Assembly (NCBI GenBank): GCA_023267655.1 | Contig: JAHFMV010000005.1 | Location: 13,200 to 67,874 of the forward strand | DNA from: Candidatus Kaiserbacteria bacterium | GTDB lineage: Bacteria > Patescibacteriota > Minisyncoccia > Phycocordibacterales > UBA2100 | Direction of reading: 5' to 3' | Length of the DNA stretch: 54,675 bases | Shown here: one piece after another, positions 1 through 54,675 of the stretch | Layout of the letters: every line of letters starts with the position of its first letter | How positions within the stretch are numbered: position 1 is the first letter of the stretch | Position numbers and translations under genes: made by a program | Notes under the pieces: generated by a model | Told to the model about the DNA's origin: nothing | The model's input: only the letters and a program-made list of their open reading frames with translations | Databases searched by the model: none

Positions 1-290
1 TCCACCAAGTTTTCGATGGGAAGCCCATGAGTATCCCACCCCCAGCGGCGACGCACGCGATAGCCGCGCATTGTCTTGTAGCGAGGAATGACGTCTTTGA
101 TGATCGAGCTTAAGAGCGAGCCATGGTGCGGAAGCCCGGTCGCAAACGGTGGGCCGTCATAGAAGACAAACTCGCCCTTGGGCGAGGGCTTCTCCAGCGA
201 TCGCTCAAACGTCTTATTCTCCCGCCAAAACGCGAGTATTTCCTCCTCGCGCTTCGCGGTCTCGCTTTTGTCCCTTTTCTCCTCTGCCAT
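1..290 (-). CDS. ileS: Isoleucyl-tRNA synthetase, N-terminal part
   Basis: The first ~96 residues of a class I aminoacyl-tRNA synthetase, running off the left edge. The translation has the start of the catalytic fold: [16 protein letters not shown], where the HIGH motif appears as HHGS, then [14 protein letters not shown] and [13 protein letters not shown]. This order is typical of IleRS, which charges tRNA-Ile in the cytoplasm; Val/Leu enzymes have different flanks. The ATG at 290 is preceded by TACGAT at 297-302 (minus strand) with a 6-nt gap, so the message is probably leaderless. It is divergent from the next gene. The reading frame is open to the edge. Confidence 0.9.
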
Positions 291-373
291 CCGCGTATCG
301 TAGCAAAGTTGAGCCAAAAAAGCAGGCCACTCGCACCGAAACCTAGGGAGCCGGGTTATCGTATACTTGTTGC

Positions 374-1402
374 ATGGGCGGCCCCGATACAATCGGCAAA
401 CATTCGCACAACGCGATTCCGAACATGCCCACGTTGGGCGTCAACGAACGCGCCCTCGCGTTCGCGATGCTCCACGATCGCAACAACAGCATTGTCCAAT
501 ACTCTGTGGATACCGCCGACGGACAGCGCATCGTGCCTTCCCTATCAGACAACGAATGGCCTGCGTTGGTGAATAAATTTAAGTCAAATCCTAAAGAAGC
601 GATTGCGACTGCGCGTTTGAATGTCTTTAGCATCCAACAGGACACCCGCCTATCAGAAGCTGACCGGACCGCCAGAATCGAGAGGTACGTACGAGCATTC
701 CTCGACCTCCAGGTGAAATTGGACATTGCTGCATTTCCGAATATCGATAAGCCCCAAAGCGGAGTCCCCGAATACATACCGCACGGCCTGATTGATATGG
801 GGTCGGATCTTACACAAGACCCGGCGCGGCGCTCTCGCGAGATGCTGCATGTCGATAAGCGGAGGATGTTTGCGCAAACAGCAAAGAATATTCTTAAATA
901 TTTCCAAACGCCAAATACTGATTCCTCGAGCGACGCAGCAAAGCTTTCTGTCGTCAAGAATGTTGCAGCCCTCGTATATACGGCGATGCCGTACGACAAA
1001 GCGGAAGCCGCAACATACCACACCTCGAAAAGGGTCGTCGGAGTACACGAGGCGTTCAACGAACGCCTCGCGCAGTGTCGGCATCACGCACTCTATACCC
1101 AGGTCATGCTGCAAGCTCTTGGCATCACGAGTCGGCTTTTTAAATGTGACGTTGACTTTGGAAGGGGGAGGTTCGAATCGCATGGCGCCAACCTCGTCCG
1201 CATCAATAACAAATGGTACATCTTGGACGCGACGAACCCGGACGTCAAAGACGGCATCGGCGAGATTTTTATGATTCCGATGAATGAATCAGATGTTGAT
1301 CCTACTTCATTGAAAGGAAAAGAGTGGGTTGCAAAGAAAAAAGATGGCAGCACCGTGAAATATCGCTCTCGAAACGATATGTACTACACGATCCGGCACT
1401 AA
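374..1402 (+). CDS. Transglutaminase-like (papain-fold) cysteine enzyme, function unknown
   Basis: 342 residues without a signal peptide or membrane segment. The C-terminal half has the ordered triad of the transglutaminase-like superfamily: Cys235 in AQCRHHALY, His270 in ESHGANLV and Asp285 in YILDATNPD. The N-terminal 200 residues match nothing I recognise. Such domains act as proteases, amidases or cross-linkers, and the substrate cannot be told from sequence. The ATG at 374 lies 6 nt after TATACT (362-367), which favours it over the later Met at 425. It converges on ddl with a 5-nt gap. Family assignment is moderately sure; activity is inference. Confidence 0.7.
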
Positions 1403-1407
1403 AGGGG

Positions 1408-2502
1408 TTAAGTGCTACGCGACGTCTTCAATTTTTTCTCCTTCGCGTGCCGCTCGAGGGCGAGTTCGATGAGCTTGTCTATGATTTTTGCGTACGAAAG
1501 CCCGCTCGCCTCCCACATTTTCGGGTACATGCTGATATTGGTGAATCCGGGGATGGTGTTGATTTCGTTAACAAGCACACGGCCATCGCGCGTAACAAAC
1601 GAATCCACGCGCCCCATGCCCTCGCATTCGAGCGCTTTAAATGACGCAACCGCAAGTTCCTGCACTTTCTTTGTAAGTTCCGGCGAGAGACTTGCCGGGA
1701 TGCGCGGGGTCATGGCATCCGCGTCGAGATACTTTGCCTCGTACGAATAGAATTCGCTCTGGAGCATAAGCTCGCCGGGAACCGATGCGATCGGATTTTC
1801 ATTGCCGAGGACCGAACACTCGATCTCGCGACCATCGATGAATTCTTCGACCAAGACTTTCGTATCGAACTCGAACGCGTGCTTCAGTGCGTATTTAAAT
1901 TCCGCTTCGCTGCGCACTTTAGAAACGCCGACCGACGAGCCCAAATTCGCGGGCTTTACGAACATCGGGAGACCTAATTGCTTCTTCGCATCCGCAAATT
2001 TTATCTTTTCGTGCGAGCGCACCACGATGAATTTCGCAATCGGAATCCCCGCATCGCGCAATAATCTTTTCATCACATCCTTATCCATCCCCACCGCCGA
2101 TCCCAAGACACCCGCGCCTACAAACGGCACGTCCGCCAATTTCAAAAGCCCTTGTACTGTGCCATCTTCGCCAAAGGGTCCGTGCAAGACCGGAAAGACA
2201 ACATCGATCTTTCCTTCTACTTCGCCGGAATCGCGCGTAAGGACGCCCTCGCCGGATGGCGCCATCATCACGACCTCGCGGCTCTTTTCAGGCACTTTTG
2301 TGGGCTGATTGCTCGAGAGCGCGAGGTAGCGCTCGGAAACGCCGGGCGCCAGCCATTGCCCCGCTTTGTTGATGCCGATAAGCACCGTCTCGTATTTCTT
2401 CGCATCGAGCGCATTCGCGACATTCCGTGCAGATTGCAAAGAAACCTCATGCTCTGCCGACTTCCCGCCAAAAAGTATCGCGACGCGGAGTTTCTTCTTC
2501 AT
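1408..2502 (-). CDS. ddl: D-alanine--D-alanine ligase
   Basis: 364-residue ATP-grasp ligase that joins two D-Ala for the peptidoglycan stem peptide. Visible signatures are the N-terminal LFGGKSAEHEVS, HGPFGEDGTVQGLL, the ATP-grasp lysine stretch FVKPANLGSSVGV and the metal-binding VNEINTIPGFT near the C-terminus. Length is normal for the family. The start at 2502 (MKKKLRVAILFGG) is chosen over a Met 18 codons upstream because the fold starts there and TATAGT sits 6 nt before it (2509-2514). With the MurE-like ligase and the penicillin-binding protein in this window it shows that the cell makes its own murein. Confidence 0.95.
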   Translation of the reverse strand: MKKKLRVAILFGGKSAEHEVSLQSARNVANALDAKKYETVLIGINKAGQWLAPGVSERYLALSSNQPTKVPEKSREVVMMAPSGEGVLTRDSGEVEGKIDVVFPVLHGPFGEDGTVQGLLKLADVPFVGAGVLGSAVGMDKDVMKRLLRDAGIPIAKFIVVRSHEKIKFADAKKQLGLPMFVKPANLGSSVGVSKVRSEAEFKYALKHAFEFDTKVLVEEFIDGREIECSVLGNENPIASVPGELMLQSEFYSYEAKYLDADAMTPRIPASLSPELTKKVQELAVASFKALECEGMGRVDSFVTRDGRVLVNEINTIPGFTNISMYPKMWEASGLSYAKIIDKLIELALERHAKEKKLKTSRST

Positions 2503-2572
2503 GAGTTGACTATAACAGATTTCGAGACCTTGACATATTCGGCCGAGCATATACACTGTATCTACAGGAGAT

Positions 2573-2848
2573 ATGCTGCTCTTTGAATGGGACGAGGAGA
2601 AGAATGACCGACTTAAACGAGAACGTGATATCTCGTTTGAAGATATCGAACATGCGGCGCATTCTGGCGGACTTCTTGCCGATACTCCGCATCCGAATCG
2701 TGCAAAATATCCGCACCAGAGAATGCTCGCTATCCGAATCGGCGCACGAGTGTATGGCGTACCCTGCGTTCAGAGAGACGAGAACACGTATTTTCTCAAA
2801 ACCGCATACCCGAGCAGGAAATTAGCAAGACGATTCTTAAAAAATTAA
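2573..2848 (+). CDS. brnT: BrnT-like toxin (RelE-fold ribonuclease family)
   Basis: 91 residues beginning LLFEWDEEKN, then ISFEDIEHA, LAIRIGARVYGV and a C-terminal RKLARR: the pattern of the BrnT family, ribonuclease toxins of type II toxin-antitoxin systems. An AGGAG sequence lies 5-6 nt before the ATG and TACACT lies further upstream, so this message has a short leader, unlike neighbouring leaderless genes. The partner gene follows after 16 nt in the usual toxin-first order of brnTA. The gene is intact. Confidence 0.8.
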   Translation: MLLFEWDEEKNDRLKRERDISFEDIEHAAHSGGLLADTPHPNRAKYPHQRMLAIRIGARVYGVPCVQRDENTYFLKTAYPSRKLARRFLKN

Positions 2849-2864
2849 CAGTAGCAACATATCT

Positions 2865-3176
2865 ATGAAAAAAAATAAACCAAAAGCCGACTCCAATACC
2901 ATGAAATACTTCGACGATGAAGAGCGTGACCTTATTGAATCGTTTGAAAATTCGGATGTGAAAATAAAACCAATCTCTGCAAAGAGAAAGAAATTTTGGC
3001 AGCAAGTCGCCGCCAACAGCATTGCCGAGCGCAAAAAGAAGGCGCTCAGTCTCCGCCTCGGCGAACGTGATATCAACCGCATCAAAGAGAAGGCCGCAAA
3101 GAAAGGCCTCCCCTACCAAACGCTCATCGCCTCAGTCATCCACCAATACGCGACGGATCAACTTGGAGAGAAATAA
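2865..3176 (+). CDS. brnA: BrnA/CopG-type antitoxin of the BrnT module
   Basis: 103-residue basic protein. The N-terminal part has FDDEERDLIESFEN, typical of the segment that wraps the toxin. The C-terminal part (about 60-100), KALSLRLGERDINRIKEKAAKKGLPYQTLIASVIHQYA, is a ribbon-helix-helix DNA-binding domain. Antitoxins of this kind neutralise BrnT and repress the operon. It lies directly behind the toxin gene, so the two are co-transcribed. The stop is immediately next to the stop of the convergent helicase gene. Confidence 0.75.
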   Translation: MKKNKPKADSNTMKYFDDEERDLIESFENSDVKIKPISAKRKKFWQQVAANSIAERKKKALSLRLGERDINRIKEKAAKKGLPYQTLIASVIHQYATDQLGEK

Positions 3177-4784
3177 TTATTGCTTTTCGTGCAATTTGTT
3201 TCTGCGAGCCCAATAGTCGTCTTCAATTAATCCTAATTTCGCGAGACGCGCGTTGATGGCACCGCTTTTGCGGCCGAATTCTTTGCAGATGGTTTTTATC
3301 GACGTGTCCGCGCCGAACATTTCCGTCAACTTCTCATCGTCTTCTTTCGTCCATGCGCGGCCGGCGTTCGGGAATTTTTCGCGGATCTTGGCGAGCTTGC
3401 CGGTGCCGCCGACGCTTTTCTTTGTATCGATCGCAAATTCTTTTTCTTCCAGCGGCTCCGGCTCGTGCGCGCCGATTGCTTTGAGGAAATTCGTTTCGAG
3501 CACTTCTCGCTCGTCTTTCGGGATCGTCACGATGCGCTTTTGCGCCGCGTCGGATTTTGCTCGGAAAATCGAATCTTGCCGCACGATATCGGGATGGAGC
3601 ATGAGCGCACGATCGTTGAAGCCTTCGAGGAACAGCCCTTCAAGAGAGCGTACACGCGAGAGCGCGACATACCCTTGCCCGAATTCAAACGCATTCGAGA
3701 GATCGATCACCGCGGCATCGAGCGACATCCCTTGCGATTTGTGCACGGTAATCGCCCACGCGAGTCGGAGCGGTATCTGCTTTATCTGCGCCAAAATCTT
3801 CGGGCCATCTGTAATCGACCACTCACCCTGCACCGCCTCGATGCGCATTCCTGATTTTGTTTTCACGATTGGGTTGCCATTTGTCGCAAAGCCGACGACT
3901 TCGCCAAGAGTTCCATTTACATATCCCTCTTCAAAATTGTTGCGGGTGAACATGACGGATGCACCTTCTTTCAGCGTCAGCGTCTCCGGCGAAAGACAAT
4001 TCTGTCGCAGTGCATCCACGAGCGTCCGCGCGCCGCGTGTTGTCATATGGAAAACGTGCGACTTCCCATCCACCTTCGCGAGCGATTCATCGTTGTGGCG
4101 ATCCGCTTCCGCGTTATGCGTATGCAGCCGCGTTGCTTTTACTTTCCGATCAACCTTCATCCGCGATTGCAGAGTTTCAAAGTGGTAGTCTTCGACCGTA
4201 TTGTGTCGGATCGCTTTCAGAAGATCGAGAAAGACGCGGTCTTCCTGACGATGTTGTTCGGAGAGGTAGCAGACGACTGGATTCGCCTCTTTCCACGCGT
4301 CACTCTCGAATGCGAATTGCACGCGCTCGTTGCGCGAAACCGGCGGCAACTGGAAAAAGTCGCCGACGAAAATAACCTGGAGGCCTCCAAATGGTTGTTC
4401 CGGCATCATCGGCCTGCGCCGCAACGTCCGCAACACGCGATCCACGCTCGCAAGCGTCGCGCTATCGAGCATCGAAATCTCGTCGATTATCAAAATCTTC
4501 GCCTGCACGATGCGCGTCGCCGTCTTCTCGCGGCTTTGTATCATCTCAATATCCCAGTCCGATACGTTCTTCTTAATACCAATCCCGCTCCACGAATGGA
4601 TCGTCATCCCATTCACGTGCGTTGCCGCGATTCCTGTCGAAGCCGTAACCGCGGGCTCAACCCCGCGCTCCCGCAGCCATTTGATGTACTCGTTGATCGT
4701 ATGCGTCTTCCCCGCCCCCGGCTCGCCGGTGAGAAACACATTCACACCGAGTTTGAGAATTGAAAGTGCGTCCGCCTGCGTCAT
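3177..4784 (-). CDS. Pif1-family DNA helicase with C-terminal helix-turn-helix
   Basis: 535-residue superfamily 1 helicase. Walker A is GEPGAGKT (20-27), followed by TASTGIAATHVNG with the Pif1-type HSW signature; Walker B is ILIIDEISMLD (97-107). Later motifs include FVGDFFQLPPV, VHKSQGMSLD and GYVALSRVRSLEGL (motif VI). The last ~60 residues (AWTKEDDEKLTEMF...IKTICKEFGRKSGAINARLAKLG) look like a Myb/GcrA-type helix-turn-helix, probably a DNA-targeting tail. Expected role: 5'-3' unwinding in replication or repair. TACACT at 4791-4796 stands 6 nt before the ATG. Confidence 0.88.
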   Translation of the reverse strand: MTQADALSILKLGVNVFLTGEPGAGKTHTINEYIKWLRERGVEPAVTASTGIAATHVNGMTIHSWSGIGIKKNVSDWDIEMIQSREKTATRIVQAKILIIDEISMLDSATLASVDRVLRTLRRRPMMPEQPFGGLQVIFVGDFFQLPPVSRNERVQFAFESDAWKEANPVVCYLSEQHRQEDRVFLDLLKAIRHNTVEDYHFETLQSRMKVDRKVKATRLHTHNAEADRHNDESLAKVDGKSHVFHMTTRGARTLVDALRQNCLSPETLTLKEGASVMFTRNNFEEGYVNGTLGEVVGFATNGNPIVKTKSGMRIEAVQGEWSITDGPKILAQIKQIPLRLAWAITVHKSQGMSLDAAVIDLSNAFEFGQGYVALSRVRSLEGLFLEGFNDRALMLHPDIVRQDSIFRAKSDAAQKRIVTIPKDEREVLETNFLKAIGAHEPEPLEEKEFAIDTKKSVGGTGKLAKIREKFPNAGRAWTKEDDEKLTEMFGADTSIKTICKEFGRKSGAINARLAKLGLIEDDYWARRNKLHEKQ

Positions 4785-4802
4785 CCGGCTAGTGTATCAA
4801 AA

Positions 4803-5225
4803 TTACTTCCAATCAACTCCTTTGACTGTTCTCGAAAAGACTTTCTCTACTTCCTCTCGAGAAAGAGGTTTCCCTGTCTCTTTCGCAATGGATTGCAAAA
4901 GTTCAACCACAGCATCTTGTGCGTTTTCTTTGGCCTTCATTTTGTCAAACACATTAAATATCTGTGTTTTTATCTTTTCGTTGTCAAAATACCAATATTT
5001 CGCCTCATTTAAGGCACCTAAAATGTCATCCTGGGTAGTGGCGTATGGTGACAATTGATAGCCAAAATGGATTATGCGCCGTAAGTGATCATCGCGCTGC
5101 TGATTTGTGTAGCTTCTATTTCGCAACCATTCGCCTATCACTACTGCGACCACTGGCCCGACTAATATCGCCATTAATTCTACCAGTGCTTTGTGCGCAG
5201 CTATCATTGAAAGAACTTTTGCCAT
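4803..5225 (-). CDS. Small membrane-anchored protein of unknown function
   Basis: 140 residues with one hydrophobic segment near the N-terminus (about 14-33, LVELMAILVGPVVAVVIGEWL), then a charged, mostly helical cytoplasmic part. The central stretch RIIHFGYQLSPYATTQDDILGALNEAKYWYFDN resembles small phage or defence-associated membrane proteins, but I cannot name a family. No Shine-Dalgarno or close -10 hexamer is evident. It lies between the helicase and a DUF2283 gene on the same strand and may be co-transcribed with the latter. Confidence 0.6.
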   Translation of the reverse strand: MAKVLSMIAAHKALVELMAILVGPVVAVVIGEWLRNRSYTNQQRDDHLRRIIHFGYQLSPYATTQDDILGALNEAKYWYFDNEKIKTQIFNVFDKMKAKENAQDAVVELLQSIAKETGKPLSREEVEKVFSRTVKGVDWK

Positions 5226-5231
5226 AGATCA

Positions 5232-5399
5232 CTACACCTTTTCGAGCGCCGAAATTCCAAGTAATTCCATATTGAGCACGTTTCCATTTCGATCAAAATC
5301 AGCAAGAACAACGTCGCTAATTTCACGCGTCTCATAGATTTTTCCGCGCCGCAATTGAACATGCACCGCTTGTGCCTCAGCATCGTAAGAGATTTTCAT
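5232..5399 (-). CDS. DUF2283-family small protein
   Basis: 55 residues starting MKISYDAEAQAVHVQLRRGKIYETREISDVVLADFDRNG, the classical opening of DUF2283: a small beta protein of unknown function often found in toxin-antitoxin or mobile contexts. The start at 5399 is chosen because the domain starts there and overlaps the stop of the upstream gene by 4 nt, implying translational coupling. A longer frame reaching 5450 is only read-back into the preceding gene. Confidence 0.7.
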   Translation of the reverse strand: MKISYDAEAQAVHVQLRRGKIYETREISDVVLADFDRNGNVLNMELLGISALEKV

Positions 5400-6346
5400 A
5401 CTTTGCTTCGCATTTTCTTGATTTCGTTGACCGACATCTTTTCCGGCCACAACAAATTTCCTTCTCGGTCGTAAATCGGAACCATCCGTTCTGGGTGCTT
5501 CTTATTTTTCTCAATCATTACGGACGCGACATAATTTACAGCATCATCAATTTCCTCCGGCGTTGCTCCAAATGTCCTCCCTTTATATTTCCACCCATTA
5601 GCTTCTTCTTGGGTAAATGTCCTATCACGTTCCCATTCTCCACTATTGATCTGCAGTGCCAGTCCATGAAATGCACGAGGTGGAACTCTACCGTTCAAAA
5701 TAAATCCGTATTCATCGTCTACCTCCCAGCTACCAATGCGATGAGTATTTCCGTCCACGAAACTCGGGTGAAACTTATTCGGCCTACTTGGGTGTGCCGG
5801 TTCCCCCGGATAACCTTTATGTCCCGATGTCTTTAATTCGTAATTGTGAACTGCGCGTGCGTACTCATCGTTCTGCATCATTACGCGGCCCTCCTCTGTT
5901 GAAGTATCATACCCGTCCTCGCGACCATCCGGTTGCGGATACTCGCGTGACGAATCGATTTTGAATAGAATGCATACATCTAACGGTCCGTGCACATCAG
6001 ACCACACGGTGCTTCTAATATCGGTAAATTGACGATGCATCCGATCAACAATATTGAAATGCACATGCGCCATGCGTTTATTGCGAAAATCGTGATACCA
6101 TTCCTCTTTTGCATCTTTTTCTTCGTATGCTGAACGTCGCGAGTCTGCTCGTCCAAGTAAACCGTTTTCAAGAACGCTTGGCAAAACTTCATTCATATCT
6201 CCATCAAGCCACGTAAACATGGTGCCATCCTCGTTGATATACCGTACCTTATCCATTACTATCTTATGTACCTCTGGCGAGAGTGATTCGAGCGTTCTCT
6301 TTTCGAGCGGCTCGTGCGGTTTTTTATAAATGGATTCAAAACTCAT
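5396..6346 (-). CDS. Unrecognised 316-residue protein coupled to a DUF2283 gene
   Basis: A soluble, hydrophilic protein with no signal peptide. Recurrent conserved-looking parts are MFTWLDGDMNEVLPSVLENGLLGR near residue 45, HVHFNIVDR, and EYGFILNGRVPPRAFHGLALQ near 205. The last resembles segments of uncharacterised Parcubacteria proteins and is loosely like ADP-ribosyltransferase-type folds, but the similarity is too weak to assign. TACTAT at 6354-6359 stands 7 nt before the ATG. The 4-nt overlap with the following DUF2283 gene suggests that the two products work together. Confidence 0.6.
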   Translation of the reverse strand: MSFESIYKKPHEPLEKRTLESLSPEVHKIVMDKVRYINEDGTMFTWLDGDMNEVLPSVLENGLLGRADSRRSAYEEKDAKEEWYHDFRNKRMAHVHFNIVDRMHRQFTDIRSTVWSDVHGPLDVCILFKIDSSREYPQPDGREDGYDTSTEEGRVMMQNDEYARAVHNYELKTSGHKGYPGEPAHPSRPNKFHPSFVDGNTHRIGSWEVDDEYGFILNGRVPPRAFHGLALQINSGEWERDRTFTQEEANGWKYKGRTFGATPEEIDDAVNYVASVMIEKNKKHPERMVPIYDREGNLLWPEKMSVNEIKKMRSKV

Positions 6347-6381
6347 ATCGAAAATAGTATCACCAAAAACCTGCAGCTTCT

Positions 6382-6505
6382 AAAATCGCAGAAAAGACCT
6401 CAGATGCTAGGCGCGGGGAGGGCGGGTTCGGAGACGTATCGAGCATACGACGACGAACACGTTGGGGCCCCGCAACAACGTAGATGAGGCCTTTTCTGCG
6501 GTTTT
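6382..6505. repeat. 124-bp imperfect inverted-repeat element downstream of argS
   Basis: The outer arms 6382-6402 and 6485-6505 are 21-nt inverted copies with two mismatches. Inside lie a second stem (GCGGGG with CCCCGC) and an inner hairpin (GTTCG...CGAAC containing CGTAT...ATACG). The right arm overlaps the argS stop codon. The whole could fold as one long multi-stem RNA or act as a MITE-like element. There is no U-tract, so it is not a standard terminator. Confidence 0.6.
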
Positions 6506-8159
6506 ACACTTTTTCCGGAGCAGGAATGCCGAGGAGCCATAACCCATTTTTAAGCGTAGCGCGCGTGATGTCGGTGAGCGCGACTTTATGTGGTGAACTT
6601 GTCGAACCATCAAGGATTTGTTCTTTCGCGTACCAACTATTGAAGGCGGATGCGACTTGGATGAGGTAATTCGCGACGATATGCGGCTCGAGCTCTTCTT
6701 GCGCATGCAACACGATTTCGGGGAAACGGTAGATGAGGCGGATGAGTTCGCTCGGTGCAGCAGTCGCATCATATTTCGCTTTTACGTTTGCTTCTTTCGC
6801 TTTTTCCATAATCGCGTGGCAGCGCGCATGCGTGTATTGCAAATACGGCCCCGAATCGCCTTCGACGGAGAGCGCTCGCTCGCGGTCGAAGATAATATCC
6901 TTCGACGTCCCACCTTTGAGGATCTGGAATTTAATCGCAGCGACCGCCACCTCCTGCGCCAATTTTTCCTTCTCATCCGCTCGCGAATCCGCCGCGTGGC
7001 CTTTGGCGACTTCGGTAAGGTCTTCAATCAAGGACTCACCCGTGACCACATTTCCCTCACGGGACGACATCTTGCCGGTCGTCAACGTGAGAAAACCATT
7101 TGCGATATGTTCGAGCACTTTGTCCTTTGCCTCGGGAAACACTTCTTTAATGGCTGCGAAGACGACTCTTAGATACTCTTTCTGCTCGACGCCGACGACA
7201 ATGTACGAGCGATCCCATTTCGGATATTTCTTCAGCTTCAACTCGAAATTACCAAGATCTTTCGCTTCATACGTTGGAAGTCCTGCGGAATTGACGAACA
7301 CACGGGTATGCAGCTCGACTTTCTCACCCTTATACACAATCGCACCATCGCTTTCTTCAAAGACGCCCATGTGTTTCTCGACGATCTTCTTCCCAATAGG
7401 CCCTGTCTCACTCTCGAAGAATTCGTAGTCAAATTTTGTCCCAAGCGTTTTACACAACTCATGGAGATGCTTCCGTGACGTTGCAACGCCTCGTTCCCGA
7501 AGCTTCGTTAATTCTGCATCAGAGTCTTCGTACAGCGCTTTATTAATGGCATCGATTTCAACTTTGCCGTTCGCTTCGTATGCTGCGTTCCCTATTCGAT
7601 ACGCCTCGCCGAGCGCATGAATGTCATGCGCGTCGCCACCAGTTTTTTGGAGACCCCAGACGCATTTCGCGACCGGAAGCCCGATATCGGACGGATAGTT
7701 GATGCGCTTCACGTCGGCGCCGGAAAATTCAAAGAGCCGCGTAATCGACTCGCCGATAATATTTCCGATAAGATTGCCGATGTGGAGCGGCTTGAAAAGA
7801 TTCGGACTCGTATATTCGACGAGAATTGTTTCTTTTTTGAGAATGTCGTTCCCTCCCCACTCGTCCGCTTCTTCTTCAAGTATCTGTGCAAAGACTTCCG
7901 GTGCGAGCGTGAAATTGATGAACCCGGGCCCCGCGACTTCCACGCTTGCAACACCTTCAATATCGCGTGCTCCCGCCGCCAATTTCTCCGCAATCTCACG
8001 TGGGTTCATCCCCAGTTGCTTCGCATACACCATCGCCACGTTCGACGCATAGTCCCCATGCGCAAAATCGGTCGTGTGCTCAAGCGTAATCTCCTCCGGC
8101 GCAACCGAAACATCCTGCGCCTTTAGCGCATTCGCCAGTGCATCCCGAATCTGCTGCAT
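6504..8159 (-). CDS. argS: Arginyl-tRNA synthetase
   Basis: 551-residue class I synthetase charging tRNA-Arg, matching the two tRNA-Arg genes in this window. The N-terminal additional domain (1-90) has the expected AHGDYASNVAM. HIGN is at 126-129 in SPNLFKPLHIGNL, and KMSSREG at 363-369. The C-terminal anticodon-binding helical domain ends YAKEQILDGSTSSPHKVALTDITRATLKNGLWLLGIPAPEKV. Length is normal. TACAAT at 8166-8171 lies 6 nt before the ATG, so the message is leaderless. The last codons run into the right arm of an inverted-repeat element. Confidence 0.95.
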   Translation of the reverse strand: MQQIRDALANALKAQDVSVAPEEITLEHTTDFAHGDYASNVAMVYAKQLGMNPREIAEKLAAGARDIEGVASVEVAGPGFINFTLAPEVFAQILEEEADEWGGNDILKKETILVEYTSPNLFKPLHIGNLIGNIIGESITRLFEFSGADVKRINYPSDIGLPVAKCVWGLQKTGGDAHDIHALGEAYRIGNAAYEANGKVEIDAINKALYEDSDAELTKLRERGVATSRKHLHELCKTLGTKFDYEFFESETGPIGKKIVEKHMGVFEESDGAIVYKGEKVELHTRVFVNSAGLPTYEAKDLGNFELKLKKYPKWDRSYIVVGVEQKEYLRVVFAAIKEVFPEAKDKVLEHIANGFLTLTTGKMSSREGNVVTGESLIEDLTEVAKGHAADSRADEKEKLAQEVAVAAIKFQILKGGTSKDIIFDRERALSVEGDSGPYLQYTHARCHAIMEKAKEANVKAKYDATAAPSELIRLIYRFPEIVLHAQEELEPHIVANYLIQVASAFNSWYAKEQILDGSTSSPHKVALTDITRATLKNGLWLLGIPAPEKV

Positions 8160-8195
8160 TTACGAATTGTACACAATAAAAGGAACCATCGAAAT

Positions 8196-8381
8196 CTACG
8201 ACTTCGATGGCTCTCGCACATACATGCGCGAATGGATACGGATCGTTTCCGGACCACGGAATGCTGGCTTTGTTCCCGATCCGCCGCAATCAGTGCACTT
8301 CTTGAACGAGTCCTTACCTATCGACCTCTGACCCTTGTTCCGAAACAGCCATTTAAGGCCCCGACATCGTTTGCAAATCAT
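8196..8381 (-). CDS. Small DnaJ-type zinc-ribbon protein
   Basis: 61 residues: MICKRCRGLKWLFRN...KKCTDCGGSGTKPAFRGPETI. Two CxxCxG-type motifs, about 30 residues apart, could bind one zinc ion as in the DnaJ cysteine-rich domain, but no J-domain is present. An AGAGGTG ribosome-binding site sits a few nt before the ATG at 8381. The same frame extends further upstream, but only into the antitoxin pseudogene. The function is unknown. Confidence 0.55.
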   Translation of the reverse strand: MICKRCRGLKWLFRNKGQRSIGKDSFKKCTDCGGSGTKPAFRGPETIRIHSRMYVREPSKS

Positions 8382-8436
8382 GACACCTCTCCGTACTGCT
8401 CGCAGCACCCTATCTATTTTGAGAAAAATTGCAAAC

Positions 8437-8643
8437 TCATTTGCGCAAGACATTCTCGTCGAGAAATTCTCCACGCTTCGCTTGCGCGAGCCCCTCTTCC
8501 ACCCCCGCGCGATCTTCTTCCGGAATGACGAAAACACCGCCGGTGCCTGCCGCGATCTATTCAAGCACCCCTGCTGCATATTCCTGCCGCTCTTCAGGAA
8601 GCCCTTTCACCCTTTCAATCGCTTGTTCAAGTACCTTCATCAT
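8437..8643 (-). pseudogene. Antitoxin gene interrupted by an in-frame TAG codon
   Basis: One frame reads MMKVLEQAIERVKGLPEERQEYAAGVLE, then TAG (8557-8559), then IAAGTGGVFVIPEEDRAGVEEGLAQAKRGEFLDENVLRK and TGA. The two halves form a typical short type II antitoxin of the family whose members carry EREGLAQARRGEF-like C-termini. A Gln codon (CAG to TAG) is the likely original. No RelE/ParE toxin lies beside it, so it is probably a decayed orphan. Read-through of the amber codon is possible but unsupported. Confidence 0.65.
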
Positions 8644-8662
8644 ATACGTCACTATACCACAC

Positions 8663-9283
8663 TCAACCAATTATTTTCGACACGATCTTCCAAATATGTT
8701 CGTGCACCTCCTCTGGCGTCCGCGCGACGTGGACGACGTGCGCTTTTTTTCCAAGTTTCTTTGCGAATTCAAGATAGCCCTTGCGGATACGATTCTGGTA
8801 CGCATCTTCGCGCTCGTCGAACCGATCTTCGGTCTTGCTCCTATCCCCGCGGCGGCTTTTGGCAACCTCAACGGAGCCATCGATGAAAATGTAGGCGTCG
8901 GGCTCGTGTTTCCCCAGCGTATACTCACGGCACATCCAAAATAATTTCTCCCACGTCTTATTCTGATCTCCGCGTACTTGCATCGCAAAGGTAGACGCAT
9001 CAAATCGGTCAGAGACGACGACTTTCCCTGCCTTCAATGCCGGTGCGATTTTTTTCGCCATATGATCGGCGCGTGCGGCCCAGAAGATAAAAAAGTCCAT
9101 GAGGGGATCCGGCTCGGGCCCGTCGACGGCGCGGACAAACGTGCGTAGCTTCTCTGCATGCGGTGTCCCGCCCGGTTCGTATGTGAAAACGGCCTTCTCG
9201 CCGAGGCGCTTTTTGAGCAGCTCGATCTGTGTCGATTTCCCCAACCCGCCAAGTCCGTCGATAACAAAAAATCGCCCTTTCAT
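8663..9283 (-). CDS. tmk: Thymidylate kinase
   Basis: 206 residues; phosphorylates dTMP to dTDP. The P-loop is in FVIDGLGGLGKSTQ (7-19), followed by the EPGGT motif, the VVSDRFDAST motif and a lid rich in Arg (KSRRGDRSKTEDRFDER). The family usually begins with FIxFEGxDGxGKST, so DGLGGLGKS is a slightly divergent but complete P-loop. The start at 9283 (MKGRFFVIDG) gives the normal N-terminus; the frame upstream is non-homologous. Confidence 0.9.
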   Translation of the reverse strand: MKGRFFVIDGLGGLGKSTQIELLKKRLGEKAVFTYEPGGTPHAEKLRTFVRAVDGPEPDPLMDFFIFWAARADHMAKKIAPALKAGKVVVSDRFDASTFAMQVRGDQNKTWEKLFWMCREYTLGKHEPDAYIFIDGSVEVAKSRRGDRSKTEDRFDEREDAYQNRIRKGYLEFAKKLGKKAHVVHVARTPEEVHEHIWKIVSKIIG

Positions 9284-9343
9284 GGGGCGATTATCGACTA
9301 TTTTATGGAGTTCGTCGAGAAAGGCGCGTGCTATACTCGCCGC

Positions 9344-9649
9344 ATGAATGAATCCTCGTCTGAGCACGGCAAAAGACGAGATGTTACCGAAGAGACCGCT
9401 CAAGAATTCGCTGATTTGCACTCACTCGCCGAGCTTCTCAATCTGAAAGTTGAGAAAGAATCGCGATATGAAGGTATAAATACGATCGTAGTAAAAAACG
9501 AAAAGGATGTAGACGTACACATAGGGTTCCCCTACGGAACAAAAGGTAGCCATGGCAACGCTTACAAACCAGCGGCAACGGCACGAATCGAAGGAGTCCC
9601 CATGACCCCATTCGGTCACGGCTCTTGGCACTATTACATCAATATTTAG
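9344..9649 (+). CDS. Hypothetical 101-residue protein
   Basis: Soluble and hydrophilic: an acidic N-terminal 40 residues, then [56 protein letters not shown]. No family recognised. The ATG at 9344 is preceded by TATACT (9332-9337) with the 6-nt leaderless spacing, which supports it as a real gene. The stop overlaps the convergent rplK stop by 4 nt. Confidence 0.6.
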
Positions 9650-10068
9650 AGATCCGTGTCGATGCCCATTGACCGCGCGGTACCGGCAATGATTTTCATC
9701 GCCTGCGACTTATCATGCGCGTTCAAGTCTTCCATCTTTTCTTCCGCGATTTCTTCCACCTGCTTCTTGGTCAATTTTGCGATCTTGTTCTGTGGCTTCT
9801 GTGAGCCCTTTTCGATGCCGAGCTTTTTGAGGATAAGGCGGGATGCCGGCGGTTTCTTGACGATAAAGGTAAAGGTGCGGTCCTTGTAGACAGTCATGAG
9901 GACCGGCACGACCGAGCCCATCATCGGGCGCGTGAGGGTGTTGAATTGATTGACGAATTCGCCAATGTTCACGCCGGCCGGACCGAGCGCGGTACCGACA
10001 GGAGGCGCAGGAGTTGCCTTCCCGGCTTCGATCTGCAATTTGATGATTTTGGTGATTTCTTTGGCCAT
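9646..10068 (-). CDS. rplK: 50S ribosomal protein L11
   Basis: 140 residues: [41 protein letters not shown] is the canonical L11 N-terminal domain, binding 23S rRNA and supporting factor-dependent GTPases; [13 protein letters not shown] starts the C-terminal RNA-binding domain. In most bacteria L11 follows nusG (secE-nusG-rplK). Here an SDR gene, a NYN gene, a Nudix gene and a decayed nusG tail lie between nusG and rplK. The upstream intergenic DNA is full of AAGTATCA words. Confidence 0.97.
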
Positions 10069-10084
10069 AGTTTGCTGCGCAAAA

Positions 10085-10118
10085 AGTATCAAGTATCAGG
10101 CACCAAGTATCAAACAAG
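10085..10118. repeat. AAGTATCA word repeat upstream of rplK
   Basis: Three imperfect copies of CAAGTATCA within 34 nt, directly before the rplK start. One of several intergenic patches made of a short degenerate word in this window; too irregular for a CRISPR or a microsatellite. Confidence 0.6.
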
Positions 10119-10179
10119 GGCCCAATAGGTAAACTTCAAGCTCGGGCACTATATCTTGAATCTTTCCTTATTTCAAGCC

Positions 10180-10839
10180 CTACCACGTCCGCTCTTCCCC
10201 ACGCTCCCAAAATCGACCCGACGGAACATTGTTTGTGGCCAGGGTATAGATTTCTGCCGCCGGTTCGGTAACTAAGCGAGTTGCTTCTGGTCCGCCCATA
10301 TCTGTTTGCGTCCAGCCAGGACTCAAAATAGAAACTGTGATGTTTCGAGAAGCGAGACGCGCAGCTAACCGTCGTGTATACATACTCAGACCAGCTTTTG
10401 AAATTGAATATGCGGGGGCATCAGATGATCGATCCTCTGTCAGCGAACCCCAACCAGAGCCAAGCGAGACAATATGCGCACCGTCGTGCAACGCTACAAG
10501 CATGCGTTCAGTAAAGTCGATTGTGCCGATAAGATTTATTTCAAGCGTTCGTCGCAATGATGGAATTGAGACCGGCTCATCTTCGCGATCATTACTTTCG
10601 TCGTAAATCCCCGCGTTATTTACCAACGCGTCGAAAGGTCCTTTTGTAGCAAGTTCGTGCGTAGAGCGTTCGATGCTTTTCTGATCAGCAAGATCGAGTA
10701 CGAACCATTCAACCGACTCGTGTTTCCATCCAGCCCCGTCTGTCGATGTTCCTTTCACTAGCCATCCTTGTGCCAAAAAGTTCTCGGCAGTTGCCTTCCC
10801 AATCCCCCTGCTTGCGCCAGTAATCAATACTGTCTTCAT
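10180..10839 (-). CDS. Short-chain dehydrogenase/reductase
   Basis: 219 residues with the classical SDR layout. The nucleotide-binding TGASRGIG is at 7-14, NNAG at 74-77, and the catalytic Tyr144-x3-Lys148 in YSISK, followed by the SPGWTQTDMGG loop. It should reduce or oxidise a small carbonyl or hydroxyl compound with NAD(P); the substrate is unknown. The length is slightly short but complete. TAGAAT at 10846-10851 stands 6 nt before the ATG. Confidence 0.88.
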   Translation of the reverse strand: MKTVLITGASRGIGKATAENFLAQGWLVKGTSTDGAGWKHESVEWFVLDLADQKSIERSTHELATKGPFDALVNNAGIYDESNDREDEPVSIPSLRRTLEINLIGTIDFTERMLVALHDGAHIVSLGSGWGSLTEDRSSDAPAYSISKAGLSMYTRRLAARLASRNITVSILSPGWTQTDMGGPEATRLVTEPAAEIYTLATNNVPSGRFWERGEERTW

Positions 10840-10878
10840 GACGTCATTCTACCTCTTTGTAGTCACTTTCAAGAATGT

Positions 10879-10960
10879 TTAAATCCTCTGCACCTGATCA
10901 GCTTCCAATTCAACCGGTGTTTCGCGGCCGAACATCGGTATGAAATCTTCACTTGACGTT
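10879..10960 (-). pseudogene. Decayed copy of the nusG 3' end
   Basis: The minus strand encodes PMFGRETPVELEADQVQRI followed by TAA. This is identical to the last residues of the intact NusG at 12246-12788. The nucleotides further upstream still resemble the nusG KVKVLV codons but carry a one-base deletion that shifts the frame. It is therefore a remnant of a second nusG tail lying 1.4 kb from the real gene, left by duplication or by recombination in the secE-nusG-rplK region. Confidence 0.75.
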
Positions 10961-10980
10961 CAGATGGGAGCCGATATACT
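10953..10980 (+). promoter_or_regulatory. Sigma-70-like promoter of a candidate small RNA
   Basis: TTGACG (10953-10958), 16-nt spacer, TATACT (10975-10980) on the plus strand, inside the decayed nusG tail. No open reading frame follows, only a short hairpin transcript region. Confidence 0.5.
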
Positions 10981-11042
10981 GCCTCCATCAAGACGAAGGG
11001 GGGTCCGAACGGCTAACTGCCTAAGGCACCCCCTTCTTTCAT
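10981..11042 (+). ncRNA. Candidate small RNA ending in a terminator-like hairpin
   Basis: About 60 nt between the promoter at 10953-10980 and the end of the convergent NYN gene. An 8-bp GAAGGGGG/CCCCCTTC stem encloses a 26-nt loop containing GGCTAACTGCCTAAGGC, followed by TTTC. It may be a small RNA or simply a terminator serving the minus-strand gene's neighbour. No known family recognised. Confidence 0.4.
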
Positions 11043-11044
11043 AT

Positions 11045-11551
11045 CTACCTCTTCGCAATCTTGGCTTTGATGTCCCCATCATCAAGATACACAAAGAATT
11101 TATTGGATAGTTTTTTATACAACGACGAGCGGTACTTCCGATTCGGAAATAATATCTTCTCGAAGCGGTTTTCTTCGATGAGAAAACCCACGAGCATTTT
11201 GTAGTCGCCGTCGCCGGAGACGAGAACGACTTTGTCGAAATCTTCTTTTTTGTACAACCGCTTCATGATAGAAAAGATGATGTCGGAATCGACATTTCCC
11301 TTCTTCTTTCCGAGCATCACCGATGTATGCTGTCTAAATACCAGCACAAAGCCGGCTGACTGGATTTCTTCGTACAAGCTCTCCGCGTCCTTGCCGTCCT
11401 GCACGTAACCGAGATAATAAAATGCTTTCTCGACATTGTATTTCTCTTTGAGATACACGCGGAAACGCTTCAGATCCACGTGCCACGTCGGCTGGCTTTT
11501 CGCGGTTCCCATATAGAGATTCTGCCCGTCGATGTATGCGATGTTTGCCAC
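11045..11551 (-). CDS. NYN-domain (LabA-like) ribonuclease-fold protein
   Basis: 168 residues starting at a GTG codon (VANIAYIDGQNLYMG). The acidic PIN/NYN-type residues are visible in YIDGQNLY (first Asp), GNVDSDIIFSIMKRLY and VLVSGDGDYKMLVGFL, with FPNRKYRSSLYKKL after them. Such proteins are usually metal-dependent RNases or RNA binders. The GTG start is preferred over a longer ATG frame because TACAAT (11558-11563) stands exactly 6 nt before it and because it avoids a 68-nt overlap with the Nudix gene. Confidence 0.78.
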   Translation of the reverse strand: MANIAYIDGQNLYMGTAKSQPTWHVDLKRFRVYLKEKYNVEKAFYYLGYVQDGKDAESLYEEIQSAGFVLVFRQHTSVMLGKKKGNVDSDIIFSIMKRLYKKEDFDKVVLVSGDGDYKMLVGFLIEENRFEKILFPNRKYRSSLYKKLSNKFFVYLDDGDIKAKIAKR

Positions 11552-11555
11552 GCGG

Positions 11556-12089
11556 TTATTGTATCGCGTCTTTGAGATTATCCGCCAAGCATTTCTGAAC
11601 AGCTCGAAAGAATCCGGGCTCAATCAATACGTCTGGAGTATTTTGCAATTCTCCGACGGTATCTTTAGTAACCCACCGGAAATCCGTGTGTTCTTCACTT
11701 AAAGTTACCTCAAATGGCTCTGCCAAAACTTCGAAAAAAGTAACTTCGTATGGGATGTCGAAAACGTGATCTTTGGCTTGGAAGCGATACGTGTCCAAAA
11801 TCCTTCCGACAGTAAAATTTCCAATCGATGAAACTTCCTCTCGTATTTCTCGACGTATCGCATCTTCGGGAACTTCCTTTTCTTCAATCCGTCCTCCGGG
11901 GAAATCCCACCGTTTCCCAATCGACATATCTTTCCTAAGCACTAAACATTGGTCGCCAACTCGGATTACAGCTTTTACACCGTGCATTATTTTTTTATCT
12001 TGTTGCTGTGCCTTTGGGGTTGCCCCGCATATTCTACAAGCGGTAGCAAGTCCTTGCATGACTTCCGGATGCATCGGACAGATGAACAT
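11556..12089 (-). CDS. Nudix hydrolase with N-terminal metal-binding CPMHPEV domain
   Basis: 177 residues. The N-terminal 30 residues, FICPMHPEVMQ...ACRICGATP, match the short heavy-metal-binding segment seen at the ends of copper ATPases and efflux proteins. After a linker comes a Nudix domain with the box GGRIEEKEVPEDAIRREIREEVSS, holding the catalytic glutamates. The enzyme should cleave a nucleoside diphosphate linked to X; the substrate is unknown. The fusion is unusual. TACGAT at 12096-12101 lies 6 nt before the ATG at 12089. Confidence 0.8.
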   Translation of the reverse strand: MFICPMHPEVMQGLATACRICGATPKAQQQDKKIMHGVKAVIRVGDQCLVLRKDMSIGKRWDFPGGRIEEKEVPEDAIRREIREEVSSIGNFTVGRILDTYRFQAKDHVFDIPYEVTFFEVLAEPFEVTLSEEHTDFRWVTKDTVGELQNTPDVLIEPGFFRAVQKCLADNLKDAIQ

Positions 12090-12120
12090 ATCCAAATCGT
12101 AGCATGCGACCAACTTCGGG

Positions 12121-12243
12121 GAGCGAGACGGGAGTGACGGAATTGCTTACCGAGGGACCCCGCAGCTGGCGAGGACATGCCCGTTTTGCAAGCTTGCAAA
12201 ACGGGTTTGCCCGAGGGAAGCAATTCCGTCACTCCCGCGAGCG
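12121..12243. repeat. Nested palindrome between nusG and the Nudix gene
   Basis: Arms 12129-12148 and 12218-12237 are perfect 20-nt inverted repeats (CGGGAGTGACGGAATTGCTT). In the centre 12180-12205 is a second perfect palindrome of CCCGTTTTGCAAGC type. The element starts 2 nt after the nusG stop. It could be a cruciform or MITE-like insertion that also ends nusG transcription; no U-tract is present. Confidence 0.7.
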
Positions 12244-12245
12244 AA

Positions 12246-12788
12246 TTAAATTCGCTGCACCTGATCCGCTTCCAATTCCACCGGAGTTTCGCGGCCGAAC
12301 ATGGGGACGAGGACTTTCACTTTGCCGCGATCTTCGTCAATCTCGCCCACTTTTCCTTCCAAATCTTTAAATGGACCGTCGATGATGGAGACGGCATCGC
12401 CTTCGGAGAGGTCGATCGCGTGGCGGACTTGTTCGCCGGCATTTCGCTTCAGAATCTTATCGACTTCCTCCTGTGAGAGCGGAACAGCCTGGTTGGCGGT
12501 ACCGACGAAACCGGTGACCTGCGGCGTGTTGCGGACAACCGACCACGCATCGTCGGTCGCGATCATATCCACGAGCACATAGCCCGGGAAAATCTTCTCG
12601 CGGACTTCGGTTTTCTTGCCGTTTTTGATCTTGATTTTCTTTTCCGTCGGGACGACGACATCAAAAATTTTCTCCGACATGCCAAACGACTCGATGCGCT
12701 GCTTCAAATTACGCGCGACCGCATCCTCGTAGCCGGAATACGTGTGAACCGCGTACCATTCCCTCTCTGTGCCGTAGGTTTGCTTCAT
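12246..12788 (-). CDS. nusG: Transcription termination/antitermination factor NusG
   Basis: 180 residues. The NGN domain starts REWYAVHTYSGYEDAVARNLKQRI and has KIFPGYVLVDM and TPQVTGFVG. The KOW domain has LSEGDAVSIIDGPFKDLEGKVGEIDEDRGKVKVLVPMFGRETPVELEADQVQRI. It binds RNA polymerase and links it to Rho or the ribosome. It follows secE on the same strand, as in most bacteria, with ~90 nt of TAGTGGCTA-word repeats between. A broken copy of its last ~20 codons lies at 10879-10960. Confidence 0.97.
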   Translation of the reverse strand: MKQTYGTEREWYAVHTYSGYEDAVARNLKQRIESFGMSEKIFDVVVPTEKKIKIKNGKKTEVREKIFPGYVLVDMIATDDAWSVVRNTPQVTGFVGTANQAVPLSQEEVDKILKRNAGEQVRHAIDLSEGDAVSIIDGPFKDLEGKVGEIDEDRGKVKVLVPMFGRETPVELEADQVQRI

Positions 12789-12800
12789 ATAGATAGTTTG

Positions 12801-12880
12801 TTAGCCACTAGCGACTAGCCATTAGGGGTTGGGTTGTAATTGGATTTTGCATGTTCTAGTGGCTATTGGCTAATGGCTAT
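12801..12880. repeat. TAGTGGCTA-word repeats between secE and nusG
   Basis: Two clusters (12801-12828 and 12855-12880) of degenerate copies of TAGCCACTAG or its complement fill the secE-nusG gap. The same word occurs at five other intergenic sites in the window. Confidence 0.65.
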
Positions 12881-13144
12881 TTACTTTGTGGTGCTGGTGC
12901 TGATGATGAGATTTGGCGCTGGTGTCGTGGTGACTGGCTGAGCCTGCTGTGCGGTGTGCGGAAGGCTCTGCACGACTTGGCCGAGGCCGTGCGTGAAAGC
13001 GAAATCAAAAAAGCCGAGGTAGAGCGAGACGATGATAGAAATGGCAATCACAAGGATTGTGTAGACAACCGTCTGCACGCGCGTCGGCCATGCGACGTGG
13101 CGTAATTCTCCGCGAGTGTCTTTGAGGTACTGGATGAAAGCCAT
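12881..13144 (-). CDS. secE: Preprotein translocase subunit SecE
   Basis: 87 residues: amphipathic FIQYLKDTRGELRHVAWPTRVQTVVYT, then one transmembrane helix (about 27-47, TILVIAISIIVSLYLGFFDFAF). This is the minimal SecE that clamps SecY. The C-terminus carries a ~30-residue Thr/Gln/Pro-rich tail not typical of SecE. It lies upstream of nusG as in the conserved secE-nusG pair. Confidence 0.92.
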   Translation of the reverse strand: MAFIQYLKDTRGELRHVAWPTRVQTVVYTILVIAISIIVSLYLGFFDFAFTHGLGQVVQSLPHTAQQAQPVTTTPAPNLIISTSTTK

Positions 13145-13187
13145 GTTAGATTTTGTTAGCGAGTTTACGAGCTTAGAAAATCTTAGA

Positions 13188-13238
13188 CCCTGTTAAATTC
13201 GGCTTTTGCCGACCCGCCTCCGACGGGATTTAACAGGG
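13188..13238. other. Perfect three-armed palindromic structure upstream of secE
   Basis: An 11-bp closing stem (CCCTGTTAAAT with ATTTAACAGGG) holds two hairpins, TCGG-CTTTTG-CCGA and CCCG-CCTCCGA-CGGG, with no unpaired bases between them. The shape suggests a structured RNA or a repeat element. It lies between the secE start and the next gene's terminator. Confidence 0.6.
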
Positions 13239-13281
13239 TTAAGAAAATATAGTCGTAAACTCCTTATTTTCTAAATTAAAA

Positions 13282-13294
13282 CCCCCTGCGGGGG
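13282..13294. terminator. Short GC hairpin
   Basis: CCCCC-TGC-GGGGG preceded by an A-rich run (TAAATTAAAA), so the U-tract would be on the minus strand; it suits termination of minus-strand transcription, that of the gene at 13337-13960. Confidence 0.5.
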
Positions 13295-13336
13295 CTGTAA
13301 CTAACGCTGGAATAATAGGGTTTATTCGGAGAAAAG

Positions 13337-13960
13337 TCAACCCCCGGTGGAATACGTATCGCACTGGAATGCATCCTGAGCTTTTTCAAAGTTTTTCATT
13401 GTCGGGCTGTCCGGCAGCTTACACACGGTGTCGCGTAATGGGGCAAATCGCCCATAATACAAATCTCTGAATGGCTTAAAGTTGGTAGAGTCGTAAATGG
13501 TAAAAAACGGCTTGTTCAACTCTCGTTTCTCAGGAGCAATCTGACCATTCAACCTCAAGAGCGCAGTGACGTTTTGTGCCATCTGAGAAAGTGCCCTCTC
13601 CGTTTGCTGAGTGATCCAGCGCGCCGCATCGGCATCTGTGACCATAAACTCCCCTTTAGATATACGGTCCGGAGTAAACTTTACAGAAGCTGTCAGAGAA
13701 TTGAATGTCTTTGCAAGCTCGGGAACTTTTTTAAATTCTTCTGATTCAAACACTGCCAATAACGCATGTACATTTTCCACTGAAAGCGGGTCGCGTAACG
13801 AGCGTATATGCTTTTCATTCAAACCGAAAACTGCAAGTTGTTGCGGACTGAACTCAAACCCTTTATGAGTAAAAGGCGCGTGTTGCGCTTCGCCCGTTTT
13901 TGGAAGAATCATTTCAGCCGCACCCGCCGCCATGCCCGCTAGAAATTTTCTTCGCTCCAT
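13337..13960 (-). CDS. Secreted protein of unknown function with Tat-like signal
   Basis: 207 residues. The N-terminus MERRKFLAGMAAGAAEMILPKTGEA has an RRKFL twin-arginine-like motif and a weakly hydrophobic stretch, suggesting Tat export. The rest is soluble and mixed alpha/beta, with two Cys (CKLPD and FQCDTYS) near the C-terminus that could form a disulfide. No family recognised. TATACT at 13967-13972 stands 6 nt before the ATG at 13960, which selects this start over one 14 codons upstream. No tat genes lie in the window. Confidence 0.65.
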   Translation of the reverse strand: MERRKFLAGMAAGAAEMILPKTGEAQHAPFTHKGFEFSPQQLAVFGLNEKHIRSLRDPLSVENVHALLAVFESEEFKKVPELAKTFNSLTASVKFTPDRISKGEFMVTDADAARWITQQTERALSQMAQNVTALLRLNGQIAPEKRELNKPFFTIYDSTNFKPFRDLYYGRFAPLRDTVCKLPDSPTMKNFEKAQDAFQCDTYSTGG

Positions 13961-13993
13961 TGTGAAAGTATAGCTCACGTTTTCATTGCCGCA

Positions 13994-14027
13994 ATGCCCC
14001 ACCTCGACAGCACACGAGGCGGGGCAT
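13994..14027. terminator. GC-rich hairpin
   Basis: ATGCCCCACCTCG pairs with CGAGGCGGGGCAT around an 8-nt loop, one mismatch. It lies between the 14071-14895 gene and the 13337-13960 gene and may end transcription of the former; the T-tract is poor. Confidence 0.5.
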
Positions 14028-14037
14028 GTTGCGCTTA

Positions 14038-14068
14038 CCCTAGTGGCTAAACCCTAGCCGCTAGTGGC
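14038..14068. repeat. TAGTGGCTA-word repeats
   Basis: CCTAGTGGCTAAACCCTAGCCG-like words, three degenerate copies, just after the stop of the SIMPL gene. Confidence 0.55.
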
Positions 14069-14070
14069 TA

Positions 14071-14895
14071 TTACCTGATTTCGTACGTCACGCTCACATT
14101 CGACGTAATCTTATTCTGCCCAACTGGAAGCTCCGGCACAGGCGCTGCCGAATCCATGGCGCCCATTCCGGCGGACATTGTTTTTGCGTAGTAGATCGGA
14201 CGGCCGCCGCCATCTTCACTAAATCCGACGATGCGCACGATCTTGACACCGAGTTCTTTTGCGAGTTCATCCGCCTTTGTCTTCGCGTCTGCAATCGCCT
14301 TTGAACGCGCTTCTGCTTGCAAAGCATCCGGATCATCTGTTGTAAAAGAAAGTCCGCTCACTTGCGATGCGCCCTTCCCGCCGACGCCCGAGAGAAGATC
14401 GCCCGCTTTCTTTGTGTCGCGCACTTTTACCTCGAGTGTTTGCGTCACTTGGTAGCCGCGCAAGGTCTGCGTGCCGGGACGACATACGCCGCCCGGCTGG
14501 CATGCGCCGCTTGTGTAGTCATATTGCGGATTCACGCTGTAATCGATCGTTTTGATGTCTTTTTCGTCGACGTTCTGCGCTTTGAGGTACGCGATGATGT
14601 CGTTTGATTTCTTTGTTGCCGCTCCTTGCGCGGTCGCGACGTCTTTTGCCTCTTCTTGTACCGTCACGCTGAAAGTTGCACGATCCGGTACGGCGAATAC
14701 TTCTCCCATACCGGAAACGGAGATCGTATTCGTCGCTGTCACGCCCGAGCCGATGTAGTGGAATTCTTTAAAGGTTTTGATTGATTGCGCCGCAAGAAAG
14801 AGCGCAAGCATGATAAGAACGACGGAGCCGAACTGCACGATCCTCTCCGGCGGCATGATGTGCAATCGTTTCTCTCCATTAAATTGTTCGTCCAT
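14071..14895 (-). CDS. SIMPL-domain (DUF541) membrane-anchored periplasmic-type protein
   Basis: 274 residues. One transmembrane helix near 20-38 (VVLIMLALFLAAQSI), then a SIMPL domain: ISVSGMGEVFAVPDRATFSVTVQEEAKDVATAQGAATKKSNDIIAYLKAQNVDEKDIKT, ending SNVSVTYEIR. An insert around 130-145 has two Cys (GACQPGGVCRPG), probably a disulfide outside the membrane. SIMPL proteins form ring oligomers and are tied to envelope stress; the role here is unknown. Family assignment is firm. Confidence 0.85.
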   Translation of the reverse strand: MDEQFNGEKRLHIMPPERIVQFGSVVLIMLALFLAAQSIKTFKEFHYIGSGVTATNTISVSGMGEVFAVPDRATFSVTVQEEAKDVATAQGAATKKSNDIIAYLKAQNVDEKDIKTIDYSVNPQYDYTSGACQPGGVCRPGTQTLRGYQVTQTLEVKVRDTKKAGDLLSGVGGKGASQVSGLSFTTDDPDALQAEARSKAIADAKTKADELAKELGVKIVRIVGFSEDGGGRPIYYAKTMSAGMGAMDSAAPVPELPVGQNKITSNVSVTYEIR

Positions 14896-14935
14896 ATATG
14901 TGTATTAAAAACTAGGCTTAATAAAATAATACTAA

Positions 14936-14976
14936 CATGCCTAAGTACGTGCGAATGTTTCGCACGTCCCGGCATG
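14936..14976. terminator. Long bipartite hairpin
   Basis: Outer CATGCC/GGCATG and inner ACGTGCGA/TCGCACGT stems, in the gap between the DUF378 gene and the SIMPL gene. Likely a terminator or a processing hairpin. Confidence 0.45.
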
Positions 14977-15043
14977 CTTCATCAGACGTTCACTACAAAA
15001 ATGTCTTACTGGTACTTGTGTTCTTTTTTCAGTTATTACGACA

Positions 15044-15066
15044 GCGGCCGCCCGAAGGGCGGCCGC
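15044..15066. terminator. Terminator-like hairpin after the DUF378 gene
   Basis: GCGGCCGCCC-GAA-GGGCGGCCGC, a 10-bp GC stem 23 nt after the stop of the minus-strand gene at 15089. The same stem sequence recurs at 15591-15619. Confidence 0.65.
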
Positions 15067-15088
15067 ATCCATTCACACCCATCAAAAA

Positions 15089-15328
15089 CTACATCCCGCC
15101 CGAATTCCCGCACATGCGGCAATTCTTCTTATGAGAGACGATCTCGTAGACCGCTGAAAGGCCGACAAGCACATAGACGAGCCATTCAACCACCGGCCAT
15201 GAGCCGAGGATCATGTTGACGACGTTCCAATTACCGCCGAGGAAACCGCCAAGGCCAACGAGGCCCCAGTTAAGTCCACCGACGATGATCAAAATCCACG
15301 ACACCATGTGCAATGATTTTCCGTGCAT
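15089..15328 (-). CDS. DUF378 small membrane protein
   Basis: 79 residues: WILIIVGGLNWGLVGLGGF, then LGSWPVVEWLVYVLVGLSAVYEIV form two transmembrane helices, the pattern of DUF378. The C-terminus KNCRMCGNSGGM is a CxxC tail that could bind metal. The biochemical role of the family is not known. Small membrane proteins of this type are very common in Patescibacteria. Confidence 0.82.
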   Translation of the reverse strand: MHGKSLHMVSWILIIVGGLNWGLVGLGGFLGGNWNVVNMILGSWPVVEWLVYVLVGLSAVYEIVSHKKNCRMCGNSGGM

Positions 15329-15469
15329 AGTAGAAAAAAGTTAGTTGCTTTCGACCTTTCCCCTTAAGTATAGAACTTTCTCAATTTGTTTAATGAGTTG
15401 TACACATGGCACAGCCACAAACCGGAGTGCTAACCTAATTACTTAATATTGGCTTTACAGAGCCATTTG

Positions 15470-15542
15470 GGCGGCCGCTGGGAATCGAACCCAGATCAAA
15501 AGCTCCACAAGCTTCGATGTTAACCTTTACACCACGGTCGCC
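15470..15542 (-). tRNA. tRNA-His (GTG)
   Basis: The cloverleaf folds on the minus strand with loop TT-GTG-GA, T-loop TTCGATT and an encoded G-1 facing C73, the hallmark of tRNA-His. There is one A4-C69 mismatch in the acceptor. The CCA end is not encoded. Confidence 0.93.
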
Positions 15543-15590
15543 ATAGCACAAGACTGTTTATAACAAATTTATGGCTTAAACGCGAGACGC

Positions 15591-15619
15591 GAAGCGGCCG
15601 CCCTTCGGGCGGCCGCTTC
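15591..15619. terminator. Strong GC hairpin between tRNA-His and the IS element
   Basis: GAAGCGGCCGCCC-TTC-GGGCGGCCGCTTC followed by TTTCG: a perfect 13-bp stem. It shares the GCGGCCGCCC stem with the hairpin at 15044-15066. Confidence 0.7.
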
Positions 15620-15726
15620 TTTCGTTAATGACATAAACCCCCGGCTTCAGCCGGGGCGTGCGTTTAAAGGCGTAGCCCGTGAGACGATAGTGGCGGTCGA
15701 TATTACCAACCTATCGTCACACAACC

Positions 15727-16143
15727 ATGTCTCGAAGACTGTACCAGCAGACCCACGCAACGTGGGTCTGTGACTATCACATCGTCTGGTGCCCCAAGTA
15801 CCGTCAGCCGGTACTGAAGGATGCATACATCAAACAGGAACTGAAGAGAATGTTCAAGTACATTGCGAAGTGGAAAGAGTTGTCCATTCACGCTTGGCAC
15901 ATCGGGGACGAACACATTCACCTTTCTATCTCGATACCGCCAAAGTACTCAGCGGCGTACATCGTGCAAGTTCTGAAAGGAAAGACGTCCATGTGGGTGA
16001 AGAAAAAAGTCAAGAAGATACCTCCGGGCACCTTTTGGGCACGAGGGTACTTTGTCTCCACTTTGGGTCTCAAGAAAGAACAAGTGCTTGCCTACATCAA
16101 CAACCAGCGCCACCACCAGATCGACATGAATACCTTGTTCTAA
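15727..16143 (+). CDS. tnpA: IS200/IS605-family Y1 transposase TnpA
   Basis: 138 residues, complete. It has the single-strand transposase layout: YHIVWCPKYRQPVL at the N-terminus, the metal-binding HUH motif as HIH in GDEHIHLSI (near 60-65), and the catalytic tyrosine in EQVLAYINNQ near 120. It cuts and rejoins single-stranded DNA at hairpin ends. No TnpB accompanies it, so the element is IS200-type. A GTCCGC-GAA-GCGGAC hairpin follows the stop. Confidence 0.93.
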   Translation: MSRRLYQQTHATWVCDYHIVWCPKYRQPVLKDAYIKQELKRMFKYIAKWKELSIHAWHIGDEHIHLSISIPPKYSAAYIVQVLKGKTSMWVKKKVKKIPPGTFWARGYFVSTLGLKKEQVLAYINNQRHHQIDMNTLF

Positions 16144-16158
16144 GTCCGCGAAGCGGAC
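16144..16158 (+). terminator. Short hairpin after tnpA
   Basis: GTCCGC-GAA-GCGGAC immediately after the transposase stop codon, inside the IS element. Confidence 0.5.
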
Positions 16159-16209
16159 ACAAAGGAAGCCACCGGCTTTAGCCGGTGGCTTTCACTTGCA
16201 AACGAAAAC

Positions 16210-16611
16210 TTACATCGTCGCGCCCATGCCCATCGAAGACGACGGCATCGCCATCGACTCCTCTTTCATCATAAAGCCCGCATAGAGAGCAACTGCTGCG
16301 ATCACGAGATGCAGAAGATTGTCCGCCATGTTGACCATAATGAGACCGAGAACCGTATCGCCTTGCACGAAGCCGACGACGGTTACGATACCGTAGACAA
16401 CGCCGAAGATCTGGAAGTACATCTTCGGACTGAAGTACCCCATCGCCGCCGCGAGCGCTGCAAGACCGGTGACGAGATGGATGATGTTATGCAACCCGCC
16501 CACCATAAAGATGCCGAGGAGCATGTCGTTCGTCGTGAGACCCGGGACGAACCCGAGAACGCCGACGAGCGTAAGCACAACCCCGAAAACCCACGAAAGT
16601 GTTTTTAACAT
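16210..16611 (-). CDS. DUF4383 four-helix membrane protein
   Basis: 133 residues, four hydrophobic helices: LSWVFGVVLTLVGVLGFVP, LLGIFMVGGLHNIIHLVTGLAALAAAMG, IFGVVYGIVTVVGFVQG, and DNLLHLVIAAVALYAGF. The twice-repeated HNIIHLVTG / DNLLHLVIA is the DUF4383 signature. The tail ESMAMPSSSMGMGATM is Met-rich. The function of the family is unknown. The start at 16611 avoids a non-homologous Cys-rich extension. Confidence 0.82.
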   Translation of the reverse strand: MLKTLSWVFGVVLTLVGVLGFVPGLTTNDMLLGIFMVGGLHNIIHLVTGLAALAAAMGYFSPKMYFQIFGVVYGIVTVVGFVQGDTVLGLIMVNMADNLLHLVIAAVALYAGFMMKEESMAMPSSSMGMGATM

Positions 16612-16740
16612 ATCTGATTGTTGATGCTGATAATATAGAAACGTATTGGCGCACGCTGTTTCTAGGCAGCACCAACAATCGACCCATGCAGTAATTGTCG
16701 CGCACCCCACCTGCACGTCAAGTCATGGTGGTGGATGAAC

Positions 16741-17853
16741 TTAGTGGTCTTCGGTGTTTGTTTGCACGGGCTGCGCGACCTTTTCAATCGTAAAGGCGAC
16801 GCGGCCGATAAGTTTGTTCCCCGTTTGTACATTGACCCGCCACTTTCCCGGCAGCGTGTTGTCGAGGATCGTGTAGCCGCGATACCCTTCGCCGCGTCCG
16901 CCACTAATTACAAACGCAACAGAATTTATCACCACCCACTTTCCCGTCGTCTCGTCGTAGTGCTCCCAGTTGTGGATGATGGTCGTCGAAAGGTTGGTCG
17001 GCGCGAAGATCGCGGTAAAGACATACACGCGCTCGCCCGGCGCGAGATGATACGTGGTGTTGTAGTTAAGATATTTCTGGTACCACAAGAGCGGCTCGGC
17101 TTTTACCTGGTACACGTCGCCGATTTTCTTCACGCTATGATAGACGCCGGCTTCTTTGAGCGCGAGCGGTAGCGGCGGAATCGCGTTCGTGAAATAGAGG
17201 ACGTTGAAAATAAGGAAAATCGACGCGATCGATTGTCGCAGACGCCATTTTGATACGCGGAACACGTCGGGAGCGAGAAGCGCAAAAGCGCGTATGAACA
17301 CAAACGTAATACCGACCGCGATCGCTTCGCTGATCAGAAATTCAATCGTCCCTATTTTCCCCGTCAGAACCGGCAGAAAAAAGATCCAAAATGACATGAG
17401 CGCAAGAAAAAGCATGCTGCCCTGGAATGCGAAATTTTCGTACAGGCGTCGAAAGCGTTCGTTACCGACGAGCAAACCCGCGAGGATCGCGACGAAGACC
17501 CAACTGGTCGCGTACGCCGCGCTATGCAGATATAGAACGAGATATCCTGAAAAGAGGCCGCCGAACGCGAATTGGATCGCGACGGGGATGTACGGCACGA
17601 TCGCGAGAAAGACTTTCCCGCGCAGACGCCCCGATTTAATCATGTGGAACGCAAGGATGCAGAGCGACGCGACGACAAAGTAAAAAAAGAGGAGCGCGTT
17701 CGAGCGCAGCTGATCGACACGACGCAAGATGATGTTGTCGAGCGTAAAGCCAACGATGAGGGAGAGTGGAGAAATGTATCGCTCGTACCAGCGGATCAAT
17801 TCTTCCGTCGAGCGTGGAAGCTTTGCCGGAATCCTGGCAAGGTACTTTCGCAT
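16741..17853 (-). CDS. Polytopic membrane protein with C-terminal DUF2914 domain
   Basis: 370 residues. The N-terminal ~230 hold seven or so transmembrane helices, e.g. ALLFFYFVVASLCILAFHM and VFLAIVPYIPVAIQFAFG. The C-terminal ~110, with VYVFTAIFAPTNLSTTIIHNWEHYDETTGKW, GYRGYTILDNTLPGKWRVNVQTGNKLIGRVAFTI, fits DUF2914, a beta domain expected outside the membrane. Its role is unknown. No close -10 hexamer is seen. A bidirectional hairpin (17880-17902) separates it from the next gene. Confidence 0.78.
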   Translation of the reverse strand: MRKYLARIPAKLPRSTEELIRWYERYISPLSLIVGFTLDNIILRRVDQLRSNALLFFYFVVASLCILAFHMIKSGRLRGKVFLAIVPYIPVAIQFAFGGLFSGYLVLYLHSAAYATSWVFVAILAGLLVGNERFRRLYENFAFQGSMLFLALMSFWIFFLPVLTGKIGTIEFLISEAIAVGITFVFIRAFALLAPDVFRVSKWRLRQSIASIFLIFNVLYFTNAIPPLPLALKEAGVYHSVKKIGDVYQVKAEPLLWYQKYLNYNTTYHLAPGERVYVFTAIFAPTNLSTTIIHNWEHYDETTGKWVVINSVAFVISGGRGEGYRGYTILDNTLPGKWRVNVQTGNKLIGRVAFTIEKVAQPVQTNTEDH

Positions 17854-17879
17854 CGACTAATCATAACAATAAAACAGTA

Positions 17880-17902
17880 GGGGCGAGCTGATTGCTCGCC
17901 CC
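17880..17902. terminator. Terminator hairpin
   Basis: GGGGCGAGC-TGATT-GCTCGCCCC, perfect 9-bp stem between two minus-strand genes; it ends the 17915-18535 gene. Confidence 0.7.
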
Positions 17903-17914
17903 AATTGCGAAGAT

Positions 17915-18535
17915 TTATTCTTGCCCTTTCCGAAGTTTCTCCCAACGATCTCGCAGTTTCCCGAACGCTGCGGCATAGTGTCTATTCCATTCGTCAGTTT
18001 TTTTCCTATCTCTCGGTGTTGGTATTCTCTTTGCAGAATTGTGAAGCAATTCTTCCAGACGTTGCAGGAATTGTATATCGTCCGGTAAATCGCCGTCCTC
18101 AATCACTCGACAACTTAGAATGTGGTTTGCGACAGGATCCTGACTGTCCGAAAGTGCATCCAAGTAATCGACAAAATCTCGATTAATCGTGGGCGGCGGT
18201 TTTTCAGGATCGCCCGATTCCCCACGCGCTGATCGAGATTTTTTGTACAATCCCCATCGATGTCCTCGTATCCTATTTCCCACTCGGTCACAGTGCTCTC
18301 TATCTTCATCACTGAATTCAAACCCCTCTCTACCAGACCTGTTTGATACATCAACCCAAAGGTCGAAGAAAGTCGATCCTAGTGCCCGCAGAAGATCAAA
18401 ATCATCTGGTAACTGATTGTTTTCAATTTCGGAAGACTTCTTTTTGAGGAACGTAAATACTACCTGTGAGTTTTGTTCGAGCTTAAACCTTGCCACCTCT
18501 TTCTTGAACACTTCGATCCATGTTTGATCTATCAT
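17915..18535 (-). CDS. Hypothetical 206-residue soluble protein
   Basis: A highly charged, mostly helical protein, MIDQTWIEVFKKEVARFKLEQNSQVVFTFLKKKSSEIEN...; no domain recognised. The repeated phrases QLPDDFDLLRALGS and DLPDDIQFLQRLEELL suggest an internal duplication. The start at 18535 is set by a strong AAGGAGG ribosome-binding site 5 nt upstream; most genes here lack one. It has its own terminator downstream. Confidence 0.65.
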   Translation of the reverse strand: MIDQTWIEVFKKEVARFKLEQNSQVVFTFLKKKSSEIENNQLPDDFDLLRALGSTFFDLWVDVSNRSGREGFEFSDEDREHCDRVGNRIRGHRWGLYKKSRSARGESGDPEKPPPTINRDFVDYLDALSDSQDPVANHILSCRVIEDGDLPDDIQFLQRLEELLHNSAKRIPTPRDRKKTDEWNRHYAAAFGKLRDRWEKLRKGQE

Positions 18536-18672
18536 TGCCGCCTCCTTTTCGCTATCTAGTGAAGTTTGTGCGGACTGTGCTCGTGGTTCCGGATTGCGAC
18601 GCATGCCACGATCATAACATCCCTATTTTCTAAGCGGAGCTTATCAGATTTGCCGACAAATCAAAATGAATG

Positions 18673-18754
18673 TGCGCCGGAGAGGACTTGAACCTCCACA
18701 CCTTTCGGCACCAGCACCTCATGCTGGCGTGTATACCAATTTCACCACCGGCGC
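18673..18754 (-). tRNA. tRNA-Leu (GAG)
   Basis: 82 nt with a long variable arm. The anticodon arm is CCAGC-ATGAGGT-GCTGG (GAG), the acceptor GCGCCGG/CCGGCGC, the discriminator A. The CCA end is not encoded. A LAGLIDADG gene ends 9 nt upstream of its 5' end. Confidence 0.92.
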
Positions 18755-18763
18755 ATTAAAGCC

Positions 18764-19426
18764 TTATAGCTTCTCCCCTACTATACGCAACATCTTGTTT
18801 ATTTTCAATCTTTTGCGAGACAAATAAATACAGTTCTTTCGGCTATACATTTTACGAAGAAGTATCAAAGACTCCTTTTTTGCATATTTAAGTTGATGTA
18901 ATACTTGCCTCGGTCCGCCGTGCGTCATATGGCCATGCAACCCGAGATGACGTGCGATAGTTTCTTGAAGCCAATCAACATGAGCTCGGCTTGCCGAAAC
19001 GAATGTCGTGTAGAACATAAAACTCGATCGCCATCTTTTATCCCAATACGAATACGTGCATCCATCACCATCGAAAGATCCTCGAAGAAAATCAAAAAAA
19101 TACTCGTCAGGAATTTTAACTTCTCCGATGACTTTCGATTTATTCGGCATCAAACCTATGTTCATCAGAAATTGATAAAACAAAACGTCGCCAAATTGGA
19201 CACGCATTGCTCCCTTTCCTTTGTTCTCGACTTTTCCAATATGCATCTTTATATCAAGCGCTCTCATGTAATTCTCAAGCTGATCGCGGTCAGCCGATGT
19301 AAGAATGATGTGGCGACCGCTTGAAGATAGACACCCGTCGGAAACAAGCAGACCGATCGCGTACGCAAAATTTGGCGACCATTTTATTTTCACTTTTCCT
19401 TTCGGTTTTGGTCCCCGCTTCCCCAT
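18764..19426 (-). CDS. Free-standing LAGLIDADG homing endonuclease
   Basis: 220 residues with two LAGLIDADG helices, YAIGLLVSDG (22-31) and FLRGSFDGDG (113-122), so a two-motif monomeric enzyme. The C-terminal part MYSRKNCIYLSRKRLKINKML is basic and fits DNA contact. Such enzymes make double-strand cuts at 15-30 bp sites and spread themselves or an intron. Here it is not within an intron: it ends 9 nt before the 5' end of an uninterrupted tRNA-Leu. No splice elements seen. Confidence 0.88.
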   Translation of the reverse strand: MGKRGPKPKGKVKIKWSPNFAYAIGLLVSDGCLSSSGRHIILTSADRDQLENYMRALDIKMHIGKVENKGKGAMRVQFGDVLFYQFLMNIGLMPNKSKVIGEVKIPDEYFFDFLRGSFDGDGCTYSYWDKRWRSSFMFYTTFVSASRAHVDWLQETIARHLGLHGHMTHGGPRQVLHQLKYAKKESLILLRKMYSRKNCIYLSRKRLKINKMLRIVGEKL

Positions 19427-19502
19427 GTAACCATTATCTCATACCTCAAGTATATAGCAGCTACCAATTGTGGATAAATAAAAAATGTCCGCCCCGACAC
19501 TT

Positions 19503-19931
19503 TTACTTATTCTCCTCAACAGTACCAGCTACAGATGCGACTGGTTCTTCGGCAGCCGATTCTGCATTTACATCCGCATTCGTCACAAGACGTGCGCGGC
19601 GGAGCTGACGGCGAGACTCGCGCGCAACCTTTTCACGGATGAAGTAGAGTTTCGCGCGGCGCACGCGGGCACGCTTGACCAATTCAACGCGGTCAATCAT
19701 CGGAGAATGTACCGGGAAGATTTTCTCAACACCGACGCCGGAAGCAACTTTGCGAACCGTAAAGGTGCCGCCTGTTTCGTTACCATGCTTGCGCGCAAGG
19801 ACGAGGCCTTCAAACGCCTGGAGGCGGGTCTTCCCCTTTTCCTCGATCTTCTGCCAGACGCGCACGGTATCCCCCGGCATCAAATCCGAGATTTTGCTGC
19901 CTGCGCTCTTTGCTTTGGTTGCTGCGGCCAT
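19503..19931 (-). CDS. rplS: 50S ribosomal protein L19
   Basis: 142 residues. [91 protein letters not shown] is the canonical L19 fold at the 30S-50S interface. A short N-terminal Ala/Lys extension and a ~30-residue acidic C-terminal tail ([25 protein letters not shown]) go beyond the usual ~115 residues, a common trait of Patescibacteria L19. Confidence 0.96.
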
Positions 19932-19986
19932 AACGGGAGGACTTTAACACGACAGCGCCTCGAGGGCAACTGAGCGTACAAGAATT

Positions 19987-20011
19987 GAGCTCCGCCTTGG
20001 TAGGGGAGCTC
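19987..20011. terminator. Terminator-like hairpin between the IalB-like gene and rplS
   Basis: GAGCTCC pairs with GGAGCTC around an 11-nt loop, downstream of the minus-strand gene at 20022. Confidence 0.5.
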
Positions 20012-20021
20012 TGCGTTCTGA

Positions 20022-20546
20022 TTATTTGATACCGACAAGCCTGGCCATCCCTTCCAGGGCATTGCTGAGCCCCGTCACTGCTATGGGAAGTTGAATACCT
20101 TCTTTCTCAGTAATTTTGTAAGAGACAAGTAGGGTTCTACTTGAGGTAAGATTTGAGATCTCTTCCTTTGACAGTTGGATCTCTGCTTCGCATGTTTTTT
20201 CCATGCAGTGGTTGATGAATGCGAGTCCCCACTGACCTTTATCAATCACGAGATCGACCCGGTCATCTCGATATTCAAAGATGGGGATACGGACGATCAT
20301 TCGCACCACTTTGTGCTCATCATAACGAAATGCTACACCGACATAGTATTGCTCTTTACTAATGGCCTTTACTGACTGGACAATCGAGCAACTATTGACC
20401 GTCATCGACGTAGGGCTCTTTTCGCAGTAGAGCGCCCAACCCTCAAATTTCTCTCGAAGTTCCACTTCTGCTGTCGCGTGCGTCGTGAATAATGCGATAA
20501 TACCGAACATCAGTGATAAGCGGTTCACGCTGTCCTCCATCGTCAA
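20022..20546 (-). CDS. IalB-like (invasion-associated locus B) secreted protein
   Basis: 174 residues with a signal peptide (LSLMFGIIALFTTHATA), then FEGWALYCEKSPTSMTVNSCSIVQ, VAFRY, a long beta region and WGLAFINHCMEKTCEAEIQLSKEEI. The paired Cys (YC...SC and HC...TC) and the F-x-x-W-x-x-x-C opening fit the IalB family, otherwise best known from Alphaproteobacteria. It probably binds something at the cell surface; the role in this cell is open. The leader is long with an AGAGG ribosome-binding site, unlike the leaderless majority. This could be a transferred gene. Confidence 0.65.
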   Translation of the reverse strand: MTMEDSVNRLSLMFGIIALFTTHATAEVELREKFEGWALYCEKSPTSMTVNSCSIVQSVKAISKEQYYVGVAFRYDEHKVVRMIVRIPIFEYRDDRVDLVIDKGQWGLAFINHCMEKTCEAEIQLSKEEISNLTSSRTLLVSYKITEKEGIQLPIAVTGLSNALEGMARLVGIK

Positions 20547-20604
20547 GAACCTCTGCTAAGAGCACGGTATCAAAATTACCCCACGTCGGCAACGACTAGT
20601 AGGC

Positions 20605-21285
20605 CTATTTGCCGTGACGTCGTTCTCGTTCCGCGTATTCTGCCAAGACTGCATCAAGCGACGCCTCATTAAAATCCGGCCAATGCGGTTTGATAAAGAA
20701 AAGCTCGCTGTACGCGGCTTGCCACAATAGAAAGTTTGAAAGTCGGTGTTCCCCACTTGTGCGGATGATGATGTCCGGATCCGGCATTTCTGCGCTCCAC
20801 ATGTGGGCGCGGAGAGATTCTTCCGTTATAACGCCATCAGAGGCGGCAGCTTGAGCTGCCGCAGTGATTTCGGCACGTGCACCGTATGAAAGACAGATCC
20901 ATAGTGTCATTTTTGAATTCGCTTTCGTTTTTTCTTCGGCCTCGCGTATGCCATCTTGTATATCTTGTGAAAATCGCTCGCGTTGCCCGATAAAACGCGT
21001 GCGGATTCCTTCTTTCCCCAATTCCTCGCCGCTGTCACGAATAGCGCCGCGGAAAATATCCATAAGGTACGCAACTTCCTCTTCTGATCGTTTCCAATTC
21101 TCTGTTGAAAATGCGTAGACGACGAGATGCGGGATATTCCGATCACGCACCCACCGCGCAGCAGATTTTAAATTATTGAATCCACGGCGATGCCCTTCGA
21201 GCTGCGGCAATCCGCGCTCCTTTGCCCATCGGCGGTTGCCATCAAGAATAATGCCGATGCAGTGCACCGGCGTTGTATCAGCCAT
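20605..21285 (-). CDS. uppS: Isoprenyl transferase (undecaprenyl diphosphate synthase)
   Basis: 226 residues. The cis-prenyltransferase signatures are all present: GIILDGNRRWAKERGL (catalytic Asp), GHRRGFNNL, YAFSTENWKRSEEEV, and the C-terminal DPDIIIRTSGEHRLSNFLLWQAAYSELFF. It condenses isopentenyl diphosphate into the C55 lipid carrier for peptidoglycan. It is followed on the same strand by the acylphosphatase and cyclase genes only in the sense that they are transcribed toward it, 9 nt away, so it is probably in their operon. Confidence 0.93.
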   Translation of the reverse strand: MADTTPVHCIGIILDGNRRWAKERGLPQLEGHRRGFNNLKSAARWVRDRNIPHLVVYAFSTENWKRSEEEVAYLMDIFRGAIRDSGEELGKEGIRTRFIGQRERFSQDIQDGIREAEEKTKANSKMTLWICLSYGARAEITAAAQAAASDGVITEESLRAHMWSAEMPDPDIIIRTSGEHRLSNFLLWQAAYSELFFIKPHWPDFNEASLDAVLAEYAERERRHGK

Positions 21286-21294
21286 ATACCCACC

Positions 21295-21567
21295 TTAGTA
21301 GATTAAGTCGAATGAGTCAAAAGTCTTTTGTGGCACCCTCCATTCGACCGCAATATGCTCGACGTGCGAAAGTATAGAACCGGTGTGCAAATACTCAATT
21401 AATTTCTCAAGATTTTCTCTCGCTCCCTGTGCTACCGCTTCCACGGTCCCATCCGGCAAATTACGCACAAAGCCTGTCACTCTCACTTTTCGCGCCTTAC
21501 GGCAGGTAAAATCACGGAACATGACCATCTGAACCCTCCCTGATACGATTGCGCGGAATTCGTGCAT
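21295..21567 (-). CDS. acyP: Acylphosphatase-like protein
   Basis: 90 residues. FRAIVSGRVQMVMFRDFTCRKARKVRVTGFVRNLPDGTVEAVAQGARENLEKLIEYL is the acylphosphatase ferredoxin-like fold with the catalytic Arg in VMFRDF and Asn in VRNLPDG. The usual GRVQGV loop reads GRVQMV, a change in the phosphate-binding loop that may alter activity. It lies between the cyclase pair and uppS with 4-9 nt gaps, so it is co-transcribed. Confidence 0.83.
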   Translation of the reverse strand: MHEFRAIVSGRVQMVMFRDFTCRKARKVRVTGFVRNLPDGTVEAVAQGARENLEKLIEYLHTGSILSHVEHIAVEWRVPQKTFDSFDLIY

Positions 21568-21571
21568 ACGA

Positions 21572-21937
21572 TTACCTGGTGATCGAATCCACCTCCGCAC
21601 TTTTTCGTTCTTCACGACGGGCATAGACGATCGTTGCAATCGAGACAACTAAAGAAACCAGTACGATAAAAAGAAATGTCTCGATTTCTGCTCCAAAGAA
21701 TATCGTGTCGAATGTGCGAGCGGGATTATACGACCATGTCTGCCACTGTAATGCAAAATACTCTTCGGGTCCGGTGACAATCAAGAATAGCGCGATTGTT
21801 AGCGCAATCGATTTCCAGTCATCTGCAGTAATAAATGCAGAGCGCTTTCCTAACACACGCCCGACGCCATAGATCACAAGCGCGATGCTGCAAAAAATGA
21901 TAATGGTAGCCGCGTACGAGTAGACGTCGAAATTCAT
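21572..21937 (-). CDS. Lycopene cyclase-like subunit (CrtYd type)
   Basis: 121 residues, three transmembrane helices. TAIDDWKS-like start of helix 2, GPEEYFALQWQTWSYNPARTFDTIFFGAEIETFLFIVLVSL is the second-half equivalent of the lycopene cyclase domain, in which W-x-Y followed by an E-x-x-E-x-x-F helix is conserved. It overlaps the upstream subunit gene by 4 nt. Heterodimeric cyclases (CrtYc plus CrtYd) form beta or epsilon rings on lycopene in Actinobacteria and others. No other carotenoid gene lies here, so the substrate is unproven. Confidence 0.7.
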   Translation of the reverse strand: MNFDVYSYAATIIIFCSIALVIYGVGRVLGKRSAFITADDWKSIALTIALFLIVTGPEEYFALQWQTWSYNPARTFDTIFFGAEIETFLFIVLVSLVVSIATIVYARREERKSAEVDSITR

Positions 21938-22245
21938 ATGTGGCGTGCATCAATCCGCTTTCTAATGAGAAGGACAACGGTAGATATCTGCGCTGTGACC
22001 AGAATCATGAAAAGATATTCTTCGATCGGAAGCCCGAGAATTGGCAGCCCAATGTTTGTCCCCTCATGGAACCGCCATATGTCCGCGTAAACTGCCCATA
22101 TATCCCATGGGATGCTAAAAATAAGCGCCCATATGGCGCAGTAGATCACTGGTTTCCAATATTGCGTGAGGTATTTCCAATTGAGTACCCACAAGAAAAC
22201 CGTTGGAAGTATGATAAATATCGTAAGCCATATCACGTATTCCAT
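21934..22245 (-). CDS. Lycopene cyclase-domain subunit (CrtYc type)
   Basis: 103 residues with three transmembrane helices and the diagnostic stretch IPWDIWAVYADIWRFHEGTNIGLPILGLPIEEYLFMILV: a PWD motif and a LPIEE motif, which are the catalytic acids of the CarR/CrtYcd lycopene cyclase family. The start is 2 nt below the 3' end of tRNA-Val (22248), so the mRNA may be freed by tRNA 3' processing. The longer frame upstream is the tRNA itself. Confidence 0.8.
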   Translation of the reverse strand: MEYVIWLTIFIILPTVFLWVLNWKYLTQYWKPVIYCAIWALIFSIPWDIWAVYADIWRFHEGTNIGLPILGLPIEEYLFMILVTAQISTVVLLIRKRIDARHI

Positions 22246-22247
22246 GG

Positions 22248-22320
22248 TGGGCGATACAGGACTCGAACCTGTGACCTTTCCGGTGTAAACGGATTGCTCT
22301 ACCAACTGAGCTAATCGCCC
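22248..22320 (-). tRNA. tRNA-Val (TAC)
   Basis: Cloverleaf GGGCGAT...ATCGCCC-A, D-arm AGCTCAGTTGGTAGAGC, anticodon loop TTTACAC (TAC), T-loop TTCGAGT. There is one A-A mismatch at the top of the anticodon stem. No CCA is encoded. Confidence 0.93.
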
Positions 22321-22362
22321 GACGTTTGCACTCTATCATTTACGAATCGTTTTGCATCCCAC

Positions 22363-22544
22363 TGCCCTCGGGAGGAATCCTCTCGACTCGAGTTTTACCG
22401 TCATAAAATTCGGTCTCGAGCCGGCCCTCGCGGTTGCACATTGCTATGTACAACATCGCTCCGGGCTTCAATTCCTCCGCGCACGACGCGAAGGCGTCGT
22501 GCTCTCGTGCAAAAATGATTACATTTTTGCCCTCGGGAGGAATC
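22363..22544 (-). repeat. tRNA-Arg(UCU)-linked structured element with duplicated tRNA 3' end
   Basis: Downstream of tRNA-Arg(UCU), the last 17 nt of the tRNA (22528-22544) recur exactly at 22363-22379 in direct orientation, 165 bp apart. Between them lie a perfect GCACGACGC-CTTC-GCGTCGTGC hairpin (22481-22502) and a second hairpin (22433-22454) bounded by GGAGCGATGTT and AACCGCGAGG. A homologous element follows tRNA-Arg(GCG) at 32867-33047. The layout resembles an att-type duplication around a very small insert, or a structured RNA. Confidence 0.7.
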
Positions 22545-22599
22545 GAACCTCCATCAACGGCTTAGAAGTCCGCTGTTTTATCCATTAAACTACAAGGGC
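22528..22599 (-). tRNA. tRNA-Arg (TCT)
   Basis: 72 nt, GCCCTTG/CGAGGGC acceptor with A73, anticodon loop CTTCTAA (TCT), T-loop TTCGATT. A31-G39 is mismatched next to the loop. The CCA end is absent. Its last 17 nt are duplicated 165 bp further downstream. Confidence 0.9.
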
Positions 22600-22616
22600 G
22601 TGAAGCTATCCTACCA

Positions 22617-22640
22617 GCTCCAAGCTCCAAGCTCCAAGCT
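22617..22640. repeat. CTCCAAG word repeat
   Basis: Three tandem copies of GCTCCAA (AGCTCCAAGCTCCAAGCTCC) directly below the pilus gene stop; another intergenic word patch. Confidence 0.55.
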
Positions 22641-22644
22641 TTCC

Positions 22645-22968
22645 CTACGACGGATCACGCACCAAAACGGGTGCCGTTTTGCGACTATTGTACTTCGTCG
22701 CGCGCGCATCAAAGCCGTCGAGGACTGTTTCAAGGTCGCTCTTCGTGAGCGATTTTTGCGCATGCCCGCCGACCACCGTGTCGGAATCACTGGTGAGCGG
22801 CTGCAAAAATTCCCAGACACCAAAGGCGATCGAGCCGACCACGACGAGCGTAAACACCGAACCAATGAGCGCCCAGTACACGCTTCCAAGGAAGCGCACC
22901 GCTTCCGGCTCCGAACGTGCCGCGTACGCGTCTTTTATTTTTATCGATACTTGTGTGTCGAATCGCAT
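22645..22968 (-). CDS. Small membrane protein of the pil cluster
   Basis: 107 residues with one transmembrane helix (about 31-51, YWALIGSVFTLVVVGSIAFGVWEF), a cytoplasmic N-terminus and a ~55-residue outer part: TSDSDTVVGGHAQKSLTKSDLETVLDGFDARATKYNSRKT. It starts 1 nt after the PilO stop, as the last gene of pilM-pilN-pilO, so a role in pilus assembly (place of PilP) is inferred. No PilP sequence motif is seen. Confidence 0.65.
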   Translation of the reverse strand: MRFDTQVSIKIKDAYAARSEPEAVRFLGSVYWALIGSVFTLVVVGSIAFGVWEFLQPLTSDSDTVVGGHAQKSLTKSDLETVLDGFDARATKYNSRKTAPVLVRDPS

Positions 22969-22969
22969 A

Positions 22970-23482
22970 TTATGGTGTTGCGGCGAGAACAACGCGCAAA
23001 TGCGCTGTCACATGCCATTGTTTGTCATTGTGGGCGATATCAAATTGTTCAAGTGACGCGGGAAACGGCAACGTCTCAAAGAGCGATATCGTGCGCATGA
23101 TCGCCGAGAACGAGCCATTTGCATTGATGGTGATCGAATACTGGGCGAGTCCATCCGGAGAACCCGAAATCGGCGTTGCTTCACTCACCGCGACATTGCT
23201 CGCGCCCGCATCGCGTCCTGCTTTTTCCATTGCATCGACCGCCTGCACGATCGAAACATTCACGAGGCTGGCAAGCGCCGCGCGTTCGACCTCGGTCGCC
23301 TGTACGGTCAGATGGGCGCGCGTCGCCGTCTCGCCGCGGATGTCTTGTTGGTGTGATTGCGTGAGCGCATCCGCGTACGCCACTCGCTCGCTCCCGAGAT
23401 TCGCAACCAAGAACCACACGCCGCCCCACATCGCCGTCGCGAGAACGAGAAGAGCCCACGCGAAAAGGGATGAGCGTGTCAT
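22970..23482 (-). CDS. pilO: PilO-like type IV pilus inner-membrane protein
   Basis: 170 residues: N-terminal helix LFAWALLVLATAMWGGVWFLV, a coiled-coil (20-80) rich in Ala/Glu, then a ferredoxin-like C-terminal domain with AQYSITINANGSFSAIMRTISLFETLPFPASLEQF. This layout, plus position behind pilM and pilN, identifies it as PilO, which with PilN forms the inner membrane link of the pilus machine. Sequence identity itself is low. A 1-nt gap separates it from pilN. Confidence 0.75.
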   Translation of the reverse strand: MTRSSLFAWALLVLATAMWGGVWFLVANLGSERVAYADALTQSHQQDIRGETATRAHLTVQATEVERAALASLVNVSIVQAVDAMEKAGRDAGASNVAVSEATPISGSPDGLAQYSITINANGSFSAIMRTISLFETLPFPASLEQFDIAHNDKQWHVTAHLRVVLAATP

Positions 23483-23483
23483 A

Positions 23484-23990
23484 TCAATAGGCGCCGGTGA
23501 GCGTTATGCTAAAGCGGCCTTCTTGCACACCGACGAGTGCTGCAACTGGAACTGCGACCGTGAGAAAGCGTCCGCTTTTCTGCAGCGCGTCGCGATAGAC
23601 ACTCACGCCTTCGCGACTTTGCGACGTTCCATTCAAAACGATTGTCCCTTTCGAATACGACATGCTGGTCACGCTAATACCAGACGGCTTAAGCCCGAGC
23701 GCGACACCGAGCGTTTCGGACGGCGTCGAGGTTGCCGCAAGAAGCGGCGAGAGAGCGTTGGTGTACGCTTGGGCTTTTGAGAGCTGTGCCTGGTCGTCAT
23801 GGTTTGCCGTGCCCGCTTGGTCCGCGTGCACCGCCGCTTGCGCAATGCGCACGGAGAGAAATGCGGGGACGAGCGCAGCGGCTGCGACAACTGCAGAAAT
23901 CCCGAGCGCAAGTGCAAGAACGAGTACATAACGCGTCCGTACCGTGCGGTTCAAGTGCTTTTTTTGTTCTTCAGGAAGGACGTTGCTCAT
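23484..23990 (-). CDS. pilN: PilN-like type IV pilus protein
   Basis: 168 residues. The cytoplasmic N-terminus SNVLPEEQKKHLNRTVRTRY holds the conserved N-terminal LLP-type segment that binds PilM, here NVLPEEQK. A transmembrane helix (23-45) and a coiled coil follow, then a C-terminal domain (GISVTSMSYSKGTIVLNGTSQSREGVSVYRDALQKS) of the PilN fold. It is the second gene of pilM-pilN-pilO. Confidence 0.8.
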   Translation of the reverse strand: MSNVLPEEQKKHLNRTVRTRYVLVLALALGISAVVAAAALVPAFLSVRIAQAAVHADQAGTANHDDQAQLSKAQAYTNALSPLLAATSTPSETLGVALGLKPSGISVTSMSYSKGTIVLNGTSQSREGVSVYRDALQKSGRFLTVAVPVAALVGVQEGRFSITLTGAY

Positions 23991-24038
23991 AGAAGTTAGA
24001 AATGAGAGATGAGAAATTAGAAATACGAATACAATTCA

Positions 24039-25124
24039 TCAGAGGCTGCGAAGCGCGAGGCCGATTGCGGTTGCGTACTGGAATGACGCGCGGTACTCGA
24101 TCGGCGGAATGTAGTCATCGAATGAAAAAATATTGCGCCAGACATTCGGGCGTTCCGCGGGCACATGTACTTTGCCCGCAATATATTCCGGCAATCCCTT
24201 CAGGTTTGCGCTGCCCCCCAAGAGATACACGCGCTCGACCGGCGATGTTTTTTCCTGACCTTCGGCGCGGCGTGTATCCCAAAAGCGGTAGTGCTTCGCA
24301 ATCTCTTCCCCAAGTTGTGCCGCGATTTTCTCGATCGCCGCGTACCCTTTTTCATCCTCCGGTCCTGCACGGATCAGGCCGTGTTCATTTTTAAATTCGA
24401 CAGCCGCGTCTTCTTGTATCTGCAACGCTTCCATCAGCGCGCGGCTCATGTGGTAGCCGCCGATATCCACGGTCGAGGTGAAAATGGGGATGCCATTTTT
24501 CAAAATGGCGACACCAGTGCGTGCGTATCCGCAATCCACCAAGAGCGTGACGGGGTCTGCATGTTTTCCTGAAATTGCCCGCGCAATGGAACGCGCTTCG
24601 ATCTCGAGCGATACGAGGTCGATACCCGCTGCCGCAAACGCCTCGACATATCCGTCGGCAAGGTCGCGAGGAAAAACCGTGACAGCGATCTCTTCTCCAT
24701 TCTCACCACGAGCCGCGACGGTGTCGTAGTCGTACACGGCCTGCGATGGCGGGATCGGCACGCGGTTTTCCAACTCGAATTCGATCATGTGCAATATCTG
24801 TTCGCGCGAACTCCCCGGTGGCACGTGCATGCTAAAGACATACGCGCCTTCCTCGGGAAGTGCCGCGTGTGCGCACGAAATGCCATTTTTCTTCTTCAAG
24901 TCATGGAGGACGCTCGCGAGTGCGTGCACGTCTTGTATGGCGCCCATGCGGACAACACCGTCTCCGATCTTTTCCGTACCGTACTTTGCGATGCGCGTGC
25001 CGCCTTTTTCTTCTTTGAGCGAGAGCCATTTCACCGACGAGTCCGTAATGTCGACGCCCGTCGCACAGGGGACGAGGAGGCGTGGCACCGGAAACCAGCG
25101 CGCAAAAGTACGCGAGAACATCAT
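24039..25124 (-). CDS. pilM: PilM type IV pilus assembly ATPase-fold protein
   Basis: 361 residues of the actin-like PilM fold: TGVDITDSSVKWLSL opens the first subdomain, then HAALPEEGAYVF, LENRVPIPPSQAVYDYDTV, LLVDCGYARTGVAILKNGIPIFTSTVDIGG (phosphate loops) and VYLLGGSANLKGLPEYI. It sits in the cytoplasm and binds PilN. TATACT at 25131-25136 lies 6 nt before the ATG. Together with pilB (44631-46325) it shows a type IV pilus, typically kept in Patescibacteria for host contact or DNA uptake. Confidence 0.9.
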   Translation of the reverse strand: MMFSRTFARWFPVPRLLVPCATGVDITDSSVKWLSLKEEKGGTRIAKYGTEKIGDGVVRMGAIQDVHALASVLHDLKKKNGISCAHAALPEEGAYVFSMHVPPGSSREQILHMIEFELENRVPIPPSQAVYDYDTVAARGENGEEIAVTVFPRDLADGYVEAFAAAGIDLVSLEIEARSIARAISGKHADPVTLLVDCGYARTGVAILKNGIPIFTSTVDIGGYHMSRALMEALQIQEDAAVEFKNEHGLIRAGPEDEKGYAAIEKIAAQLGEEIAKHYRFWDTRRAEGQEKTSPVERVYLLGGSANLKGLPEYIAGKVHVPAERPNVWRNIFSFDDYIPPIEYRASFQYATAIGLALRSL

Positions 25125-25131
25125 GGCATCA

Positions 25132-25163
25132 GTATACCGTATTCCGTATACCGCATACCGCGC
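25132..25163. repeat. GTATACCG word repeat
   Basis: GTATACCGTATTCCGTATACCG-like degenerate words overlap the -10 region of pilM. Confidence 0.5.
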
Positions 25164-25181
25164 GAAATACGATGTTGAAGA

Positions 25182-25514
25182 TTATTTTATTTTCGTGCCG
25201 TTTGGGATGGGTGCATCGGGAAGTAAGAGCGCGAGCCCTTCACCACCCGGCGATGCGGCAAGGAGCATGCCCTGGCTCTCAACACCGCGCAGCATCCTCG
25301 GCGCAAGATTCACGATGTATGGCAACTGTTTACCAATAATCTCTTCCGGCTTTCGGTATTGTGCGATGCCAGAGACAATCGTGCGCACTCCAAATTCCCC
25401 GAAATCAATAGTGCATTTCAACAGTTTGTCGGTGTCCGGAATTAATTCCGCAGCGCGAACCGTCCCAATGCGGATTTCGAGCTTTGCAAAATCATCGTAT
25501 GAAATAGGATCCAT
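25182..25514 (-). CDS. tRNA-binding (EMAP-II/MetG C-terminal type) protein
   Basis: 110 residues: ISYDDFAKLEIRIGTVRAAELIPDTDKLLKCTIDFGEFGVRTIVSGIAQYRKPEEIIGKQLPYIVNLAPRMLRGVESQGMLLAAS is the OB-fold tRNA-binding domain found at the C-terminus of methionyl-tRNA synthetase. Here it is a free protein, like Trbp111 or CsaA, that binds the outer corner of tRNA as a dimer. No metG is adjacent. Complete and of normal domain length. Confidence 0.88.
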   Translation of the reverse strand: MDPISYDDFAKLEIRIGTVRAAELIPDTDKLLKCTIDFGEFGVRTIVSGIAQYRKPEEIIGKQLPYIVNLAPRMLRGVESQGMLLAASPGGEGLALLLPDAPIPNGTKIK

Positions 25515-25523
25515 TCCTCCACT

Positions 25524-26510
25524 CTACTTCTTCGTCCAACTTAAGACAATGCTTAAAAGGCGCTGGAGTGTTTGCACGAGTTGAGCCAAGACAGCGGCAG
25601 GACCCGGCGTTTCGACTGGTTTTTCCACGGAATAACTGAAGGTCGAGCCACCATTTACAAAATCAACTGTGCGTGGCGTTTGCACTGTGGTCGTCCCAGT
25701 CGTCGTGGCTCGCGCGCCGAGCTGTGTCGTGCTGGACGTATTTTGCCCCGCCAGCGTCCCGGTATCAGTCGTGTCGCCTCCCGTATCAGTATTTCCCCCA
25801 AGACCGAGCGATTGCATCAGGCGCGACCATATGGATGTTGTGTCCGTACCCTGATTATCTTGCGTCGTTTGGTTGTTGCTGGTCTGCGTGTCATCGGGGG
25901 ACGCAAATGGATTCGGCGTCGCGGTGTAGTTGTTGTACCAACCGCTCGTATCTTGCGCGCCTGTCTGGGCACAATTTGGATCCGTGCCGGCAGGGGGACG
26001 ATATATTTGGCCGGGATTAAAAGGATCGCTCTTGGTCGTCGACGCGGTCGTGGAGGTCGCATTTGTCGGCGGACAGCTCGGCATCATTGGCATCATCATC
26101 ATGGGCATCGACATTTTTGGCATCGGCATTGGAAGCATGGGCAGCATCGGCATCATGCCGTCTGTTTTTTCGCCTTTGCATTTTCCGACCGCCTCGCATT
26201 TACCGGAGGTGACATGACCACTCGTTGTATCTTGGCAGGGACATTCGATCTTGCCACCGCCTTTGACGTTGCCGCATTTCCCGGTTTTTGGATCAATGCC
26301 TTTCATGCACTGGCACATGGCATCTTTTCCGCCCATGCATTGCATATCAGCCGCATTGCCAGCGGCCGTTTGTGACACATTCTGAATGCCAAAGCCTGAC
26401 GCAAATGCAGCCGCCCCCGCGCAGGCACCGCATATGAGAATGAGCGCGAGAATCGGCTGCCGTCCAGCGCGCCGTGCCGCTTTCCTCTTTGCCACCATGC
26501 GACTCATCAT
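25524..26510 (-). CDS. Secreted Cys-rich and Met/Pro-rich protein (family member 1)
   Basis: 328 residues. N-terminal export helix ILALILICGACAGAAAFASGF, a Cys-rich segment (MQCMGGKDAMCQCMKGIDPKTGKC, ECPCQDTTSGHVTSGKC, GKCKGE), then a remarkable run MMPMLPMLPMPMPKMSMPMMMMPM, a long Thr/Asn/Gln/Gly-rich low-complexity part, and a C-terminal hydrophobic helix (LAQLVQTLQRLLSIVLSW). The CPC-DTTSG-VTSG-C block and the Met/Pro run recur in the protein at 37600-38766, and the block in weaker form at 38787-40064. Role unknown; surface structure or metal binding is inference. Confidence 0.7.
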   Translation of the reverse strand: MMSRMVAKRKAARRAGRQPILALILICGACAGAAAFASGFGIQNVSQTAAGNAADMQCMGGKDAMCQCMKGIDPKTGKCGNVKGGGKIECPCQDTTSGHVTSGKCEAVGKCKGEKTDGMMPMLPMLPMPMPKMSMPMMMMPMMPSCPPTNATSTTASTTKSDPFNPGQIYRPPAGTDPNCAQTGAQDTSGWYNNYTATPNPFASPDDTQTSNNQTTQDNQGTDTTSIWSRLMQSLGLGGNTDTGGDTTDTGTLAGQNTSSTTQLGARATTTGTTTVQTPRTVDFVNGGSTFSYSVEKPVETPGPAAVLAQLVQTLQRLLSIVLSWTKK

Positions 26511-27586
26511 AACGCACGTAGTTGCGCTTCGACGGCTTGTACACATGGCACGCGTGCACCCTCTTCTCCCAAAACACAGAGCGCTCGTGCGCTATCGGGC
26601 GACGCCGACTGTATGTAATCGACCGCTGCGCCGATGAGGCAGTTTGACCGCTCGCCCAGATTTGCGCCCTTTGCACAGAGCACTGCTGCGCTCGCGGCAT
26701 CACTATACGAATAGCCAGAGGCGTCCCTACCGAGGCTCTGGAAACAAATATCGCGATACGCTGCTTCGACGCTCCGACACACGGAAAATGTTTTTGCAAA
26801 GTCGCCGTCATACATCACGAGTATGTGCGACGTCTGCATCAGGTAGCACTGACCGCGAAAGGCAGCATCGACGGCGTCGCATGGATACAGCGGATCGTCA
26901 CTCTTCAAAAAGCGCGAAGGCTCTTCCGGCGAATCACTGATGACGTTTTCCATAAAAACGCCGCCGGAACAGGTCGATTGCTCCCACGCCGGTGAGAGTT
27001 TCGTGCATCCATCGAGTGATTTGAAAAGGTCATGATCGAAATATGCCATGAGGCCATGGCCGATGCCGTGTACACAACTGAAATATTCGTAGGAGTAGCG
27101 GCTCTTGCCCGGAACATCCGCACAGATCGAATCGAGTTGTGAGAGCAGTTTTTCGCCGCCGCCCTGTGCGTCGCCGAAAATTCCTTCGAGGACGCCGTGG
27201 TAATATCCGGCGCGGCAAAAAGGATCTGCATGTTTGTACGCTTCGGCGACCGATCCATATTCCTTTCCAGCTTTTGCACCGATCAAATGGAGAAGCGGGT
27301 GGCAGAATGTTTTTGCATTTCCACCCGCGTTATATCGCGCCTTCAAATCTGCAAGCGCGTCGGCTGACGGATATCGTGCGAGAAACGCCGTGTAGTACGC
27401 CGTCCAACACGAGGATGTCTCACCACTATCTCCCGGACACGGATCCTGCTCGGAATACCCCGCGAGGGGATGTGATTCGTGTGGCGCGATCCGCTCTTTC
27501 ACGAAGCGTCCGAGAAAATAAAGTGCAGGGATGCACGCGAGAGCGCAGAGTGCGAGGATCAACTCTAAGCGATGTGTGCGGAACAT
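26507..27586 (-). CDS. Membrane-anchored Cys/His-rich protein with HGxGH motifs
   Basis: 359 residues. One N-terminal transmembrane helix (LILALCALACIPALYFLG), the rest outside the membrane. About 16 Cys and repeated His motifs: FCHPLLHLIG, FCRAGYYHGVLEGIFG, SCVHGIGHGLMAYF, then CDAV, QCYL, VCRS, ICFQ, LCAKG, NCLIG. The regular Cys-helix spacing suggests a disulfide-stapled helical repeat. No family known to me; metal or haem ligation is possible. TATAAT at 27593-27598 lies 6 nt before the ATG. Confidence 0.7.
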   Translation of the reverse strand: MFRTHRLELILALCALACIPALYFLGRFVKERIAPHESHPLAGYSEQDPCPGDSGETSSCWTAYYTAFLARYPSADALADLKARYNAGGNAKTFCHPLLHLIGAKAGKEYGSVAEAYKHADPFCRAGYYHGVLEGIFGDAQGGGEKLLSQLDSICADVPGKSRYSYEYFSCVHGIGHGLMAYFDHDLFKSLDGCTKLSPAWEQSTCSGGVFMENVISDSPEEPSRFLKSDDPLYPCDAVDAAFRGQCYLMQTSHILVMYDGDFAKTFSVCRSVEAAYRDICFQSLGRDASGYSYSDAASAAVLCAKGANLGERSNCLIGAAVDYIQSASPDSARALCVLGEEGARVPCVQAVEAQLRAL

Positions 27587-27606
27587 TCCCTTATTATAAG
27601 GCGAAA

Positions 27607-27993
27607 TCAACGCGGGAGTGTGTCGAGATAGCGCTGGAGGATGATCGCGGCCGCCGCAGCATCGTCGTGCTCTTTGCCTTTTGGTGCAAAACGCGACGCC
27701 TCCATGGAACTCCATGCCTCGCGCACGCGATGTACTACGAGCCTTGTGTGTTTTGAAAGTAACTCGGCGAAATCTTCCGCTTCTTTCGTGATCACGTTTT
27801 CACCCTCATTCCCTGCGCGCGTGTCCCCAATGACGATTTCTTGTACACCTTCTTTTACGCAGATTTTCCCAATGCGATCGATCGTCGAGCCGTCATTCGG
27901 CACGGTTGCATTCGGAAACGCGAATTCGCCTTTCTCATCAGAGAGCGCGAGTCCAATGCGCCGTGCGCCATAATCAATGCCGAGGTATCGCAT
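27607..27993 (-). CDS. ruvX: RuvX/YqgF-type Holliday junction resolvase-like protein
   Basis: 128 residues with the RNase H fold: YLGIDYGARRIGLALSDE (first catalytic Asp), VQEIVIGDTRAGNEGEN, and HDDAAAAAIILQRYLD (last Asp). YqgF processes the 5' end of pre-16S rRNA and has been proposed as a junction resolvase. Length is normal (~135). The start at 27993 is where the fold begins; the longer frame upstream overlaps the cytidylyltransferase gene. Confidence 0.9.
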   Translation of the reverse strand: MRYLGIDYGARRIGLALSDEKGEFAFPNATVPNDGSTIDRIGKICVKEGVQEIVIGDTRAGNEGENVITKEAEDFAELLSKHTRLVVHRVREAWSSMEASRFAPKGKEHDDAAAAAIILQRYLDTLPR

Positions 27994-28000
27994 GGAGACA

Positions 28001-28411
28001 CTATGGACGAAGTTTGGAGGTTTTGAAAGTCTCGGGCTGGAATGGCTCGAGGCGAACGATACGGACGGTGAGCCCGGCGTCCCGTAAATCGCTCTCGAGC
28101 GAACCAACATACTCACCGTCCTGATCGTAGCCGAGCGCGATAATATCCGGTGCTTCGCGCACAATGTGCTCGACATATCCTTCTTCATCACCGAGAACCG
28201 CACGATCGACAAGCGGGTGCGCGGCAAGCAGAGCTTGCCGCGCATTCTCGTCTCTTTGAGGCGCAAACCCACGATGTCGCAGCGCCGCCGAATCCCGCGC
28301 AACAGACACAATCAAAAAAGGCTCCTCTCCTAATTCTCTCGCCTGTCGAAAAAAATCCTCATGTCCCGCATGGATCATGTCGAAGGTCCCAAAGACCATT
28401 ATCTTTGTCAT
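28001..28411 (-). CDS. Cytidylyltransferase-family nucleotidyltransferase
   Basis: 136 residues. [26 protein letters not shown] holds the HxGH motif of the TagD/FAD-synthase superfamily, with a later [15 protein letters not shown] in the place of the ISSTxxR motif. Likely products are CDP-glycerol or an FAD-type adduct; a choice is not possible. The start codon lies 3 nt after tRNA-Ser (28414), so the mRNA probably begins with the processed tRNA 3' junction, and no ribosome-binding site exists. Confidence 0.78.
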
Positions 28412-28413
28412 TG

Positions 28414-28498
28414 CGGAGGGAGTGAGATTCGAACTCACGGTGGGTTGCCCCACTCTTGTTTTCAAAACAAGCGCGTTAGACCTCTCCGCCATCCCTCC
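28414..28498 (-). tRNA. tRNA-Ser (TGA)
   Basis: 85 nt with long variable arm. Acceptor GGAGGGA/TCCCTCC with G73, anticodon arm CTTGT-TTTGAAA-ACAAG (TGA), T-loop TTCGAAT. No CCA is encoded. An HNH gene ends 3 nt before its 5' end, and a cytidylyltransferase starts 3 nt after its 3' end. Confidence 0.92.
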
Positions 28499-28501
28499 CC
28501 T

Positions 28502-28987
28502 TTAGGCCTTTAGACTACCACTAAGCCAGCTTTTTTCTAAGTAGTGCTCCTCGTAATGACAATTGGGACAAATCAACTCGAGATTGGATAGATCATTATT
28601 ATTTTTGTTTCGATCCTTATGATGCACGTGCAAGATCTCAAGTTTCGAATAACCGCATCGCTCGCACTTTATTCCCCTCTGTGCAATCAGTCTAATTTTT
28701 AAGGAACGTTGATTCTTCACTTTATCTTTTAGAGCCCGGCCGGTGTATTTTATACCAGTACGATGTCTGTTGGCGCATGCTCGGCTACATGTCTTTGCAT
28801 TTTTACTCGCCATTATCGGAGTCTTACAAACGATGCATGGCGTTTCTATTCTTTGTGAAATTGCATAACAGGGTAAGCCGCAAAAGGCTCTTCCTTTGCT
28901 CATACGAAGTAGAGCCGGCCGTCTATAAACGGACTTACCACAAACGACGCAGTTCACATTCGGATGCCTTTTATAATGCTCAGCCAC
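28502..28987 (-). CDS. HNH endonuclease with zinc ribbons
   Basis: 161 residues. Three Cys-pair zinc knuckles: CVVCGKSVYRR...FCGLPC, CIVCKTPI...TCSRACANRH, and the nuclease CERCGYSKLEILHVHHKDRNKNNNDLSNLELICPNCH with the HH-N-H residues. It is a complete HNH enzyme of the homing or group-I-intron type. It abuts tRNA-Ser at its 5' side on the same strand, with only 3 nt between, in parallel with the LAGLIDADG gene next to tRNA-Leu. Confidence 0.85.
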   Translation of the reverse strand: MAEHYKRHPNVNCVVCGKSVYRRPALLRMSKGRAFCGLPCYAISQRIETPCIVCKTPIMASKNAKTCSRACANRHRTGIKYTGRALKDKVKNQRSLKIRLIAQRGIKCERCGYSKLEILHVHHKDRNKNNNDLSNLELICPNCHYEEHYLEKSWLSGSLKA

Positions 28988-29065
28988 TAATCCACTATAC
29001 CAGTAATGTGAGAAAAGTTTTCCTTTTCAAAGATGTTGTGTGGAAAACGCGATACAATATCTTGC

Positions 29066-29536
29066 ATGCCTGATGAAGGAACGGGAACTCTGCGATGGAT
29101 GGCGTACGAGCACGAACATATCGAGCGCGGGTCTGATTGGTTTTGGGCACTTGGTGTTATCGCTGTTTCCGCTGCACTCACTTCAATCCTTTTTGGCAAT
29201 GTCCTCTTCGCGCTCCTTATTCTCGTCGCCGCGGTCACGATCGGCCTCATCGCGAAAAAGCCGCCAGAAATGCACGAATTTGAAATTTCAGAAAAAGGCA
29301 TTCGCACGGGGAAAAATTTCCATCCGTACGATTCGGTCATTTCGTTTTGGGTTGATGAGGAATTAGAAAAGCCACTCCTCCTCGTCGACACGGTCACGTT
29401 CATGACGCCGAACCTGATCATTCCTATCGGCGACATGCATCCTGACGATTTACGCGCCGCACTACGTCCGCACGCGGAAGAAGTCCCCATGAAAGAGCCC
29501 TTCGCGCACAAAATTCTCGAATTCTTCGGATTCTAA
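29066..29536 (+). CDS. Membrane protein with two helices and a PH-like cytoplasmic tail
   Basis: 156 residues. Two transmembrane helices (WFWALGVIAVSAALTSILF, NVLFALLILVAAVTIGLIA) followed by FEISEKGIRTGKNFHPYDSVISFWVDEELEKPLLLVDTVTFMTPNLIIPIGDMHPDDLRAALRPH, a bacterial PH-like domain pattern (DUF-type). Proteins like this are common next to pili genes in Parcubacteria, role unknown. The ATG at 29066 has TACAAT (29053-29058) 7 nt before it. Confidence 0.72.
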   Translation: MPDEGTGTLRWMAYEHEHIERGSDWFWALGVIAVSAALTSILFGNVLFALLILVAAVTIGLIAKKPPEMHEFEISEKGIRTGKNFHPYDSVISFWVDEELEKPLLLVDTVTFMTPNLIIPIGDMHPDDLRAALRPHAEEVPMKEPFAHKILEFFGF

Positions 29537-29539
29537 TAT

Positions 29540-29572
29540 AGCCACTGGCCACTAGGGTTTAGCCACTAGGGA
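29540..29572. repeat. TAGCCACTAG-word repeats
   Basis: AGCCACTGGCCACTAGGG-like degenerate words between two convergent genes. Confidence 0.55.
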
Positions 29573-29911
29573 AGAAATTAGCTTGTTTAGCATGCGCATT
29601 GTTTCCTCTAAAAATTGCTTTACGTTCGCAGTTTCCGTACTTGATGCAAGCTCAAGCTCTTCGGTGAGAACAACAAAGGTCTCTAGTTCTGCACCGGAGC
29701 CAAAAGCGATTCTTACAAACTGGACGTACTCTCCTCGATGCTTTCGGGCGAACCCTTCTGCAAGATTCGCAGGAATCGATACTGCGGCTCGTCGCATTTG
29801 ACTCGTCAGTCCGAACATTTCCGCTCTTGGGAACTTTTCTGTTAGTTTGTATACAGCTTTTACTAACTGAATGCCTCTCTGCCACACGATCAAATCGCGG
29901 TATGTTTGCAT
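29552..29911 (-). CDS. Four-helix bundle protein (S23 ribosomal-type)
   Basis: 119 residues: YRDLIVWQRGIQLVKAVYKLTEKFPRAEMFGLTSQMRRAAVSIPANLAEGFARKHRGEYVQFVRIAFGSGAELETFVVLTEEL is the diagnostic sequence of the small four-helix family originally found as an insertion in 23S rRNA genes. The function is unknown. It is bracketed on both sides by TAGTGGCTA word repeats (29540-29572 and 29915-29940), which suggests a mobile cassette. Confidence 0.88.
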   Translation of the reverse strand: MQTYRDLIVWQRGIQLVKAVYKLTEKFPRAEMFGLTSQMRRAAVSIPANLAEGFARKHRGEYVQFVRIAFGSGAELETFVVLTEELELASSTETANVKQFLEETMRMLNKLISSLVAKP

Positions 29912-29914
29912 TTT

Positions 29915-29940
29915 CCTAGTGGCTATTGGCTAGTGGCTAA
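29915..29940. repeat. TAGTGGCTA-word repeats
   Basis: CCTAGTGGCTATTGGCTAGTGG-like copies directly upstream of the four-helix bundle gene. Confidence 0.6.
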
Positions 29941-32274
29941 TCACTGTATTTCCACCGTCGTCTCTGCCGTCTTAGTACCCCCTGCTTTTGTCGTGCAGTT
30001 CAGGACGAATTTTGTACTCTGGGTCAGCGCGGGAGATTTCACCGCACCCGATGTTTGCGGGTTCCCACTTGCATCAAGCGCACCTCCAGGCTTCCAATCG
30101 CTACCGAGTGTTGGGCTTGAAATCACGCAGCTCTCCATCGCCCCCGTTACCCAGCCGATATTTGAGACGGCGCCTGATTTTACATTCTTCGGATTACCCA
30201 CGAGCACGATCGACGGCTTATTCACATTGACTGTGCACTGCGCACTATCAGTCTGGCCGTCTTTGGAACATGTAAGGCCGTACGTGATATTGGTCGAACC
30301 TGCCGTCGGTGATGTCACGTCCGCGGTCGCCGAACCCGACTGTTGGTTATCAGTCGAGAAATTGTCGCCCTTGCTGGTCGATGCATTCTGGCACGCGTAT
30401 GAAATGGAAACGGTCATGCCAACATCGGCGATTTTCGGCTGGCACGAAATCTGGGCTTTCGGTTTGTCAGAGCTTGTTCCCGTGTCAGTCCCGGATGTCG
30501 GAGTTTGTGCGCCGACCGTTACCTGCGTCGTGCACTGTCCCTGCTGCGGCGTGCCGCCTGCTTGCGGTTGTATCTGACCCGGATTGACCGGCGGTGCTAC
30601 GCCGTAGCCTGAAGTTGCTCGATAATTGAGACATCCAGGAACGGCAGGGTATGGCTGCCAAACTACGGGAAAGGTGCTGGTAACGCAGTATTGATCTTGC
30701 TGCTGTTGGCCATACGGATTATATTGCTGCTGTTGTTGCTGCTGCGCGGTCTGTGGCGGATAGCCGACGACCTGCAGTGTGTACGTCGTCGTTTGTTGCG
30801 GATTCACGGTGATGGAACCCGTCGGCCCGACTTGGCCGGAGGCAGAGAGATACGCCGACTGTGCGTTTTGCGATGTCCACGACAGCGTGACTGGTGCGCC
30901 CGGCTGCGTGATGTTTTTCGGCGATGCGGTCACGGTGCACGATGGCGTCGGCTGCAGCGCGTTATTCAAAAGTTGTCCGAGGAGCGGCATAAGTGGCGCA
31001 AGGCCTTTTAGAAAGTCGCCGATGTTGCCCGAGCCGCCGGTTGAGTTGGTTTTTGTATCCCCTCCGCCACCACCACAATTTCCTCCTGTACAACCTCCCG
31101 GAGGGGGTTTTTGGAACGTGCTGCAATCCGGCTTACCTTGATTTACAGCCTGAGAACAATCAGTCCCACCCACGAGCTTCCCATCCTTCCATTCACCCCC
31201 CTTGCAGTCGGGACCGCCGGGACAATTGTAAACTTTACTCGCATCAGGATTTGTTCCTGCCGTAAGAACTTTTTTTACATCCCCGAGCGGTTCAGCGTTT
31301 TTTGCCAATTGTTCCAATCTTTGCTTCTGGTCGTCAAGCTTTTGTTTTGCATCCGCTTCTGTCTTTGCCTGATCGTCACACGCTCCTGGCACAGCCATTG
31401 CCAAACATGAAATGAGGTTATCCTTGGCTTGAGCATACTCTTTTTGCAGATCCACCAATTTTTGTTGCTGCTGATCAGTATCAAACGCATTCAGAAGCGA
31501 GGCCTGAACATTTTTATCTAGCGATTGTACATACGGCGCCATTGCCTTCACATCATCCTTGGTGAGACTGGGATCCAGTAATTTTTTATCAATAGCATCT
31601 TTCAGCGCCGTGGTTCTGCCGGAAGAAAGATCAGCGGCCTCGCCCGGTTTTCCCGCACTCCCCATTAATACACACTCGGCATCACTCGGTTTGCCTTGTG
31701 CATTTTTCACTCGGAGACTATCAATCTTGCAGTAGAAATACCGACACTTCCAACCATCTTTTGTGCAATATCGAGTTTTTCCTTCTGGGTCTTTGTATGG
31801 TGTTTTTGAATCAATTTTTGGGCACTGTGTAGCCCCCCTGGGCTTCACCGTGGGCTGACCCTTCTGCTCTTCACGAACTTCGTAATCAAACCCGATGTCA
31901 CATTTTCCTTTTACTTCGCCATCGGATGATTTGTCGGCTGTTCCACTCGTACCAGGTGCTGTCACTGCTTGAGCAAGCTGGGCTTGTGAACTTTGTGCGA
32001 TCGAATACACTCGCGCCGAATCAAGTGCAACCGCCGCCGCACCGATGCCAACAACAAGGAGGAGTGCGGCAATAGCAACATTCCCGCGCGCGCCTAAACG
32101 ATTCACATGCGAATCGTCGGCTAAAACCTTTGGTTCGCCCGACTCGGAGTCTAGGGCCGAACAATCGGCGTTGGTCGCCGATTGTTTTAGGCGATGAGGC
32201 GTTTCCATTCCGTAATGATGCGGCCTAAGTGGCAACGACGCAATGCGCATGTGTGGAAAGTCTCGGTCTTCCAT
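29941..32274 (-). CDS. Large secreted protein with TadG-like N-terminus and Ig-like domains
   Basis: 777 residues; the exact start is unsure. A ~50-residue cytoplasmic part precedes RGNVAIAALLLVVGIGAAAVALDSARVYSIAQSSQAQLAQAV, like the anchor of TadG-type pilus proteins. Then follow a Cys-rich domain (CDIGFDY, TQCPKI, RYCTKDGWKCRYFYC), a coiled-coil (about 220-320), a Gly/Cys-rich linker (CTGGNCGGGGG), an Ig-like domain (VTASPKNITQPGAPVTLSWTSQNAQSAYLSASG), a Gln-rich insert and two further Ig-like parts. It overlaps the ParE gene stop by 1 nt. Likely a surface adhesin; inferred. Confidence 0.7.
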   Translation of the reverse strand: MEDRDFPHMRIASLPLRPHHYGMETPHRLKQSATNADCSALDSESGEPKVLADDSHVNRLGARGNVAIAALLLVVGIGAAAVALDSARVYSIAQSSQAQLAQAVTAPGTSGTADKSSDGEVKGKCDIGFDYEVREEQKGQPTVKPRGATQCPKIDSKTPYKDPEGKTRYCTKDGWKCRYFYCKIDSLRVKNAQGKPSDAECVLMGSAGKPGEAADLSSGRTTALKDAIDKKLLDPSLTKDDVKAMAPYVQSLDKNVQASLLNAFDTDQQQQKLVDLQKEYAQAKDNLISCLAMAVPGACDDQAKTEADAKQKLDDQKQRLEQLAKNAEPLGDVKKVLTAGTNPDASKVYNCPGGPDCKGGEWKDGKLVGGTDCSQAVNQGKPDCSTFQKPPPGGCTGGNCGGGGGDTKTNSTGGSGNIGDFLKGLAPLMPLLGQLLNNALQPTPSCTVTASPKNITQPGAPVTLSWTSQNAQSAYLSASGQVGPTGSITVNPQQTTTYTLQVVGYPPQTAQQQQQQQYNPYGQQQQDQYCVTSTFPVVWQPYPAVPGCLNYRATSGYGVAPPVNPGQIQPQAGGTPQQGQCTTQVTVGAQTPTSGTDTGTSSDKPKAQISCQPKIADVGMTVSISYACQNASTSKGDNFSTDNQQSGSATADVTSPTAGSTNITYGLTCSKDGQTDSAQCTVNVNKPSIVLVGNPKNVKSGAVSNIGWVTGAMESCVISSPTLGSDWKPGGALDASGNPQTSGAVKSPALTQSTKFVLNCTTKAGGTKTAETTVEIQ

Positions 32275-32552
32275 CACCGATCTTGCGCAGCATGGAAAAC
32301 GGCAATTATTTCCACTGCCTTCTGTCGCAGCTTTACTTCGTACACAATGATATAAGGTCGCTCAAGTAACTCCCGAGTTCCCTTTTCTTTGCCCGGTCTC
32401 GCGATATTTGAGAGTCCGTCTGTTACAAGAAGGCCGATTCGCGACCGAAGCTTGCGTACCATTGATGTTGCAGCGCGCGGAGAATCCTTTGCTATCCAAG
32501 CAAAGATCATGCCGAGGTCATGTGTCGCCTCGGCGCTGACAGTAACTTTCAT
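32274..32552 (-). CDS. ParE/RelE-family toxin
   Basis: 92 residues: VTVSAEATHDLGMIFAWIAKDSPRAATSMVRKLRSRIGLLVTDGLSNIARPGKEKGTRELLERPYIIVYEV is the ParE fold, with the conserved Arg-Glu-Leu and Y-I-I-V-Y-E strands. ParE toxins poison DNA gyrase, RelE ones cut mRNA; the sequence favours ParE. It overlaps the antitoxin gene by 4 nt (antitoxin first), the standard coupling. Confidence 0.83.
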   Translation of the reverse strand: MKVTVSAEATHDLGMIFAWIAKDSPRAATSMVRKLRSRIGLLVTDGLSNIARPGKEKGTRELLERPYIIVYEVKLRQKAVEIIAVFHAAQDR

Positions 32553-32770
32553 ACTCCGAACTTTCGGAGTTGTTTATCGAGTTGCGGTAATGTTAAAAAC
32601 CTACGATTTTTTTGCGCGCGACGACGACGTACTTCTGCAACTTGTTCATCTGAAAGCTGGAGATCAGCGTCTCGTGATGCATACCCAATGATCGCGTCCG
32701 CGAACGTTTCTTGTTCCTCTTTAGGCAACTCACGCAATATCTCAATCGCTTCTTTCACTTTATTGGTCAT
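32549..32770 (-). CDS. Antitoxin of the ParE-like module
   Basis: 73 residues: VKEAIEILRELPKEEQETFADAIIGYASRDADLQLSDEQVAEVRRRRAQKN. The helical ELPKEEQ segment resembles that of the broken antitoxin at 8437-8643 (GLPEERQEYAAGVLE). The C-terminus TLPQLDKQLRKFGV should bind the toxin. TATAAT lies 8 nt before the ATG. Complete, and upstream of its toxin. Confidence 0.75.
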   Translation of the reverse strand: MTNKVKEAIEILRELPKEEQETFADAIIGYASRDADLQLSDEQVAEVRRRRAQKNRRFLTLPQLDKQLRKFGV

Positions 32771-32812
32771 AAAAGTGGATTATACCACAACCTATGGTAG
32801 AGTGCCGTCAAC

Positions 32813-32884
32813 GCTCTCGTCGTTCAACGGATAGGACACTTCCCTGCGAAGGAAGAAATGCAGGTTCGATTCCTGCCGAGGGCA
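32813..32884 (+). tRNA. tRNA-Arg (GCG)
   Basis: 72 nt: GCTCTCG/CGAGGGC with A73, D-arm CGTTCAACGGATAGGACA, anticodon arm CTTCC-CTGCGAA-GGAAG (GCG), T-loop TTCGATT. No CCA is encoded. Its 3' end is repeated with one or two changes 163 bp downstream. Confidence 0.93.
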
Positions 32885-33047
32885 AAAACGAAGTTTTTGA
32901 CCGAGAGCGCAACGCCTTCGCGTTGCGTGTGCAGGAATCGAAAGACGGAGGCGTGTTTCGTCAGTAGACGAAACGGCCGAGTCGGGGTCGACGAAAAATA
33001 CCCGCGACGGCGGGGATTTTATCGGTGACCGATTCCCGCCGAGGGCA
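32867..33047 (+). repeat. tRNA-Arg(GCG)-linked structured element with duplicated tRNA 3' end
   Basis: The tRNA 3' segment 32867-32884 recurs at 33030-33047 (CGATTCCCGCCGAGGGCA against CGATTCCTGCCGAGGGCA), 163 bp apart. Between them are CGCAACGC-CTTC-GCGTTGCG (32908-32927) and GTTTCGTC-AGTA-GACGAAAC (32955-32974). Each hairpin has the same place and loop as in the element at 22363-22544 but with compensated stem changes, so the pairing is conserved. Confidence 0.7.
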
Positions 33048-33054
33048 TAGAGAC

Positions 33055-33082
33055 GAAAAACCTGCCCTGCGGCAGGTTTTTT
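33055..33082 (+). terminator. Terminator hairpin after the tRNA-Arg element
   Basis: AAAAACCTGCC-CTGC-GGCAGGTTTTTT: stem of 11 bp with a T-tract, probably ending tRNA-Arg transcription. Confidence 0.7.
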
Positions 33083-33187
33083 CGCGATATGCCGGCCGGA
33101 GCGATGTTCCGCCAGCTGGCGGAACCGCGAGGCGAGGTCGCGAAATTTTTGAGCGTCGGCGAAAAAATATTCGTGACCAAATACGAA
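33083..33187 (+). repeat. Third, partial copy of the tRNA-Arg-linked motif
   Basis: GGAGCGATGTT, then CCGCCAGC-TGGCGG (33106-33125 as a full stem GTTCCGCCA/TGGCGGAAC), then AACCGCGAGG, GGTCGCGAAATTTT. The conserved flanks match the element at 22363-22544 exactly while the hairpin arms are different. No tRNA 3' end closes this copy. Confidence 0.55.
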
Positions 33188-33219
33188 GCAAAAAGTCTCC
33201 TTGCGGAGACTTTTTTGCT
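33188..33219. terminator. Bidirectional terminator upstream-facing rpsT
   Basis: AGCAAAAAGTCTCC-TTGC-GGAGACTTTTTTGCT, 14-bp stem with A/T tracts on both sides, 20 nt after the rpsT stop. Confidence 0.8.
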
Positions 33220-33238
33220 AGAAAGACTTATATCTGCA

Positions 33239-33478
33239 TTATTTCGCCGAGACTTTCTTCGCAAGCCGTGATTTCATGCGCGCCGCGGTGTTCTTCTTGA
33301 TGACACCGCGCTTCACTGCCTTGTCGATCGCTTGATATGCCTTCGGAAGATCCTTTGAGTCAGCTGATTTCTGGAGATCCTTTACCGTATCGCGCATCGT
33401 CTTGAGGCGGCGCAAATTAAACACTCGCCGACGTGCTTCGGCGCGGTTTGCTTTCTTTGCGGAACTGGTGTTTGCCAT
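33239..33478 (-). CDS. rpsT: 30S ribosomal protein S20
   Basis: 79 residues, basic three-helix protein: SSAKKANRAEARRRVFNLRRLKTMRDTVKDLQKS...AIDKAVKRGVIKKNTAARMKSRLAKKVSAK, the standard S20 with its conserved KGVIHKNTAARKKSRL-type ending. It binds 16S rRNA. TAGTAT (33485-33490) is 6 nt before the ATG. It diverges from ruvA. Confidence 0.95.
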   Translation of the reverse strand: MANTSSAKKANRAEARRRVFNLRRLKTMRDTVKDLQKSADSKDLPKAYQAIDKAVKRGVIKKNTAARMKSRLAKKVSAK

Positions 33479-33530
33479 GGCGCGATACTACCCTGTCGCG
33501 CACTTTCGCGCAAGGCGGTATCATGAGGGC

Positions 33531-34103
33531 ATGATCGGGTACTTGGAGGGAGAAGTTAAAGCGCTGCGCCTCGGGTACGTCATTATTTCAGCCGGCGGCG
33601 TCGGGTACAAAGTATCCGCGACAAAACAAGCGCTCGCAGGTCTGAAGGCGGGTGCAAAGGCCTCGCTCTGGACGCATCTTGCCGTGCGCGAGAACGCACT
33701 CGACCTGTACGGCTTTGCGGATGAAGAAGAGCTGCGCTTCTTTAATCTCCTCCTCTCGGTCTCCGGCATCGGGCCAAAATCTGCACTCGCCATTCTCGAC
33801 ATCGCGACGACGGAAACGTTGCAATCCGCAATCGCCGCGGGAAATGCGAGTTACCTCACCAATGTCTCCGGCATCGGCAAGAAGACCGCGGAGAAAATAA
33901 TCGTCGAGTTGCGCGACAAAGTCGGCCTTGGCATCGAAGGCGCGGGTGGCATCCTCAAAGGCGATGAAGAAGCACTCGAAGCTATGCGCTCGCTCGGCTA
34001 CTCTCCACAAGAAGCACGAGACGCACTCCGCAAAGTTCCTGCTGAAATCACCAACAGCAATGACCGTCTTCGCGAGGCGCTTAAATTGATGGGCGGACGT
34101 TAA
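33531..34103 (+). CDS. ruvA: Holliday junction branch migration protein RuvA
   Basis: 190 residues: MIGYLEGEVKALRLGYVIISAGGVGYKV (OB domain), LLLSVSGIGPKSALAILD and LTNVSGIGKKTAEKIIVELRDKV (two helix-hairpin-helix motifs), EALEAMRSLGYSPQEARDALRKV (domain III that contacts RuvB). Normal length. TATCAT at 33519-33524 lies 6 nt before the ATG. ruvB and ruvC are 13-15 kb away, not in one operon. Confidence 0.95.
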   Translation: MIGYLEGEVKALRLGYVIISAGGVGYKVSATKQALAGLKAGAKASLWTHLAVRENALDLYGFADEEELRFFNLLLSVSGIGPKSALAILDIATTETLQSAIAAGNASYLTNVSGIGKKTAEKIIVELRDKVGLGIEGAGGILKGDEEALEAMRSLGYSPQEARDALRKVPAEITNSNDRLREALKLMGGR

Positions 34104-34105
34104 CC

Positions 34106-35353
34106 ATGAAAAAAGCTCTCACCTCGCTGATTCCTACCCCGATCCTCTCCGCCTATCATTTTTGCCTCGCTGCACTCGCGGCATTCCTCTATGGTTTTCC
34201 TTCACGGAACATCGCGGTCGTCGCGGTCACCGGCACCAAGGGCAAATCATCGACGCTCGAATATCTGAACGCGATTTTTGAGAGCGCCGGTCTCCAAACC
34301 GCGCTCTCAAGCACGATCCGATTCAAGATCGGCGATATATCAACCCCAAATCTGAGGCGCCAAACGCTCCCGGGGCGCTTTTTTGTGCAAAAATTCCTCT
34401 CGCAAGCCGTGCGCGCAGGATGCAAAATCGCGCTCATCGAAATGACCTCCGAAGGGGCGCGACAACATCGCCATCGCGCGATCAACCTCGATGCACTCGT
34501 CTTTCTCAACCTCGCGCCGGAGCACATTGAATCCCACGGATCGCTCGAAAAGTATGCCGATGCAAAATTCGAACTCGGCACACAACTCGCACGATCAAAA
34601 AAACGCCCGCGCTTCATGGTGGTGAACGCCGACGACGCACAAGCCGGCCGCTATCTCACGCTTCCCGTCGAACAGGTCGTGCCGTTTTCGCTCGGCCAAG
34701 TGGAACCGTGGACGACGCACGAGCACGGCGGTGAATTCACGTTTAACGGACAAAAAATTTCCGTACATCTTCCCGGCACCTTTTCTCTCATGAATGCGCT
34801 TGCTGCCGCAACGCTTGCTCATGCTATGGAGGTCCCCACCGCTGCGATCAAGTCCGGCATCGAGTCCGTGCAGAAAATCCTCGGACGCGCTGAAGAAATA
34901 AGTGAAGGTCAGGGATTTTCCGTCATCGTCGATTACGCGCACACGCCGGATTCCCTTGTAGCGCTCTATGGTGCCTATCCGGCGCGCCGCAAAATCTGCG
35001 TCCTCGGCTCAACCGGTGGCGGTAGAGATTTGTGGAAAAGGCCAGTCATGGGCGGCATTGCCGACAACGAATGCGAGACGATTATCCTCACGAATGAAGA
35101 CCCATACGACGAAGATCCTCGCTCGATTGTCGACATGATCGCAAGCGGTATTACGCAAAAAAAGCCGGAAATCGTTATGGATAGACGTGAAGCGATGCGC
35201 CGCGCGTTCTCGCTCGCGCGCGCAAGCGATGTTGTCCTCATTACCGGAAAAGGCACTGATCCGACTATTCAAGGCCCGCGCGGGACGAGTATTCCTTGGA
35301 GCGATGCGACAGTCGCACGGGAAGAGCTTCACAGGCTTCTAAAGGAACAATAA
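34106..35353 (+). CDS. murE: MurE-like Mur ligase
   Basis: 415 residues, 2 nt after ruvA. Contains the central and C-terminal Mur ligase domains: P-loop TGTKGKSSTLEYLNAIFESAG, STIRFKIGD, IEMTSEGARQHRHRAINLDALVFLNLAPEHIESHGSLEKYADAKFEL, SVIVDYAHTPDSLVALYGAYP, GSTGGGRDLWKRPVMGG, and NEDPYDEDP. It lacks the N-terminal UDP-binding domain of standard MurE (about 490 residues). It should add the third residue to UDP-MurNAc-dipeptide. The family is firm; whether it is MurE or a MurE-like amidotransferase partner is less sure. Confidence 0.82.
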   Translation: MKKALTSLIPTPILSAYHFCLAALAAFLYGFPSRNIAVVAVTGTKGKSSTLEYLNAIFESAGLQTALSSTIRFKIGDISTPNLRRQTLPGRFFVQKFLSQAVRAGCKIALIEMTSEGARQHRHRAINLDALVFLNLAPEHIESHGSLEKYADAKFELGTQLARSKKRPRFMVVNADDAQAGRYLTLPVEQVVPFSLGQVEPWTTHEHGGEFTFNGQKISVHLPGTFSLMNALAAATLAHAMEVPTAAIKSGIESVQKILGRAEEISEGQGFSVIVDYAHTPDSLVALYGAYPARRKICVLGSTGGGRDLWKRPVMGGIADNECETIILTNEDPYDEDPRSIVDMIASGITQKKPEIVMDRREAMRRAFSLARASDVVLITGKGTDPTIQGPRGTSIPWSDATVAREELHRLLKEQ

Positions 35354-35374
35354 CCAAGATACAATTACCACGTA

Positions 35375-35500
35375 ATTTTCAATTTACAATTTTCAATCAA
35401 ACTCCAATGAATCAATTTTCAAACAAATTCCCGTTTGATTATTGGAGCATTGAAAATTCAATGAAAATTGGGACTTGAACATTGAAAATTCTTCAAATTA
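35375..35500. repeat. ATTTTCAAT-word repeats
   Basis: About eight degenerate copies of AATTTTCAAT / ATTGAAAATT in both orientations fill the gap between the MurE-like gene and the next gene. Confidence 0.65.
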
Positions 35501-35504
35501 TTCT

Positions 35505-36494
35505 ATGGTTCGCTATATCATCGGATGCCTCGTCGCGTTCATACTGATCGCTCTTCTCGTGATCTGGATTTTAAGCGGTGGACCGCGTCGCGCATTTACG
35601 GGCGCAAAAACAAGCATCGACAGTGCACTTCCTTCGAGCGCCATCGGATTCAAGCTCCCGTGGCAGCCGGCCGAAATCTTCCCCACGCTCGACATCACAA
35701 GCGCGCTTGATTTTCCCGGCACTGCGGATGAACTTTCGCCCGAAGAAAAACTCGCGCAACTGCAAGATGAGTACGATCGCTTGAGTTCAGAGGCGTCGCA
35801 GACGCGCGCGTACGGCGCGCCGTCACCGTACATGGGCAAAATTGCCATCGTGCAAGATGCATCAAGTCTGCGTGCAGATTCCGCGCGCGACGAATACCTG
35901 CAAATAGCCGCAAACTATTCAAATACCGAATCAGTCGACATCGCCGGCTGGACGCTCGAGAGCGCACTCACGGGAACGCATGTTGTCATTCCGCCCGGCG
36001 CATCCCCCTTTATCGCAAATTCCGCAAACGTGCTCGGCCCCGTCACGCTCGACCCGGGCGCACTCGCACTTGTCTCGTCAGCACCATCCCCCGTCGGCGT
36101 TTCCTTCAGGGAAAACACCTGCACCGGATACCTCGGACAATTCCAGACATTTTCCCCACCTCTCTCCGAAGCATGCCCTGCGCCGTCGGATGTGTTGCCA
36201 CTCACAGAAACGAATTTGCAACAATACGGCGACGCGTGTTTCGACGCGATCACGAACATTTCGTCGTGCCGCTTCCCGCAAAATCTTTCAACAGTCTCTG
36301 CCGCGTGCCGCTCCTATCTCACTACGTCGCTCTCGTATAACGGCTGCGTGCAGCACAACCAATTCAGGAGCGGCTTTGAGGAAAACATGTGGCGCGTGTA
36401 TTTGGGCACGTCGGGCGACCTCTGGCGCAATTCACACGACGCAATCCGGCTTTTAGATGCGAGTGGAAAAACCGTGAGTGTATTCGTGTACTAA
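35505..36494 (+). CDS. Membrane-anchored lamin-tail-domain protein
   Basis: 329 residues. N-terminal helix MVRYIIGCLVAFILIALLVIWIL anchors it. Residues ~125-175 (DEYLQIAANYSNTESVDIAGWTLESALTGTHVVIPPGASPF) are a lamin-tail (LTD) domain of the Ig-like kind; a second domain with paired Cys (ENTCTGYLGQF...SEACPAPSD, SSCRFP, AACRSYL, NGCVQHNQF) follows, ending WRVYLGTSGDLWRNSHDAIRLLDASGKTV. The frame starts upstream with TTG, but ATG at 35505 is preferred. LTD proteins on bacterial surfaces are common in Patescibacteria. Confidence 0.75.
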   Translation: MVRYIIGCLVAFILIALLVIWILSGGPRRAFTGAKTSIDSALPSSAIGFKLPWQPAEIFPTLDITSALDFPGTADELSPEEKLAQLQDEYDRLSSEASQTRAYGAPSPYMGKIAIVQDASSLRADSARDEYLQIAANYSNTESVDIAGWTLESALTGTHVVIPPGASPFIANSANVLGPVTLDPGALALVSSAPSPVGVSFRENTCTGYLGQFQTFSPPLSEACPAPSDVLPLTETNLQQYGDACFDAITNISSCRFPQNLSTVSAACRSYLTTSLSYNGCVQHNQFRSGFEENMWRVYLGTSGDLWRNSHDAIRLLDASGKTVSVFVY

Positions 36495-36499
36495 ACGAG

Positions 36500-36578
36500 C
36501 CCCTAGCCACTGGGGTTTAGCCACTAGGAAATGCAAATGCGTCCCGAACTTCCCTAGCCGTTGGCTAGTGGCTAATGG
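36500..36578. repeat. TAGCCACTAG-word repeats
   Basis: Two clusters (36500-36530 and 36552-36578) of degenerate TAGCCACT/TAGTGGCTA words between convergent genes, reaching into the 3' end of the methyltransferase gene. Confidence 0.6.
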
Positions 36579-37038
36579 TTTGAAAGAGAATAATGCCGGC
36601 CGTCGTCGCGACATTGAGCGATTCTTTTTTGCCAAACATTGGAATGTGGATCAAGTCGTCACACTGTGAGCATAGTTGTGACGAGAGTCCACGGACTTCG
36701 TTGCCAAAAATGAGCAGCGTTGGTCGCTCCGGATGAAATGCGCGGTAGTCGCGTGCCCGCTTGTCTTGTTCGACACCGACGATATGGAAACCCTCCGATC
36801 GTCGGGCCTTGGTGATTGTTGCCGGCATTTTTACGTATTCCCACGGAATGAAATTTTCTGCACCGAGCGCCGTCTTTGCTATTTCCTTTTGTGCTCGTCC
36901 GAAACGATCGACGGGCATTGGCGTATAACCTGAAAGATACATTTTTGAAACCCCCGCAGCATCAGCGGTGCGAAAAATAGCGCCCACATTATGTGCGCTG
37001 CGTATGTTGTGGAGAAGTACGGCGATCGGATGCTTCAT
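36565..37038 (-). CDS. SpoU/TrmH-family RNA 2'-O-methyltransferase
   Basis: 157 residues: VLLHNIRSAHNVGAIFRTADAAGVSKMYLSGYTP is motif 1 of the SPOUT family with the Asn/Arg pair; TLLIFGNEVRGLSSQLCSQCDDLIHIPMFGKKESLNVATTAGIILFQ holds motifs 2 and 3 (trefoil knot). It methylates tRNA or rRNA ribose. Length is as in TrmL-like small members. The ATG at 37038 is used; a GTG three codons earlier is also possible. Confidence 0.88.
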   Translation of the reverse strand: MKHPIAVLLHNIRSAHNVGAIFRTADAAGVSKMYLSGYTPMPVDRFGRAQKEIAKTALGAENFIPWEYVKMPATITKARRSEGFHIVGVEQDKRARDYRAFHPERPTLLIFGNEVRGLSSQLCSQCDDLIHIPMFGKKESLNVATTAGIILFQTISH

Positions 37039-37100
37039 GGCCGCCACCCTAGCATTTTTTGTCCCTTGTCCCTAGTCCCTCGTCACTGTACACTTGGTGA

Positions 37101-37445
37101 ATGTTATCTCTGTTCCCGCAACTTCTGTTCCTCTCCCCATTCGCCGCATTTCTCATCCGCCTCGCGCTTGCCGTACTTTTTTCCTACAGCGCGTACATGC
37201 GCATCCCCCATGCGCAGACACTCATCAAAGTATTCGGCATTATTGACGCATTGATCGCACTCGCGCTCCTTGTCGGCTTTTCAACACAGCTCGCCGCTCT
37301 TTTTGGTACCATCTGCACTGCCGCATGGCTTATTAAGAGCGATTGGAATCCGTATCCAAAATCAACAGCCGCGCTCGCACTCGTCATGTGTCTCTCGCTC
37401 CTCATTATGGGCGCCGGTCCGTTTGCGTTTGATTTGCCGCTCTAG
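37101..37445 (+). CDS. DoxX-family membrane protein
   Basis: 114 residues with four hydrophobic helices: FAAFLIRLALAVLFSYSAYMRIPHAQ, VFGIIDALIALALLVGFSTQLAALFG, AAWLIKS, and ALALVMCLSLLIMGAGPFAFDLP. The R-L-x-L-A-x-x-F-x-Y-S opening and the LVGFSTQLAA stretch fit DoxX. Its function is unclear. TACACT (37089-37094) lies 6 nt before the ATG. It converges on tRNA-Lys with no gap. Confidence 0.72.
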   Translation: MLSLFPQLLFLSPFAAFLIRLALAVLFSYSAYMRIPHAQTLIKVFGIIDALIALALLVGFSTQLAALFGTICTAAWLIKSDWNPYPKSTAALALVMCLSLLIMGAGPFAFDLPL

Positions 37446-37516
37446 TCCCCCCGGTTGGAATCGGACCAACATCAACAGATTAAAAGTCTGCTGCTCTACC
37501 ACTGAGCTACGAGGGG
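37446..37516 (-). tRNA. tRNA-Lys (TTT)
   Basis: 71 nt: acceptor CCCCTCG/CGGGGGG with A73, D-arm AGCTCAGTGGTAGAGC, anticodon arm GCAGA-CTTTTAA-TCTGT (TTT), T-loop TCCGATT, which departs from the usual TTCGATT. No CCA is encoded. The DoxX gene ends at the adjacent base. Confidence 0.88.
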
Positions 37517-37599
37517 AATACCAAATGTATACCACGCTCGGGCCTAAATCTCGAGTCTTGTTTTGCCGCTGGCTACGAGCTACTGGCTTCCGGCTATTC

Positions 37600-38766
37600 T
37601 TAGATTGCCAAATCCACGGTCACCAAATCCGATACTTTTGATCCGTCCGGCGCCGTGCATTCGATAGAATAGGTCGTCGCACCCGAAAGCGGCACCGTCG
37701 ATGCGCCGCCGGAGAGCGTCATGTGAGAGAAATTTGGCCCCGATACGGTGCAATCAATGACGCCAACTGATTTCCAGAAAATATACGTGCGCGTGCCGAG
37801 CCGCACCGACGCCGGCTCCGCCCAGATGGTCGCTGACGGCGTGCCCGCAACCGCCGGTATTGGGATCGTCGGTTTTTGTTTTGTCGTGGGGATTTTTATC
37901 GTCCCACCCACATTTACCTGCGGCGTGATGATGCCGACTTGGTAACCGCCAAATTTGCACAATCCGTCGAAAAACGCACTCGGGATGACTTTGGAGATAA
38001 TACTTTGTGCCCACGGTCGCGTCGCACAGAGCCGACCGGCGACAGATGCCGCACCAATTGCATTTAGGGCATTGCCGCCAAAAAATCCGGCGACTTCGCT
38101 CACGCCGTCTTTCAAATTAGCAACGATCGTCGCTCCCGCGCCCCCGATACGGATCACACCGGTCAGATTCGCCGTTGTTGTCGGCACGATGGGTGCGGCG
38201 CCCGAATCATCCGTCTGCGCCGTCGCGGTTGCATTGACAAGAAAATTACTAACGCCGCCGGTTGACTTGTTTAAATTATCAAATGCGGATCCCGAGTCGC
38301 TTGTCCCCGCATTAAAGTACGCAGACGTATCGAAAATGCTGCCCGATCCAGTGTCATAGCCGCCGCCACAGCCGGCCGGAGACGATGAGCCGGTTGCGCC
38401 GCCAGCCGCGCACGGGTCCGGCATCATCATCATGGACATCTTGGGCATAGGCATCGGAATCATGGGAAGCATTGGCGCCATGCCGCCGGTGGATTCCCCG
38501 TGGCATTTCTGATCAGCGAGACAATGGCCCGAGGTAACAAAGCCGCTCGTGGTATCCGAGCACGGGCACATAAATTTATTTGGTCCGCCGATACAGCCCT
38601 TAGGTCCCATGATCATGCCGCAGGGGCACGGAGGGATTGCGGGAATACATTGAAGATCAGCGTCATTGCCGACCGCCCGCGCAGGAGTAGGGGCAAAACT
38701 AACGGCAGTGAAGATACAGAACACAAGAATACCGATGTATGTCATCCGAAAGATTGAACGACTCAT
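37600..38766 (-). CDS. Secreted Cys-rich, Met/Pro-rich protein with Ig-like C-terminus (family member 2)
   Basis: 388 residues. Signal peptide (MTYIGILVFCIFTAVSFAPTPARA), Cys-rich start (LQCIPAIPPCPCGMIMGPKGCIGG, FMCPCSDTTSGFVTSGHC, KCHGE), the Met/Pro run MLPMIPMPMPKMSMMMMP, a Gly/Ser/Thr-rich part, LKDGVSEVAGFFGG...GRLCATRPWAQSIISKVIPSAFFDGLC, and a C-terminal Ig-like domain (VRLGTRTYIFWKSVGVIDCTVSG...VTVDLAI). Its latter half is homologous to the next gene's product. TACCAT lies 7 nt before the ATG. Function unknown. Confidence 0.75.
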   Translation of the reverse strand: MSRSIFRMTYIGILVFCIFTAVSFAPTPARAVGNDADLQCIPAIPPCPCGMIMGPKGCIGGPNKFMCPCSDTTSGFVTSGHCLADQKCHGESTGGMAPMLPMIPMPMPKMSMMMMPDPCAAGGATGSSSPAGCGGGYDTGSGSIFDTSAYFNAGTSDSGSAFDNLNKSTGGVSNFLVNATATAQTDDSGAAPIVPTTTANLTGVIRIGGAGATIVANLKDGVSEVAGFFGGNALNAIGAASVAGRLCATRPWAQSIISKVIPSAFFDGLCKFGGYQVGIITPQVNVGGTIKIPTTKQKPTIPIPAVAGTPSATIWAEPASVRLGTRTYIFWKSVGVIDCTVSGPNFSHMTLSGGASTVPLSGATTYSIECTAPDGSKVSDLVTVDLAI

Positions 38767-38786
38767 ATTGAAAATGGTAGCACGAA

Positions 38787-40064
38787 TTAAATCGACAAAT
38801 TCACGGTGACGCTGTCGCTCACAACCTTCCCGCTTGCATCACAATCAATAGTAAACGTCGTCGGACCCGTAATCGGCACCGTCGCGCCGCCGCCGGAGAG
38901 CGAATGCTGTTCAAAGCTCGGGCCGGTGATGACACATGAATCGACGTTTTTTGTCGTCCAGAAAATCTTTGTGCGCGTCGAGAGCCGCACTGAATCAGGA
39001 TCTGCCCAAATGTCGACTTCTGCGGCAGGCGCGGGCGGACCTTTCTGCACTGGTTTTGCGACCGGTATTTGTGTTGAAACGAATCCTTTTTGCGGCGCAC
39101 CACCTTGCATCTCGACTGCGCCGACTTGTAAACTGAGCCGCGAACAGAGCGCGTCAAAGAATGGCGTGAGAACCTTTGCGAGAAAACCAGATGCCCATGG
39201 TCGTGCCGTACACAAGCGACCAAAGAACGTCTGCTGCGAACCCAAAGTGTCGGTGCTGAAAAATCCTGCGAACTCTGAAAGCCCGTCTTTGATGTTTGCG
39301 ACAAATGTTTCTGCGAAGGTTGCGCTGCTCCCCCCTGCGTTTGACGCACCGCCTTGCGGCACATTCGCAAGACCATTCGCGTTTGACGAACTTGCAAGCG
39401 CCGGATTGAGCGCGAGAGCGAGACCTCCTATGGTGTTGCTTGAAGCATCGGATGAACCGCCACCGCTTGCCTGCAACAGATCGGCAAGTTGCTGCGAGAC
39501 AGGCGTCGCGCCGTCATTTGAGAAATCCGCAATCGGCGTCTGTGCGATCGTATCCGAAACCGGATTGGGATTGTAGATAGCGCACGGGTCGCTCGAGTAT
39601 GTTGTTACCGCGTAGTAGTTCGTACAGCCGGTGTAATATTGCGGCGGATAGTAGGGCGCAGGTTGAGCGGCAGCGTTCTTGCCCAACTGCGAGAGTGTCG
39701 CGACAAGTCCAATAACCTGAATGATAGTGCCCAGCTGGATCGTGCCGCCGCCGATGCCTTGCCCCGTCGTGACACGACACTCGCTCGGTGCGCCACATTT
39801 GCCGCTTACGGTATATCCGTTGCTCGTTGTCGTGCACGTAATCGTTGCGCAGTAGTTTGGCTTCGTCGCATCGATGTTTTGACAGCCTTTGCACGTGTTG
39901 TTGGCGGAATTGTTGAGCGCCTGGCTTAAGAGGAGTCCTGCGCCAACACCGATGCCAAATGGCACGGCGTTTTGCGCCACGGTCGTTGCGCTCGCGATGA
40001 GTGGCGTACACAACAGCACGCTCGCGAGCACTGATCCTATAAGTCGCACGTATCGCTTCCTCAT
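38787..40064 (-). CDS. Secreted Cys-rich protein with Ig-like C-terminus (family member 3)
   Basis: 425 residues. Signal-like helix (LIGSVLASVLLCTPLIASATTVA), CKGCQNIDATKPNYCATITCTTTSNGYTVSGKC, a hydrophobic stretch at ~110-125, a Tyr/Pro/Asn-rich part, IKDGLSEFAGFFS...FGRLCTARPWASGFLAKVLTPFFDALC and an Ig-like end (VRLSTRTKIFWTTKNVDSCVITG...VTVNLSI). It is paralogous to the gene at 37600-38766 and encoded 20 nt upstream of it, so a tandem duplicate; the Met/Pro run is missing. TACAAT (40071-40076) is 6 nt before the ATG. Confidence 0.75.
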   Translation of the reverse strand: MRKRYVRLIGSVLASVLLCTPLIASATTVAQNAVPFGIGVGAGLLLSQALNNSANNTCKGCQNIDATKPNYCATITCTTTSNGYTVSGKCGAPSECRVTTGQGIGGGTIQLGTIIQVIGLVATLSQLGKNAAAQPAPYYPPQYYTGCTNYYAVTTYSSDPCAIYNPNPVSDTIAQTPIADFSNDGATPVSQQLADLLQASGGGSSDASSNTIGGLALALNPALASSSNANGLANVPQGGASNAGGSSATFAETFVANIKDGLSEFAGFFSTDTLGSQQTFFGRLCTARPWASGFLAKVLTPFFDALCSRLSLQVGAVEMQGGAPQKGFVSTQIPVAKPVQKGPPAPAAEVDIWADPDSVRLSTRTKIFWTTKNVDSCVITGPSFEQHSLSGGGATVPITGPTTFTIDCDASGKVVSDSVTVNLSI

Positions 40065-40097
40065 CGTCCTATTGTATCGCTTCTTCCCGATGTTTTT

Positions 40098-40730
40098 TTA
40101 TTGCGTGAGGACAAACCGCTCGAGTGCGTATTCCAAATTCTCACCGCGGCGGCGGGCTGCGTGCGGGAGTTCGGCGAGTGATGCAACCAGCCCGGCGGCG
40201 CGAGTACGCGCCGCCGGCGACGACTTCAAAAACATATCCTTCGCCGCCCAAAACAAGACGCCGTGAATCGCCTCCGGCGCACTTCCCTTCGCAATTTCTC
40301 GCATATACCCAACCCACAAAGCCTTTTTATCCGCCGCACGCAGCGCATTCGCCATCACAAAAATGCTCGAATCGCGCTCCTTTTTTGGCGCATCGAATTT
40401 CTCCACCGTCTCGGCGTACTTTTCTAATTTCTTGCGCACATCCGCAAGCGGCTTTTCTTCAAATATGAAAACATCCTCGTCCGATTTCGAAAGCCGCTCA
40501 AGATTTTCGCTCAAAACGTCGCACAATTCCAGATTCACACACACATTTTCAAACACCAACACCCTTTTGCCACCGAACATTCCCCCGCCTTGGAGTGATG
40601 CTTTCAAATCATCGATAGTATTTGCGTCCGTAATCCGCACAACATTAGCCTTTTTTGCGACCTTCTCAATAGCAGCACTCATCTTCGCGCGCGCCTTATC
40701 TCTGTCAGTGCCGAGGTAGAGGTAAATCAC
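40098..40730 (-). CDS. holA: DNA polymerase III delta subunit, short form
   Basis: 210 residues: MIYLYLGTDRDKARAKMSAAIEKVAKKANVVRITD, GGMFGGKRVLVFENVC, VFIFEEKPLADVRKKLEKYAETVEKFDAPK, then the helical part ending RRRGENLEYALERFVLTQ. This is the delta pattern, the clamp-loader wrench. Usual delta is ~340 residues, so this lacks much of the middle and C-terminal collar. Assignment rests on the N-terminal pattern and is moderate. Confidence 0.65.
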   Translation of the reverse strand: MIYLYLGTDRDKARAKMSAAIEKVAKKANVVRITDANTIDDLKASLQGGGMFGGKRVLVFENVCVNLELCDVLSENLERLSKSDEDVFIFEEKPLADVRKKLEKYAETVEKFDAPKKERDSSIFVMANALRAADKKALWVGYMREIAKGSAPEAIHGVLFWAAKDMFLKSSPAARTRAAGLVASLAELPHAARRRGENLEYALERFVLTQ

Positions 40731-40754
40731 TAGTCAACTATAGCACATTTTGTA

Positions 40755-40783
40755 TTGACATATCTCCTACATAGACGTAGAAT
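40755..40783 (+). promoter_or_regulatory. Consensus promoter of the J-domain gene
   Basis: TTGACA (40755-40760), exact 17-nt spacer, TAGAAT (40778-40783). The leader is ~25 nt with AGGAGG before a GTG start, in contrast to leaderless genes. Confidence 0.75.
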
Positions 40784-40815
40784 ACATTTCGGCAAACACG
40801 CGTTAGGAGGCTACT

Positions 40816-41145
40816 GTGACAACAGTTCAGATCGTGCTCATATGCATTCTAGTTGTGTGTGTTCTCCTGCTGGTAGGATGCTTCTGGCTCCTCTGGTGGA
40901 TGGCTCACGAACCAACGCCACATAAGGGCTCTGAGGGGCAAGCCCAACCGTCTACGCCGCCCAAGCGATCATGGCGTTCAGTGCTAAGCCTTGGCGATGA
41001 CGCGACCCTCACCGATGCGCGCCGAAAGTTCCTAAAAATAGCGAAGGAAACGCACCCTGACGCCGTTGGAGCAGATGCTAACCTCGAACGATTCAGCGAA
41101 GCAGAGCGCGCATACAACGACGCCGAAAAGGAACTAAAGAGTTGA
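40816..41145 (+). CDS. Membrane-anchored J-domain protein
   Basis: 109 residues from a GTG start, AGGAGG 6 nt upstream. N-terminal transmembrane helix (VQIVLICILVVCVLLLVGCFWLLWWM), a linker (20-50), then DATLTDARRKFLKIAKETHPDAVGADANLERFSEAERAYNDAEKEL with the HPD motif of DnaJ-type co-chaperones. It would recruit DnaK to the membrane. A hairpin (41151-41174) terminates it. It has its own consensus promoter. Confidence 0.8.
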   Translation: MTTVQIVLICILVVCVLLLVGCFWLLWWMAHEPTPHKGSEGQAQPSTPPKRSWRSVLSLGDDATLTDARRKFLKIAKETHPDAVGADANLERFSEAERAYNDAEKELKS

Positions 41146-41150
41146 GTCAG

Positions 41151-41174
41151 GGCCCCACGGTGCGCTGTGGGGTC
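41151..41174 (+). terminator. Terminator hairpin of the J-domain gene
   Basis: GGCCCCAC-GGTGCGCT-GTGGGGTC (one G-U pair), just after the stop; also faces the polA 3' end. Confidence 0.65.
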
Positions 41175-41178
41175 CGAA

Positions 41179-43587
41179 TTATTTTTCGATCAGTTTCATG
41201 AGCCCCCAATCTTTTCCCTCTTTCGCCTCAGCAACAATTGGCACACCGGAGAGTTCTTTTTCAGGCGCGACACTCTCCATAACTTCACGAATTTCTTTTG
41301 CCGCTTCTTTGGCCACTTTCTCGTCGACTTCGTAAACGAGTTCGTCGTGGACTTGGAGAATGAGTTTTACTCTCTCCTCCCATTTCTTTTCCTTGATCAT
41401 CTCGTCGGCTTTCACCATCGCGAGCTTGATGATATCGGCCTGCGTGCCTTGAATCGGCGCATTTACCGCGAAGCGTTCCGCCTGCGAGCGCAGCATGGGA
41501 AGCGTTGATTTGAAGCCCGGAAGATACCGGCGTCGGCCAAAGACTGTTTCGACATAGCCGAGACGCTCGGCATCGCGCTTTGTTTTCTCGATCCACTTGG
41601 TTAGCTGCGGAAATTGTGCAAAATATTGATCGAGATAGTTTGATGCTTCGTCGCGCGTCACGTTTCCACCGAGATTCTGGCGCAAGGCGTTGACGCCCAT
41701 GCCGTAGAGGATGCCGAAGTTGATTATTTTTGCGCGGCGACGCATTTCACGATCAACTCTCTCAGGTGCTACACCGAATACGTTTGCAGCGACTGCAGTA
41801 TGAATGTCTTCACCTTTTTTAAAGACTGATATTAATTTTTCATCGCCGGAGAGTCCTGCCGCGACGCGCAACTCAATCTGCGAATAATCGATCGAGATAA
41901 GAACGCTCCCCTTCGGTGCATTGAAGGCACCTCGGATGCGGCGGCCGTATTCGGTGCGAATGGGAATGTTTTGCAGATTCGGATTTTGGCAGCCCATGCG
42001 ACCCGTCACCGTGCTGTTTTGCAAAAATTCTGCGCGGAGGCGGCCATCATCGCCAATTAGCTCTATCATCTTCTCGACGTAGGTCGAGAGTAGTTTCTGT
42101 AGTTCGCGAAACTGCAGAATGTCCTCAATGATCGGATGCTGGTCTGAAATCTTCGCCAGCTCCTCTTCTTTTGTCGTGCGCTGCCCCGTCGCCGTCTTTT
42201 TTTGTTTGGCGGGAGTCAACTTCAATTCGTCGTAGAGGACGACGCCGAGTTGCTTCGGGGAGCTGATATTGAATTCGTGGCCAACATGTTTGAAGATACG
42301 TCCCGCAAGTTCTCCCAGCTCCTTACTATATTCCTTCGAAAGCTTCTGCAATTCCTTCTTATCAATCGCGACGCCGCGTGCGTTCATGTCTTCTACCACC
42401 GGAATCAGCGGTTTTTCAATATTCTCGTACACCTCGCGCAATCGGCCCGTTTCGCGCAGTTTTTTCTCGATCAGCACACGTGCTTCGGAGAACTTCTTCG
42501 TCTGCGCATAGTCGAGAATCTGCTGCAGTGTCGGATTCGTCATTTCAGAATTCACGAGCCAGAGCATAGTCGCCGTCTCCTTGAGTAGCCGTGCGTCAAC
42601 ATCTTCCGCCGCTGCTTCCGGCTCCGCCGCTGCGTCCGCTGCATCGAGGTTTTTGATGCGCGATCGCAAGCGCTCTTTGACCGAGCGGAATTCATACGTA
42701 TCGCACATTTTCTCGATCGAATCGATGTAATCAGTTACTTTCCACTCTTGCGCGGGCAATTTGAAATTAATCGGCGCCTCGGGATGAATTGTCGCCAGTT
42801 GTTTTGAAAACCGCGCGTCCTTTTCCCCTTCTTGCAGAAGTCCCACAATGCGCGTTTTTATTCCTGCTTTTTCAAACGCCGCTGGATTTTTCTTCAGCTG
42901 CGCATAGATCTCTTCAATCGAACCAAAGTTGGTAATGAGTTGCTCTGCCGTTTTTTCACCGATTCCCTTAATTCCCTTAATATTATCTGACGGATCGCCG
43001 CGAAGGCCTTTGTAATCGGGCACCAATTCGGGTCCGAAGCCATATCGCTCACGCACGCGATCTTCGTCGTAGATGATCGTATCGGTGATTCCTTGGCGCA
43101 AGGTAAAGACCTGTACTTTTTTTGCATCCACAAGCTGCAAGGTATCCAAATCCCCCGTCGCGATGATGATATCGACGTCCTTATTTTTCTTTAACGTGTG
43201 CACAATCGTGCCGATCATGTCATCGGCTTCAAAGCCGGGGCACGAGTACACCGGAATACCAAACGCTTCAAAAATCTCAGGCGCTTTTTTGAGCTGTTCG
43301 ATGAGCGCCGGATCAGTTTCTGCGCGATGCCCCTTGTAGTCTTCAAATAGCTTATCGCGGAACGTCCCGCCCGGCAGATCGCGCGCGGCCACGATGTAAT
43401 CAGGTGAGAGTTCGTCGATGGTCTTCAGGAGCATTGTCGTGAGACCATAGAGCGCACCCGTCGGTTCGCCACTGGAAGTCGCAAAATCCGGAATCGCATG
43501 AAAGGCGCGGTGCAAAATCGCGTGCGAATCGAGGAGGACAAGTCGCTTATGCCCGCTATCCTTTTTATTCTTTGTAGACGCCTTCAT
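41179..43587 (-). CDS. polA: DNA polymerase I, lacking a proofreading domain
   Basis: 802 residues. N-terminal 5'-3' exonuclease: LVLLDSHAILHRAFHAI, PGFEADDMIGTIVHTL, ATGDLDTLQLV, GVKGIGEKTAEQL-like helix-hairpin. C-terminal polymerase: RAEFLQNSTVTGRMGCQNPNLQNIPIR, motif A ISIDYSQIELRVAAG, motif B RRRAKIINFGILYGMG, motif C LQVHDELVYEV. Only ~100 residues separate the two parts, with none of the Asp/Glu motifs of 3'-5' exonuclease, so proofreading is absent. The ATG at 43587 overlaps tsaE by 23 nt; ATG 43605 is possible. Confidence 0.95.
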   Translation of the reverse strand: MKASTKNKKDSGHKRLVLLDSHAILHRAFHAIPDFATSSGEPTGALYGLTTMLLKTIDELSPDYIVAARDLPGGTFRDKLFEDYKGHRAETDPALIEQLKKAPEIFEAFGIPVYSCPGFEADDMIGTIVHTLKKNKDVDIIIATGDLDTLQLVDAKKVQVFTLRQGITDTIIYDEDRVRERYGFGPELVPDYKGLRGDPSDNIKGIKGIGEKTAEQLITNFGSIEEIYAQLKKNPAAFEKAGIKTRIVGLLQEGEKDARFSKQLATIHPEAPINFKLPAQEWKVTDYIDSIEKMCDTYEFRSVKERLRSRIKNLDAADAAAEPEAAAEDVDARLLKETATMLWLVNSEMTNPTLQQILDYAQTKKFSEARVLIEKKLRETGRLREVYENIEKPLIPVVEDMNARGVAIDKKELQKLSKEYSKELGELAGRIFKHVGHEFNISSPKQLGVVLYDELKLTPAKQKKTATGQRTTKEEELAKISDQHPIIEDILQFRELQKLLSTYVEKMIELIGDDGRLRAEFLQNSTVTGRMGCQNPNLQNIPIRTEYGRRIRGAFNAPKGSVLISIDYSQIELRVAAGLSGDEKLISVFKKGEDIHTAVAANVFGVAPERVDREMRRRAKIINFGILYGMGVNALRQNLGGNVTRDEASNYLDQYFAQFPQLTKWIEKTKRDAERLGYVETVFGRRRYLPGFKSTLPMLRSQAERFAVNAPIQGTQADIIKLAMVKADEMIKEKKWEERVKLILQVHDELVYEVDEKVAKEAAKEIREVMESVAPEKELSGVPIVAEAKEGKDWGLMKLIEK

Positions 43588-44008
43588 AACTGATCGTGCG
43601 TTCATCCTCTCCACTATAACGAAATGCGACCTGTATTGCACTCGCGGGCAGCGCACTTCCCGCCTGCTCCGGCCATTCCGTGAGAATCAGGTTTTTTGGA
43701 TCTTTGAGAAGATCGTCCCATCCGAGTACTTTGAGGTGATGTTCGCCTTTGAGCCGATACGCGTCGATATGGATGAGACGGTTGAATTTTTGTCCTTCGA
43801 GGGCATATATTTTCATAATGACAAACGTCGGACTTGTCACATGTTCGACAACCCCGAGCGCTTTTGCGACTCCTTTCACAAACGCCGTCTTCCCCGCACC
43901 CAAGTCTCCGGAGAGCGCGACAAGGGTCGCGCCCTCCGAGCGCGGTAAGAGGCCGCGCGCGAAGCGCGCGGCCTCGTCCTGCATTTCATTAAAACTGCGC
44001 ACAATCAT
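43565..44008 (-). CDS. tsaE: tRNA threonylcarbamoyladenosine biosynthesis protein TsaE
   Basis: 147 residues: P-loop VALSGDLGAGKTAFVKGVAKALG, HVTSPTFVIMKIY, LIHIDAYRLKG, LILTEWPEQAGSALP: all motifs of the TsaE ATPase needed for the t6A37 modification of tRNAs that read ANN codons. TATACA lies 6 nt before the ATG at 44008, selecting it over the GTG two codons earlier. It precedes polA with an overlap. Confidence 0.93.
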   Translation of the reverse strand: MIVRSFNEMQDEAARFARGLLPRSEGATLVALSGDLGAGKTAFVKGVAKALGVVEHVTSPTFVIMKIYALEGQKFNRLIHIDAYRLKGEHHLKVLGWDDLLKDPKNLILTEWPEQAGSALPASAIQVAFRYSGEDERTISYEGVYKE

Positions 44009-44029
44009 GTGCACTGTATACCGTATATT

Positions 44030-44584
44030 TCACTTCTTTGCAGCCCTATAGAGAATCATGCCTCCGAGAACATAAAGAATCGCATTAAGTGCAACTCCGA
44101 ACATGCCGATATATGAAATTCCGGTATCGCCTATGAGCGCTAGGACCCCCGAAAGCATGGCGCCAATGCCGTACCAAAGCGCAATGTCTCCAAACTGCGG
44201 TCGCATGCGTTGCACCGCCAAGCCGGTGAGCATAAAGGCGATAGCAAAGAGCGTTCCCATGAAAAAATTAAATGTGTCCCATGCAGGCGACGCGGCATAT
44301 TGCGGCAGGAGCGTAAATATTGCGTTTGAGGCATCGGAAAGTATGGAGAGCACGAGCGCAAGAAGCGCCATCATATGAAGCATAGCATTGTGGTATTTCG
44401 TGCCCACAATCGAAAGTCCATACCAATAGACAACATTCGCAAGTGCGCTCGCGGCGATGAGAAAAACACCGAGCCAGTAAGCATCGTTGTAGACATCGAG
44501 CCCCAAACACCATTCGTAGAGATATTCGACCGAAAGAGCGGCGCCGATGAAAGCGGCAACAGATGCGATAAACAACTTATTCAT
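44030..44584 (-). CDS. Polytopic membrane protein of unknown function
   Basis: 184 residues with about six transmembrane helices: KLFIASVAAFIGAALSVEYLYEW, YWLGVFLIAASALANVVYWYGLSIVG, LHMMALLALVLSILSDASNAIFTLLPQY, TFNFFMGTLFAIAFMLTGLAVQRM, LWYGIGAMLSGVLALIGDTGISYIG, ALNAILYVLGGMILYRA. No family recognised. TATACT (44592-44597) lies 7 nt before the ATG. It is divergent from pilB. Confidence 0.7.
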   Translation of the reverse strand: MNKLFIASVAAFIGAALSVEYLYEWCLGLDVYNDAYWLGVFLIAASALANVVYWYGLSIVGTKYHNAMLHMMALLALVLSILSDASNAIFTLLPQYAASPAWDTFNFFMGTLFAIAFMLTGLAVQRMRPQFGDIALWYGIGAMLSGVLALIGDTGISYIGMFGVALNAILYVLGGMILYRAAKK

Positions 44585-44630
44585 TACAGTAAGTATAGCC
44601 GCTCGTTTCCTGCGCTACAATGATATCCAC

Positions 44631-46325
44631 ATGGTCACACAATTCGACGAGAAAAAGCAAGGCGAGCGGCTGGACGAGCTGCGTCGCAAAGAAGAAGAGC
44701 AGCTCGCGACCATGCTCGCCGGCAAGTACGGCATTGGCTACGTCGATCTCACCTCAAAATCCATCGACACGGACGCCTTGCGCCTCATCCCCGAAAAAGA
44801 AGCGCGCGAAACAGAAACCGCTGCGTTTAAGAAAGTAAACAAAAAACTCCTCGTCGCCATGCGAGCGCCCGAGCGCGACAATGCGCTGCAAACAATCAAA
44901 AACCTCGAAGGTCTCGGCTACACCGTCGAAAAATACATGTGCTCGCGCGCGTCGCTCGATCACGCATGGGATCGCTATCACGATATTTCGTACGCGACGG
45001 AAACCGAAGCGGGCATTCTCACGCTTTCAAACGAAACGATTCAACGCATGCTGCAGGAATTGAAGACGCTCGATGATGTCCGCAGTCGCATCAAAGAACA
45101 CATCGCGAGCAAGGATACCCATCGCGTCTCGCACGCGCTCGAGATCACTATGGCCGGCGCGCTTTCGCTTGGCGCATCCGACGTGCACCTCGAGCCGGAA
45201 GAAGAAATTGTGCGTATGCGGTATCGACTCGACGGCGTCCTCGTCGAAGTCCTTCTGTTCGACTTCCCCACGTACGCGCTCATATCGAGTCGCCTCAAAC
45301 TGCTCTCCGGTCTCAAATTAAATGTGAAAAACGCCGCGCAAGACGGCCGCTTCTCGATCGTGGTCAACCAAAAAGAAATTGAAATTCGCTCCTCGGTTCT
45401 CCCTGGCGCGTATGCCGAAACGATCGTCATGCGTATTTTGGATCCGACGACAATCGCGCTCCCGTTTGAAAAATTGGGCTTCGACAAATACCTGATGGAG
45501 ATTTTCAATCGCGAAATCGCAAAGCCCAATGGCATGATTCTCAATACTGGCCCAACAGGTAGCGGTAAAACGACGACGCTCTACGCATTCCTAAGCAAAG
45601 TCACGACGCCGGAAATAAAAATCGTCACGATTGAAGACCCAATAGAATATCACTTGCCCGGCATCGTGCAGACACAAGTTTCAAAAGATTACACATTCGC
45701 CGCGGGACTCCGCTCGACGCTCCGCCAAGACCCCGACGTGATCATGGTTGGTGAAATCCGCGATGCCGAAGTCGCCTCAACGGCGGTGAATGCCTCCCTC
45801 ACCGGCCACCTCGTCTTCTCAACACTCCACACCAACGACGCTGCGGGTACTTTCCCCCGCCTCATCGACATGGGCGTGAATGCCGATATTCTCGGCGCCG
45901 CTCTCACCGTCGCGATGGCACAACGCCTCGTACGTCGCCTCTGTGAAAATTGCCGCGTTGCGACGCCCTTGAGTGCGGAGGATAAGAAGACACTTGCGCC
46001 GCTCCTCTCGAATATCCCGCACAAAGACGAACTCCCTGCGAACCAGGAAACCATGTGGCTTCCGAAAGGCTGCGAAAAATGCGGCGGCCTCGGGTACAAG
46101 GGTCGTATCGCGTGCGTCGAGGTCGTCCTCATGGATCGCGAAATCGAAGCGACTGTGCGCAAGACATCATCAGAGCGCGACATTTGGGCCGCCGCGAAGC
46201 ACCAACAAATCCGTCGCATGGCGCAAGATGGCGCGGTCAAAGTCTTGCAAGGCGTAACCTCAATCGAAGAATTGTCTCGTGTTGTTGACTTACACGACGA
46301 AGTCATGCTGGAGACTATCGCTTGA
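44631..46325 (+). CDS. pilB: Type IV pilus assembly ATPase PilB (GspE family)
   Basis: 564 residues: an N-terminal MshEN-like part (YGIGYVDLTSKSIDTDALRLIPEKEAR), SDVHLEPEEEIVRMRYRLDG, Walker A LNTGPTGSGKTTTLYAFL, IVTIEDPIEYHLPGIVQTQV (Asp box), Walker B DPDVIMVGEIRDAEVA, His box HLVFSTLHTNDAAG, and a four-Cys zinc site (CENC...CEKCGGLGYKGRIACVEV). It powers pilin polymerisation. TACAAT is 9 nt before the ATG. pilM-N-O is 20 kb away. Confidence 0.94.
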   Translation: MVTQFDEKKQGERLDELRRKEEEQLATMLAGKYGIGYVDLTSKSIDTDALRLIPEKEARETETAAFKKVNKKLLVAMRAPERDNALQTIKNLEGLGYTVEKYMCSRASLDHAWDRYHDISYATETEAGILTLSNETIQRMLQELKTLDDVRSRIKEHIASKDTHRVSHALEITMAGALSLGASDVHLEPEEEIVRMRYRLDGVLVEVLLFDFPTYALISSRLKLLSGLKLNVKNAAQDGRFSIVVNQKEIEIRSSVLPGAYAETIVMRILDPTTIALPFEKLGFDKYLMEIFNREIAKPNGMILNTGPTGSGKTTTLYAFLSKVTTPEIKIVTIEDPIEYHLPGIVQTQVSKDYTFAAGLRSTLRQDPDVIMVGEIRDAEVASTAVNASLTGHLVFSTLHTNDAAGTFPRLIDMGVNADILGAALTVAMAQRLVRRLCENCRVATPLSAEDKKTLAPLLSNIPHKDELPANQETMWLPKGCEKCGGLGYKGRIACVEVVLMDREIEATVRKTSSERDIWAAAKHQQIRRMAQDGAVKVLQGVTSIEELSRVVDLHDEVMLETIA

Positions 46326-46433
46326 ACGTTGCCGAGCGTCAAAAAATATCTTCGCGACTCTTGTTCTTCATGAAAATCAGTTGCGCACAGTAGTTTTTTG
46401 GGAAATTTTTTCAGTTTTTACACACCACGCAAC

Positions 46434-46470
46434 AAAATAGCATTGCACTTACGAGGCGCAATGCTATTTT
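46434..46470 (-). terminator. Rho-independent terminator of the minus-strand RNA gene
   Basis: AAAATAGCATTGC pairs with GCAATGCTATTTT around an 11-nt loop; perfect 13-bp stem with A/T tracts on both sides, so it can serve pilB as well. Confidence 0.85.
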
Positions 46471-46718
46471 GGAAAAAGAAATGTGATTGTGGAGACATCC
46501 TAATCCCATACGAGACTTCGTCTCGTCGGACGGACACGTCGGAGTAGCACATCCCCAAACGATGCTTTCAATGGATCATCGAAAGTCGGATAGAACCTAA
46601 GGAAAGGGGCAGTCAAACTGCCGAAGCGGCCGGCCGCCGCCATCCTCGGAGAAATCCTGGTATCGTTTGGAGATGTGCGTCCCTGACAAACAAAAAACGA
46701 CGTTGGGACGCCGTTCTG
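46434..46718 (-). ncRNA. Unidentified structured RNA gene, about 280 nt
   Basis: The minus strand carries a promoter (46725-46753), then a ~280-nt stretch without credible coding content, then a perfect terminator. A 17-bp stem GCACATCTCCAAACGAT (46661-46677) pairs with ATCGTTTGGGGATGTGC (46547-46563) using a G-U pair. It encloses hairpins around GGCAG-TTTGA-CTGCC (GGCAGT/ACTGCC), GCGGCCGGCCGC and CTTTC...GAAAG; CGAGAC-GAA-GTCTCG follows outside. Not RNase P, tmRNA or SRP by the motifs I know; 6S-like is possible. A 5' end of ~46718 is inferred. Confidence 0.6.
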
Positions 46719-46724
46719 CCGTGC

Positions 46725-46753
46725 AATGTAGCATGCCAGAGCGCCGTTGTCAA
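46725..46753 (-). promoter_or_regulatory. Consensus promoter of the minus-strand RNA gene
   Basis: TTGACA (46748-46753), 17-nt spacer, TACATT (46725-46730), reading toward lower coordinates and overlapping the region just before the ruvB ATG. Confidence 0.65.
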
Positions 46754-46756
46754 TAT

Positions 46757-47770
46757 ATGGCAAATGATAAGGAAATAAGCCCTAAATCGATCAGGTCGCT
46801 CGACCAAGCGCTCCGTCCTGCGCTGTGGAATGAATATGTGGGACAGGCAGCGATCAAAGAAAACCTCCGTATCCTTTTGTCCGCTGCAAAGGGGCGCAAA
46901 CAGCAGCCGGAGCACGTGCTTTTGTATGGACCGCCCGGATTGGGCAAGACAACGCTCGCGCATTTGATCACCAAAGAGATCGGGGCGAACTTGCGCTCGA
47001 CTTCCGGCCCCGCCATCGAGCGCGTGGGCGATCTCGCATCGATTTTGACGAACCTTTCTCCCGGCGATGTTCTTTTTATCGACGAAATCCACCGCCTCAA
47101 TCGCACCATTGAAGAAGTCCTCTACCCCGCGATGGAATCAGGCGTCTTGGATATTGTGATCGGCAAGGGCCCGAGCGCACGCACGGTGCAGCTTGAATTG
47201 CCGGCGTTCACGCTCATCGCGGCGACGACGCGCATTTCCATGCTCTCCTCTCCCCTTCGCTCGCGCTTCTCCGGCGGGACGTTCCGGCTCACGTACTACA
47301 CCGAGAATGAAATCGCGGAAGTATTGCGACGTTCATCGAAAATTTTGGAAATCCCGACGGACGACGAATCCATTAAGGAAATAGCGCGGCGAAGCCGCGC
47401 AACGCCGCGCACCGCCAATTACCTTCTCAAGCGCGCCCGAGACTTTGCGCAGGTGAGCGAGGAGAAATTAGATATGAAAACAGTGAAAAAAGCACTCGCG
47501 CTCCTTGAGGTCGACGAACTCGGCCTCAACCAGATCGACCGCGACATTCTTTCGATCCTTGTCGATAAATTCAAAGGCGGCCCCGTCGGCCTCAAAACAA
47601 TCTCCGCTGCGCTCTCAGAAGAGGAGGCCACTATCGAAGAAGTGCACGAACCGTACCTCCTCCAGCTTGGCCTCCTAGAGCGCACTCCCCGCGGCAGAAC
47701 GGTCACCGAAAAAGGCTACCAACATCTGGGCGAAGACATGCCGAAATCGGAGCAACCTAAACTGATTTGA
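46757..47770 (+). CDS. ruvB: Holliday junction DNA helicase RuvB
   Basis: 337 residues: RPALWNEYVGQAAIKENLRILLSAAK, Walker A LLYGPPGLGKTTLAHLI, Walker B DVLFIDEIHRLNRTIEEVLYPAME, sensor 1 IAATTRISMLSSPLRSRF, RSRATPRTANYLLKRARDFA (arginine sensor), and the winged helix GPVGLKTISAALSEEEATIEEVHEPYLLQLGLLERTPRGR. Complete, normal length. The ATG at 46757 (MANDKE) is chosen by homology; the frame extends into the RNA gene. It works with RuvA and RuvC. Confidence 0.95.
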   Translation: MANDKEISPKSIRSLDQALRPALWNEYVGQAAIKENLRILLSAAKGRKQQPEHVLLYGPPGLGKTTLAHLITKEIGANLRSTSGPAIERVGDLASILTNLSPGDVLFIDEIHRLNRTIEEVLYPAMESGVLDIVIGKGPSARTVQLELPAFTLIAATTRISMLSSPLRSRFSGGTFRLTYYTENEIAEVLRRSSKILEIPTDDESIKEIARRSRATPRTANYLLKRARDFAQVSEEKLDMKTVKKALALLEVDELGLNQIDRDILSILVDKFKGGPVGLKTISAALSEEEATIEEVHEPYLLQLGLLERTPRGRTVTEKGYQHLGEDMPKSEQPKLI

Positions 47771-47822
47771 CCAATAACTTATTCACCCTATAGTGACTCT
47801 AGGCTAACCAGGGAGACGTCTC

Positions 47823-48119
47823 ATGGCCAACGACGAGCTGTGTCGCAAATGTTCATTCAAAGAGTCAGAGCATGAACTTTCACGAAAAGATCTCGGCCTC
47901 AAGAAAGGACAGCGTGGGCCGTGTCGCGTATTTGTCAGCGAGATCAAACACTCGCGAGACTGCCCCACGCGGGACGCAAACTGGACTAGCGGAAGCTGTG
48001 GCGGACGCTGCAAGGAGTTGCGCAAACACGTCGACGAGACGCGTGAAAGACGATCTCGCTACATAAACCACTCAATCTGGTTAGTTACTAACCGGGGAGT
48101 AATCGACATCGGCAGCTAG
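47823..48119 (+). CDS. Small Cys-rich protein, unknown
   Basis: 98 residues: ELCRKCSFKESEHELSRKDLGLKKGQRGPCRVFVSEIKHSRDCPTRDANWTSGSCGGRCKELRKHVDETRERRSRYINHS. Six Cys in a pattern (CxxC...C...C...CxxxC) and a basic C-terminus suggest a small zinc protein. The ribosome-binding site AGGGAGA lies 8 nt before the ATG, and a hairpin terminator (48126-48152) follows, so it is an independent unit of the non-leaderless class. Confidence 0.6.
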   Translation: MANDELCRKCSFKESEHELSRKDLGLKKGQRGPCRVFVSEIKHSRDCPTRDANWTSGSCGGRCKELRKHVDETRERRSRYINHSIWLVTNRGVIDIGS

Positions 48120-48125
48120 TTGCCG

Positions 48126-48152
48126 CCCGCCGACTTCAATTGAAGCGGCGGG
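48126..48152 (+). terminator. Terminator hairpin
   Basis: CCCGCCG, palindromic ACTTCAATTGAAG, CGGCGGG, then TTTGCTTTTTAG. Strong rho-independent signal after the small Cys-rich gene. Confidence 0.85.
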
Positions 48153-48209
48153 TTTGCTTTTTAGTTTCCCTCCCTATACGCTATTCCCTGAAACCTAAAA
48201 CCTATTTAT

Positions 48210-48740
48210 ATGGCCGGACACAATAAATGGGCGCAGATAAAACGCCAGAAGGGGGCGAATGATGCGGCGAAGAGCCGCGTGTGGGCTAAATTGTCGCGAC
48301 GCCTCACTGTCGAGAGTAAGAAAGCAAATGGCGACGCGAATGCGGCGAATGTGCGCTCGGTCGTCGAGACCGCGCGCAAGGAGAACATGCCGAAGGACGC
48401 CATTGAACGCGCTATTCACAAAGGTACAACCGCAGATGCCGCTTCAATGGAGAGTGTTGTGTACGAATGCTACGGCCCCGGCGGCGCGGCGGTCATCATC
48501 TCGTGCCTCACGGACAACAAAAACCGCACACTGCAGGAATTGAAGGGCATTTTTGCAAAACATGCGATTGCGCTTGCAACTCCTGGATCCGCGCTCTGGG
48601 CGTTTGATAAAACTGCCGAAGGGTACGCGCCAAAAACCACTATTCCCCTCTCGGCAGACGACCACGATGCCCTTATGAAAGTCCTGGAACTCATCGACGC
48701 CCTCGATGATGTGGAGGAAGTCTATACGAATGCGGAGTAG
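48210..48740 (+). CDS. yebC: YebC/PmpR-family protein, short form
   Basis: 176 residues: AGHNKWAQIKRQKGANDAAKSRVWAKLSRRLTVESKKANGDANAANVRSVVETARKENMPKDAIERAIHKGT is the conserved YebC N-terminus, followed by VVYECYGPGGAAVIISCLTDNKNRTLQELKGIFAKHAIALATPGSALWAFDK. The usual 240-250 residues are cut: the C-terminal domain is missing ~60. YebC proteins help translation through difficult sequences or act as regulators. It stands before ruvC, the usual yebC-ruvC order. Confidence 0.92.
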   Translation: MAGHNKWAQIKRQKGANDAAKSRVWAKLSRRLTVESKKANGDANAANVRSVVETARKENMPKDAIERAIHKGTTADAASMESVVYECYGPGGAAVIISCLTDNKNRTLQELKGIFAKHAIALATPGSALWAFDKTAEGYAPKTTIPLSADDHDALMKVLELIDALDDVEEVYTNAE

Positions 48741-48741
48741 G

Positions 48742-48812
48742 TTCCAGGTGTCAGGTTCTGGGTGTCAGAAATTCGCATTGCCCTAAAACCTGTAACCTGT
48801 AACCTGTAACCT
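48742..48812. repeat. CAGGTGTC and CCTGTAA word repeats
   Basis: Between yebC and ruvC: TCCAGGTGTCAGGTTCTGGGTGTCAG-like words, then four tandem CCTGTAA copies (AAACCTGTAACCTGTAACCT) ending right at the ruvC ATG. Confidence 0.65.
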
Positions 48813-49283
48813 ATGAGAGTTTTAGCTATTGACCCCGGATACGGCCGCTGCGGAGTGGCGGTGATTGAAAAAGACGGCGGCAAGGAGAAATATATCTATT
48901 CGGATTGCATTGAGACGCTCGCGACGAGTCCTTTTGATGAGCGATTGAGTACTGTCGCGGACGAAGTGAAGCGGCTTATCGAGAAATTCAAGCCGGACGC
49001 GCTTGCGATGGAACGACTTTTCTTTACGTCGAACCAAAAGACGGCGATGCAGGTGTCCGAAGTACGCGGCGCGATCTTGCATGTGGCCTCGTCAGCCGGT
49101 GTTCCCACTTTCGAGTACACACCGGGACAAATTAAAAGTGCAACGACCGGATCAGGGCGTGCGGATAAAAAACAGATCACGCAAATGATCCACATGCTCC
49201 TCAAAATAGAAAAAGCAATCAAACATGACGACGAATATGACGCGATTGCTGTTGGCATCACTCATCTTGCCTGTGCGCGGTAA
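48813..49283 (+). CDS. ruvC: Crossover junction endodeoxyribonuclease RuvC
   Basis: 156 residues with the RNase H fold. Catalytic acids: Asp7 in VLAIDPGYGRCG, Glu in ALAMERLFF, and the last two in HDDEYDAIAVG. QMIHMLL is as usual. It resolves Holliday junctions with RuvA and RuvB, both present in the window. The start follows a repeat patch without a ribosome-binding site. Confidence 0.95.
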   Translation: MRVLAIDPGYGRCGVAVIEKDGGKEKYIYSDCIETLATSPFDERLSTVADEVKRLIEKFKPDALAMERLFFTSNQKTAMQVSEVRGAILHVASSAGVPTFEYTPGQIKSATTGSGRADKKQITQMIHMLLKIEKAIKHDDEYDAIAVGITHLACAR

Positions 49284-49392
49284 TGTGTGCGCATGATATA
49301 CGTCTTCATGAATACAGCATGGGCGGCGCGTAATTGCCCGGTGCTCTGAAGCACGCTACACTTTACAAACGTCCGAGAAATCGGCATTTTCT

Positions 49393-51834
49393 ATGGGGAA
49401 CGAAGAATCACGACTGCACCGCATACGTCAAAAGGCGCGGCGACTCCATAGTGCAACACCACCGTGGGGTCGTCGCGCCGTCCGCTTCCTCGCACTCGCC
49501 CTTGTCATGTGCGCCGGTGTCTTTACCGCCTGGGCGCTCGTCGTCACCATTCCCTCGGTCCAAAACATCCAAAACCGCGTCGTCGGGCAATCAACAAAAA
49601 TCTACGACCGCACCGGCAACATCCTCCTCTATGACGTCCACGGCACGATGCGTCGCACCGAAGTCCCGCTCGATCAGATCAGTCCAAATTTGCGCAACGC
49701 GACCGTCGCCATCGAAGACGCAACCTTCTACAGCCATCACGGTTTCCGTCCGCTTTCCTTTTTGCGCGCGATCTTGGCCAACATCACGAGCGGCGGCTAC
49801 GCGCAGGGCGGCTCCACTATTACGCAACAGGTCGTAAAAAACACACTTCTCACCCAAGACAAAACCATCATTCGCAAATTAAAAGAGATCGTCCTTGCGA
49901 TGAAGCTTGAAAAAGTCGTGACCAAGGATCAAATCCTCAACATCTACCTCAACGAAACCGGTTACGGCGGCACTATCTACGGCGCCGAAGAAGCATCGCA
50001 GTATTTCTTCGGGAAAGACGCAAAAGACCTCGACCTTGCAGAGAGTGCGTACATGGCGGCACTGCCACAGGCGCCAACGCGCTATTCACCGTATGGAAAT
50101 CATAAAGACGAACTCGAGTCGCGCAAAAATCTCGTGCTTTCGCGCATGAAAGACCTCGGTTATATTTCAACCGACGAATACAACGCCGCGGCGGACGAAC
50201 AGGTGACGTTCCAGCCGCAATCCGAAGGCGGCATCAAGGCGCCACATTTCGTCTTTTATATCCGCGAGTATCTTGAACAAAAATACGGCGCGGACGTTGT
50301 CGCCAACGAAGGTCTGCGTGTTGTGACAACGCTCGATTATGATCTCCAGCAAAAAGCGGAGGCGACGGTTGCAAAATTCGGTCCAAACATGCAGAAGAAT
50401 TTCAATGCATCCAACGAAGGCATGGTCGCGATAGATCCCAAAACCGGCCAGGTGCTTGCCATGGTCGGATCGCGTGATTACTTCAATGACGACATCGACG
50501 GGCAGGTGAATGTCGCGCTCTCACTACGACAACCGGGCTCGTCGTTCAAGCCGTTTGTGTATGCAACCGCATTTGAAAAGGGCTATACGCCAGATACGGT
50601 CGTCTTCGATGTCCAGACGCAGTTTTCAACGGCGTGCCAGCCAACCGATGTCGCGAATGACACACCTCCATGCTACTCCCCGTCGAACTTTGATAACAAT
50701 TTCCACGGCCCGATGAAGCTACGCGATGCTATCGCACAATCGATGAACATCCCGGCTATTAAGACCCTCTATCTCGCCGGTATCCAAGACTCTATTAATA
50801 CCGCAAAAGATCTCGGCATCACCACGCTCGCGGACGCGGGGCACTACGGCCTCACGCTCGTCCTCGGCGGCGGCGAAGTTAACTTACTTGAAATGACCGG
50901 TGCATACAGTGTTTTTGCAAACGACGGTGTGAAAAATCCACCAACAGGGGTTATGCGCGTCGAAGACAGCCGGGGCAATGTGCTTGAAGAATACGCACAA
51001 AGCTCAACACAGGTCATCGATTCGCAGATTGCGCGCGAAATCAACAACGTCCTCTCCGACAATGTCGCGCGCACGCCGGAATTCGGTGCGGACTCCCCGC
51101 TCTACTTCCATGGCTACAATGTTGCCGACAAAACCGGTACAACCAACGACTTCCGCGATGTGTGGGTCCTCGGCTACACACCGGGCATTTCCGTCGGCGC
51201 ATGGGCGGGCAACAACGACAACTCCCCGATGCAGAAAAAAATTGCCGCGTTCATCATTGCGCCGATGTGGCACGAATTCATGGCCTACGCGCTCTCAAAA
51301 TATCCTTCTGATGATTTTGTGCCCCCCGCACCGGATCCTGATTACGCATCACTCCCGCCGGTTTTGAAGGGAGAATGGAACACCAATCCCGCGCTCGGCA
51401 TCCACGATATTCTCTATTGGCTGGATAAAAGTAATCCGCGATCGGGTACGGGAAACAGCCAAAGTGATTCACAATTTTCCTATTGGGACTACGCGGTCTC
51501 GCTGTGGGCGCAGCAGCAAGTAGCATCATCAACCGGAATGATCCCCGGGAGTGGAGGCGCTGCACCATCAAATCCCGGATTCACCATCGCCTCTCCTCCA
51601 CAAGGGTCGATAATCCCTCACGGCCAGGCATTCCAAGCACAGGTAAACGCTGATGCGTCTCTTGGCATCAAGAGCGTCGCGTACTATCTGAATAGCACCT
51701 TTGTCGGCATCTCCAACCAGCCGCCGTATATGGTTGCCATCCAACCCTCCCTCACCGGCGCTCTGCTCCTCAAGGCAATCGCGGATACCAATACCGGGCA
51801 ACTGCAGGCGTCGACAATGGTCGTGATTCAGTAG
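49393..51834 (+). CDS. Class A penicillin-binding protein (PBP1A type)
   Basis: 813 residues. Basic cytoplasmic start, one helix (FLALALVMCAGVFTAWALVVTI), GT51 glycosyltransferase (VAIEDATFYSHHGFRPLSFLRAILANITSGGYAQGGSTITQQVVKN, LNIYLNETGYGGTIYGAEEASQYFFGK), transpeptidase with SxxK in PGSSFKPFVYATAFE, SxN in AQSMNIPAIK and KTGTTNDFRDVWVLGYTP. The C-terminal ~90 residues form an Ig-like domain after a linker. It polymerises and cross-links peptidoglycan. A perfect palindrome ends the gene. Confidence 0.94.
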   Translation: MGNEESRLHRIRQKARRLHSATPPWGRRAVRFLALALVMCAGVFTAWALVVTIPSVQNIQNRVVGQSTKIYDRTGNILLYDVHGTMRRTEVPLDQISPNLRNATVAIEDATFYSHHGFRPLSFLRAILANITSGGYAQGGSTITQQVVKNTLLTQDKTIIRKLKEIVLAMKLEKVVTKDQILNIYLNETGYGGTIYGAEEASQYFFGKDAKDLDLAESAYMAALPQAPTRYSPYGNHKDELESRKNLVLSRMKDLGYISTDEYNAAADEQVTFQPQSEGGIKAPHFVFYIREYLEQKYGADVVANEGLRVVTTLDYDLQQKAEATVAKFGPNMQKNFNASNEGMVAIDPKTGQVLAMVGSRDYFNDDIDGQVNVALSLRQPGSSFKPFVYATAFEKGYTPDTVVFDVQTQFSTACQPTDVANDTPPCYSPSNFDNNFHGPMKLRDAIAQSMNIPAIKTLYLAGIQDSINTAKDLGITTLADAGHYGLTLVLGGGEVNLLEMTGAYSVFANDGVKNPPTGVMRVEDSRGNVLEEYAQSSTQVIDSQIAREINNVLSDNVARTPEFGADSPLYFHGYNVADKTGTTNDFRDVWVLGYTPGISVGAWAGNNDNSPMQKKIAAFIIAPMWHEFMAYALSKYPSDDFVPPAPDPDYASLPPVLKGEWNTNPALGIHDILYWLDKSNPRSGTGNSQSDSQFSYWDYAVSLWAQQQVASSTGMIPGSGGAAPSNPGFTIASPPQGSIIPHGQAFQAQVNADASLGIKSVAYYLNSTFVGISNQPPYMVAIQPSLTGALLLKAIADTNTGQLQASTMVVIQ

Positions 51835-51870
51835 GCTTGAGGCCATTTTGGCGCCAAAATGGCCTCAAGC
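51835..51870. terminator. 36-nt perfect palindrome shared by two convergent genes
   Basis: GCTTGAGGCCATTTTGGC and its exact complement, no loop. It overlaps the 3' end of the minus-strand gene at 51865. It probably ends both convergent transcripts; no T-tract beyond the stem. Confidence 0.75.
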
Positions 51871-52344
51871 AGCTTCGTACCACTCATGCCCTCTCGGGCC
51901 GTTGCGCGCAAGCCTCTTTTCCACCGCCAATTGTCTTAAATCTTCTGCAGCCGTCGTATCGCCCACGCGAAAGCGCAATTGCACATCGTTGTTCGAAATA
52001 CCTTTCTTTCCCTTTTCGCGCGCGAAAACAACAATACCATCGTGCCTCTCCCTGACGCTCACGCGCCGCTTCTCAAGCGCCTGATCGCGCAAGTCGTTAA
52101 TAGCACTCAGCTGTGGCGCTAATGGAGAAGACTTGTGTGGGGGTGTTGATGTTTGTTCCTGTGTCTGCTGCGGAGTAGAAGCCACTGTACCAGACTCTGT
52201 CGCTACATTTTCTTCAGCTGGGGTAACATCCACAATAGGTTCGGAAGTTGTCACGCCCGGAGCTTCTGAGACTGATCCAACAACAGGCTCCGTCGCAAAT
52301 GCTTCTGGAACGGAATCGAAAACAGGATTCACATCGTCGGTCAT
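51865..52344 (-). CDS. Hypothetical protein with acidic N-terminus and winged-helix-like C-terminus
   Basis: 159 residues. The first ~75 are acidic, rich in Val/Pro/Thr/Glu and probably disordered. The C-terminal part (LRDQALEKRRVSVRERHDGIVVFAREKGKKGISNNDVQLRFRVGDTTAAEDLRQLAVEKRLARNGPRGHEWYEAA) reads like a winged helix (helix, turn, RF-V-GDTTAAEDLRQL, wing). DNA binding is inferred. TACACT (52352-52357) lies 7 nt before the ATG. Confidence 0.65.
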   Translation of the reverse strand: MTDDVNPVFDSVPEAFATEPVVGSVSEAPGVTTSEPIVDVTPAEENVATESGTVASTPQQTQEQTSTPPHKSSPLAPQLSAINDLRDQALEKRRVSVRERHDGIVVFAREKGKKGISNNDVQLRFRVGDTTAAEDLRQLAVEKRLARNGPRGHEWYEAA

Positions 52345-52432
52345 ACAGAATAGTGTAGCAAGAACTGGGCAGCGAATCGGCAGTGTGCTAGGGTTCCCGT
52401 AGTCATATAAGGGTCAAAGAGGAGTGGAAGTG

Positions 52433-53011
52433 ATGTCTTTAGAACAGGACATGAAAGCCCTACTGCCCAATCTCAAAGCGTTTGCCGTGAGTCTTTGCGG
52501 CGACATGACGAGAGCGGACGACCTTGTACAAGAGACATTCTTGAAGGCGTGGGTCCATCGAGACAGTTTCGACGAAGGCACCAATCTTCGAGCGTGGTTG
52601 TTTACCATCCTACGCAACACATACTTTTCGGAGATGCGAAGGCGTCGCCGTGAAGTAGAAGATGTCGATGGGCTAAAGGCCGAGCAGATGCGTGCGCCGG
52701 ATGATCCGGAATGGCACGTTCGCATGAAAGATCTCGCGTGGGCATGGCATTCGTTGCCGTTCGACCAGCAAGAGGCATTGATGCTTGTTGGCGTCGAAGG
52801 TATCTCGTATGAGGATGCAGGCGTAATGCTTGGTTGTGCAGCCGGCACCATCAAATCCCGTGTGAATCGTGGGCGGCAAAAACTCGCGGACGTACTTGGC
52901 GAGGAATTGCCCAGAAACGCCATCGAACACGCATGGGACAAAGTGCAAGAATACATCCTTCTCTCCGACGAGGACGATCTGCCAACTATTCTCAATGAGG
53001 CGGCAGAATGA
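52433..53011 (+). CDS. ECF sigma factor resembling alphaproteobacterial general-stress sigma factors
   Basis: 192 residues. Region 2: LLPNLKAFAVSLCGDMTRADDLVQETFLKAWVHRDSFDEGTNLRAWLFTILRNTYFSEMRRRRREVEDVDG. Region 4: SLPFDQQEALMLVGVEGISYEDAGVMLGCAAGTIKSRVNRGRQKLADVLG. These stretches fit the EcfG-type family of Alphaproteobacteria unusually well. There is no anti-sigma or response regulator next to it. The ATG at 52433 is set by AGAGGAG about 10 nt upstream. A terminator (53027-53056) follows. Probably acquired; inference. Confidence 0.88.
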   Translation: MSLEQDMKALLPNLKAFAVSLCGDMTRADDLVQETFLKAWVHRDSFDEGTNLRAWLFTILRNTYFSEMRRRRREVEDVDGLKAEQMRAPDDPEWHVRMKDLAWAWHSLPFDQQEALMLVGVEGISYEDAGVMLGCAAGTIKSRVNRGRQKLADVLGEELPRNAIEHAWDKVQEYILLSDEDDLPTILNEAAE

Positions 53012-53026
53012 TCTGTAGTACAAAAT

Positions 53027-53056
53027 GAGCCGTAGCGAGACTATCCGCTGCGGCTC
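53027..53056 (+). terminator. Terminator hairpin of the sigma factor gene
   Basis: GAGCCGTAGCG pairs with CGCTGCGGCTC (one G-U), then TTTGTG. Confidence 0.8.
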
Positions 53057-53146
53057 TTTGTGTTGCGGCATTTCTATCGTGTTGCCTAACGCTTGTCAGT
53101 ACGATAGGGTTCTAAGCGGGCAATAGGGATAGAGGAGATTCATCCG

Positions 53147-54109
53147 ATGACCCAGTCCTTGAAAGTGATACAGGGGAGGGTGTCGCTTCCCAAGACGAAA
53201 TCTGACTGGAAACTTCTGCTGGAGGAAGGCCGTAAGGCACTCGCAAAAGCAGTCGAGATCCGAGTTCTTCCTGCATGTATCCGTCCGATGGAAGGACAGC
53301 CGCGCGTTTACTTCAACCAAGATGCGATCATGCGTCTTGCTGATTCGATTCGTGCAATCGGGCAAGTCCAGCCGGGTATCGTTCGTAAGGTCGGTGAGAA
53401 TCTTTATGAGCTTATCGACGGTGAGCGCCGGTGGCGTGCGATCACGCTTGTCGGTATCGAGTACCGTGCGCTTTTGGTGAACATCACCAGCGAAGCGGTG
53501 CCGTTCCTGATCGCGGCAATTGCAAACTTCAATCGTGAAGCACATACGCCGCTCGAAATCGCGGACGCGATCGAGAATATGTACGATAATATGAGCATGC
53601 CTATCGAGGAAGTCGCCAAGGTGCTCGGCATCACAGTTCCTTGGACGTATTCAATGCTTTCGCTGCGATTCTTGCACAAGGACGTGCGAGCATTGCTTGA
53701 TCCGTCGTTACCAAAAGAGCAAAAGATACCGCTCACGGCAGCAATTCAGATCTCGAAGATGAAGCATGATCTACAAGTGGGTCTTGCAAAACGTGTTTTA
53801 GAAAAGGACGTGTCCCTCAGTGGACTTCGCAAAGAAGTGGTGCGCGTTTCTAAGAAAGAGGGAGCGTATATCCGAACCTACGCTGATGAGCCGGGCAAGC
53901 GTTGGAAGTCAATTGGCTTACGCGTAAATCAGCTCAAGCGCATGGCTCACGATCTGCAAGGCGATTTTAACGAGAAGGACTTCGCGAAAGTCGTTAGCGC
54001 AAGATCGGGCGGATTCTCGGTAGATGAAGTTCTTACGTCCATCCAAGACGCACGACGTTTTCTAGATGGTTGCGAGAAGCAGCTTCTGAAAGCGAAGCGC
54101 GGCATGTAG
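53147..54109 (+). CDS. ParB/RepB/Spo0J-family protein
   Basis: 320 residues. ParB core: CIRPMEGQPRVYFNQDAIMRLADSIRAIGQVQPGIVRKVGENLYELIDGERRWRAITLVGI with the CTP-binding box GERRWRA (92-98), IANFNREAHTPLEIADAIENMYDNMSMPIEEVAKVLGITVPWTYSMLSLRFL (helix-turn-helix), and a basic C-terminus. A ribosome-binding site AGAGGAG is present. No parA or parS is seen next to it, so it may be a plasmid- or phage-type ParB-like regulator rather than the chromosomal one. Confidence 0.83.
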   Translation: MTQSLKVIQGRVSLPKTKSDWKLLLEEGRKALAKAVEIRVLPACIRPMEGQPRVYFNQDAIMRLADSIRAIGQVQPGIVRKVGENLYELIDGERRWRAITLVGIEYRALLVNITSEAVPFLIAAIANFNREAHTPLEIADAIENMYDNMSMPIEEVAKVLGITVPWTYSMLSLRFLHKDVRALLDPSLPKEQKIPLTAAIQISKMKHDLQVGLAKRVLEKDVSLSGLRKEVVRVSKKEGAYIRTYADEPGKRWKSIGLRVNQLKRMAHDLQGDFNEKDFAKVVSARSGGFSVDEVLTSIQDARRFLDGCEKQLLKAKRGM

Positions 54110-54118
54110 CGCAAGATT

Positions 54119-54150
54119 GAGGCTGTGGGACATCCCGCAGCCTCTTGTTT
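54119..54150 (+). terminator. Rho-independent terminator of the ParB-like gene
   Basis: GAGGCTGTGGGA-CA-TCCCGCAGCCTC followed by TTGTTTTTTT. Confidence 0.9.
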
Positions 54151-54202
54151 TTTTGAGCAAGCGAAGGGGCCCAACAGTGCAGGCCCCTGATTTGCTGATG
54201 CG

Positions 54203-54475
54203 CTACTGCGTCGCACGCTTCTCAAGACGCCGCTGCTGCGCCGTCGTGCCACCTTTGCGGCCGGCTTCAGCAGCGAGCAAACGATCCTGTGAGAACGAGC
54301 GCTGATGGGCGGCAACGCTTCTCCCACCCTTCCGACCAGCCTCCGCTGCCAGAGAACGGTTGGCGGAGAACGAACGTTTTTCGTGCGGAACATTGGCTCC
54401 GCCTTTCGCGGCGATTTCGCGTTGTTTATCGGCATCCATCGATGCAAAACCCTTGCTGCCTTTTCCGTTTGCCAT
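54203..54475 (-). CDS. KGG-repeat stress protein (con-10/GsiB type)
   Basis: 90 residues, hydrophilic, three repeats: GFASMDADKQREIAAKGG, RSFSANRSLAAEAGRKGG and RSFSQDRLLAAEAGRKGG. This KGG motif marks small, disordered, desiccation/general-stress proteins found in many Proteobacteria and Bacillus. The start at 54475 (MANGKGSKGF) is chosen by the repeat start. It lies near the stress-type sigma factor, which may control it; that link is only by proximity. Confidence 0.85.
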   Translation of the reverse strand: MANGKGSKGFASMDADKQREIAAKGGANVPHEKRSFSANRSLAAEAGRKGGRSVAAHQRSFSQDRLLAAEAGRKGGTTAQQRRLEKRATQ

Positions 54476-54665
54476 TTTTTCCTCACTGAAAATCAGCTTG
54501 GCACAATTGCCGCTGTATTTATACTTCGGACATCGCGGTTTGTCAAAATCGCCTTGGTGAATTCGCACGCTAACTGCAACTCGGTTTGCAGGCTAATTGC
54601 AACCCCCAGAGAGGCATTCACAGTGCCAAGATGGCACATACACACATTGGGAAGGAGGATTGGTC

Positions 54666-54675
54666 GTGCATTGCA
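54666..54675 (+). CDS. Possible start of a gene cut by the right edge
   Basis: AAGGAGG (54652-54658) lies 7 nt before GTG CAT TGC at the window edge. The strong ribosome-binding site suggests a start of the non-leaderless class; only three codons are visible. Confidence 0.3.

What the first reader, a model, noticed from the sequence alone, without database searches (positions are those of the whole stretch)
22363..22599. Structured element joined to tRNA-Arg(UCU) and closed by an exact copy of the tRNA 3' end
The last 17 nt of the tRNA are repeated in direct orientation exactly 165 bp downstream, as in att duplications of tRNA-targeting integrative elements, yet no gene fits in the insert. 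Inside are two hairpins, and conserved flanks GGAGCGATGTT and AACCGCGAGG. In the tRNA-strand RNA the second hairpin pairs with a U-G wobble where the other strand would mismatch, favouring an RNA function. It could be a minimal, trans-mobilised tRNA-targeting element or a new tRNA-linked RNA.
Basis: seen in the sequence. Interest (0 to 1): 0.88.

Follow-up and report, generated by a model that had tools for sequence, protein, structure and literature searches.

The report
Tiny tRNA-invading elements with target-matched arms
The 165-base insert behind this tRNA gene belongs to a large, undescribed family of tiny gene-free mobile elements in Patescibacteria and Elusimicrobia that slip into the ends of tRNA and housekeeping genes, bring a spare copy of the gene end they displace, and each carry a short arm complementary to their own target, which looks like an address label.

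Summary
The element behind tRNA-Arg(UCU) is one of 14 model hits in this genome; a covariance model of its core finds it in 81 of 98 relatives and in 10% of a phylum-wide sample, and a pattern scan finds it in Elusimicrobia. In 60 T-arm copies this arm pairs with whichever tRNA lies upstream (42 perfect over 11 nt). It also matches other targets: tRNA 3' ends and the 3' ends of topA, rpsI and rplE. Nearly identical cores carry different arms, and several unrelated cores share the architecture. The junction is precise (before nt 57 in 37 of 38 copies). In syntenic relatives the Arg-Val gap is 2-58 nt when empty and about 200 nt or more when occupied. In topA the two gene ends are diverged homologues, so the element brings a foreign 3' end. 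It therefore behaves as a non-coding, site-specific integrative element. That the arm selects the target is inferred. The enzyme is unknown: Y1, RT, IS110 and serine-recombinase families do not track copy number; only a Xer-like tyrosine recombinase is near-universal.

The parts
22528..22599 (-). tRNA-Arg(UCU), target gene of copy A
   Evidence: ARAGORN and Rfam RF00005, 68.2 bits
22536..22547 (-). Target segment of copy A, tRNA nt 54-65 (TTC^GATTCCTCC; ^ = junction)
   Evidence: Inverted repeat I1; 12 RNA pairs, one G-U
22528..22544 (-). X1: tRNA nt 57-73, the 3' end now used by the tRNA; on the integration model this is carried by the element
   Evidence: Direct repeat D1; native versus element-borne end inferred
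22509..22530 (-). hp1, terminator-like hairpin overlapping the last tRNA bases
   Evidence: Inverted repeat I3; many other copies have a clear terminator here
22481..22502 (-). hp2, GCACGACGC-CTTC-GCGTCGTGC hairpin directly 5' of the arm
   Evidence: Inverted repeat I2; recurs with different stems
22467..22478 (-). Target-complementary arm GGAGGAATTGAA, antisense to tRNA nt 54-65
   Evidence: varies with the target in 60 T-arm copies
22427..22462 (-). Conserved core: GGAGCGATGTT-hp3-AACCGCGAG
   Evidence: Pattern match; model R1
22380..22426 (-). hp4, right-end hairpin (GGTC..GACC type), ending at the right junction
   Evidence: Sequence; R1 match spans 22380-22468; covarying pairs
22363..22379 (-). 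X2: displaced second copy of tRNA nt 57-73
   Evidence: Exact 17-nt direct repeat; 42 nt from tRNA-Val, inside the empty-site range
32813..32884 (+). tRNA-Arg(GCG), target gene of copy B
32931..32942 (+). Copy B arm GCAGGAATCGAA, perfect antisense to nt 54-65 (32865-32876)
   Evidence: Inverted repeat I2, 12 nt 100%
32947..33030 (+). Copy B core (variant GGAGGCGTGTT..AACGGCCGAG) and hp4 ending GTGACC
   Evidence: R1 72.3 bits
33031..33047 (+). Copy B X2 (GATTCCCGCCGAGGGCA, one mismatch to X1)
   Evidence: Direct repeat D2
33044..33093 (+). Tandem unit 2: acceptor-end type hairpin with a terminator inside and a short arm (GGCATA..TATGCC)
   Evidence: Inverted repeat I1; same layout as 34 acceptor-end copies
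33092..33177 (+). Core of tandem unit 2
   Evidence: R1 80.6 bits

Best explanation
This is a non-coding, non-autonomous, site-specific integrative element of about 165 bp. It is inserted in the T-loop of the tRNA gene between nt 56 and 57. It carries its own copy of nt 57-73 (X1), so the tRNA stays whole, and the original 3' end (X2) is pushed to the far side. Its tRNA-sense strand folds as X1 - terminator - hp2 - arm - hp3 - hp4 | X2. SHOWN: insertion at a precise point, empty orthologous sites, replacement of the gene's 3' end by a diverged copy (topA), and an arm whose sequence follows the target. INFERRED: the arm (3 nt left and about 9 nt right of the junction) pairs with the target strand and selects or aligns the site, while GGTC:GACC of hp4 presents the right end. 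The substrate is a single-stranded form (RNA or folded ssDNA) of the tRNA-sense strand, and the enzyme acts in trans. The enzyme is not identified; the only recombinase near-universal in carriers is a Xer-like tyrosine recombinase.
For: Arm: in 60 T-arm copies behind many tRNA species, 42 are perfect over nt 54-64, mismatch rate 3.2%; 112 of 334 tRNAs in the fetched loci have a 10-nt arm downstream (control 2). X2: recognisable in 38 of 60 copies, left limit at nt 56/57 in 37 of 38; among 334 tRNAs 95 have X2 with <=3 of 14 mismatches (control 4), 68 have both. Empty sites: Arg-to-Val spacing 2-58 nt in 12 syntenic relatives, 207 nt here, with X2 42 nt from Val; in L248 X2 is 3 nt from Val. 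In L243 the sequence after the element resembles the tRNA end plus flank of empty L254 and L256. topA: X1 and X2 encode related but different C-termini. Retargeting: cores 0.88-0.96 identical have different arms. Several core types share the layout. Sense-strand folding: G-U 46 versus A-C 4 in hp3, 17 versus 4 in arm-target pairs. Distribution: 81 of 98 relatives, 30 of 287 across the phylum.
Against: No enzyme is linked: Y1, RVT_1 and tyrosine-recombinase counts do not track copy number (Y1 has a weak positive rho of 0.21 over all 98 genomes but -0.13 within the genus), and IS110 and resolvase have clear counter-examples. No excised circle or transcript was seen. The G-U excess in the arm falls to 9 versus 4 without nt 65, and the helix search slightly favours G-U. 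Most loci were chosen by the type-1 core, and all are draft or metagenome assemblies. How an element acquires a new arm is unexplained.
Confidence: 0.6

Rival explanations
1. Xer-like tyrosine recombinase acting on a folded single strand, as integron integrases do on attC: structure, not sequence, is recognised, so arms and cores can vary freely. This is a specification of the best explanation rather than a contradiction of it.
For: PF00589 is present in 93 of 98 genomes and in 39 of 40 with at least 5 elements; it is the only tested family found in G020 and G013, which carry 9 and 8 elements but no Y1, RVT_1, IS110 or resolvase hit. Targets are classic integrase sites. Several unrelated cores share the layout.
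Against: Zero-element genomes also have it, and copy number does not correlate. G007 has 7 elements and no hit. No attC-like R/L box was shown.
Confidence: 0.25
2. IS200/IS605-type (Y1 HUH) ssDNA transposition: arm end = left guide for the flank (NNC), hp3 and hp4 = terminal hairpins, GGTC = right guide for GACC.
For: The layout is closely analogous: guide 5' of a hairpin at each end, precise cleavage, no conventional duplication. Y1_Tnp occurs in 72 of 98 relatives.
Against: G004 (20 elements), G067 (12, 100% complete), G088 (14), G020 and G049 (9 each) have no Y1_Tnp; within the genus rho = -0.13. Known guides pair with about 4 nt, not 12 (own knowledge).
Confidence: 0.1
3. RNA-mediated insertion: the element RNA pairs with the tRNA or its gene and is inserted by reverse splicing or target-primed reverse transcription.
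For: Contiguous pairing across the junction resembles an internal guide sequence; G-U excess on the sense strand; some Elusimicrobia copies carry an extra structured insert of about 210 nt without an evident gene.
Against: No Rfam intron or ribozyme match. RVT_1 is absent from 24 of 40 genomes with at least 5 elements. Foreign topA ends need DNA exchange.
Confidence: 0.12
4. Host-functional tRNA-linked RNA or terminator, duplicated by chance.
For: A terminator is often included; the arm can sequester the tRNA 3' half; X2 is lost in 22 of 60 copies while the arm is kept.
Against: About 8 of 42 tRNAs occupied here; sporadic between orthologues; topA and ribosomal protein genes also hit; different cores at the same tRNA.
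Confidence: 0.05
5. Scars of ordinary integrase islands (attL plus attR after internal deletion), or template-switch repeats spread by transformation and homologous recombination.
For: X1/X2 look like att repeats; one locus has an element-like right end 3.3 kb beyond the tRNA with genes between (L063).
Against: A conserved covarying core in hundreds of copies, arms matched to each target and uniform length are not expected of deletion scars. Template switching does not explain one fixed junction and arm position across two phyla.
Confidence: 0.1

Closest known systems
tRNA-targeting integrative elements (tyrosine-integrase islands, ICEs, satellites)
   Same: Insertion in the T-arm or 3' end of tRNA genes and other gene 3' ends; gene restored by an element-borne 3' end; direct repeat at the far side.
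   Different: About 165 bp, no integrase and usually no gene; one family hits many tRNAs, with an arm matched to each.
IS200/IS605-derived non-autonomous elements, REP/BIME with RAYT
   Same: Two hairpins, possible guide sequences pairing with both cleavage sites, trans mobilisation.
   Different: Target match of about 12 nt, gene-end replacement, no link to Y1 transposases in the data.
IS110 bridge RNA (PMC11208160) and TIGR-Tas (PMC12045711)
   Same: Structured RNA-sized element with a reprogrammable target-complementary stretch; TIGR is reported in CPR bacteria.
   Different: One contiguous arm, no recombinase gene; IS110 found in only 7 of 98 relatives; no tandem-spacer array.
Integron gene cassettes (attC)
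   Same: Folded single-strand sites of variable sequence and mobile short units are conceptually similar; tandem copies occur.
   Different: No attI or integron integrase seen, targets are gene 3' ends, and the arm matches the target.
Rickettsia palindromic elements
   Same: Roughly 100-150 bp palindromic, no protein, found in genes and RNA genes (own knowledge).
   Different: No target-complementary arm or gene-end replacement known to me.

Membership tests
tRNA integrative element | Duplication of the gene 3' end flanking the insert | tested here: met
   X2 in 38 of 60 T-arm copies, control scan largely without
tRNA integrative element | Empty orthologous sites | tested here: met
   Arg-Val spacing 2-58 nt empty versus 207 nt occupied
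tRNA integrative element | Integrase encoded in the element | tested here: not met
   No gene in the insert; L063 cargo ORFs are kinase-like and lipoprotein-like by eye
IS200/IS605 (Y1) non-autonomous element | Y1 transposase available in the host | tested here: not met
   Absent in 6 of 40 genomes with at least 5 elements
IS110 / bridge RNA | DEDD_Tnp_IS110 recombinase present | tested here: not met
   7 of 98 genomes; absent from the own genome
Group I or II intron / known ribozyme | Match to an Rfam family | tested here: not met
   No match for the element at E <= 5; only tRNA in six further loci
Retroelement | Reverse transcriptase available | tested here: not met
   RVT_1 absent from 24 of 40 genomes with at least 5 elements
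Serine-integrase element | Resolvase-family recombinase available | tested here: not met
   No hit in G003 (12 elements), G020 (9), G031 (13), G073 (18), G097 (15)
Tyrosine recombinase substrate (Xer, integron-like) | Tyrosine recombinase available | tested here: inconclusive
   93 of 98 genomes, but also in element-free genomes
Tyrosine recombinase substrate (Xer, integron-like) | Binding and cleavage of the folded strand | not testable with these tools
   Needs biochemistry

The most novel reading that the evidence does not exclude
A new, programmable mode of site-specific DNA integration: a gene-free element of about 165 nt whose single-stranded form carries an antisense arm that picks its target by about 12 bp of pairing. 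It can be retargeted by changing the arm together with the carried gene end, and a trans-acting (possibly housekeeping) recombinase does the chemistry. It is spread through Patescibacteria and Elusimicrobia.
Probability: 0.4. Interest if true: 0.95.

Novelty: categorically new. Interest (0 to 1): 0.86.

Why it matters
Guide-directed integration known so far comes with its own protein (IS110 bridge RNA, CRISPR-associated transposons, retargetable introns). Here hundreds of copies show target-matched arms with no gene attached, in streamlined genomes often thought poor in mobile DNA. If the arm does the targeting, the family is a natural library of guide/target pairs for finding a new recombination enzyme. 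Even if the arm is only structural, the family explains many of the odd sequences and tRNA-end duplications behind Patescibacteria tRNA, topA and ribosomal-protein genes, which annotation would otherwise misread.

Tried and rejected
Y1/RAYT, RVT_1, IS110 and resolvase were each tested for co-occurrence and do not track the element; tyrosine recombinase is uninformative because it is near-universal. No exact pattern match in IMG/VR, and no similar DNA in the phage or plasmid collections. Not in Rfam. Pattern hits in Prevotella (two), Burkholderiaceae, SAR116 and Acidobacteria look like chance matches in other sequence and were left out of later analyses. An intron reading (removal of X1-to-hp4 restoring the tRNA) was considered: X1 already completes the tRNA and X2 often mutates, so removal is not needed. 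Simple local target-site duplication was rejected because topA X1 and X2 are diverged homologues. Considered an integron array in L113: each element there sits behind its own tRNA. Elusimicrobia-wide counts could not be run. A possible kink-turn in GCGAUG/CGCGAG was noted but not tested. Literature searches found no description; preprints and most subscription papers are not held.

Full report
WHAT WAS CHECKED. The window carries tRNA-Arg(UCU) at 22528-22599 (-). The last 17 nt of the tRNA recur exactly 165 bp downstream. The insert has no plausible gene and folds far better than shuffled sequence together with the tRNA (z = -8.9). The second copy behind tRNA-Arg(GCG) behaves alike (z = -5.9). 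A third complete copy lies elsewhere in the genome behind tRNA-Leu(UAG).

ANATOMY. Read on the tRNA strand, each T-arm copy is: tRNA nt 1-56 | X1 (nt 57-73) - terminator-like hairpin - hairpin hp2 - a 12-nt arm complementary to tRNA nt 54-65 - a 3-4 nt stretch - conserved core GGAGCGATGTT-hp3-AACCGCGAG - hp4 closed by GGTC..GACC | X2 (second copy of nt 57-73). In the window copy the arm is GGAGGAATTGAA against TTCGATTCCTCC; in copy B GCAGGAATCGAA against TTCGATTCCTGC; in the Leu copy GGGAGACTTGAA against TTCAAGTCTCTC. Each gives 12 RNA pairs, with one G-U in the Arg(UCU) and Leu copies.

A LARGE FAMILY. The pattern GGAGCGATGTTN{8,36}AACCGCGAG occurs in 19 of 98 relatives and the reversed control in none. 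A covariance model (R1, 34 sequences, 22 pairs, 16 with compensatory changes) finds 14 copies in the own genome, at least one in 81 of 98 relatives, and 30 of 287 genomes drawn across the phylum. It has no Rfam match.

THE ARM FOLLOWS THE TARGET. Of 60 distinct T-arm copies, 42 arms are perfect over nt 54-64 (G-U allowed) and the mismatch rate is 3.2%. Across 334 tRNA genes in the fetched loci, 112 have a 10-nt antisense of their own T-arm downstream with at most 1 mismatch, against 2 for a reversed control (these loci are enriched because most were fetched for the core, and a few hits are convergent tRNA neighbours). A second class targets the tRNA acceptor end, typically GC^ACAAG (34 copies by position). 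Protein-gene targets are the 3' ends of topA (11 loci), rpsI and rplE, most with a recognisable matching arm (gene names assigned from the translated C-termini, own knowledge). Cores 88-96% identical carry different arms (for example L039 Asp and L017 Met; L064 Tyr and L033 Lys), so elements are retargeted. Conversely, at the orthologous tRNA-Arg(UCU) gene different relatives carry different, apparently unrelated cores with the same arm-and-X2 layout.

IT INSERTS. X2 is recognisable in 38 of 60 T-arm copies and exact in 20; identity to X1 starts at nt 56/57 in 37 of 38, and in most ends at or within 3 nt of nt 73. tRNA-Arg(UCU) and tRNA-Val(UAC) are neighbours in many relatives. Twelve empty sites have 2-58 nt between them. 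This genome has 207 nt, and X2 is 42 nt from tRNA-Val; L248 has 198 nt, with X2 3 nt from Val. In L243 the sequence after an acceptor-end element resembles the tRNA end and flank of the empty site in L254 and L256. In topA, X1 and X2 encode related but different C-termini (L024, L143, L192, L201), as expected if the element arrived from another species with its own gene end, and not as expected of a fresh local duplication. In the own genome about 8 of 42 tRNA genes are occupied. Tandem units occur (L049, L135, copy B).

WHICH STRAND, WHICH ENZYME. In hp3, G-U pairs exceed A-C mismatches 46 to 4 (8 to 2 without the fifth pair), and in arm-target pairs 17 to 4 (9 to 4 without nt 65). This favours the tRNA-sense strand acting as a single strand, RNA or ssDNA; the tests do not separate the two and the arm test is mildly biased by the search. 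Counts of Y1_Tnp, RVT_1 and phage integrase domains do not explain copy number (genus rho -0.13, -0.02, -0.14; over all 98 genomes 0.21, 0.04, -0.02). IS110 is in 7 of 98 genomes, and resolvase is missing from several rich carriers. G020 (9 copies, including topA) has none of these except one tyrosine recombinase. A Xer-like enzyme acting on a folded strand is therefore the leading candidate, without direct evidence. A helper that comes and goes is also possible; phage, plasmid and viral-contig collections gave nothing.

MECHANISM PROPOSED. The sense strand of an excised element folds so that the arm can pair with its own left end (9 nt) or with the target (12 nt, including the 3 nt left of the junction), while GGTC:GACC exposes the right end. 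Strand transfer at C^R joins GACC to target nt 57 and target nt 56 to the element's left end, which restores the gene. Shown: anatomy, precise junction, empty sites, foreign 3' end, arm-target covariation. Inferred: pairing selects the target, a circle or single strand is the intermediate, the enzyme acts in trans. Unexplained: how a new arm and a new gene end are acquired together.

COMPARISON. It works like a tRNA-site integrative element in what it does to the gene, and like a guided element in carrying a target-complementary stretch, but it meets the membership tests of neither: it has no integrase, no IS110 and no matching transposase. No description was found in the open-access full-text library, which holds no preprints and lacks most subscription papers.

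LIMITS. Draft and metagenome assemblies; rough E-values; most loci selected for one core type; no expression or excision data.

Noticed in passing
L063:1700-5300 (uncultured Elusimicrobium RUG11046): Behind tRNA-Val(GAC) and a normal element, a second element-like right end (..GTGACC|AATTCCCCTGTACTGGGCACC) lies 3.3 kb on, with a kinase-like and two lipoprotein-like ORFs between: possibly a cargo-bearing version.
   Followed up: partly
L088:4270-4540 and L082:3060-3320 (Elusimicrobia): About 210-240 nt insert without an evident gene between arm and core, closed by a long stem with the shared sequence GGGTTGGCAAG/CTTGCCAACCC: an extra RNA-like domain.
   Followed up: partly
L240, L247, L236, L251, L053, L100, L155, L065 and others: Several other core types (e.g. 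GAGTATATT..CGAAA..GTAC..CTGTAAG hairpin; GGGGTCGGGAGAAC..GTGGAGGAAGG..) with the same antisense arm and often X2, not caught by model R1.
   Followed up: partly
L172:1471-1567 (G000:C14): A degenerate core unit sits in frame inside a glyoxalase/VOC-like ORF (..GETGVGPRRKAGGASGAEAGPSTSPAGED..), like palindromic elements that insert in reading frames.
   Followed up: partly
L169, L171, L173, L174 in G000: A recurring variant GAGACGGGGTTGGGGCCCCGTCGCAAGGCCGGAG.. without an adjacent target gene; sub-family with unknown target.
   Followed up: no
L127:1-1500: 16S rRNA fragment interrupted by what looks like an intron with a LAGLIDADG-like ORF; weak Rfam group-II-D1D4-1 hit (36.4 bits, cut-off 35); an element follows in the downstream spacer.
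   Followed up: no
window 22611-22640: Short tandem CTCCAAG repeat directly upstream of tRNA-Arg(UCU).
   Followed up: no

Follow-up and report, generated by a model that had tools for sequence, protein, structure and literature searches.

Why does the 3′ end of a complete tRNA gene occur a second time a short distance downstream, and what is the structured sequence that lies between the two copies? This question is raised by tRNA-Arg(GCG) (32813–32884, plus strand; detected by ARAGORN and Rfam RF00005) in a 54,675-nt stretch of a Candidatus Kaiserbacteria bacterium genome (contig JAHFMV010000005.1, positions 13,200 to 67,874), which is referred to as the window in the following. A preliminary description of this DNA had reported the repeat, and indeed the tRNA end GATTCCTGCCGAGGGCA (32868–32884) is found again as GATTCCCGCCGAGGGCA (33031–33047), 163 bp apart and with 16 of 17 positions being identical. 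The duplicated tail starts inside the T-loop (TTC|GATTCC).

Architecture of the units in the window

The class A insertion at tRNA-Arg(GCG) comprises 163 bp (32868–33030, plus strand), with its T-loop borders (32867|32868 to 33030|33031) being set by an alignment of the locus, after removal of the insert, against locus L051 of genome G043 (genomes and loci are denoted by G and L numbers). In such units the tRNA with its tail #1 is followed by a hairpin (HP0), a segment antisense to the acceptor and trailer, a second hairpin (HP1), another antisense segment directed against the T-arm, the core helices P2 and P3 and finally tail #2; both antisense segments together are termed X′. At tRNA-Arg(GCG), where all parts lie on the plus strand, tail #1 represents the last 17 nt of the gene (32868–32884) and is read as supplied by the element, based on the same alignment. 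HP0 (AAAACGAAGTTTTT, 32885–32898), evident from sequence and predicted folds, exhibits a cGNAg triloop, which is frequent at this place across the family, with a terminator being the other form. The acceptor part of X′ (32894–32902) overlaps the 3′ arm of HP0 and is complementary, except for one mismatch, to the end of the tRNA and its trailer, as judged from the sequence and from a comparison with the other family loci. Folding places HP1, the first hairpin of the preliminary description, at 32908–32927, and the T-arm part of X′ (GCAGGAATCGAA, 32931–32942) is by its sequence the antisense of the T-arm on both sides of the insertion point, so that X′ extends across the start point of #2 (TTC|GATTCC). 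The core consists of P2 (32944–32983; the former second hairpin, with a GGA/GA internal loop and an AGNN apical loop) and P3 (32984–33030; GNCG-type apical loop), whose end is the junction. Both helices are supported by covariation and by a covariance model match at 32933–33036 (79 bits). Tail #2 (33031–33047), the displaced original 3′ end of tRNA-Arg(GCG), leads into a class B unit, as is also the case for the uninterrupted tRNA of G043.

The other class A copy of the window lies on the minus strand at tRNA-Arg(TCT) (22528–22599). Its insertion of 165 bp (22380–22544; covariance model match at 22374–22476, 68 bits) contains, next to tail #1, HP0 (22512–22527), HP1 (22481–22502), X′ (22467–22478), P2 (22424–22466) and P3 (22380–22423), and is followed by the displaced tRNA end #2 (22363–22379), which is identical to #1 at 17 of 17 positions. 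Without this insert tRNA-Arg(TCT) would be followed by tRNA-Val(TAC) at a short distance, as is the case in G029 and other relatives without the insert. Both hairpins and the common skeleton of the two copies were found as previously described, but not the claimed equal length, with the inserts measuring 163 and 165 bp. The whole units fold far better than shuffled sequence (z-scores of −5.1 and −6.8). Also an excised circle of 163 nt is predicted to fold (z-score of −6.4 against mononucleotide shuffles), namely as a three-way junction of P2, P3 and a helix P1, formed by X′ and #1, with the crossover being located at the branch point.

Directly behind the displaced end of tRNA-Arg(GCG) follows the class B unit (33055–33189, plus strand; covariance model match at 33084–33184, 90.9 bits), which belongs to the same core family and lacks the T-arm antisense. 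It comprises a terminator-like hairpin (33055–33083), X′ (33084–33093), P2 (33094–33133), P3 (33136–33178) and a short #2 from 33179 onwards; a location of X′ behind terminator-like hairpins is general for class B. The same class B unit is also present at tRNA-Arg(GCG) of G043. The order of these sequences in the window is nested, with the class B core having arrived first and the class A unit later in the same tRNA. The insertion within the tRNA gene, the antisense segment before the core, the wide distribution of the family and the neighboring second core type were not visible to the reader who provided the preliminary description.

Selection on pairing

The changes in both arms of the two hairpins had been taken as evidence for selection on pairing, with a larger alignment being named as the test that could refute it. 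In an alignment of 106 homologues, fitted to the covariance model, all 28 core pairs exhibit two-sided changes and 92.1% of the cells are paired. The covariation score of these model-aligned matches is 0.674, whereas shuffling gives 0.206 and slid partners do not exceed 0.155. When 23 cores were aligned independently with MAFFT/RNAalifold, 25 of the 28 pairs still contained two-sided changes. The claim consequently stands, and pairing within the core is strongly selected for. Only 3.1% of the standard core pairs (82 of 2678) are G.U pairs, compared to 6.2% in the tRNA stems of the same loci. This may be a weak hint of folding as DNA, with neither composition nor relatedness being controlled for.

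Distribution and target genes

In related genomes BLAST searches unveiled such an arrangement downstream of tRNAs for Arg, Pro, Val, Leu, Phe, Gly, Met, Cys, Ala, Ser and Gln. The covariance model (R1) detected copies in 56 of the 68 family genomes (0–22 per genome, nine in the genome studied here) and in 21 of 192 genomes of a sample across the phylum. With up to ~20 insertions per genome of ~1 Mb, mostly behind tRNA genes, the units are a major trait of Kaiserbacteria-type Patescibacteria, which are very small bacteria, and apparently one that has not been described before. A 21-base exact pattern matched 21 GTDB contigs, whose assemblies bear the names of Patescibacteria groups, among them Kaiser-, Nomura-, Uhr-, Magasanik- and Yanofskybacteria, or are listed as unnamed bacteria. 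No match was obtained in a pattern scan of IMG/VR, in phages or in plasmids, and a virus or plasmid origin was rejected on this basis. No Rfam family covers the element outside the tRNA, and a search of the literature on tRNA introns, integrons and repeats of CPR bacteria and on Kaiserbacteria, which most subscription papers lay outside of, yielded no mention of it.

The preference for tRNA genes is pronounced. A tRNA on the same strand is located at most 260 nt upstream in 86 of the 106 core matches. Within 300 nt upstream it is found for eight of the nine cores of this genome and for at least 38 of 73 cores in a set of five genomes, where 0.7% would be expected per core (P ~1e-61). The observation in the window therefore clearly exceeds chance, with the unit being folded, 106 homologues sharing its structure and their positions being adjacent to tRNAs. 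The targets, directly upstream of the units, are mostly tRNAs of ~20 kinds, but also tmRNA and a few conserved coding genes, namely the ends of topA, rpsR, rpsI and rplL (named by their C-terminal sequences, without a profile search). Insertions recur at the C-terminus of topA (G021, G033, G038 and G046; loci L160, L286, L295 and L301), and in L160 and L286 both topA tails still encode TIPERCSNK...HNPHKL. A further coding target is a gene ending in DMMGSSQ or similar (G000, G038, G046 and G033).

According to the preliminary description each tail follows its host gene, which tails not matching the adjacent tRNA would have refuted. Inside the window this is a weak test, because both hosts are tRNA-Arg genes whose tails hardly differ. 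The homologues behind ~20 amino-acid types make it decisive: the downstream copy agrees with its upstream tRNA in ~60 class A loci, and the refuting case was thus not encountered. All data stem from metagenome-assembled genomes with one assembly per species, and outside the window the assignment of #1 and #2 rests on ARAGORN calls, which are biased to an intact #1.

Insertion with restoration of the target

In locus L051 of G043 tRNA-Arg(GCG) leads straight into the class B core and then into a terminator. The window exhibits the same order, broken by exactly 163 bp, after whose removal 204 of 279 positions align. From this empty site it follows that #2 is the original tRNA end, whereas #1 belongs to the inserted unit. 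At topA, rpsR and rplL the two tails encode the same C-terminus and differ in 27 of 57 codons, of which 23 are synonymous (5.4 expected). Differences of this kind indicate homologues which diverged as coding sequences and not a decayed local duplication, and a simple target-site duplication is thereby ruled out. Tail #2 is degenerate in many loci. In every case with a clear difference between #1 and #2 in the X′ region, it is #1 that X′ matches (13 of 13 by our own reading of the locus table). This supports that tail, X′ and core travel together. A mere terminator or attenuator would leave #2, the empty site and the tail copies conserved at the protein level unexplained.

With these data we regard an insertion with restoration of the target as very probable. 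The unit, consisting of #1, HP0, HP1, X′, P2 and P3, enters the 3′ end of its target gene at one point, which is the T-loop for class A, the 3′ terminus of the tRNA for class B and the last codons for the few coding genes. Next to the gene body #1 then completes the gene, while the old end #2 is displaced downstream; the host gene survives because the element brings a spare copy of the gene’s end.

Mobility and the search for an enzyme

The presence of the units at the same tRNA is patchy among related genomes, and tandem units occur in L012, L152 and L219. About 50 nt including a terminator and X′ are nearly identical behind tRNA-Ile in G000 (L122) and tRNA-Leu in G038 (L130). In terms of core similarity, nearest neighbors do not group by genome (3 compared to 1.9 expected) and cluster slightly by amino acid (11 compared to 5.8 expected, p = 0.04). 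The tRNA-Leu loci of G038 and G046 have a deviation of #2 in common, with the helices of both inserts being changed in a compensated way; this would fit long vertical maintenance with a function as well as mobility.

Four of many possible enzyme families were compared with copy number, namely Y1 transposases, reverse transcriptases, tyrosine recombinases and large serine recombinases, and none was related to it (Spearman |r| not above 0.17). For Y1 transposases (Spearman 0.11, p = 0.36) several element-rich genomes do not contain any Y1_Tnp, and for serine recombinases (Spearman 0.07, p = 0.55) none was found in G043, G033 and G044, which harbor 10–16 copies. Most genomes contain a single tyrosine recombinase of Xer size, and reverse transcriptase genes are absent from most element-rich genomes. 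As copy number does not relate to the tested families, the mover should be common to all genomes (Xer), external or of another kind. The mechanism of movement remains inferred, with neither an excised circle nor a very recent insertion within one species being present in the data.

Some loci are more complex. Behind tRNA-Asn, L219 (18425–19345) contains an array of two or three tandem units that resembles a cassette array, one of them with an ORF of 84 amino acids without Pfam match. In L215 (15677–19373) tRNA-Ala(TGC) and its class A core are 3.5 kb apart, with an ORF for a large serine recombinase and cargo filling the gap. This island was considered as an autonomous form of the element and rejected: it has probably split a class A insertion that was already in place, and copy number does not follow the recombinases. 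The promoter-like upstream sequence CTTTTTGRTAYAATGACCAC is common to two cores that have no tRNA next to them (L145/L215 and L056/L217), which may mark the right end of a single type of island.

Comparison with known systems

In integrons, attC cassettes carry a folded site at the cassette boundary and form tandem arrays at one anchor. The units described here differ in having a three-way junction with two hairpins instead of the single attC hairpin and a tRNA as anchor. REP/BIME repeats with their RAYT (Y1) transposases and IS200/IS605 elements are short, palindromic, structured and multicopy, with a guide segment 5′ of the hairpin. Unlike these, our units restore their target, are specific for gene ends and do not follow Y1_Tnp in copy number.

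A further likeness is to integrase-bearing genomic islands in tRNA and tmRNA genes, where the tDNA is split, restored by the element and its fragment displaced (Islander, PMC4383910). A restored target, a displaced fragment and an empty site (L051 of G043 against the window), which are among the criteria for such tDNA islands, are all given here, and both systems enter the 3′ ends of tRNA, tmRNA or conserved genes, restore them with the tail of the element, have the far end marked by the displaced fragment and insert in tandem. However, the units measure 163–165 bp and not kilobases, contain no integrase or other gene, for which 163 and 165 bp are too short, and possess a covarying core and the antisense X′. 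Target restoration, known from kilobase islands, thus also works in gene-less units of ~160 bp. Standard island finders exclude these by their length limit and integrase requirement; Islander, for example, rejects candidates below 2 kb (PMC4383910).

A possible mechanism and its alternatives

We find it rather probable that the units form a family of very small integrative elements without genes, which restore their target in the manner of tDNA islands and use a folded site for their mobility. New with respect to known islands are their size, the absence of any gene, the antisense X′ and the conservation of a three-way junction. It is inferred that the excised form would be a circle or a single strand, in which P3 abuts #1 and X′ pairs with #1. 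P1, P2 and P3 would then form a three-way junction with the crossover as branch point. As X′ extends over the crossover and is able to pair with the target TTC|GATTCC, it could serve as address and folded recombination site in one, while the moving enzyme might be a recombinase of a helper or of the housekeeping kind. That a folded single-stranded site takes part in a step of this process is proposed only tentatively. More doubtful still is the complete version, in which a protein-free element of ~160 nt uses its own folded strand as recombination site and X′ for base pairing to the target, with a helper or housekeeping recombinase acting on single-stranded DNA or RNA. Nonetheless, a covarying core with an antisense across the insertion point provides a concrete and testable case of a folded, base-pair-addressed recombination site.

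X′ could alternatively act in the transcript as part of a cis-acting RNA switch. It would pair either with the tRNA’s own tail, by which the cloverleaf is blocked, or with #2, by which the three-way junction is formed and the tRNA freed, and a factor binding the core would control tRNA maturation or termination. In silico, pairing of X′ with the tRNA yields −107.2 kcal/mol compared to −98.3 kcal/mol for the tRNA and a separately folded element. The selection on the structure, the location of class B X′ behind terminator-like hairpins and the still compensated helices at tRNA-Leu of G038 and G046 with their common #2 deviation would also be in agreement with a switch. Yet such a function is hard to reconcile with #2 being degenerate in many loci and X′ following #1 only, with copies at topA, rpsR and rplL whose tails are conserved as protein, with the patchy presence at orthologous tRNAs and with cores that are not sorted by tRNA identity. 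A switch hence appears unlikely, but possible.

It seems similarly unlikely that the units are ordinary satellites of a tyrosine or serine integrase with double-stranded att sites and with hairpins serving another purpose, for example, termination. Most genomes contain only the one Xer-sized tyrosine recombinase, serine recombinases are missing in some element-rich genomes, and with double-stranded att sites there would be no need for each copy to have covarying helices and an antisense X′. This is set against positions at the T-loop or 3′ end and target restoration, which are hallmarks of integrase islands in tDNAs (PMC4383910), and against the larger locus L215 with its large serine recombinase beside tRNA-Ala.

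A small self-splicing and reverse-splicing intron-like RNA, which leaves and re-enters other tRNAs with X′ as internal guide to both exons, is likewise possible but unlikely: although the complementarity of X′ crosses the junction, as in a group I guide, and the excised segment folds compactly, the element has no group I or II match in Rfam (gathering score or E ≤ 2), the tRNA is already complete before it, joining the 5′ flank to #2 gave no new tRNA in any locus without intact upstream tRNA, and most element-rich genomes lack reverse transcriptase genes. An intron needed for tRNA function was dismissed on the same grounds of a complete upstream tRNA and joins without a new tRNA.

Further sequence features

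Before the element in L053 (~1000–1250, minus strand) lies what looks like a tRNA with CAT anticodon and a group I intron (AUAGUCC-like end). The window itself harbors a second repeat family, composed of the words CTAGTGGCTA and TAGCCACTAG, which occur in both orientations at 12801–14083, 29535–29950 and 36483–36531.

Follow-up and report, generated by a model that had tools for sequence, protein, structure and literature searches.

What kind of gene lies on the minus strand between pilB and ruvB in a Candidatus Kaiserbacteria genome, and does its product belong to a known class of bacterial RNA? The window, meaning the whole stretch of 54,675 nucleotides analysed, carries at 46434–46753 (minus strand) a sigma-70 promoter followed by a folded RNA and a terminator hairpin. 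An earlier note had described this as an RNA gene and offered two possibilities for it, a divergent 6S RNA or a new RNA class. Comparison of genome sequences shows a conserved, promoter-driven, single-copy structured RNA gene, and the balance of evidence favours the second option: the product is probably a free-standing, non-coding structured RNA of a new family, found in one class of the Patescibacteria, which would work in trans as the RNA of a ribonucleoprotein.

The locus between pilB and ruvB

The features of the locus, in window coordinates, are as follows.

44547–46325, plus strand: pilB, type IV pilus assembly ATPase, convergent with the RNA and its constant partner
46434–46470, no strand assigned: bidirectional terminator hairpin, common to the RNA (minus) and pilB (plus)
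46538–46687, minus strand: conserved RNA core (150 nt in the window, ~150–170 nt in the family), supported by covariation and scored by the models described below (R1, 168 bits; R2, 87 bits)
46694–46724, minus strand: 5′ leader, containing a terminator-like hairpin (46717–46694) immediately 3′ of the promoter
46725–46753, minus strand: sigma-70 promoter, with TTGACA (46753–46748), a 17-nt spacer, TACATT (46730–46725) and an extended -10 TG
46757–47770, plus strand: ruvB, divergent from the RNA, matching TIGR00635 above cut-off

The RNA thus sits between a convergent pilB and a divergent ruvB, with tsaE beyond pilB, and yebC and ruvC beyond ruvB. The best match of PilB is TIGR02538 (445 bits, under that model's curated cut-off). 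Among the named loci, the RuvB closest to that of the window shares 72% identity with it. The YebC-like protein (48210–48740, plus strand) has 176 aa and covers no more than the first ~137 positions of a profile of ~240; its ending still resembles the usual C-terminus, making it a shortened YebC.

The promoter was found where it had been proposed, matches 10 of 12 consensus positions, and recurs across 143 relatives far beyond chance; a scan of 1.3 kb returned two promoter-like sites, against 0.8 ± 0.9 in shuffles. The terminator had been called perfect, which is slightly generous: the hairpin is indeed perfect, at ~14 bp, but its U-run lies inside the stem (the bidirectional type), has only four U, and the hairpin is missing from the list returned by a terminator scan. 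Promoter, fold and terminator hairpin of the proposed ~280-nt unit all stand, but its conserved part is only the ~150 nt of the core. Relatives differ in the 5′ leader and in the ~100 nt at the 3′ end, to which the hairpin right after the core belongs. A leader hairpin with a U-run between promoter and core also occurs in four further loci of the window's genus (L015, L022, L031 and L034); several same-genus relatives have one, it was not seen in the wider family, and it could attenuate the RNA or be the source of a ~35-nt RNA.

Known RNA families and hidden proteins

When the 4227 families of Rfam 15 were searched at Rfam thresholds, only tRNAs were found within the window, and nothing for the element. 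Neither the element nor any of 33 further loci, almost all of them carriers of the RNA, matched a family. Gathering scores were reached in none of 20 divergent loci, and at weak thresholds the element with 11 of these 20, and 13 loci around ruvB, mostly from other orders, gave chance-level matches only. Searches of the open text of PMC, the body of literature covered, turned up no description of such an RNA.

The view that the element is not RNase P RNA, tmRNA or SRP RNA was borne out. The first two are housekeeping RNA genes of the same genome, but have their own loci, with separate matches to RF00010 (121.5 bits, at G000:C3) and RF00023 (130.4 bits, at G000:C22). SRP RNA is likewise a rod-shaped housekeeping RNA of similar size, but a replacement for it was ruled out by the absence, among relatives within the order, of both SRP RNA models (RF00169 and RF01854, in 0 of 41 and 0 of 31 genomes) and of Ffh (TIGR00959, for which only sub-threshold partial matches were seen in 4 of 31 genomes, with 14 of 14 controls matched). 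This agrees with a report of Parcubacteria without ffh and 4.5S RNA (PMC4508563).

A hidden protein was also rejected. The 87-aa open reading frame on the minus strand has no Pfam match and its frame is broken in the nearest relative (L002), so that no conserved minus-strand protein was found; core lengths are scattered over all three frames, with no conserved reading frame. A riboswitch or mRNA leader was discarded since no gene follows downstream on the same strand, and pilB lies antisense in 136 of 146 loci.

The main specific rival is a functional 6S RNA, extremely divergent or independently evolved, that binds sigma-70 RNA polymerase. The element and 6S RNA (RF00013) share a stand-alone sigma-70-type gene with a strong promoter of its own, a single copy, a length of ~150–200 nt, and ends paired in a closing stem; moreover, no 6S RNA was found in these genomes, in which the other housekeeping RNAs (RNase P RNA, tmRNA, SRP RNA) either have a place of their own or went undetected. 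Against this, RF00013 matched 0 of 80 relatives, a result that is not proof of 6S absence because the control matched only 5 of 14 known reference genomes, and loci of several orders gave no 6S match even when searched at weak thresholds. The predicted fold, considered below, also bears on this rival, which on the whole we regard as unlikely.

Distribution, strand and covariation

Comparison of the ruvB–pilB region in related genomes, as the earlier note had advised, revealed that the RNA recurs there. When 146 relatives were searched at the DNA level, five true loci emerged, the window's own among them, and all five lie in the pilB–ruvB gap; a DNA match in genome G046 (L006) is a chance match and not this RNA. 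The 150-nt core of the five loci, in which 16 pairs have changed on both sides, formed model R1. Of 294 relatives searched with it, 108 have a match, and over half of these 108 belong to other families of the window's order. Each genome is matched at one place, except where the same place is read on the opposite strand, and these apparent second copies come from the palindromic rod.

Model R2, a new alignment of 21 divergent members, was fixed before an even sample of the phylum was searched. It matched 17 of 17 genomes of the window's order, 1 of 15 in the class's other orders, and 0 of 347 from other classes of the phylum. The sequence of the inner rod was further used as a pattern against 84,980 species genomes, which yielded 89 stretches where about one is expected by chance, by our own estimate. 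All named matches are Patescibacteria (Taylor-, Zambryski-, Kaiser- and Vogelbacteria, Parcubacteria and Paceibacterota), and the 80 loci fetched all score 68–144 bits with R2. A phage or E. coli origin was rejected, as the order-specific pattern has no match in viral contigs and blastn found nothing in phages or E. coli. In two genomes of the window's own genus (G005 and G007) there is neither an R1 match nor a real RuvB match, despite 93–95% completeness; either the locus was lost jointly, or the bins have a gap.

In other orders, RuvB was taken as the anchor for locating the gaps, most of which contain a same-strand TTGACA promoter and then a rod of ~15–28 bp; the junction closed by this rod carries the same motif in P3. 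Alignment A9, on which model R3 was built, unites nine sequences drawn from several orders and was prepared partly with trimming chosen by hand. Members outside its training set were found both in genome searches (G335, 3e-11; G555, 2e-12; G464, 1e-6) and in gap searches (G353, 8e-11; G563, 4e-8). All searches combined, at least 12 of the 15 genomes sampled from the class's other orders carry the RNA; G494 has none in its pilB–ruvB gap, G627 has no model match and G611 is borderline. R2 and R3 were built stepwise from sequences that earlier models had found, a circularity guarded against by the held-out matches, the 0 of 347 in other classes and the shuffle controls. As the genomes are mostly metagenome bins of uncultured organisms, statements of absence are limited accordingly.

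No model matches were obtained in other classes of the phylum. In one genome of another class (G299), ruvB is preceded by a strong promoter and a folded rod (L179, 1155–1323, minus strand); this element is possibly a distant relative, and membership is not claimed since it has no significant model match.

The neighbourhood is also conserved. PilB is encoded convergently in 136 of 146 loci, the exceptions being mostly contig ends, and the distance from core to pilB stop ranges from -20 to 1321 nt, with a median of 114. G464 and G555 yielded no RuvB match and keep the RNA at the end of pilB, indicating that pilB is the constant neighbour. A TsaE-like gene, read from translations, lies beside pilB as in the window at L221 and L222, where tsaE–pilB–RNA looks like an old cluster surviving without ruvB.

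Such synteny is strong enough to leave room for an element working in cis on the pilB mRNA, to terminate, protect or tune it, as a convergent antisense RNA or a shared 3′ structure; a variant of the same reading has it act on ruvB by promoter interference. The RNA of G555 reaches the stop codon of pilB, and in the window RNA and pilB share one bidirectional terminator. The range of distances nevertheless leaves no conserved overlap, so the RNA is probably not an antisense regulator of pilB; in the window a separate terminator hairpin stands between RNA and pilB, a terminator would have no need of the conserved junction and P3 motif, and the RNA persists in the two genomes lacking a RuvB match. 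A role in cis is accordingly rather improbable, and somewhat more so than the 6S reading.

The strand is settled by promoter position, fold energy and the excess of G-U over A-C. Upstream of the core, 107 of 143 loci have a promoter matching at least 10 of 12 positions on the RNA strand and none has one on the other strand, compared with 2.4% of shuffles; TTGACA with an extended -10 precedes the core in 121 of 143, and promoters mostly lie 7–100 nt upstream of it. In 135 of 146 cores the sense strand gives the stabler fold, and G-U pairs outnumber A-C by 79 to 19, about four to one. These observations leave very little probability to an element of the plus strand, such as a ruvB 5′ leader or pilB 3′ UTR, as does the retention of the RNA where the RuvB match is missing. 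What can be said for it is that the rod-like inverted repeats fold on that strand too, where the window element reaches z = -5.3, and that weak model matches occur on the wrong strand. The minus-strand fold is stronger, at -120.4 kcal/mol (z = -7.7 against shuffled sequence), and contains the 17-bp long-range stem that had been noticed at the outset, pairing 46678–46662 with 46563–46547.

Covariation supports the fold both within and between orders. Order-wide, compensatory changes affect 34 of 43 consensus pairs in 21 sequences, and across orders 19 of 26 pairs in the nine sequences of A9; 0 of 500 shuffles reach either value. In A9, 92.6% of cells are paired, which no shuffle reached, and the covariation signal is destroyed when pairing partners are slid.

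Predicted fold and possible role

The consensus structure was drawn from 97 sequences, nearly all of the window's order, and its predicted shape is a rod (P1) opening into a three- or four-way junction. The corresponding elements in the window are listed below, from 5′ to 3′ along the RNA.

46662–46687, minus strand: 5′ strand of the P1 rod, with the inner 17-bp part at 46662–46678
46588–46657, minus strand: P3 arm, with CCGAGGA (46649–46643) paired with UCCUUAGG (46603–46596), and apical hairpins
46565–46585, minus strand: P4 hairpin, CUUUCGAU...AUUGAAAG
46538–46563, minus strand: 3′ strand of the P1 rod, with the inner part at 46547–46563

P1, which pairs both RNA ends, has 25 bp in the consensus and ~15–28 bp across members. 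Its inner half is conserved in sequence (UCUCUAAGCAA / UUGCUUAGAGA), and alignment A9 suggests approximately CUGYRGGYAA / UURCCYRCAG for the inner rod across orders. In a number of divergent members a U-run adjoins the rod end, so P1 may double as the terminator there; the window's genus has an additional hairpin 3′ of the rod. P2 is an optional small hairpin of 4 bp and P4 a helix of 8 bp. P3 is a series of short helices. One of them is AGGA / UCCU, which has a C / UA internal loop; another is UGG / CUG, where tandem U.G and G.U wobbles occur in ~80% of sequences beside an invariant G-C. In one weaker member (L172, G072) the apical P3 arm deviates from the order consensus; the rod and promoter are retained.

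How far this resembles 6S RNA can now be considered. If it were a 6S RNA, P1 would correspond to the closing stem and P3 to the terminal stem, with the central bubble supplied by the junction and its hairpins P2 and P4. The order of parts (rod, hairpin on the junction's 3′ strand, long arm) does recall the 6S layout. 6S RNA has a central bubble (PMC8876501), a large open one between its closing and terminal stems. The new RNA, unlike 6S RNA, is predicted to have no such large open bubble: in the 97-sequence consensus, and in single folds from several orders, the junction strands are short and P2 and P4 form helices, P4 being a covarying helix. It also differs in having a rod whose sequence is conserved and, in P3, a conserved motif with tandem wobbles. 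The missing bubble, as modelled, speaks against membership of the 6S family and not against a 6S-like role.

Action in trans within a ribonucleoprotein remains the best reading, as the conserved paired inner end of P1 and the tandem-wobble motif of P3 look like protein sites and would be the putative points of binding. It is further suggested by the lack of a long, unpaired conserved stretch, which also argues against a base-pairing small RNA; by the lack of a sense-strand gene 3′ of the RNA, which argues against a leader; and by a core that is usually clear of pilB. Of possible roles, regulation of transcription or translation is in our view the likeliest. The raiA-motif RNA, or ModT (RF03072), is similarly a free-standing structured RNA, widely conserved, and its function was studied only after a long uncharacterised period (PMC11706538); it differs in occurring in Bacillota and Actinomycetota, and no Rfam match links the two.

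Few structured RNAs are conserved class-wide in bacteria, and most of these belong to long-known housekeeping families. Here, a single-copy RNA with a strong promoter has been retained in genomes of ~1 Mb that have shed much, including SRP, and such persistence of the RNA across a class of reduced genomes suggests a basic role. The chances appear evenly balanced that it forms a class-wide, probably essential ribonucleoprotein, unrelated by descent to known bacterial RNAs and serving a basic process of Patescibacteria, in a lineage that appears to have lost SRP and to have no recognisable 6S RNA. The current Rfam collection lacks one whole class-level family of this lineage, and an elementary part of the cell may so far have gone unnoticed in a major bacterial lineage. 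The RNA gives Patescibacteria research a defined target, to be pursued in metatranscriptomes, through its protein partner, and in relation to RNA polymerase and ribosomes.
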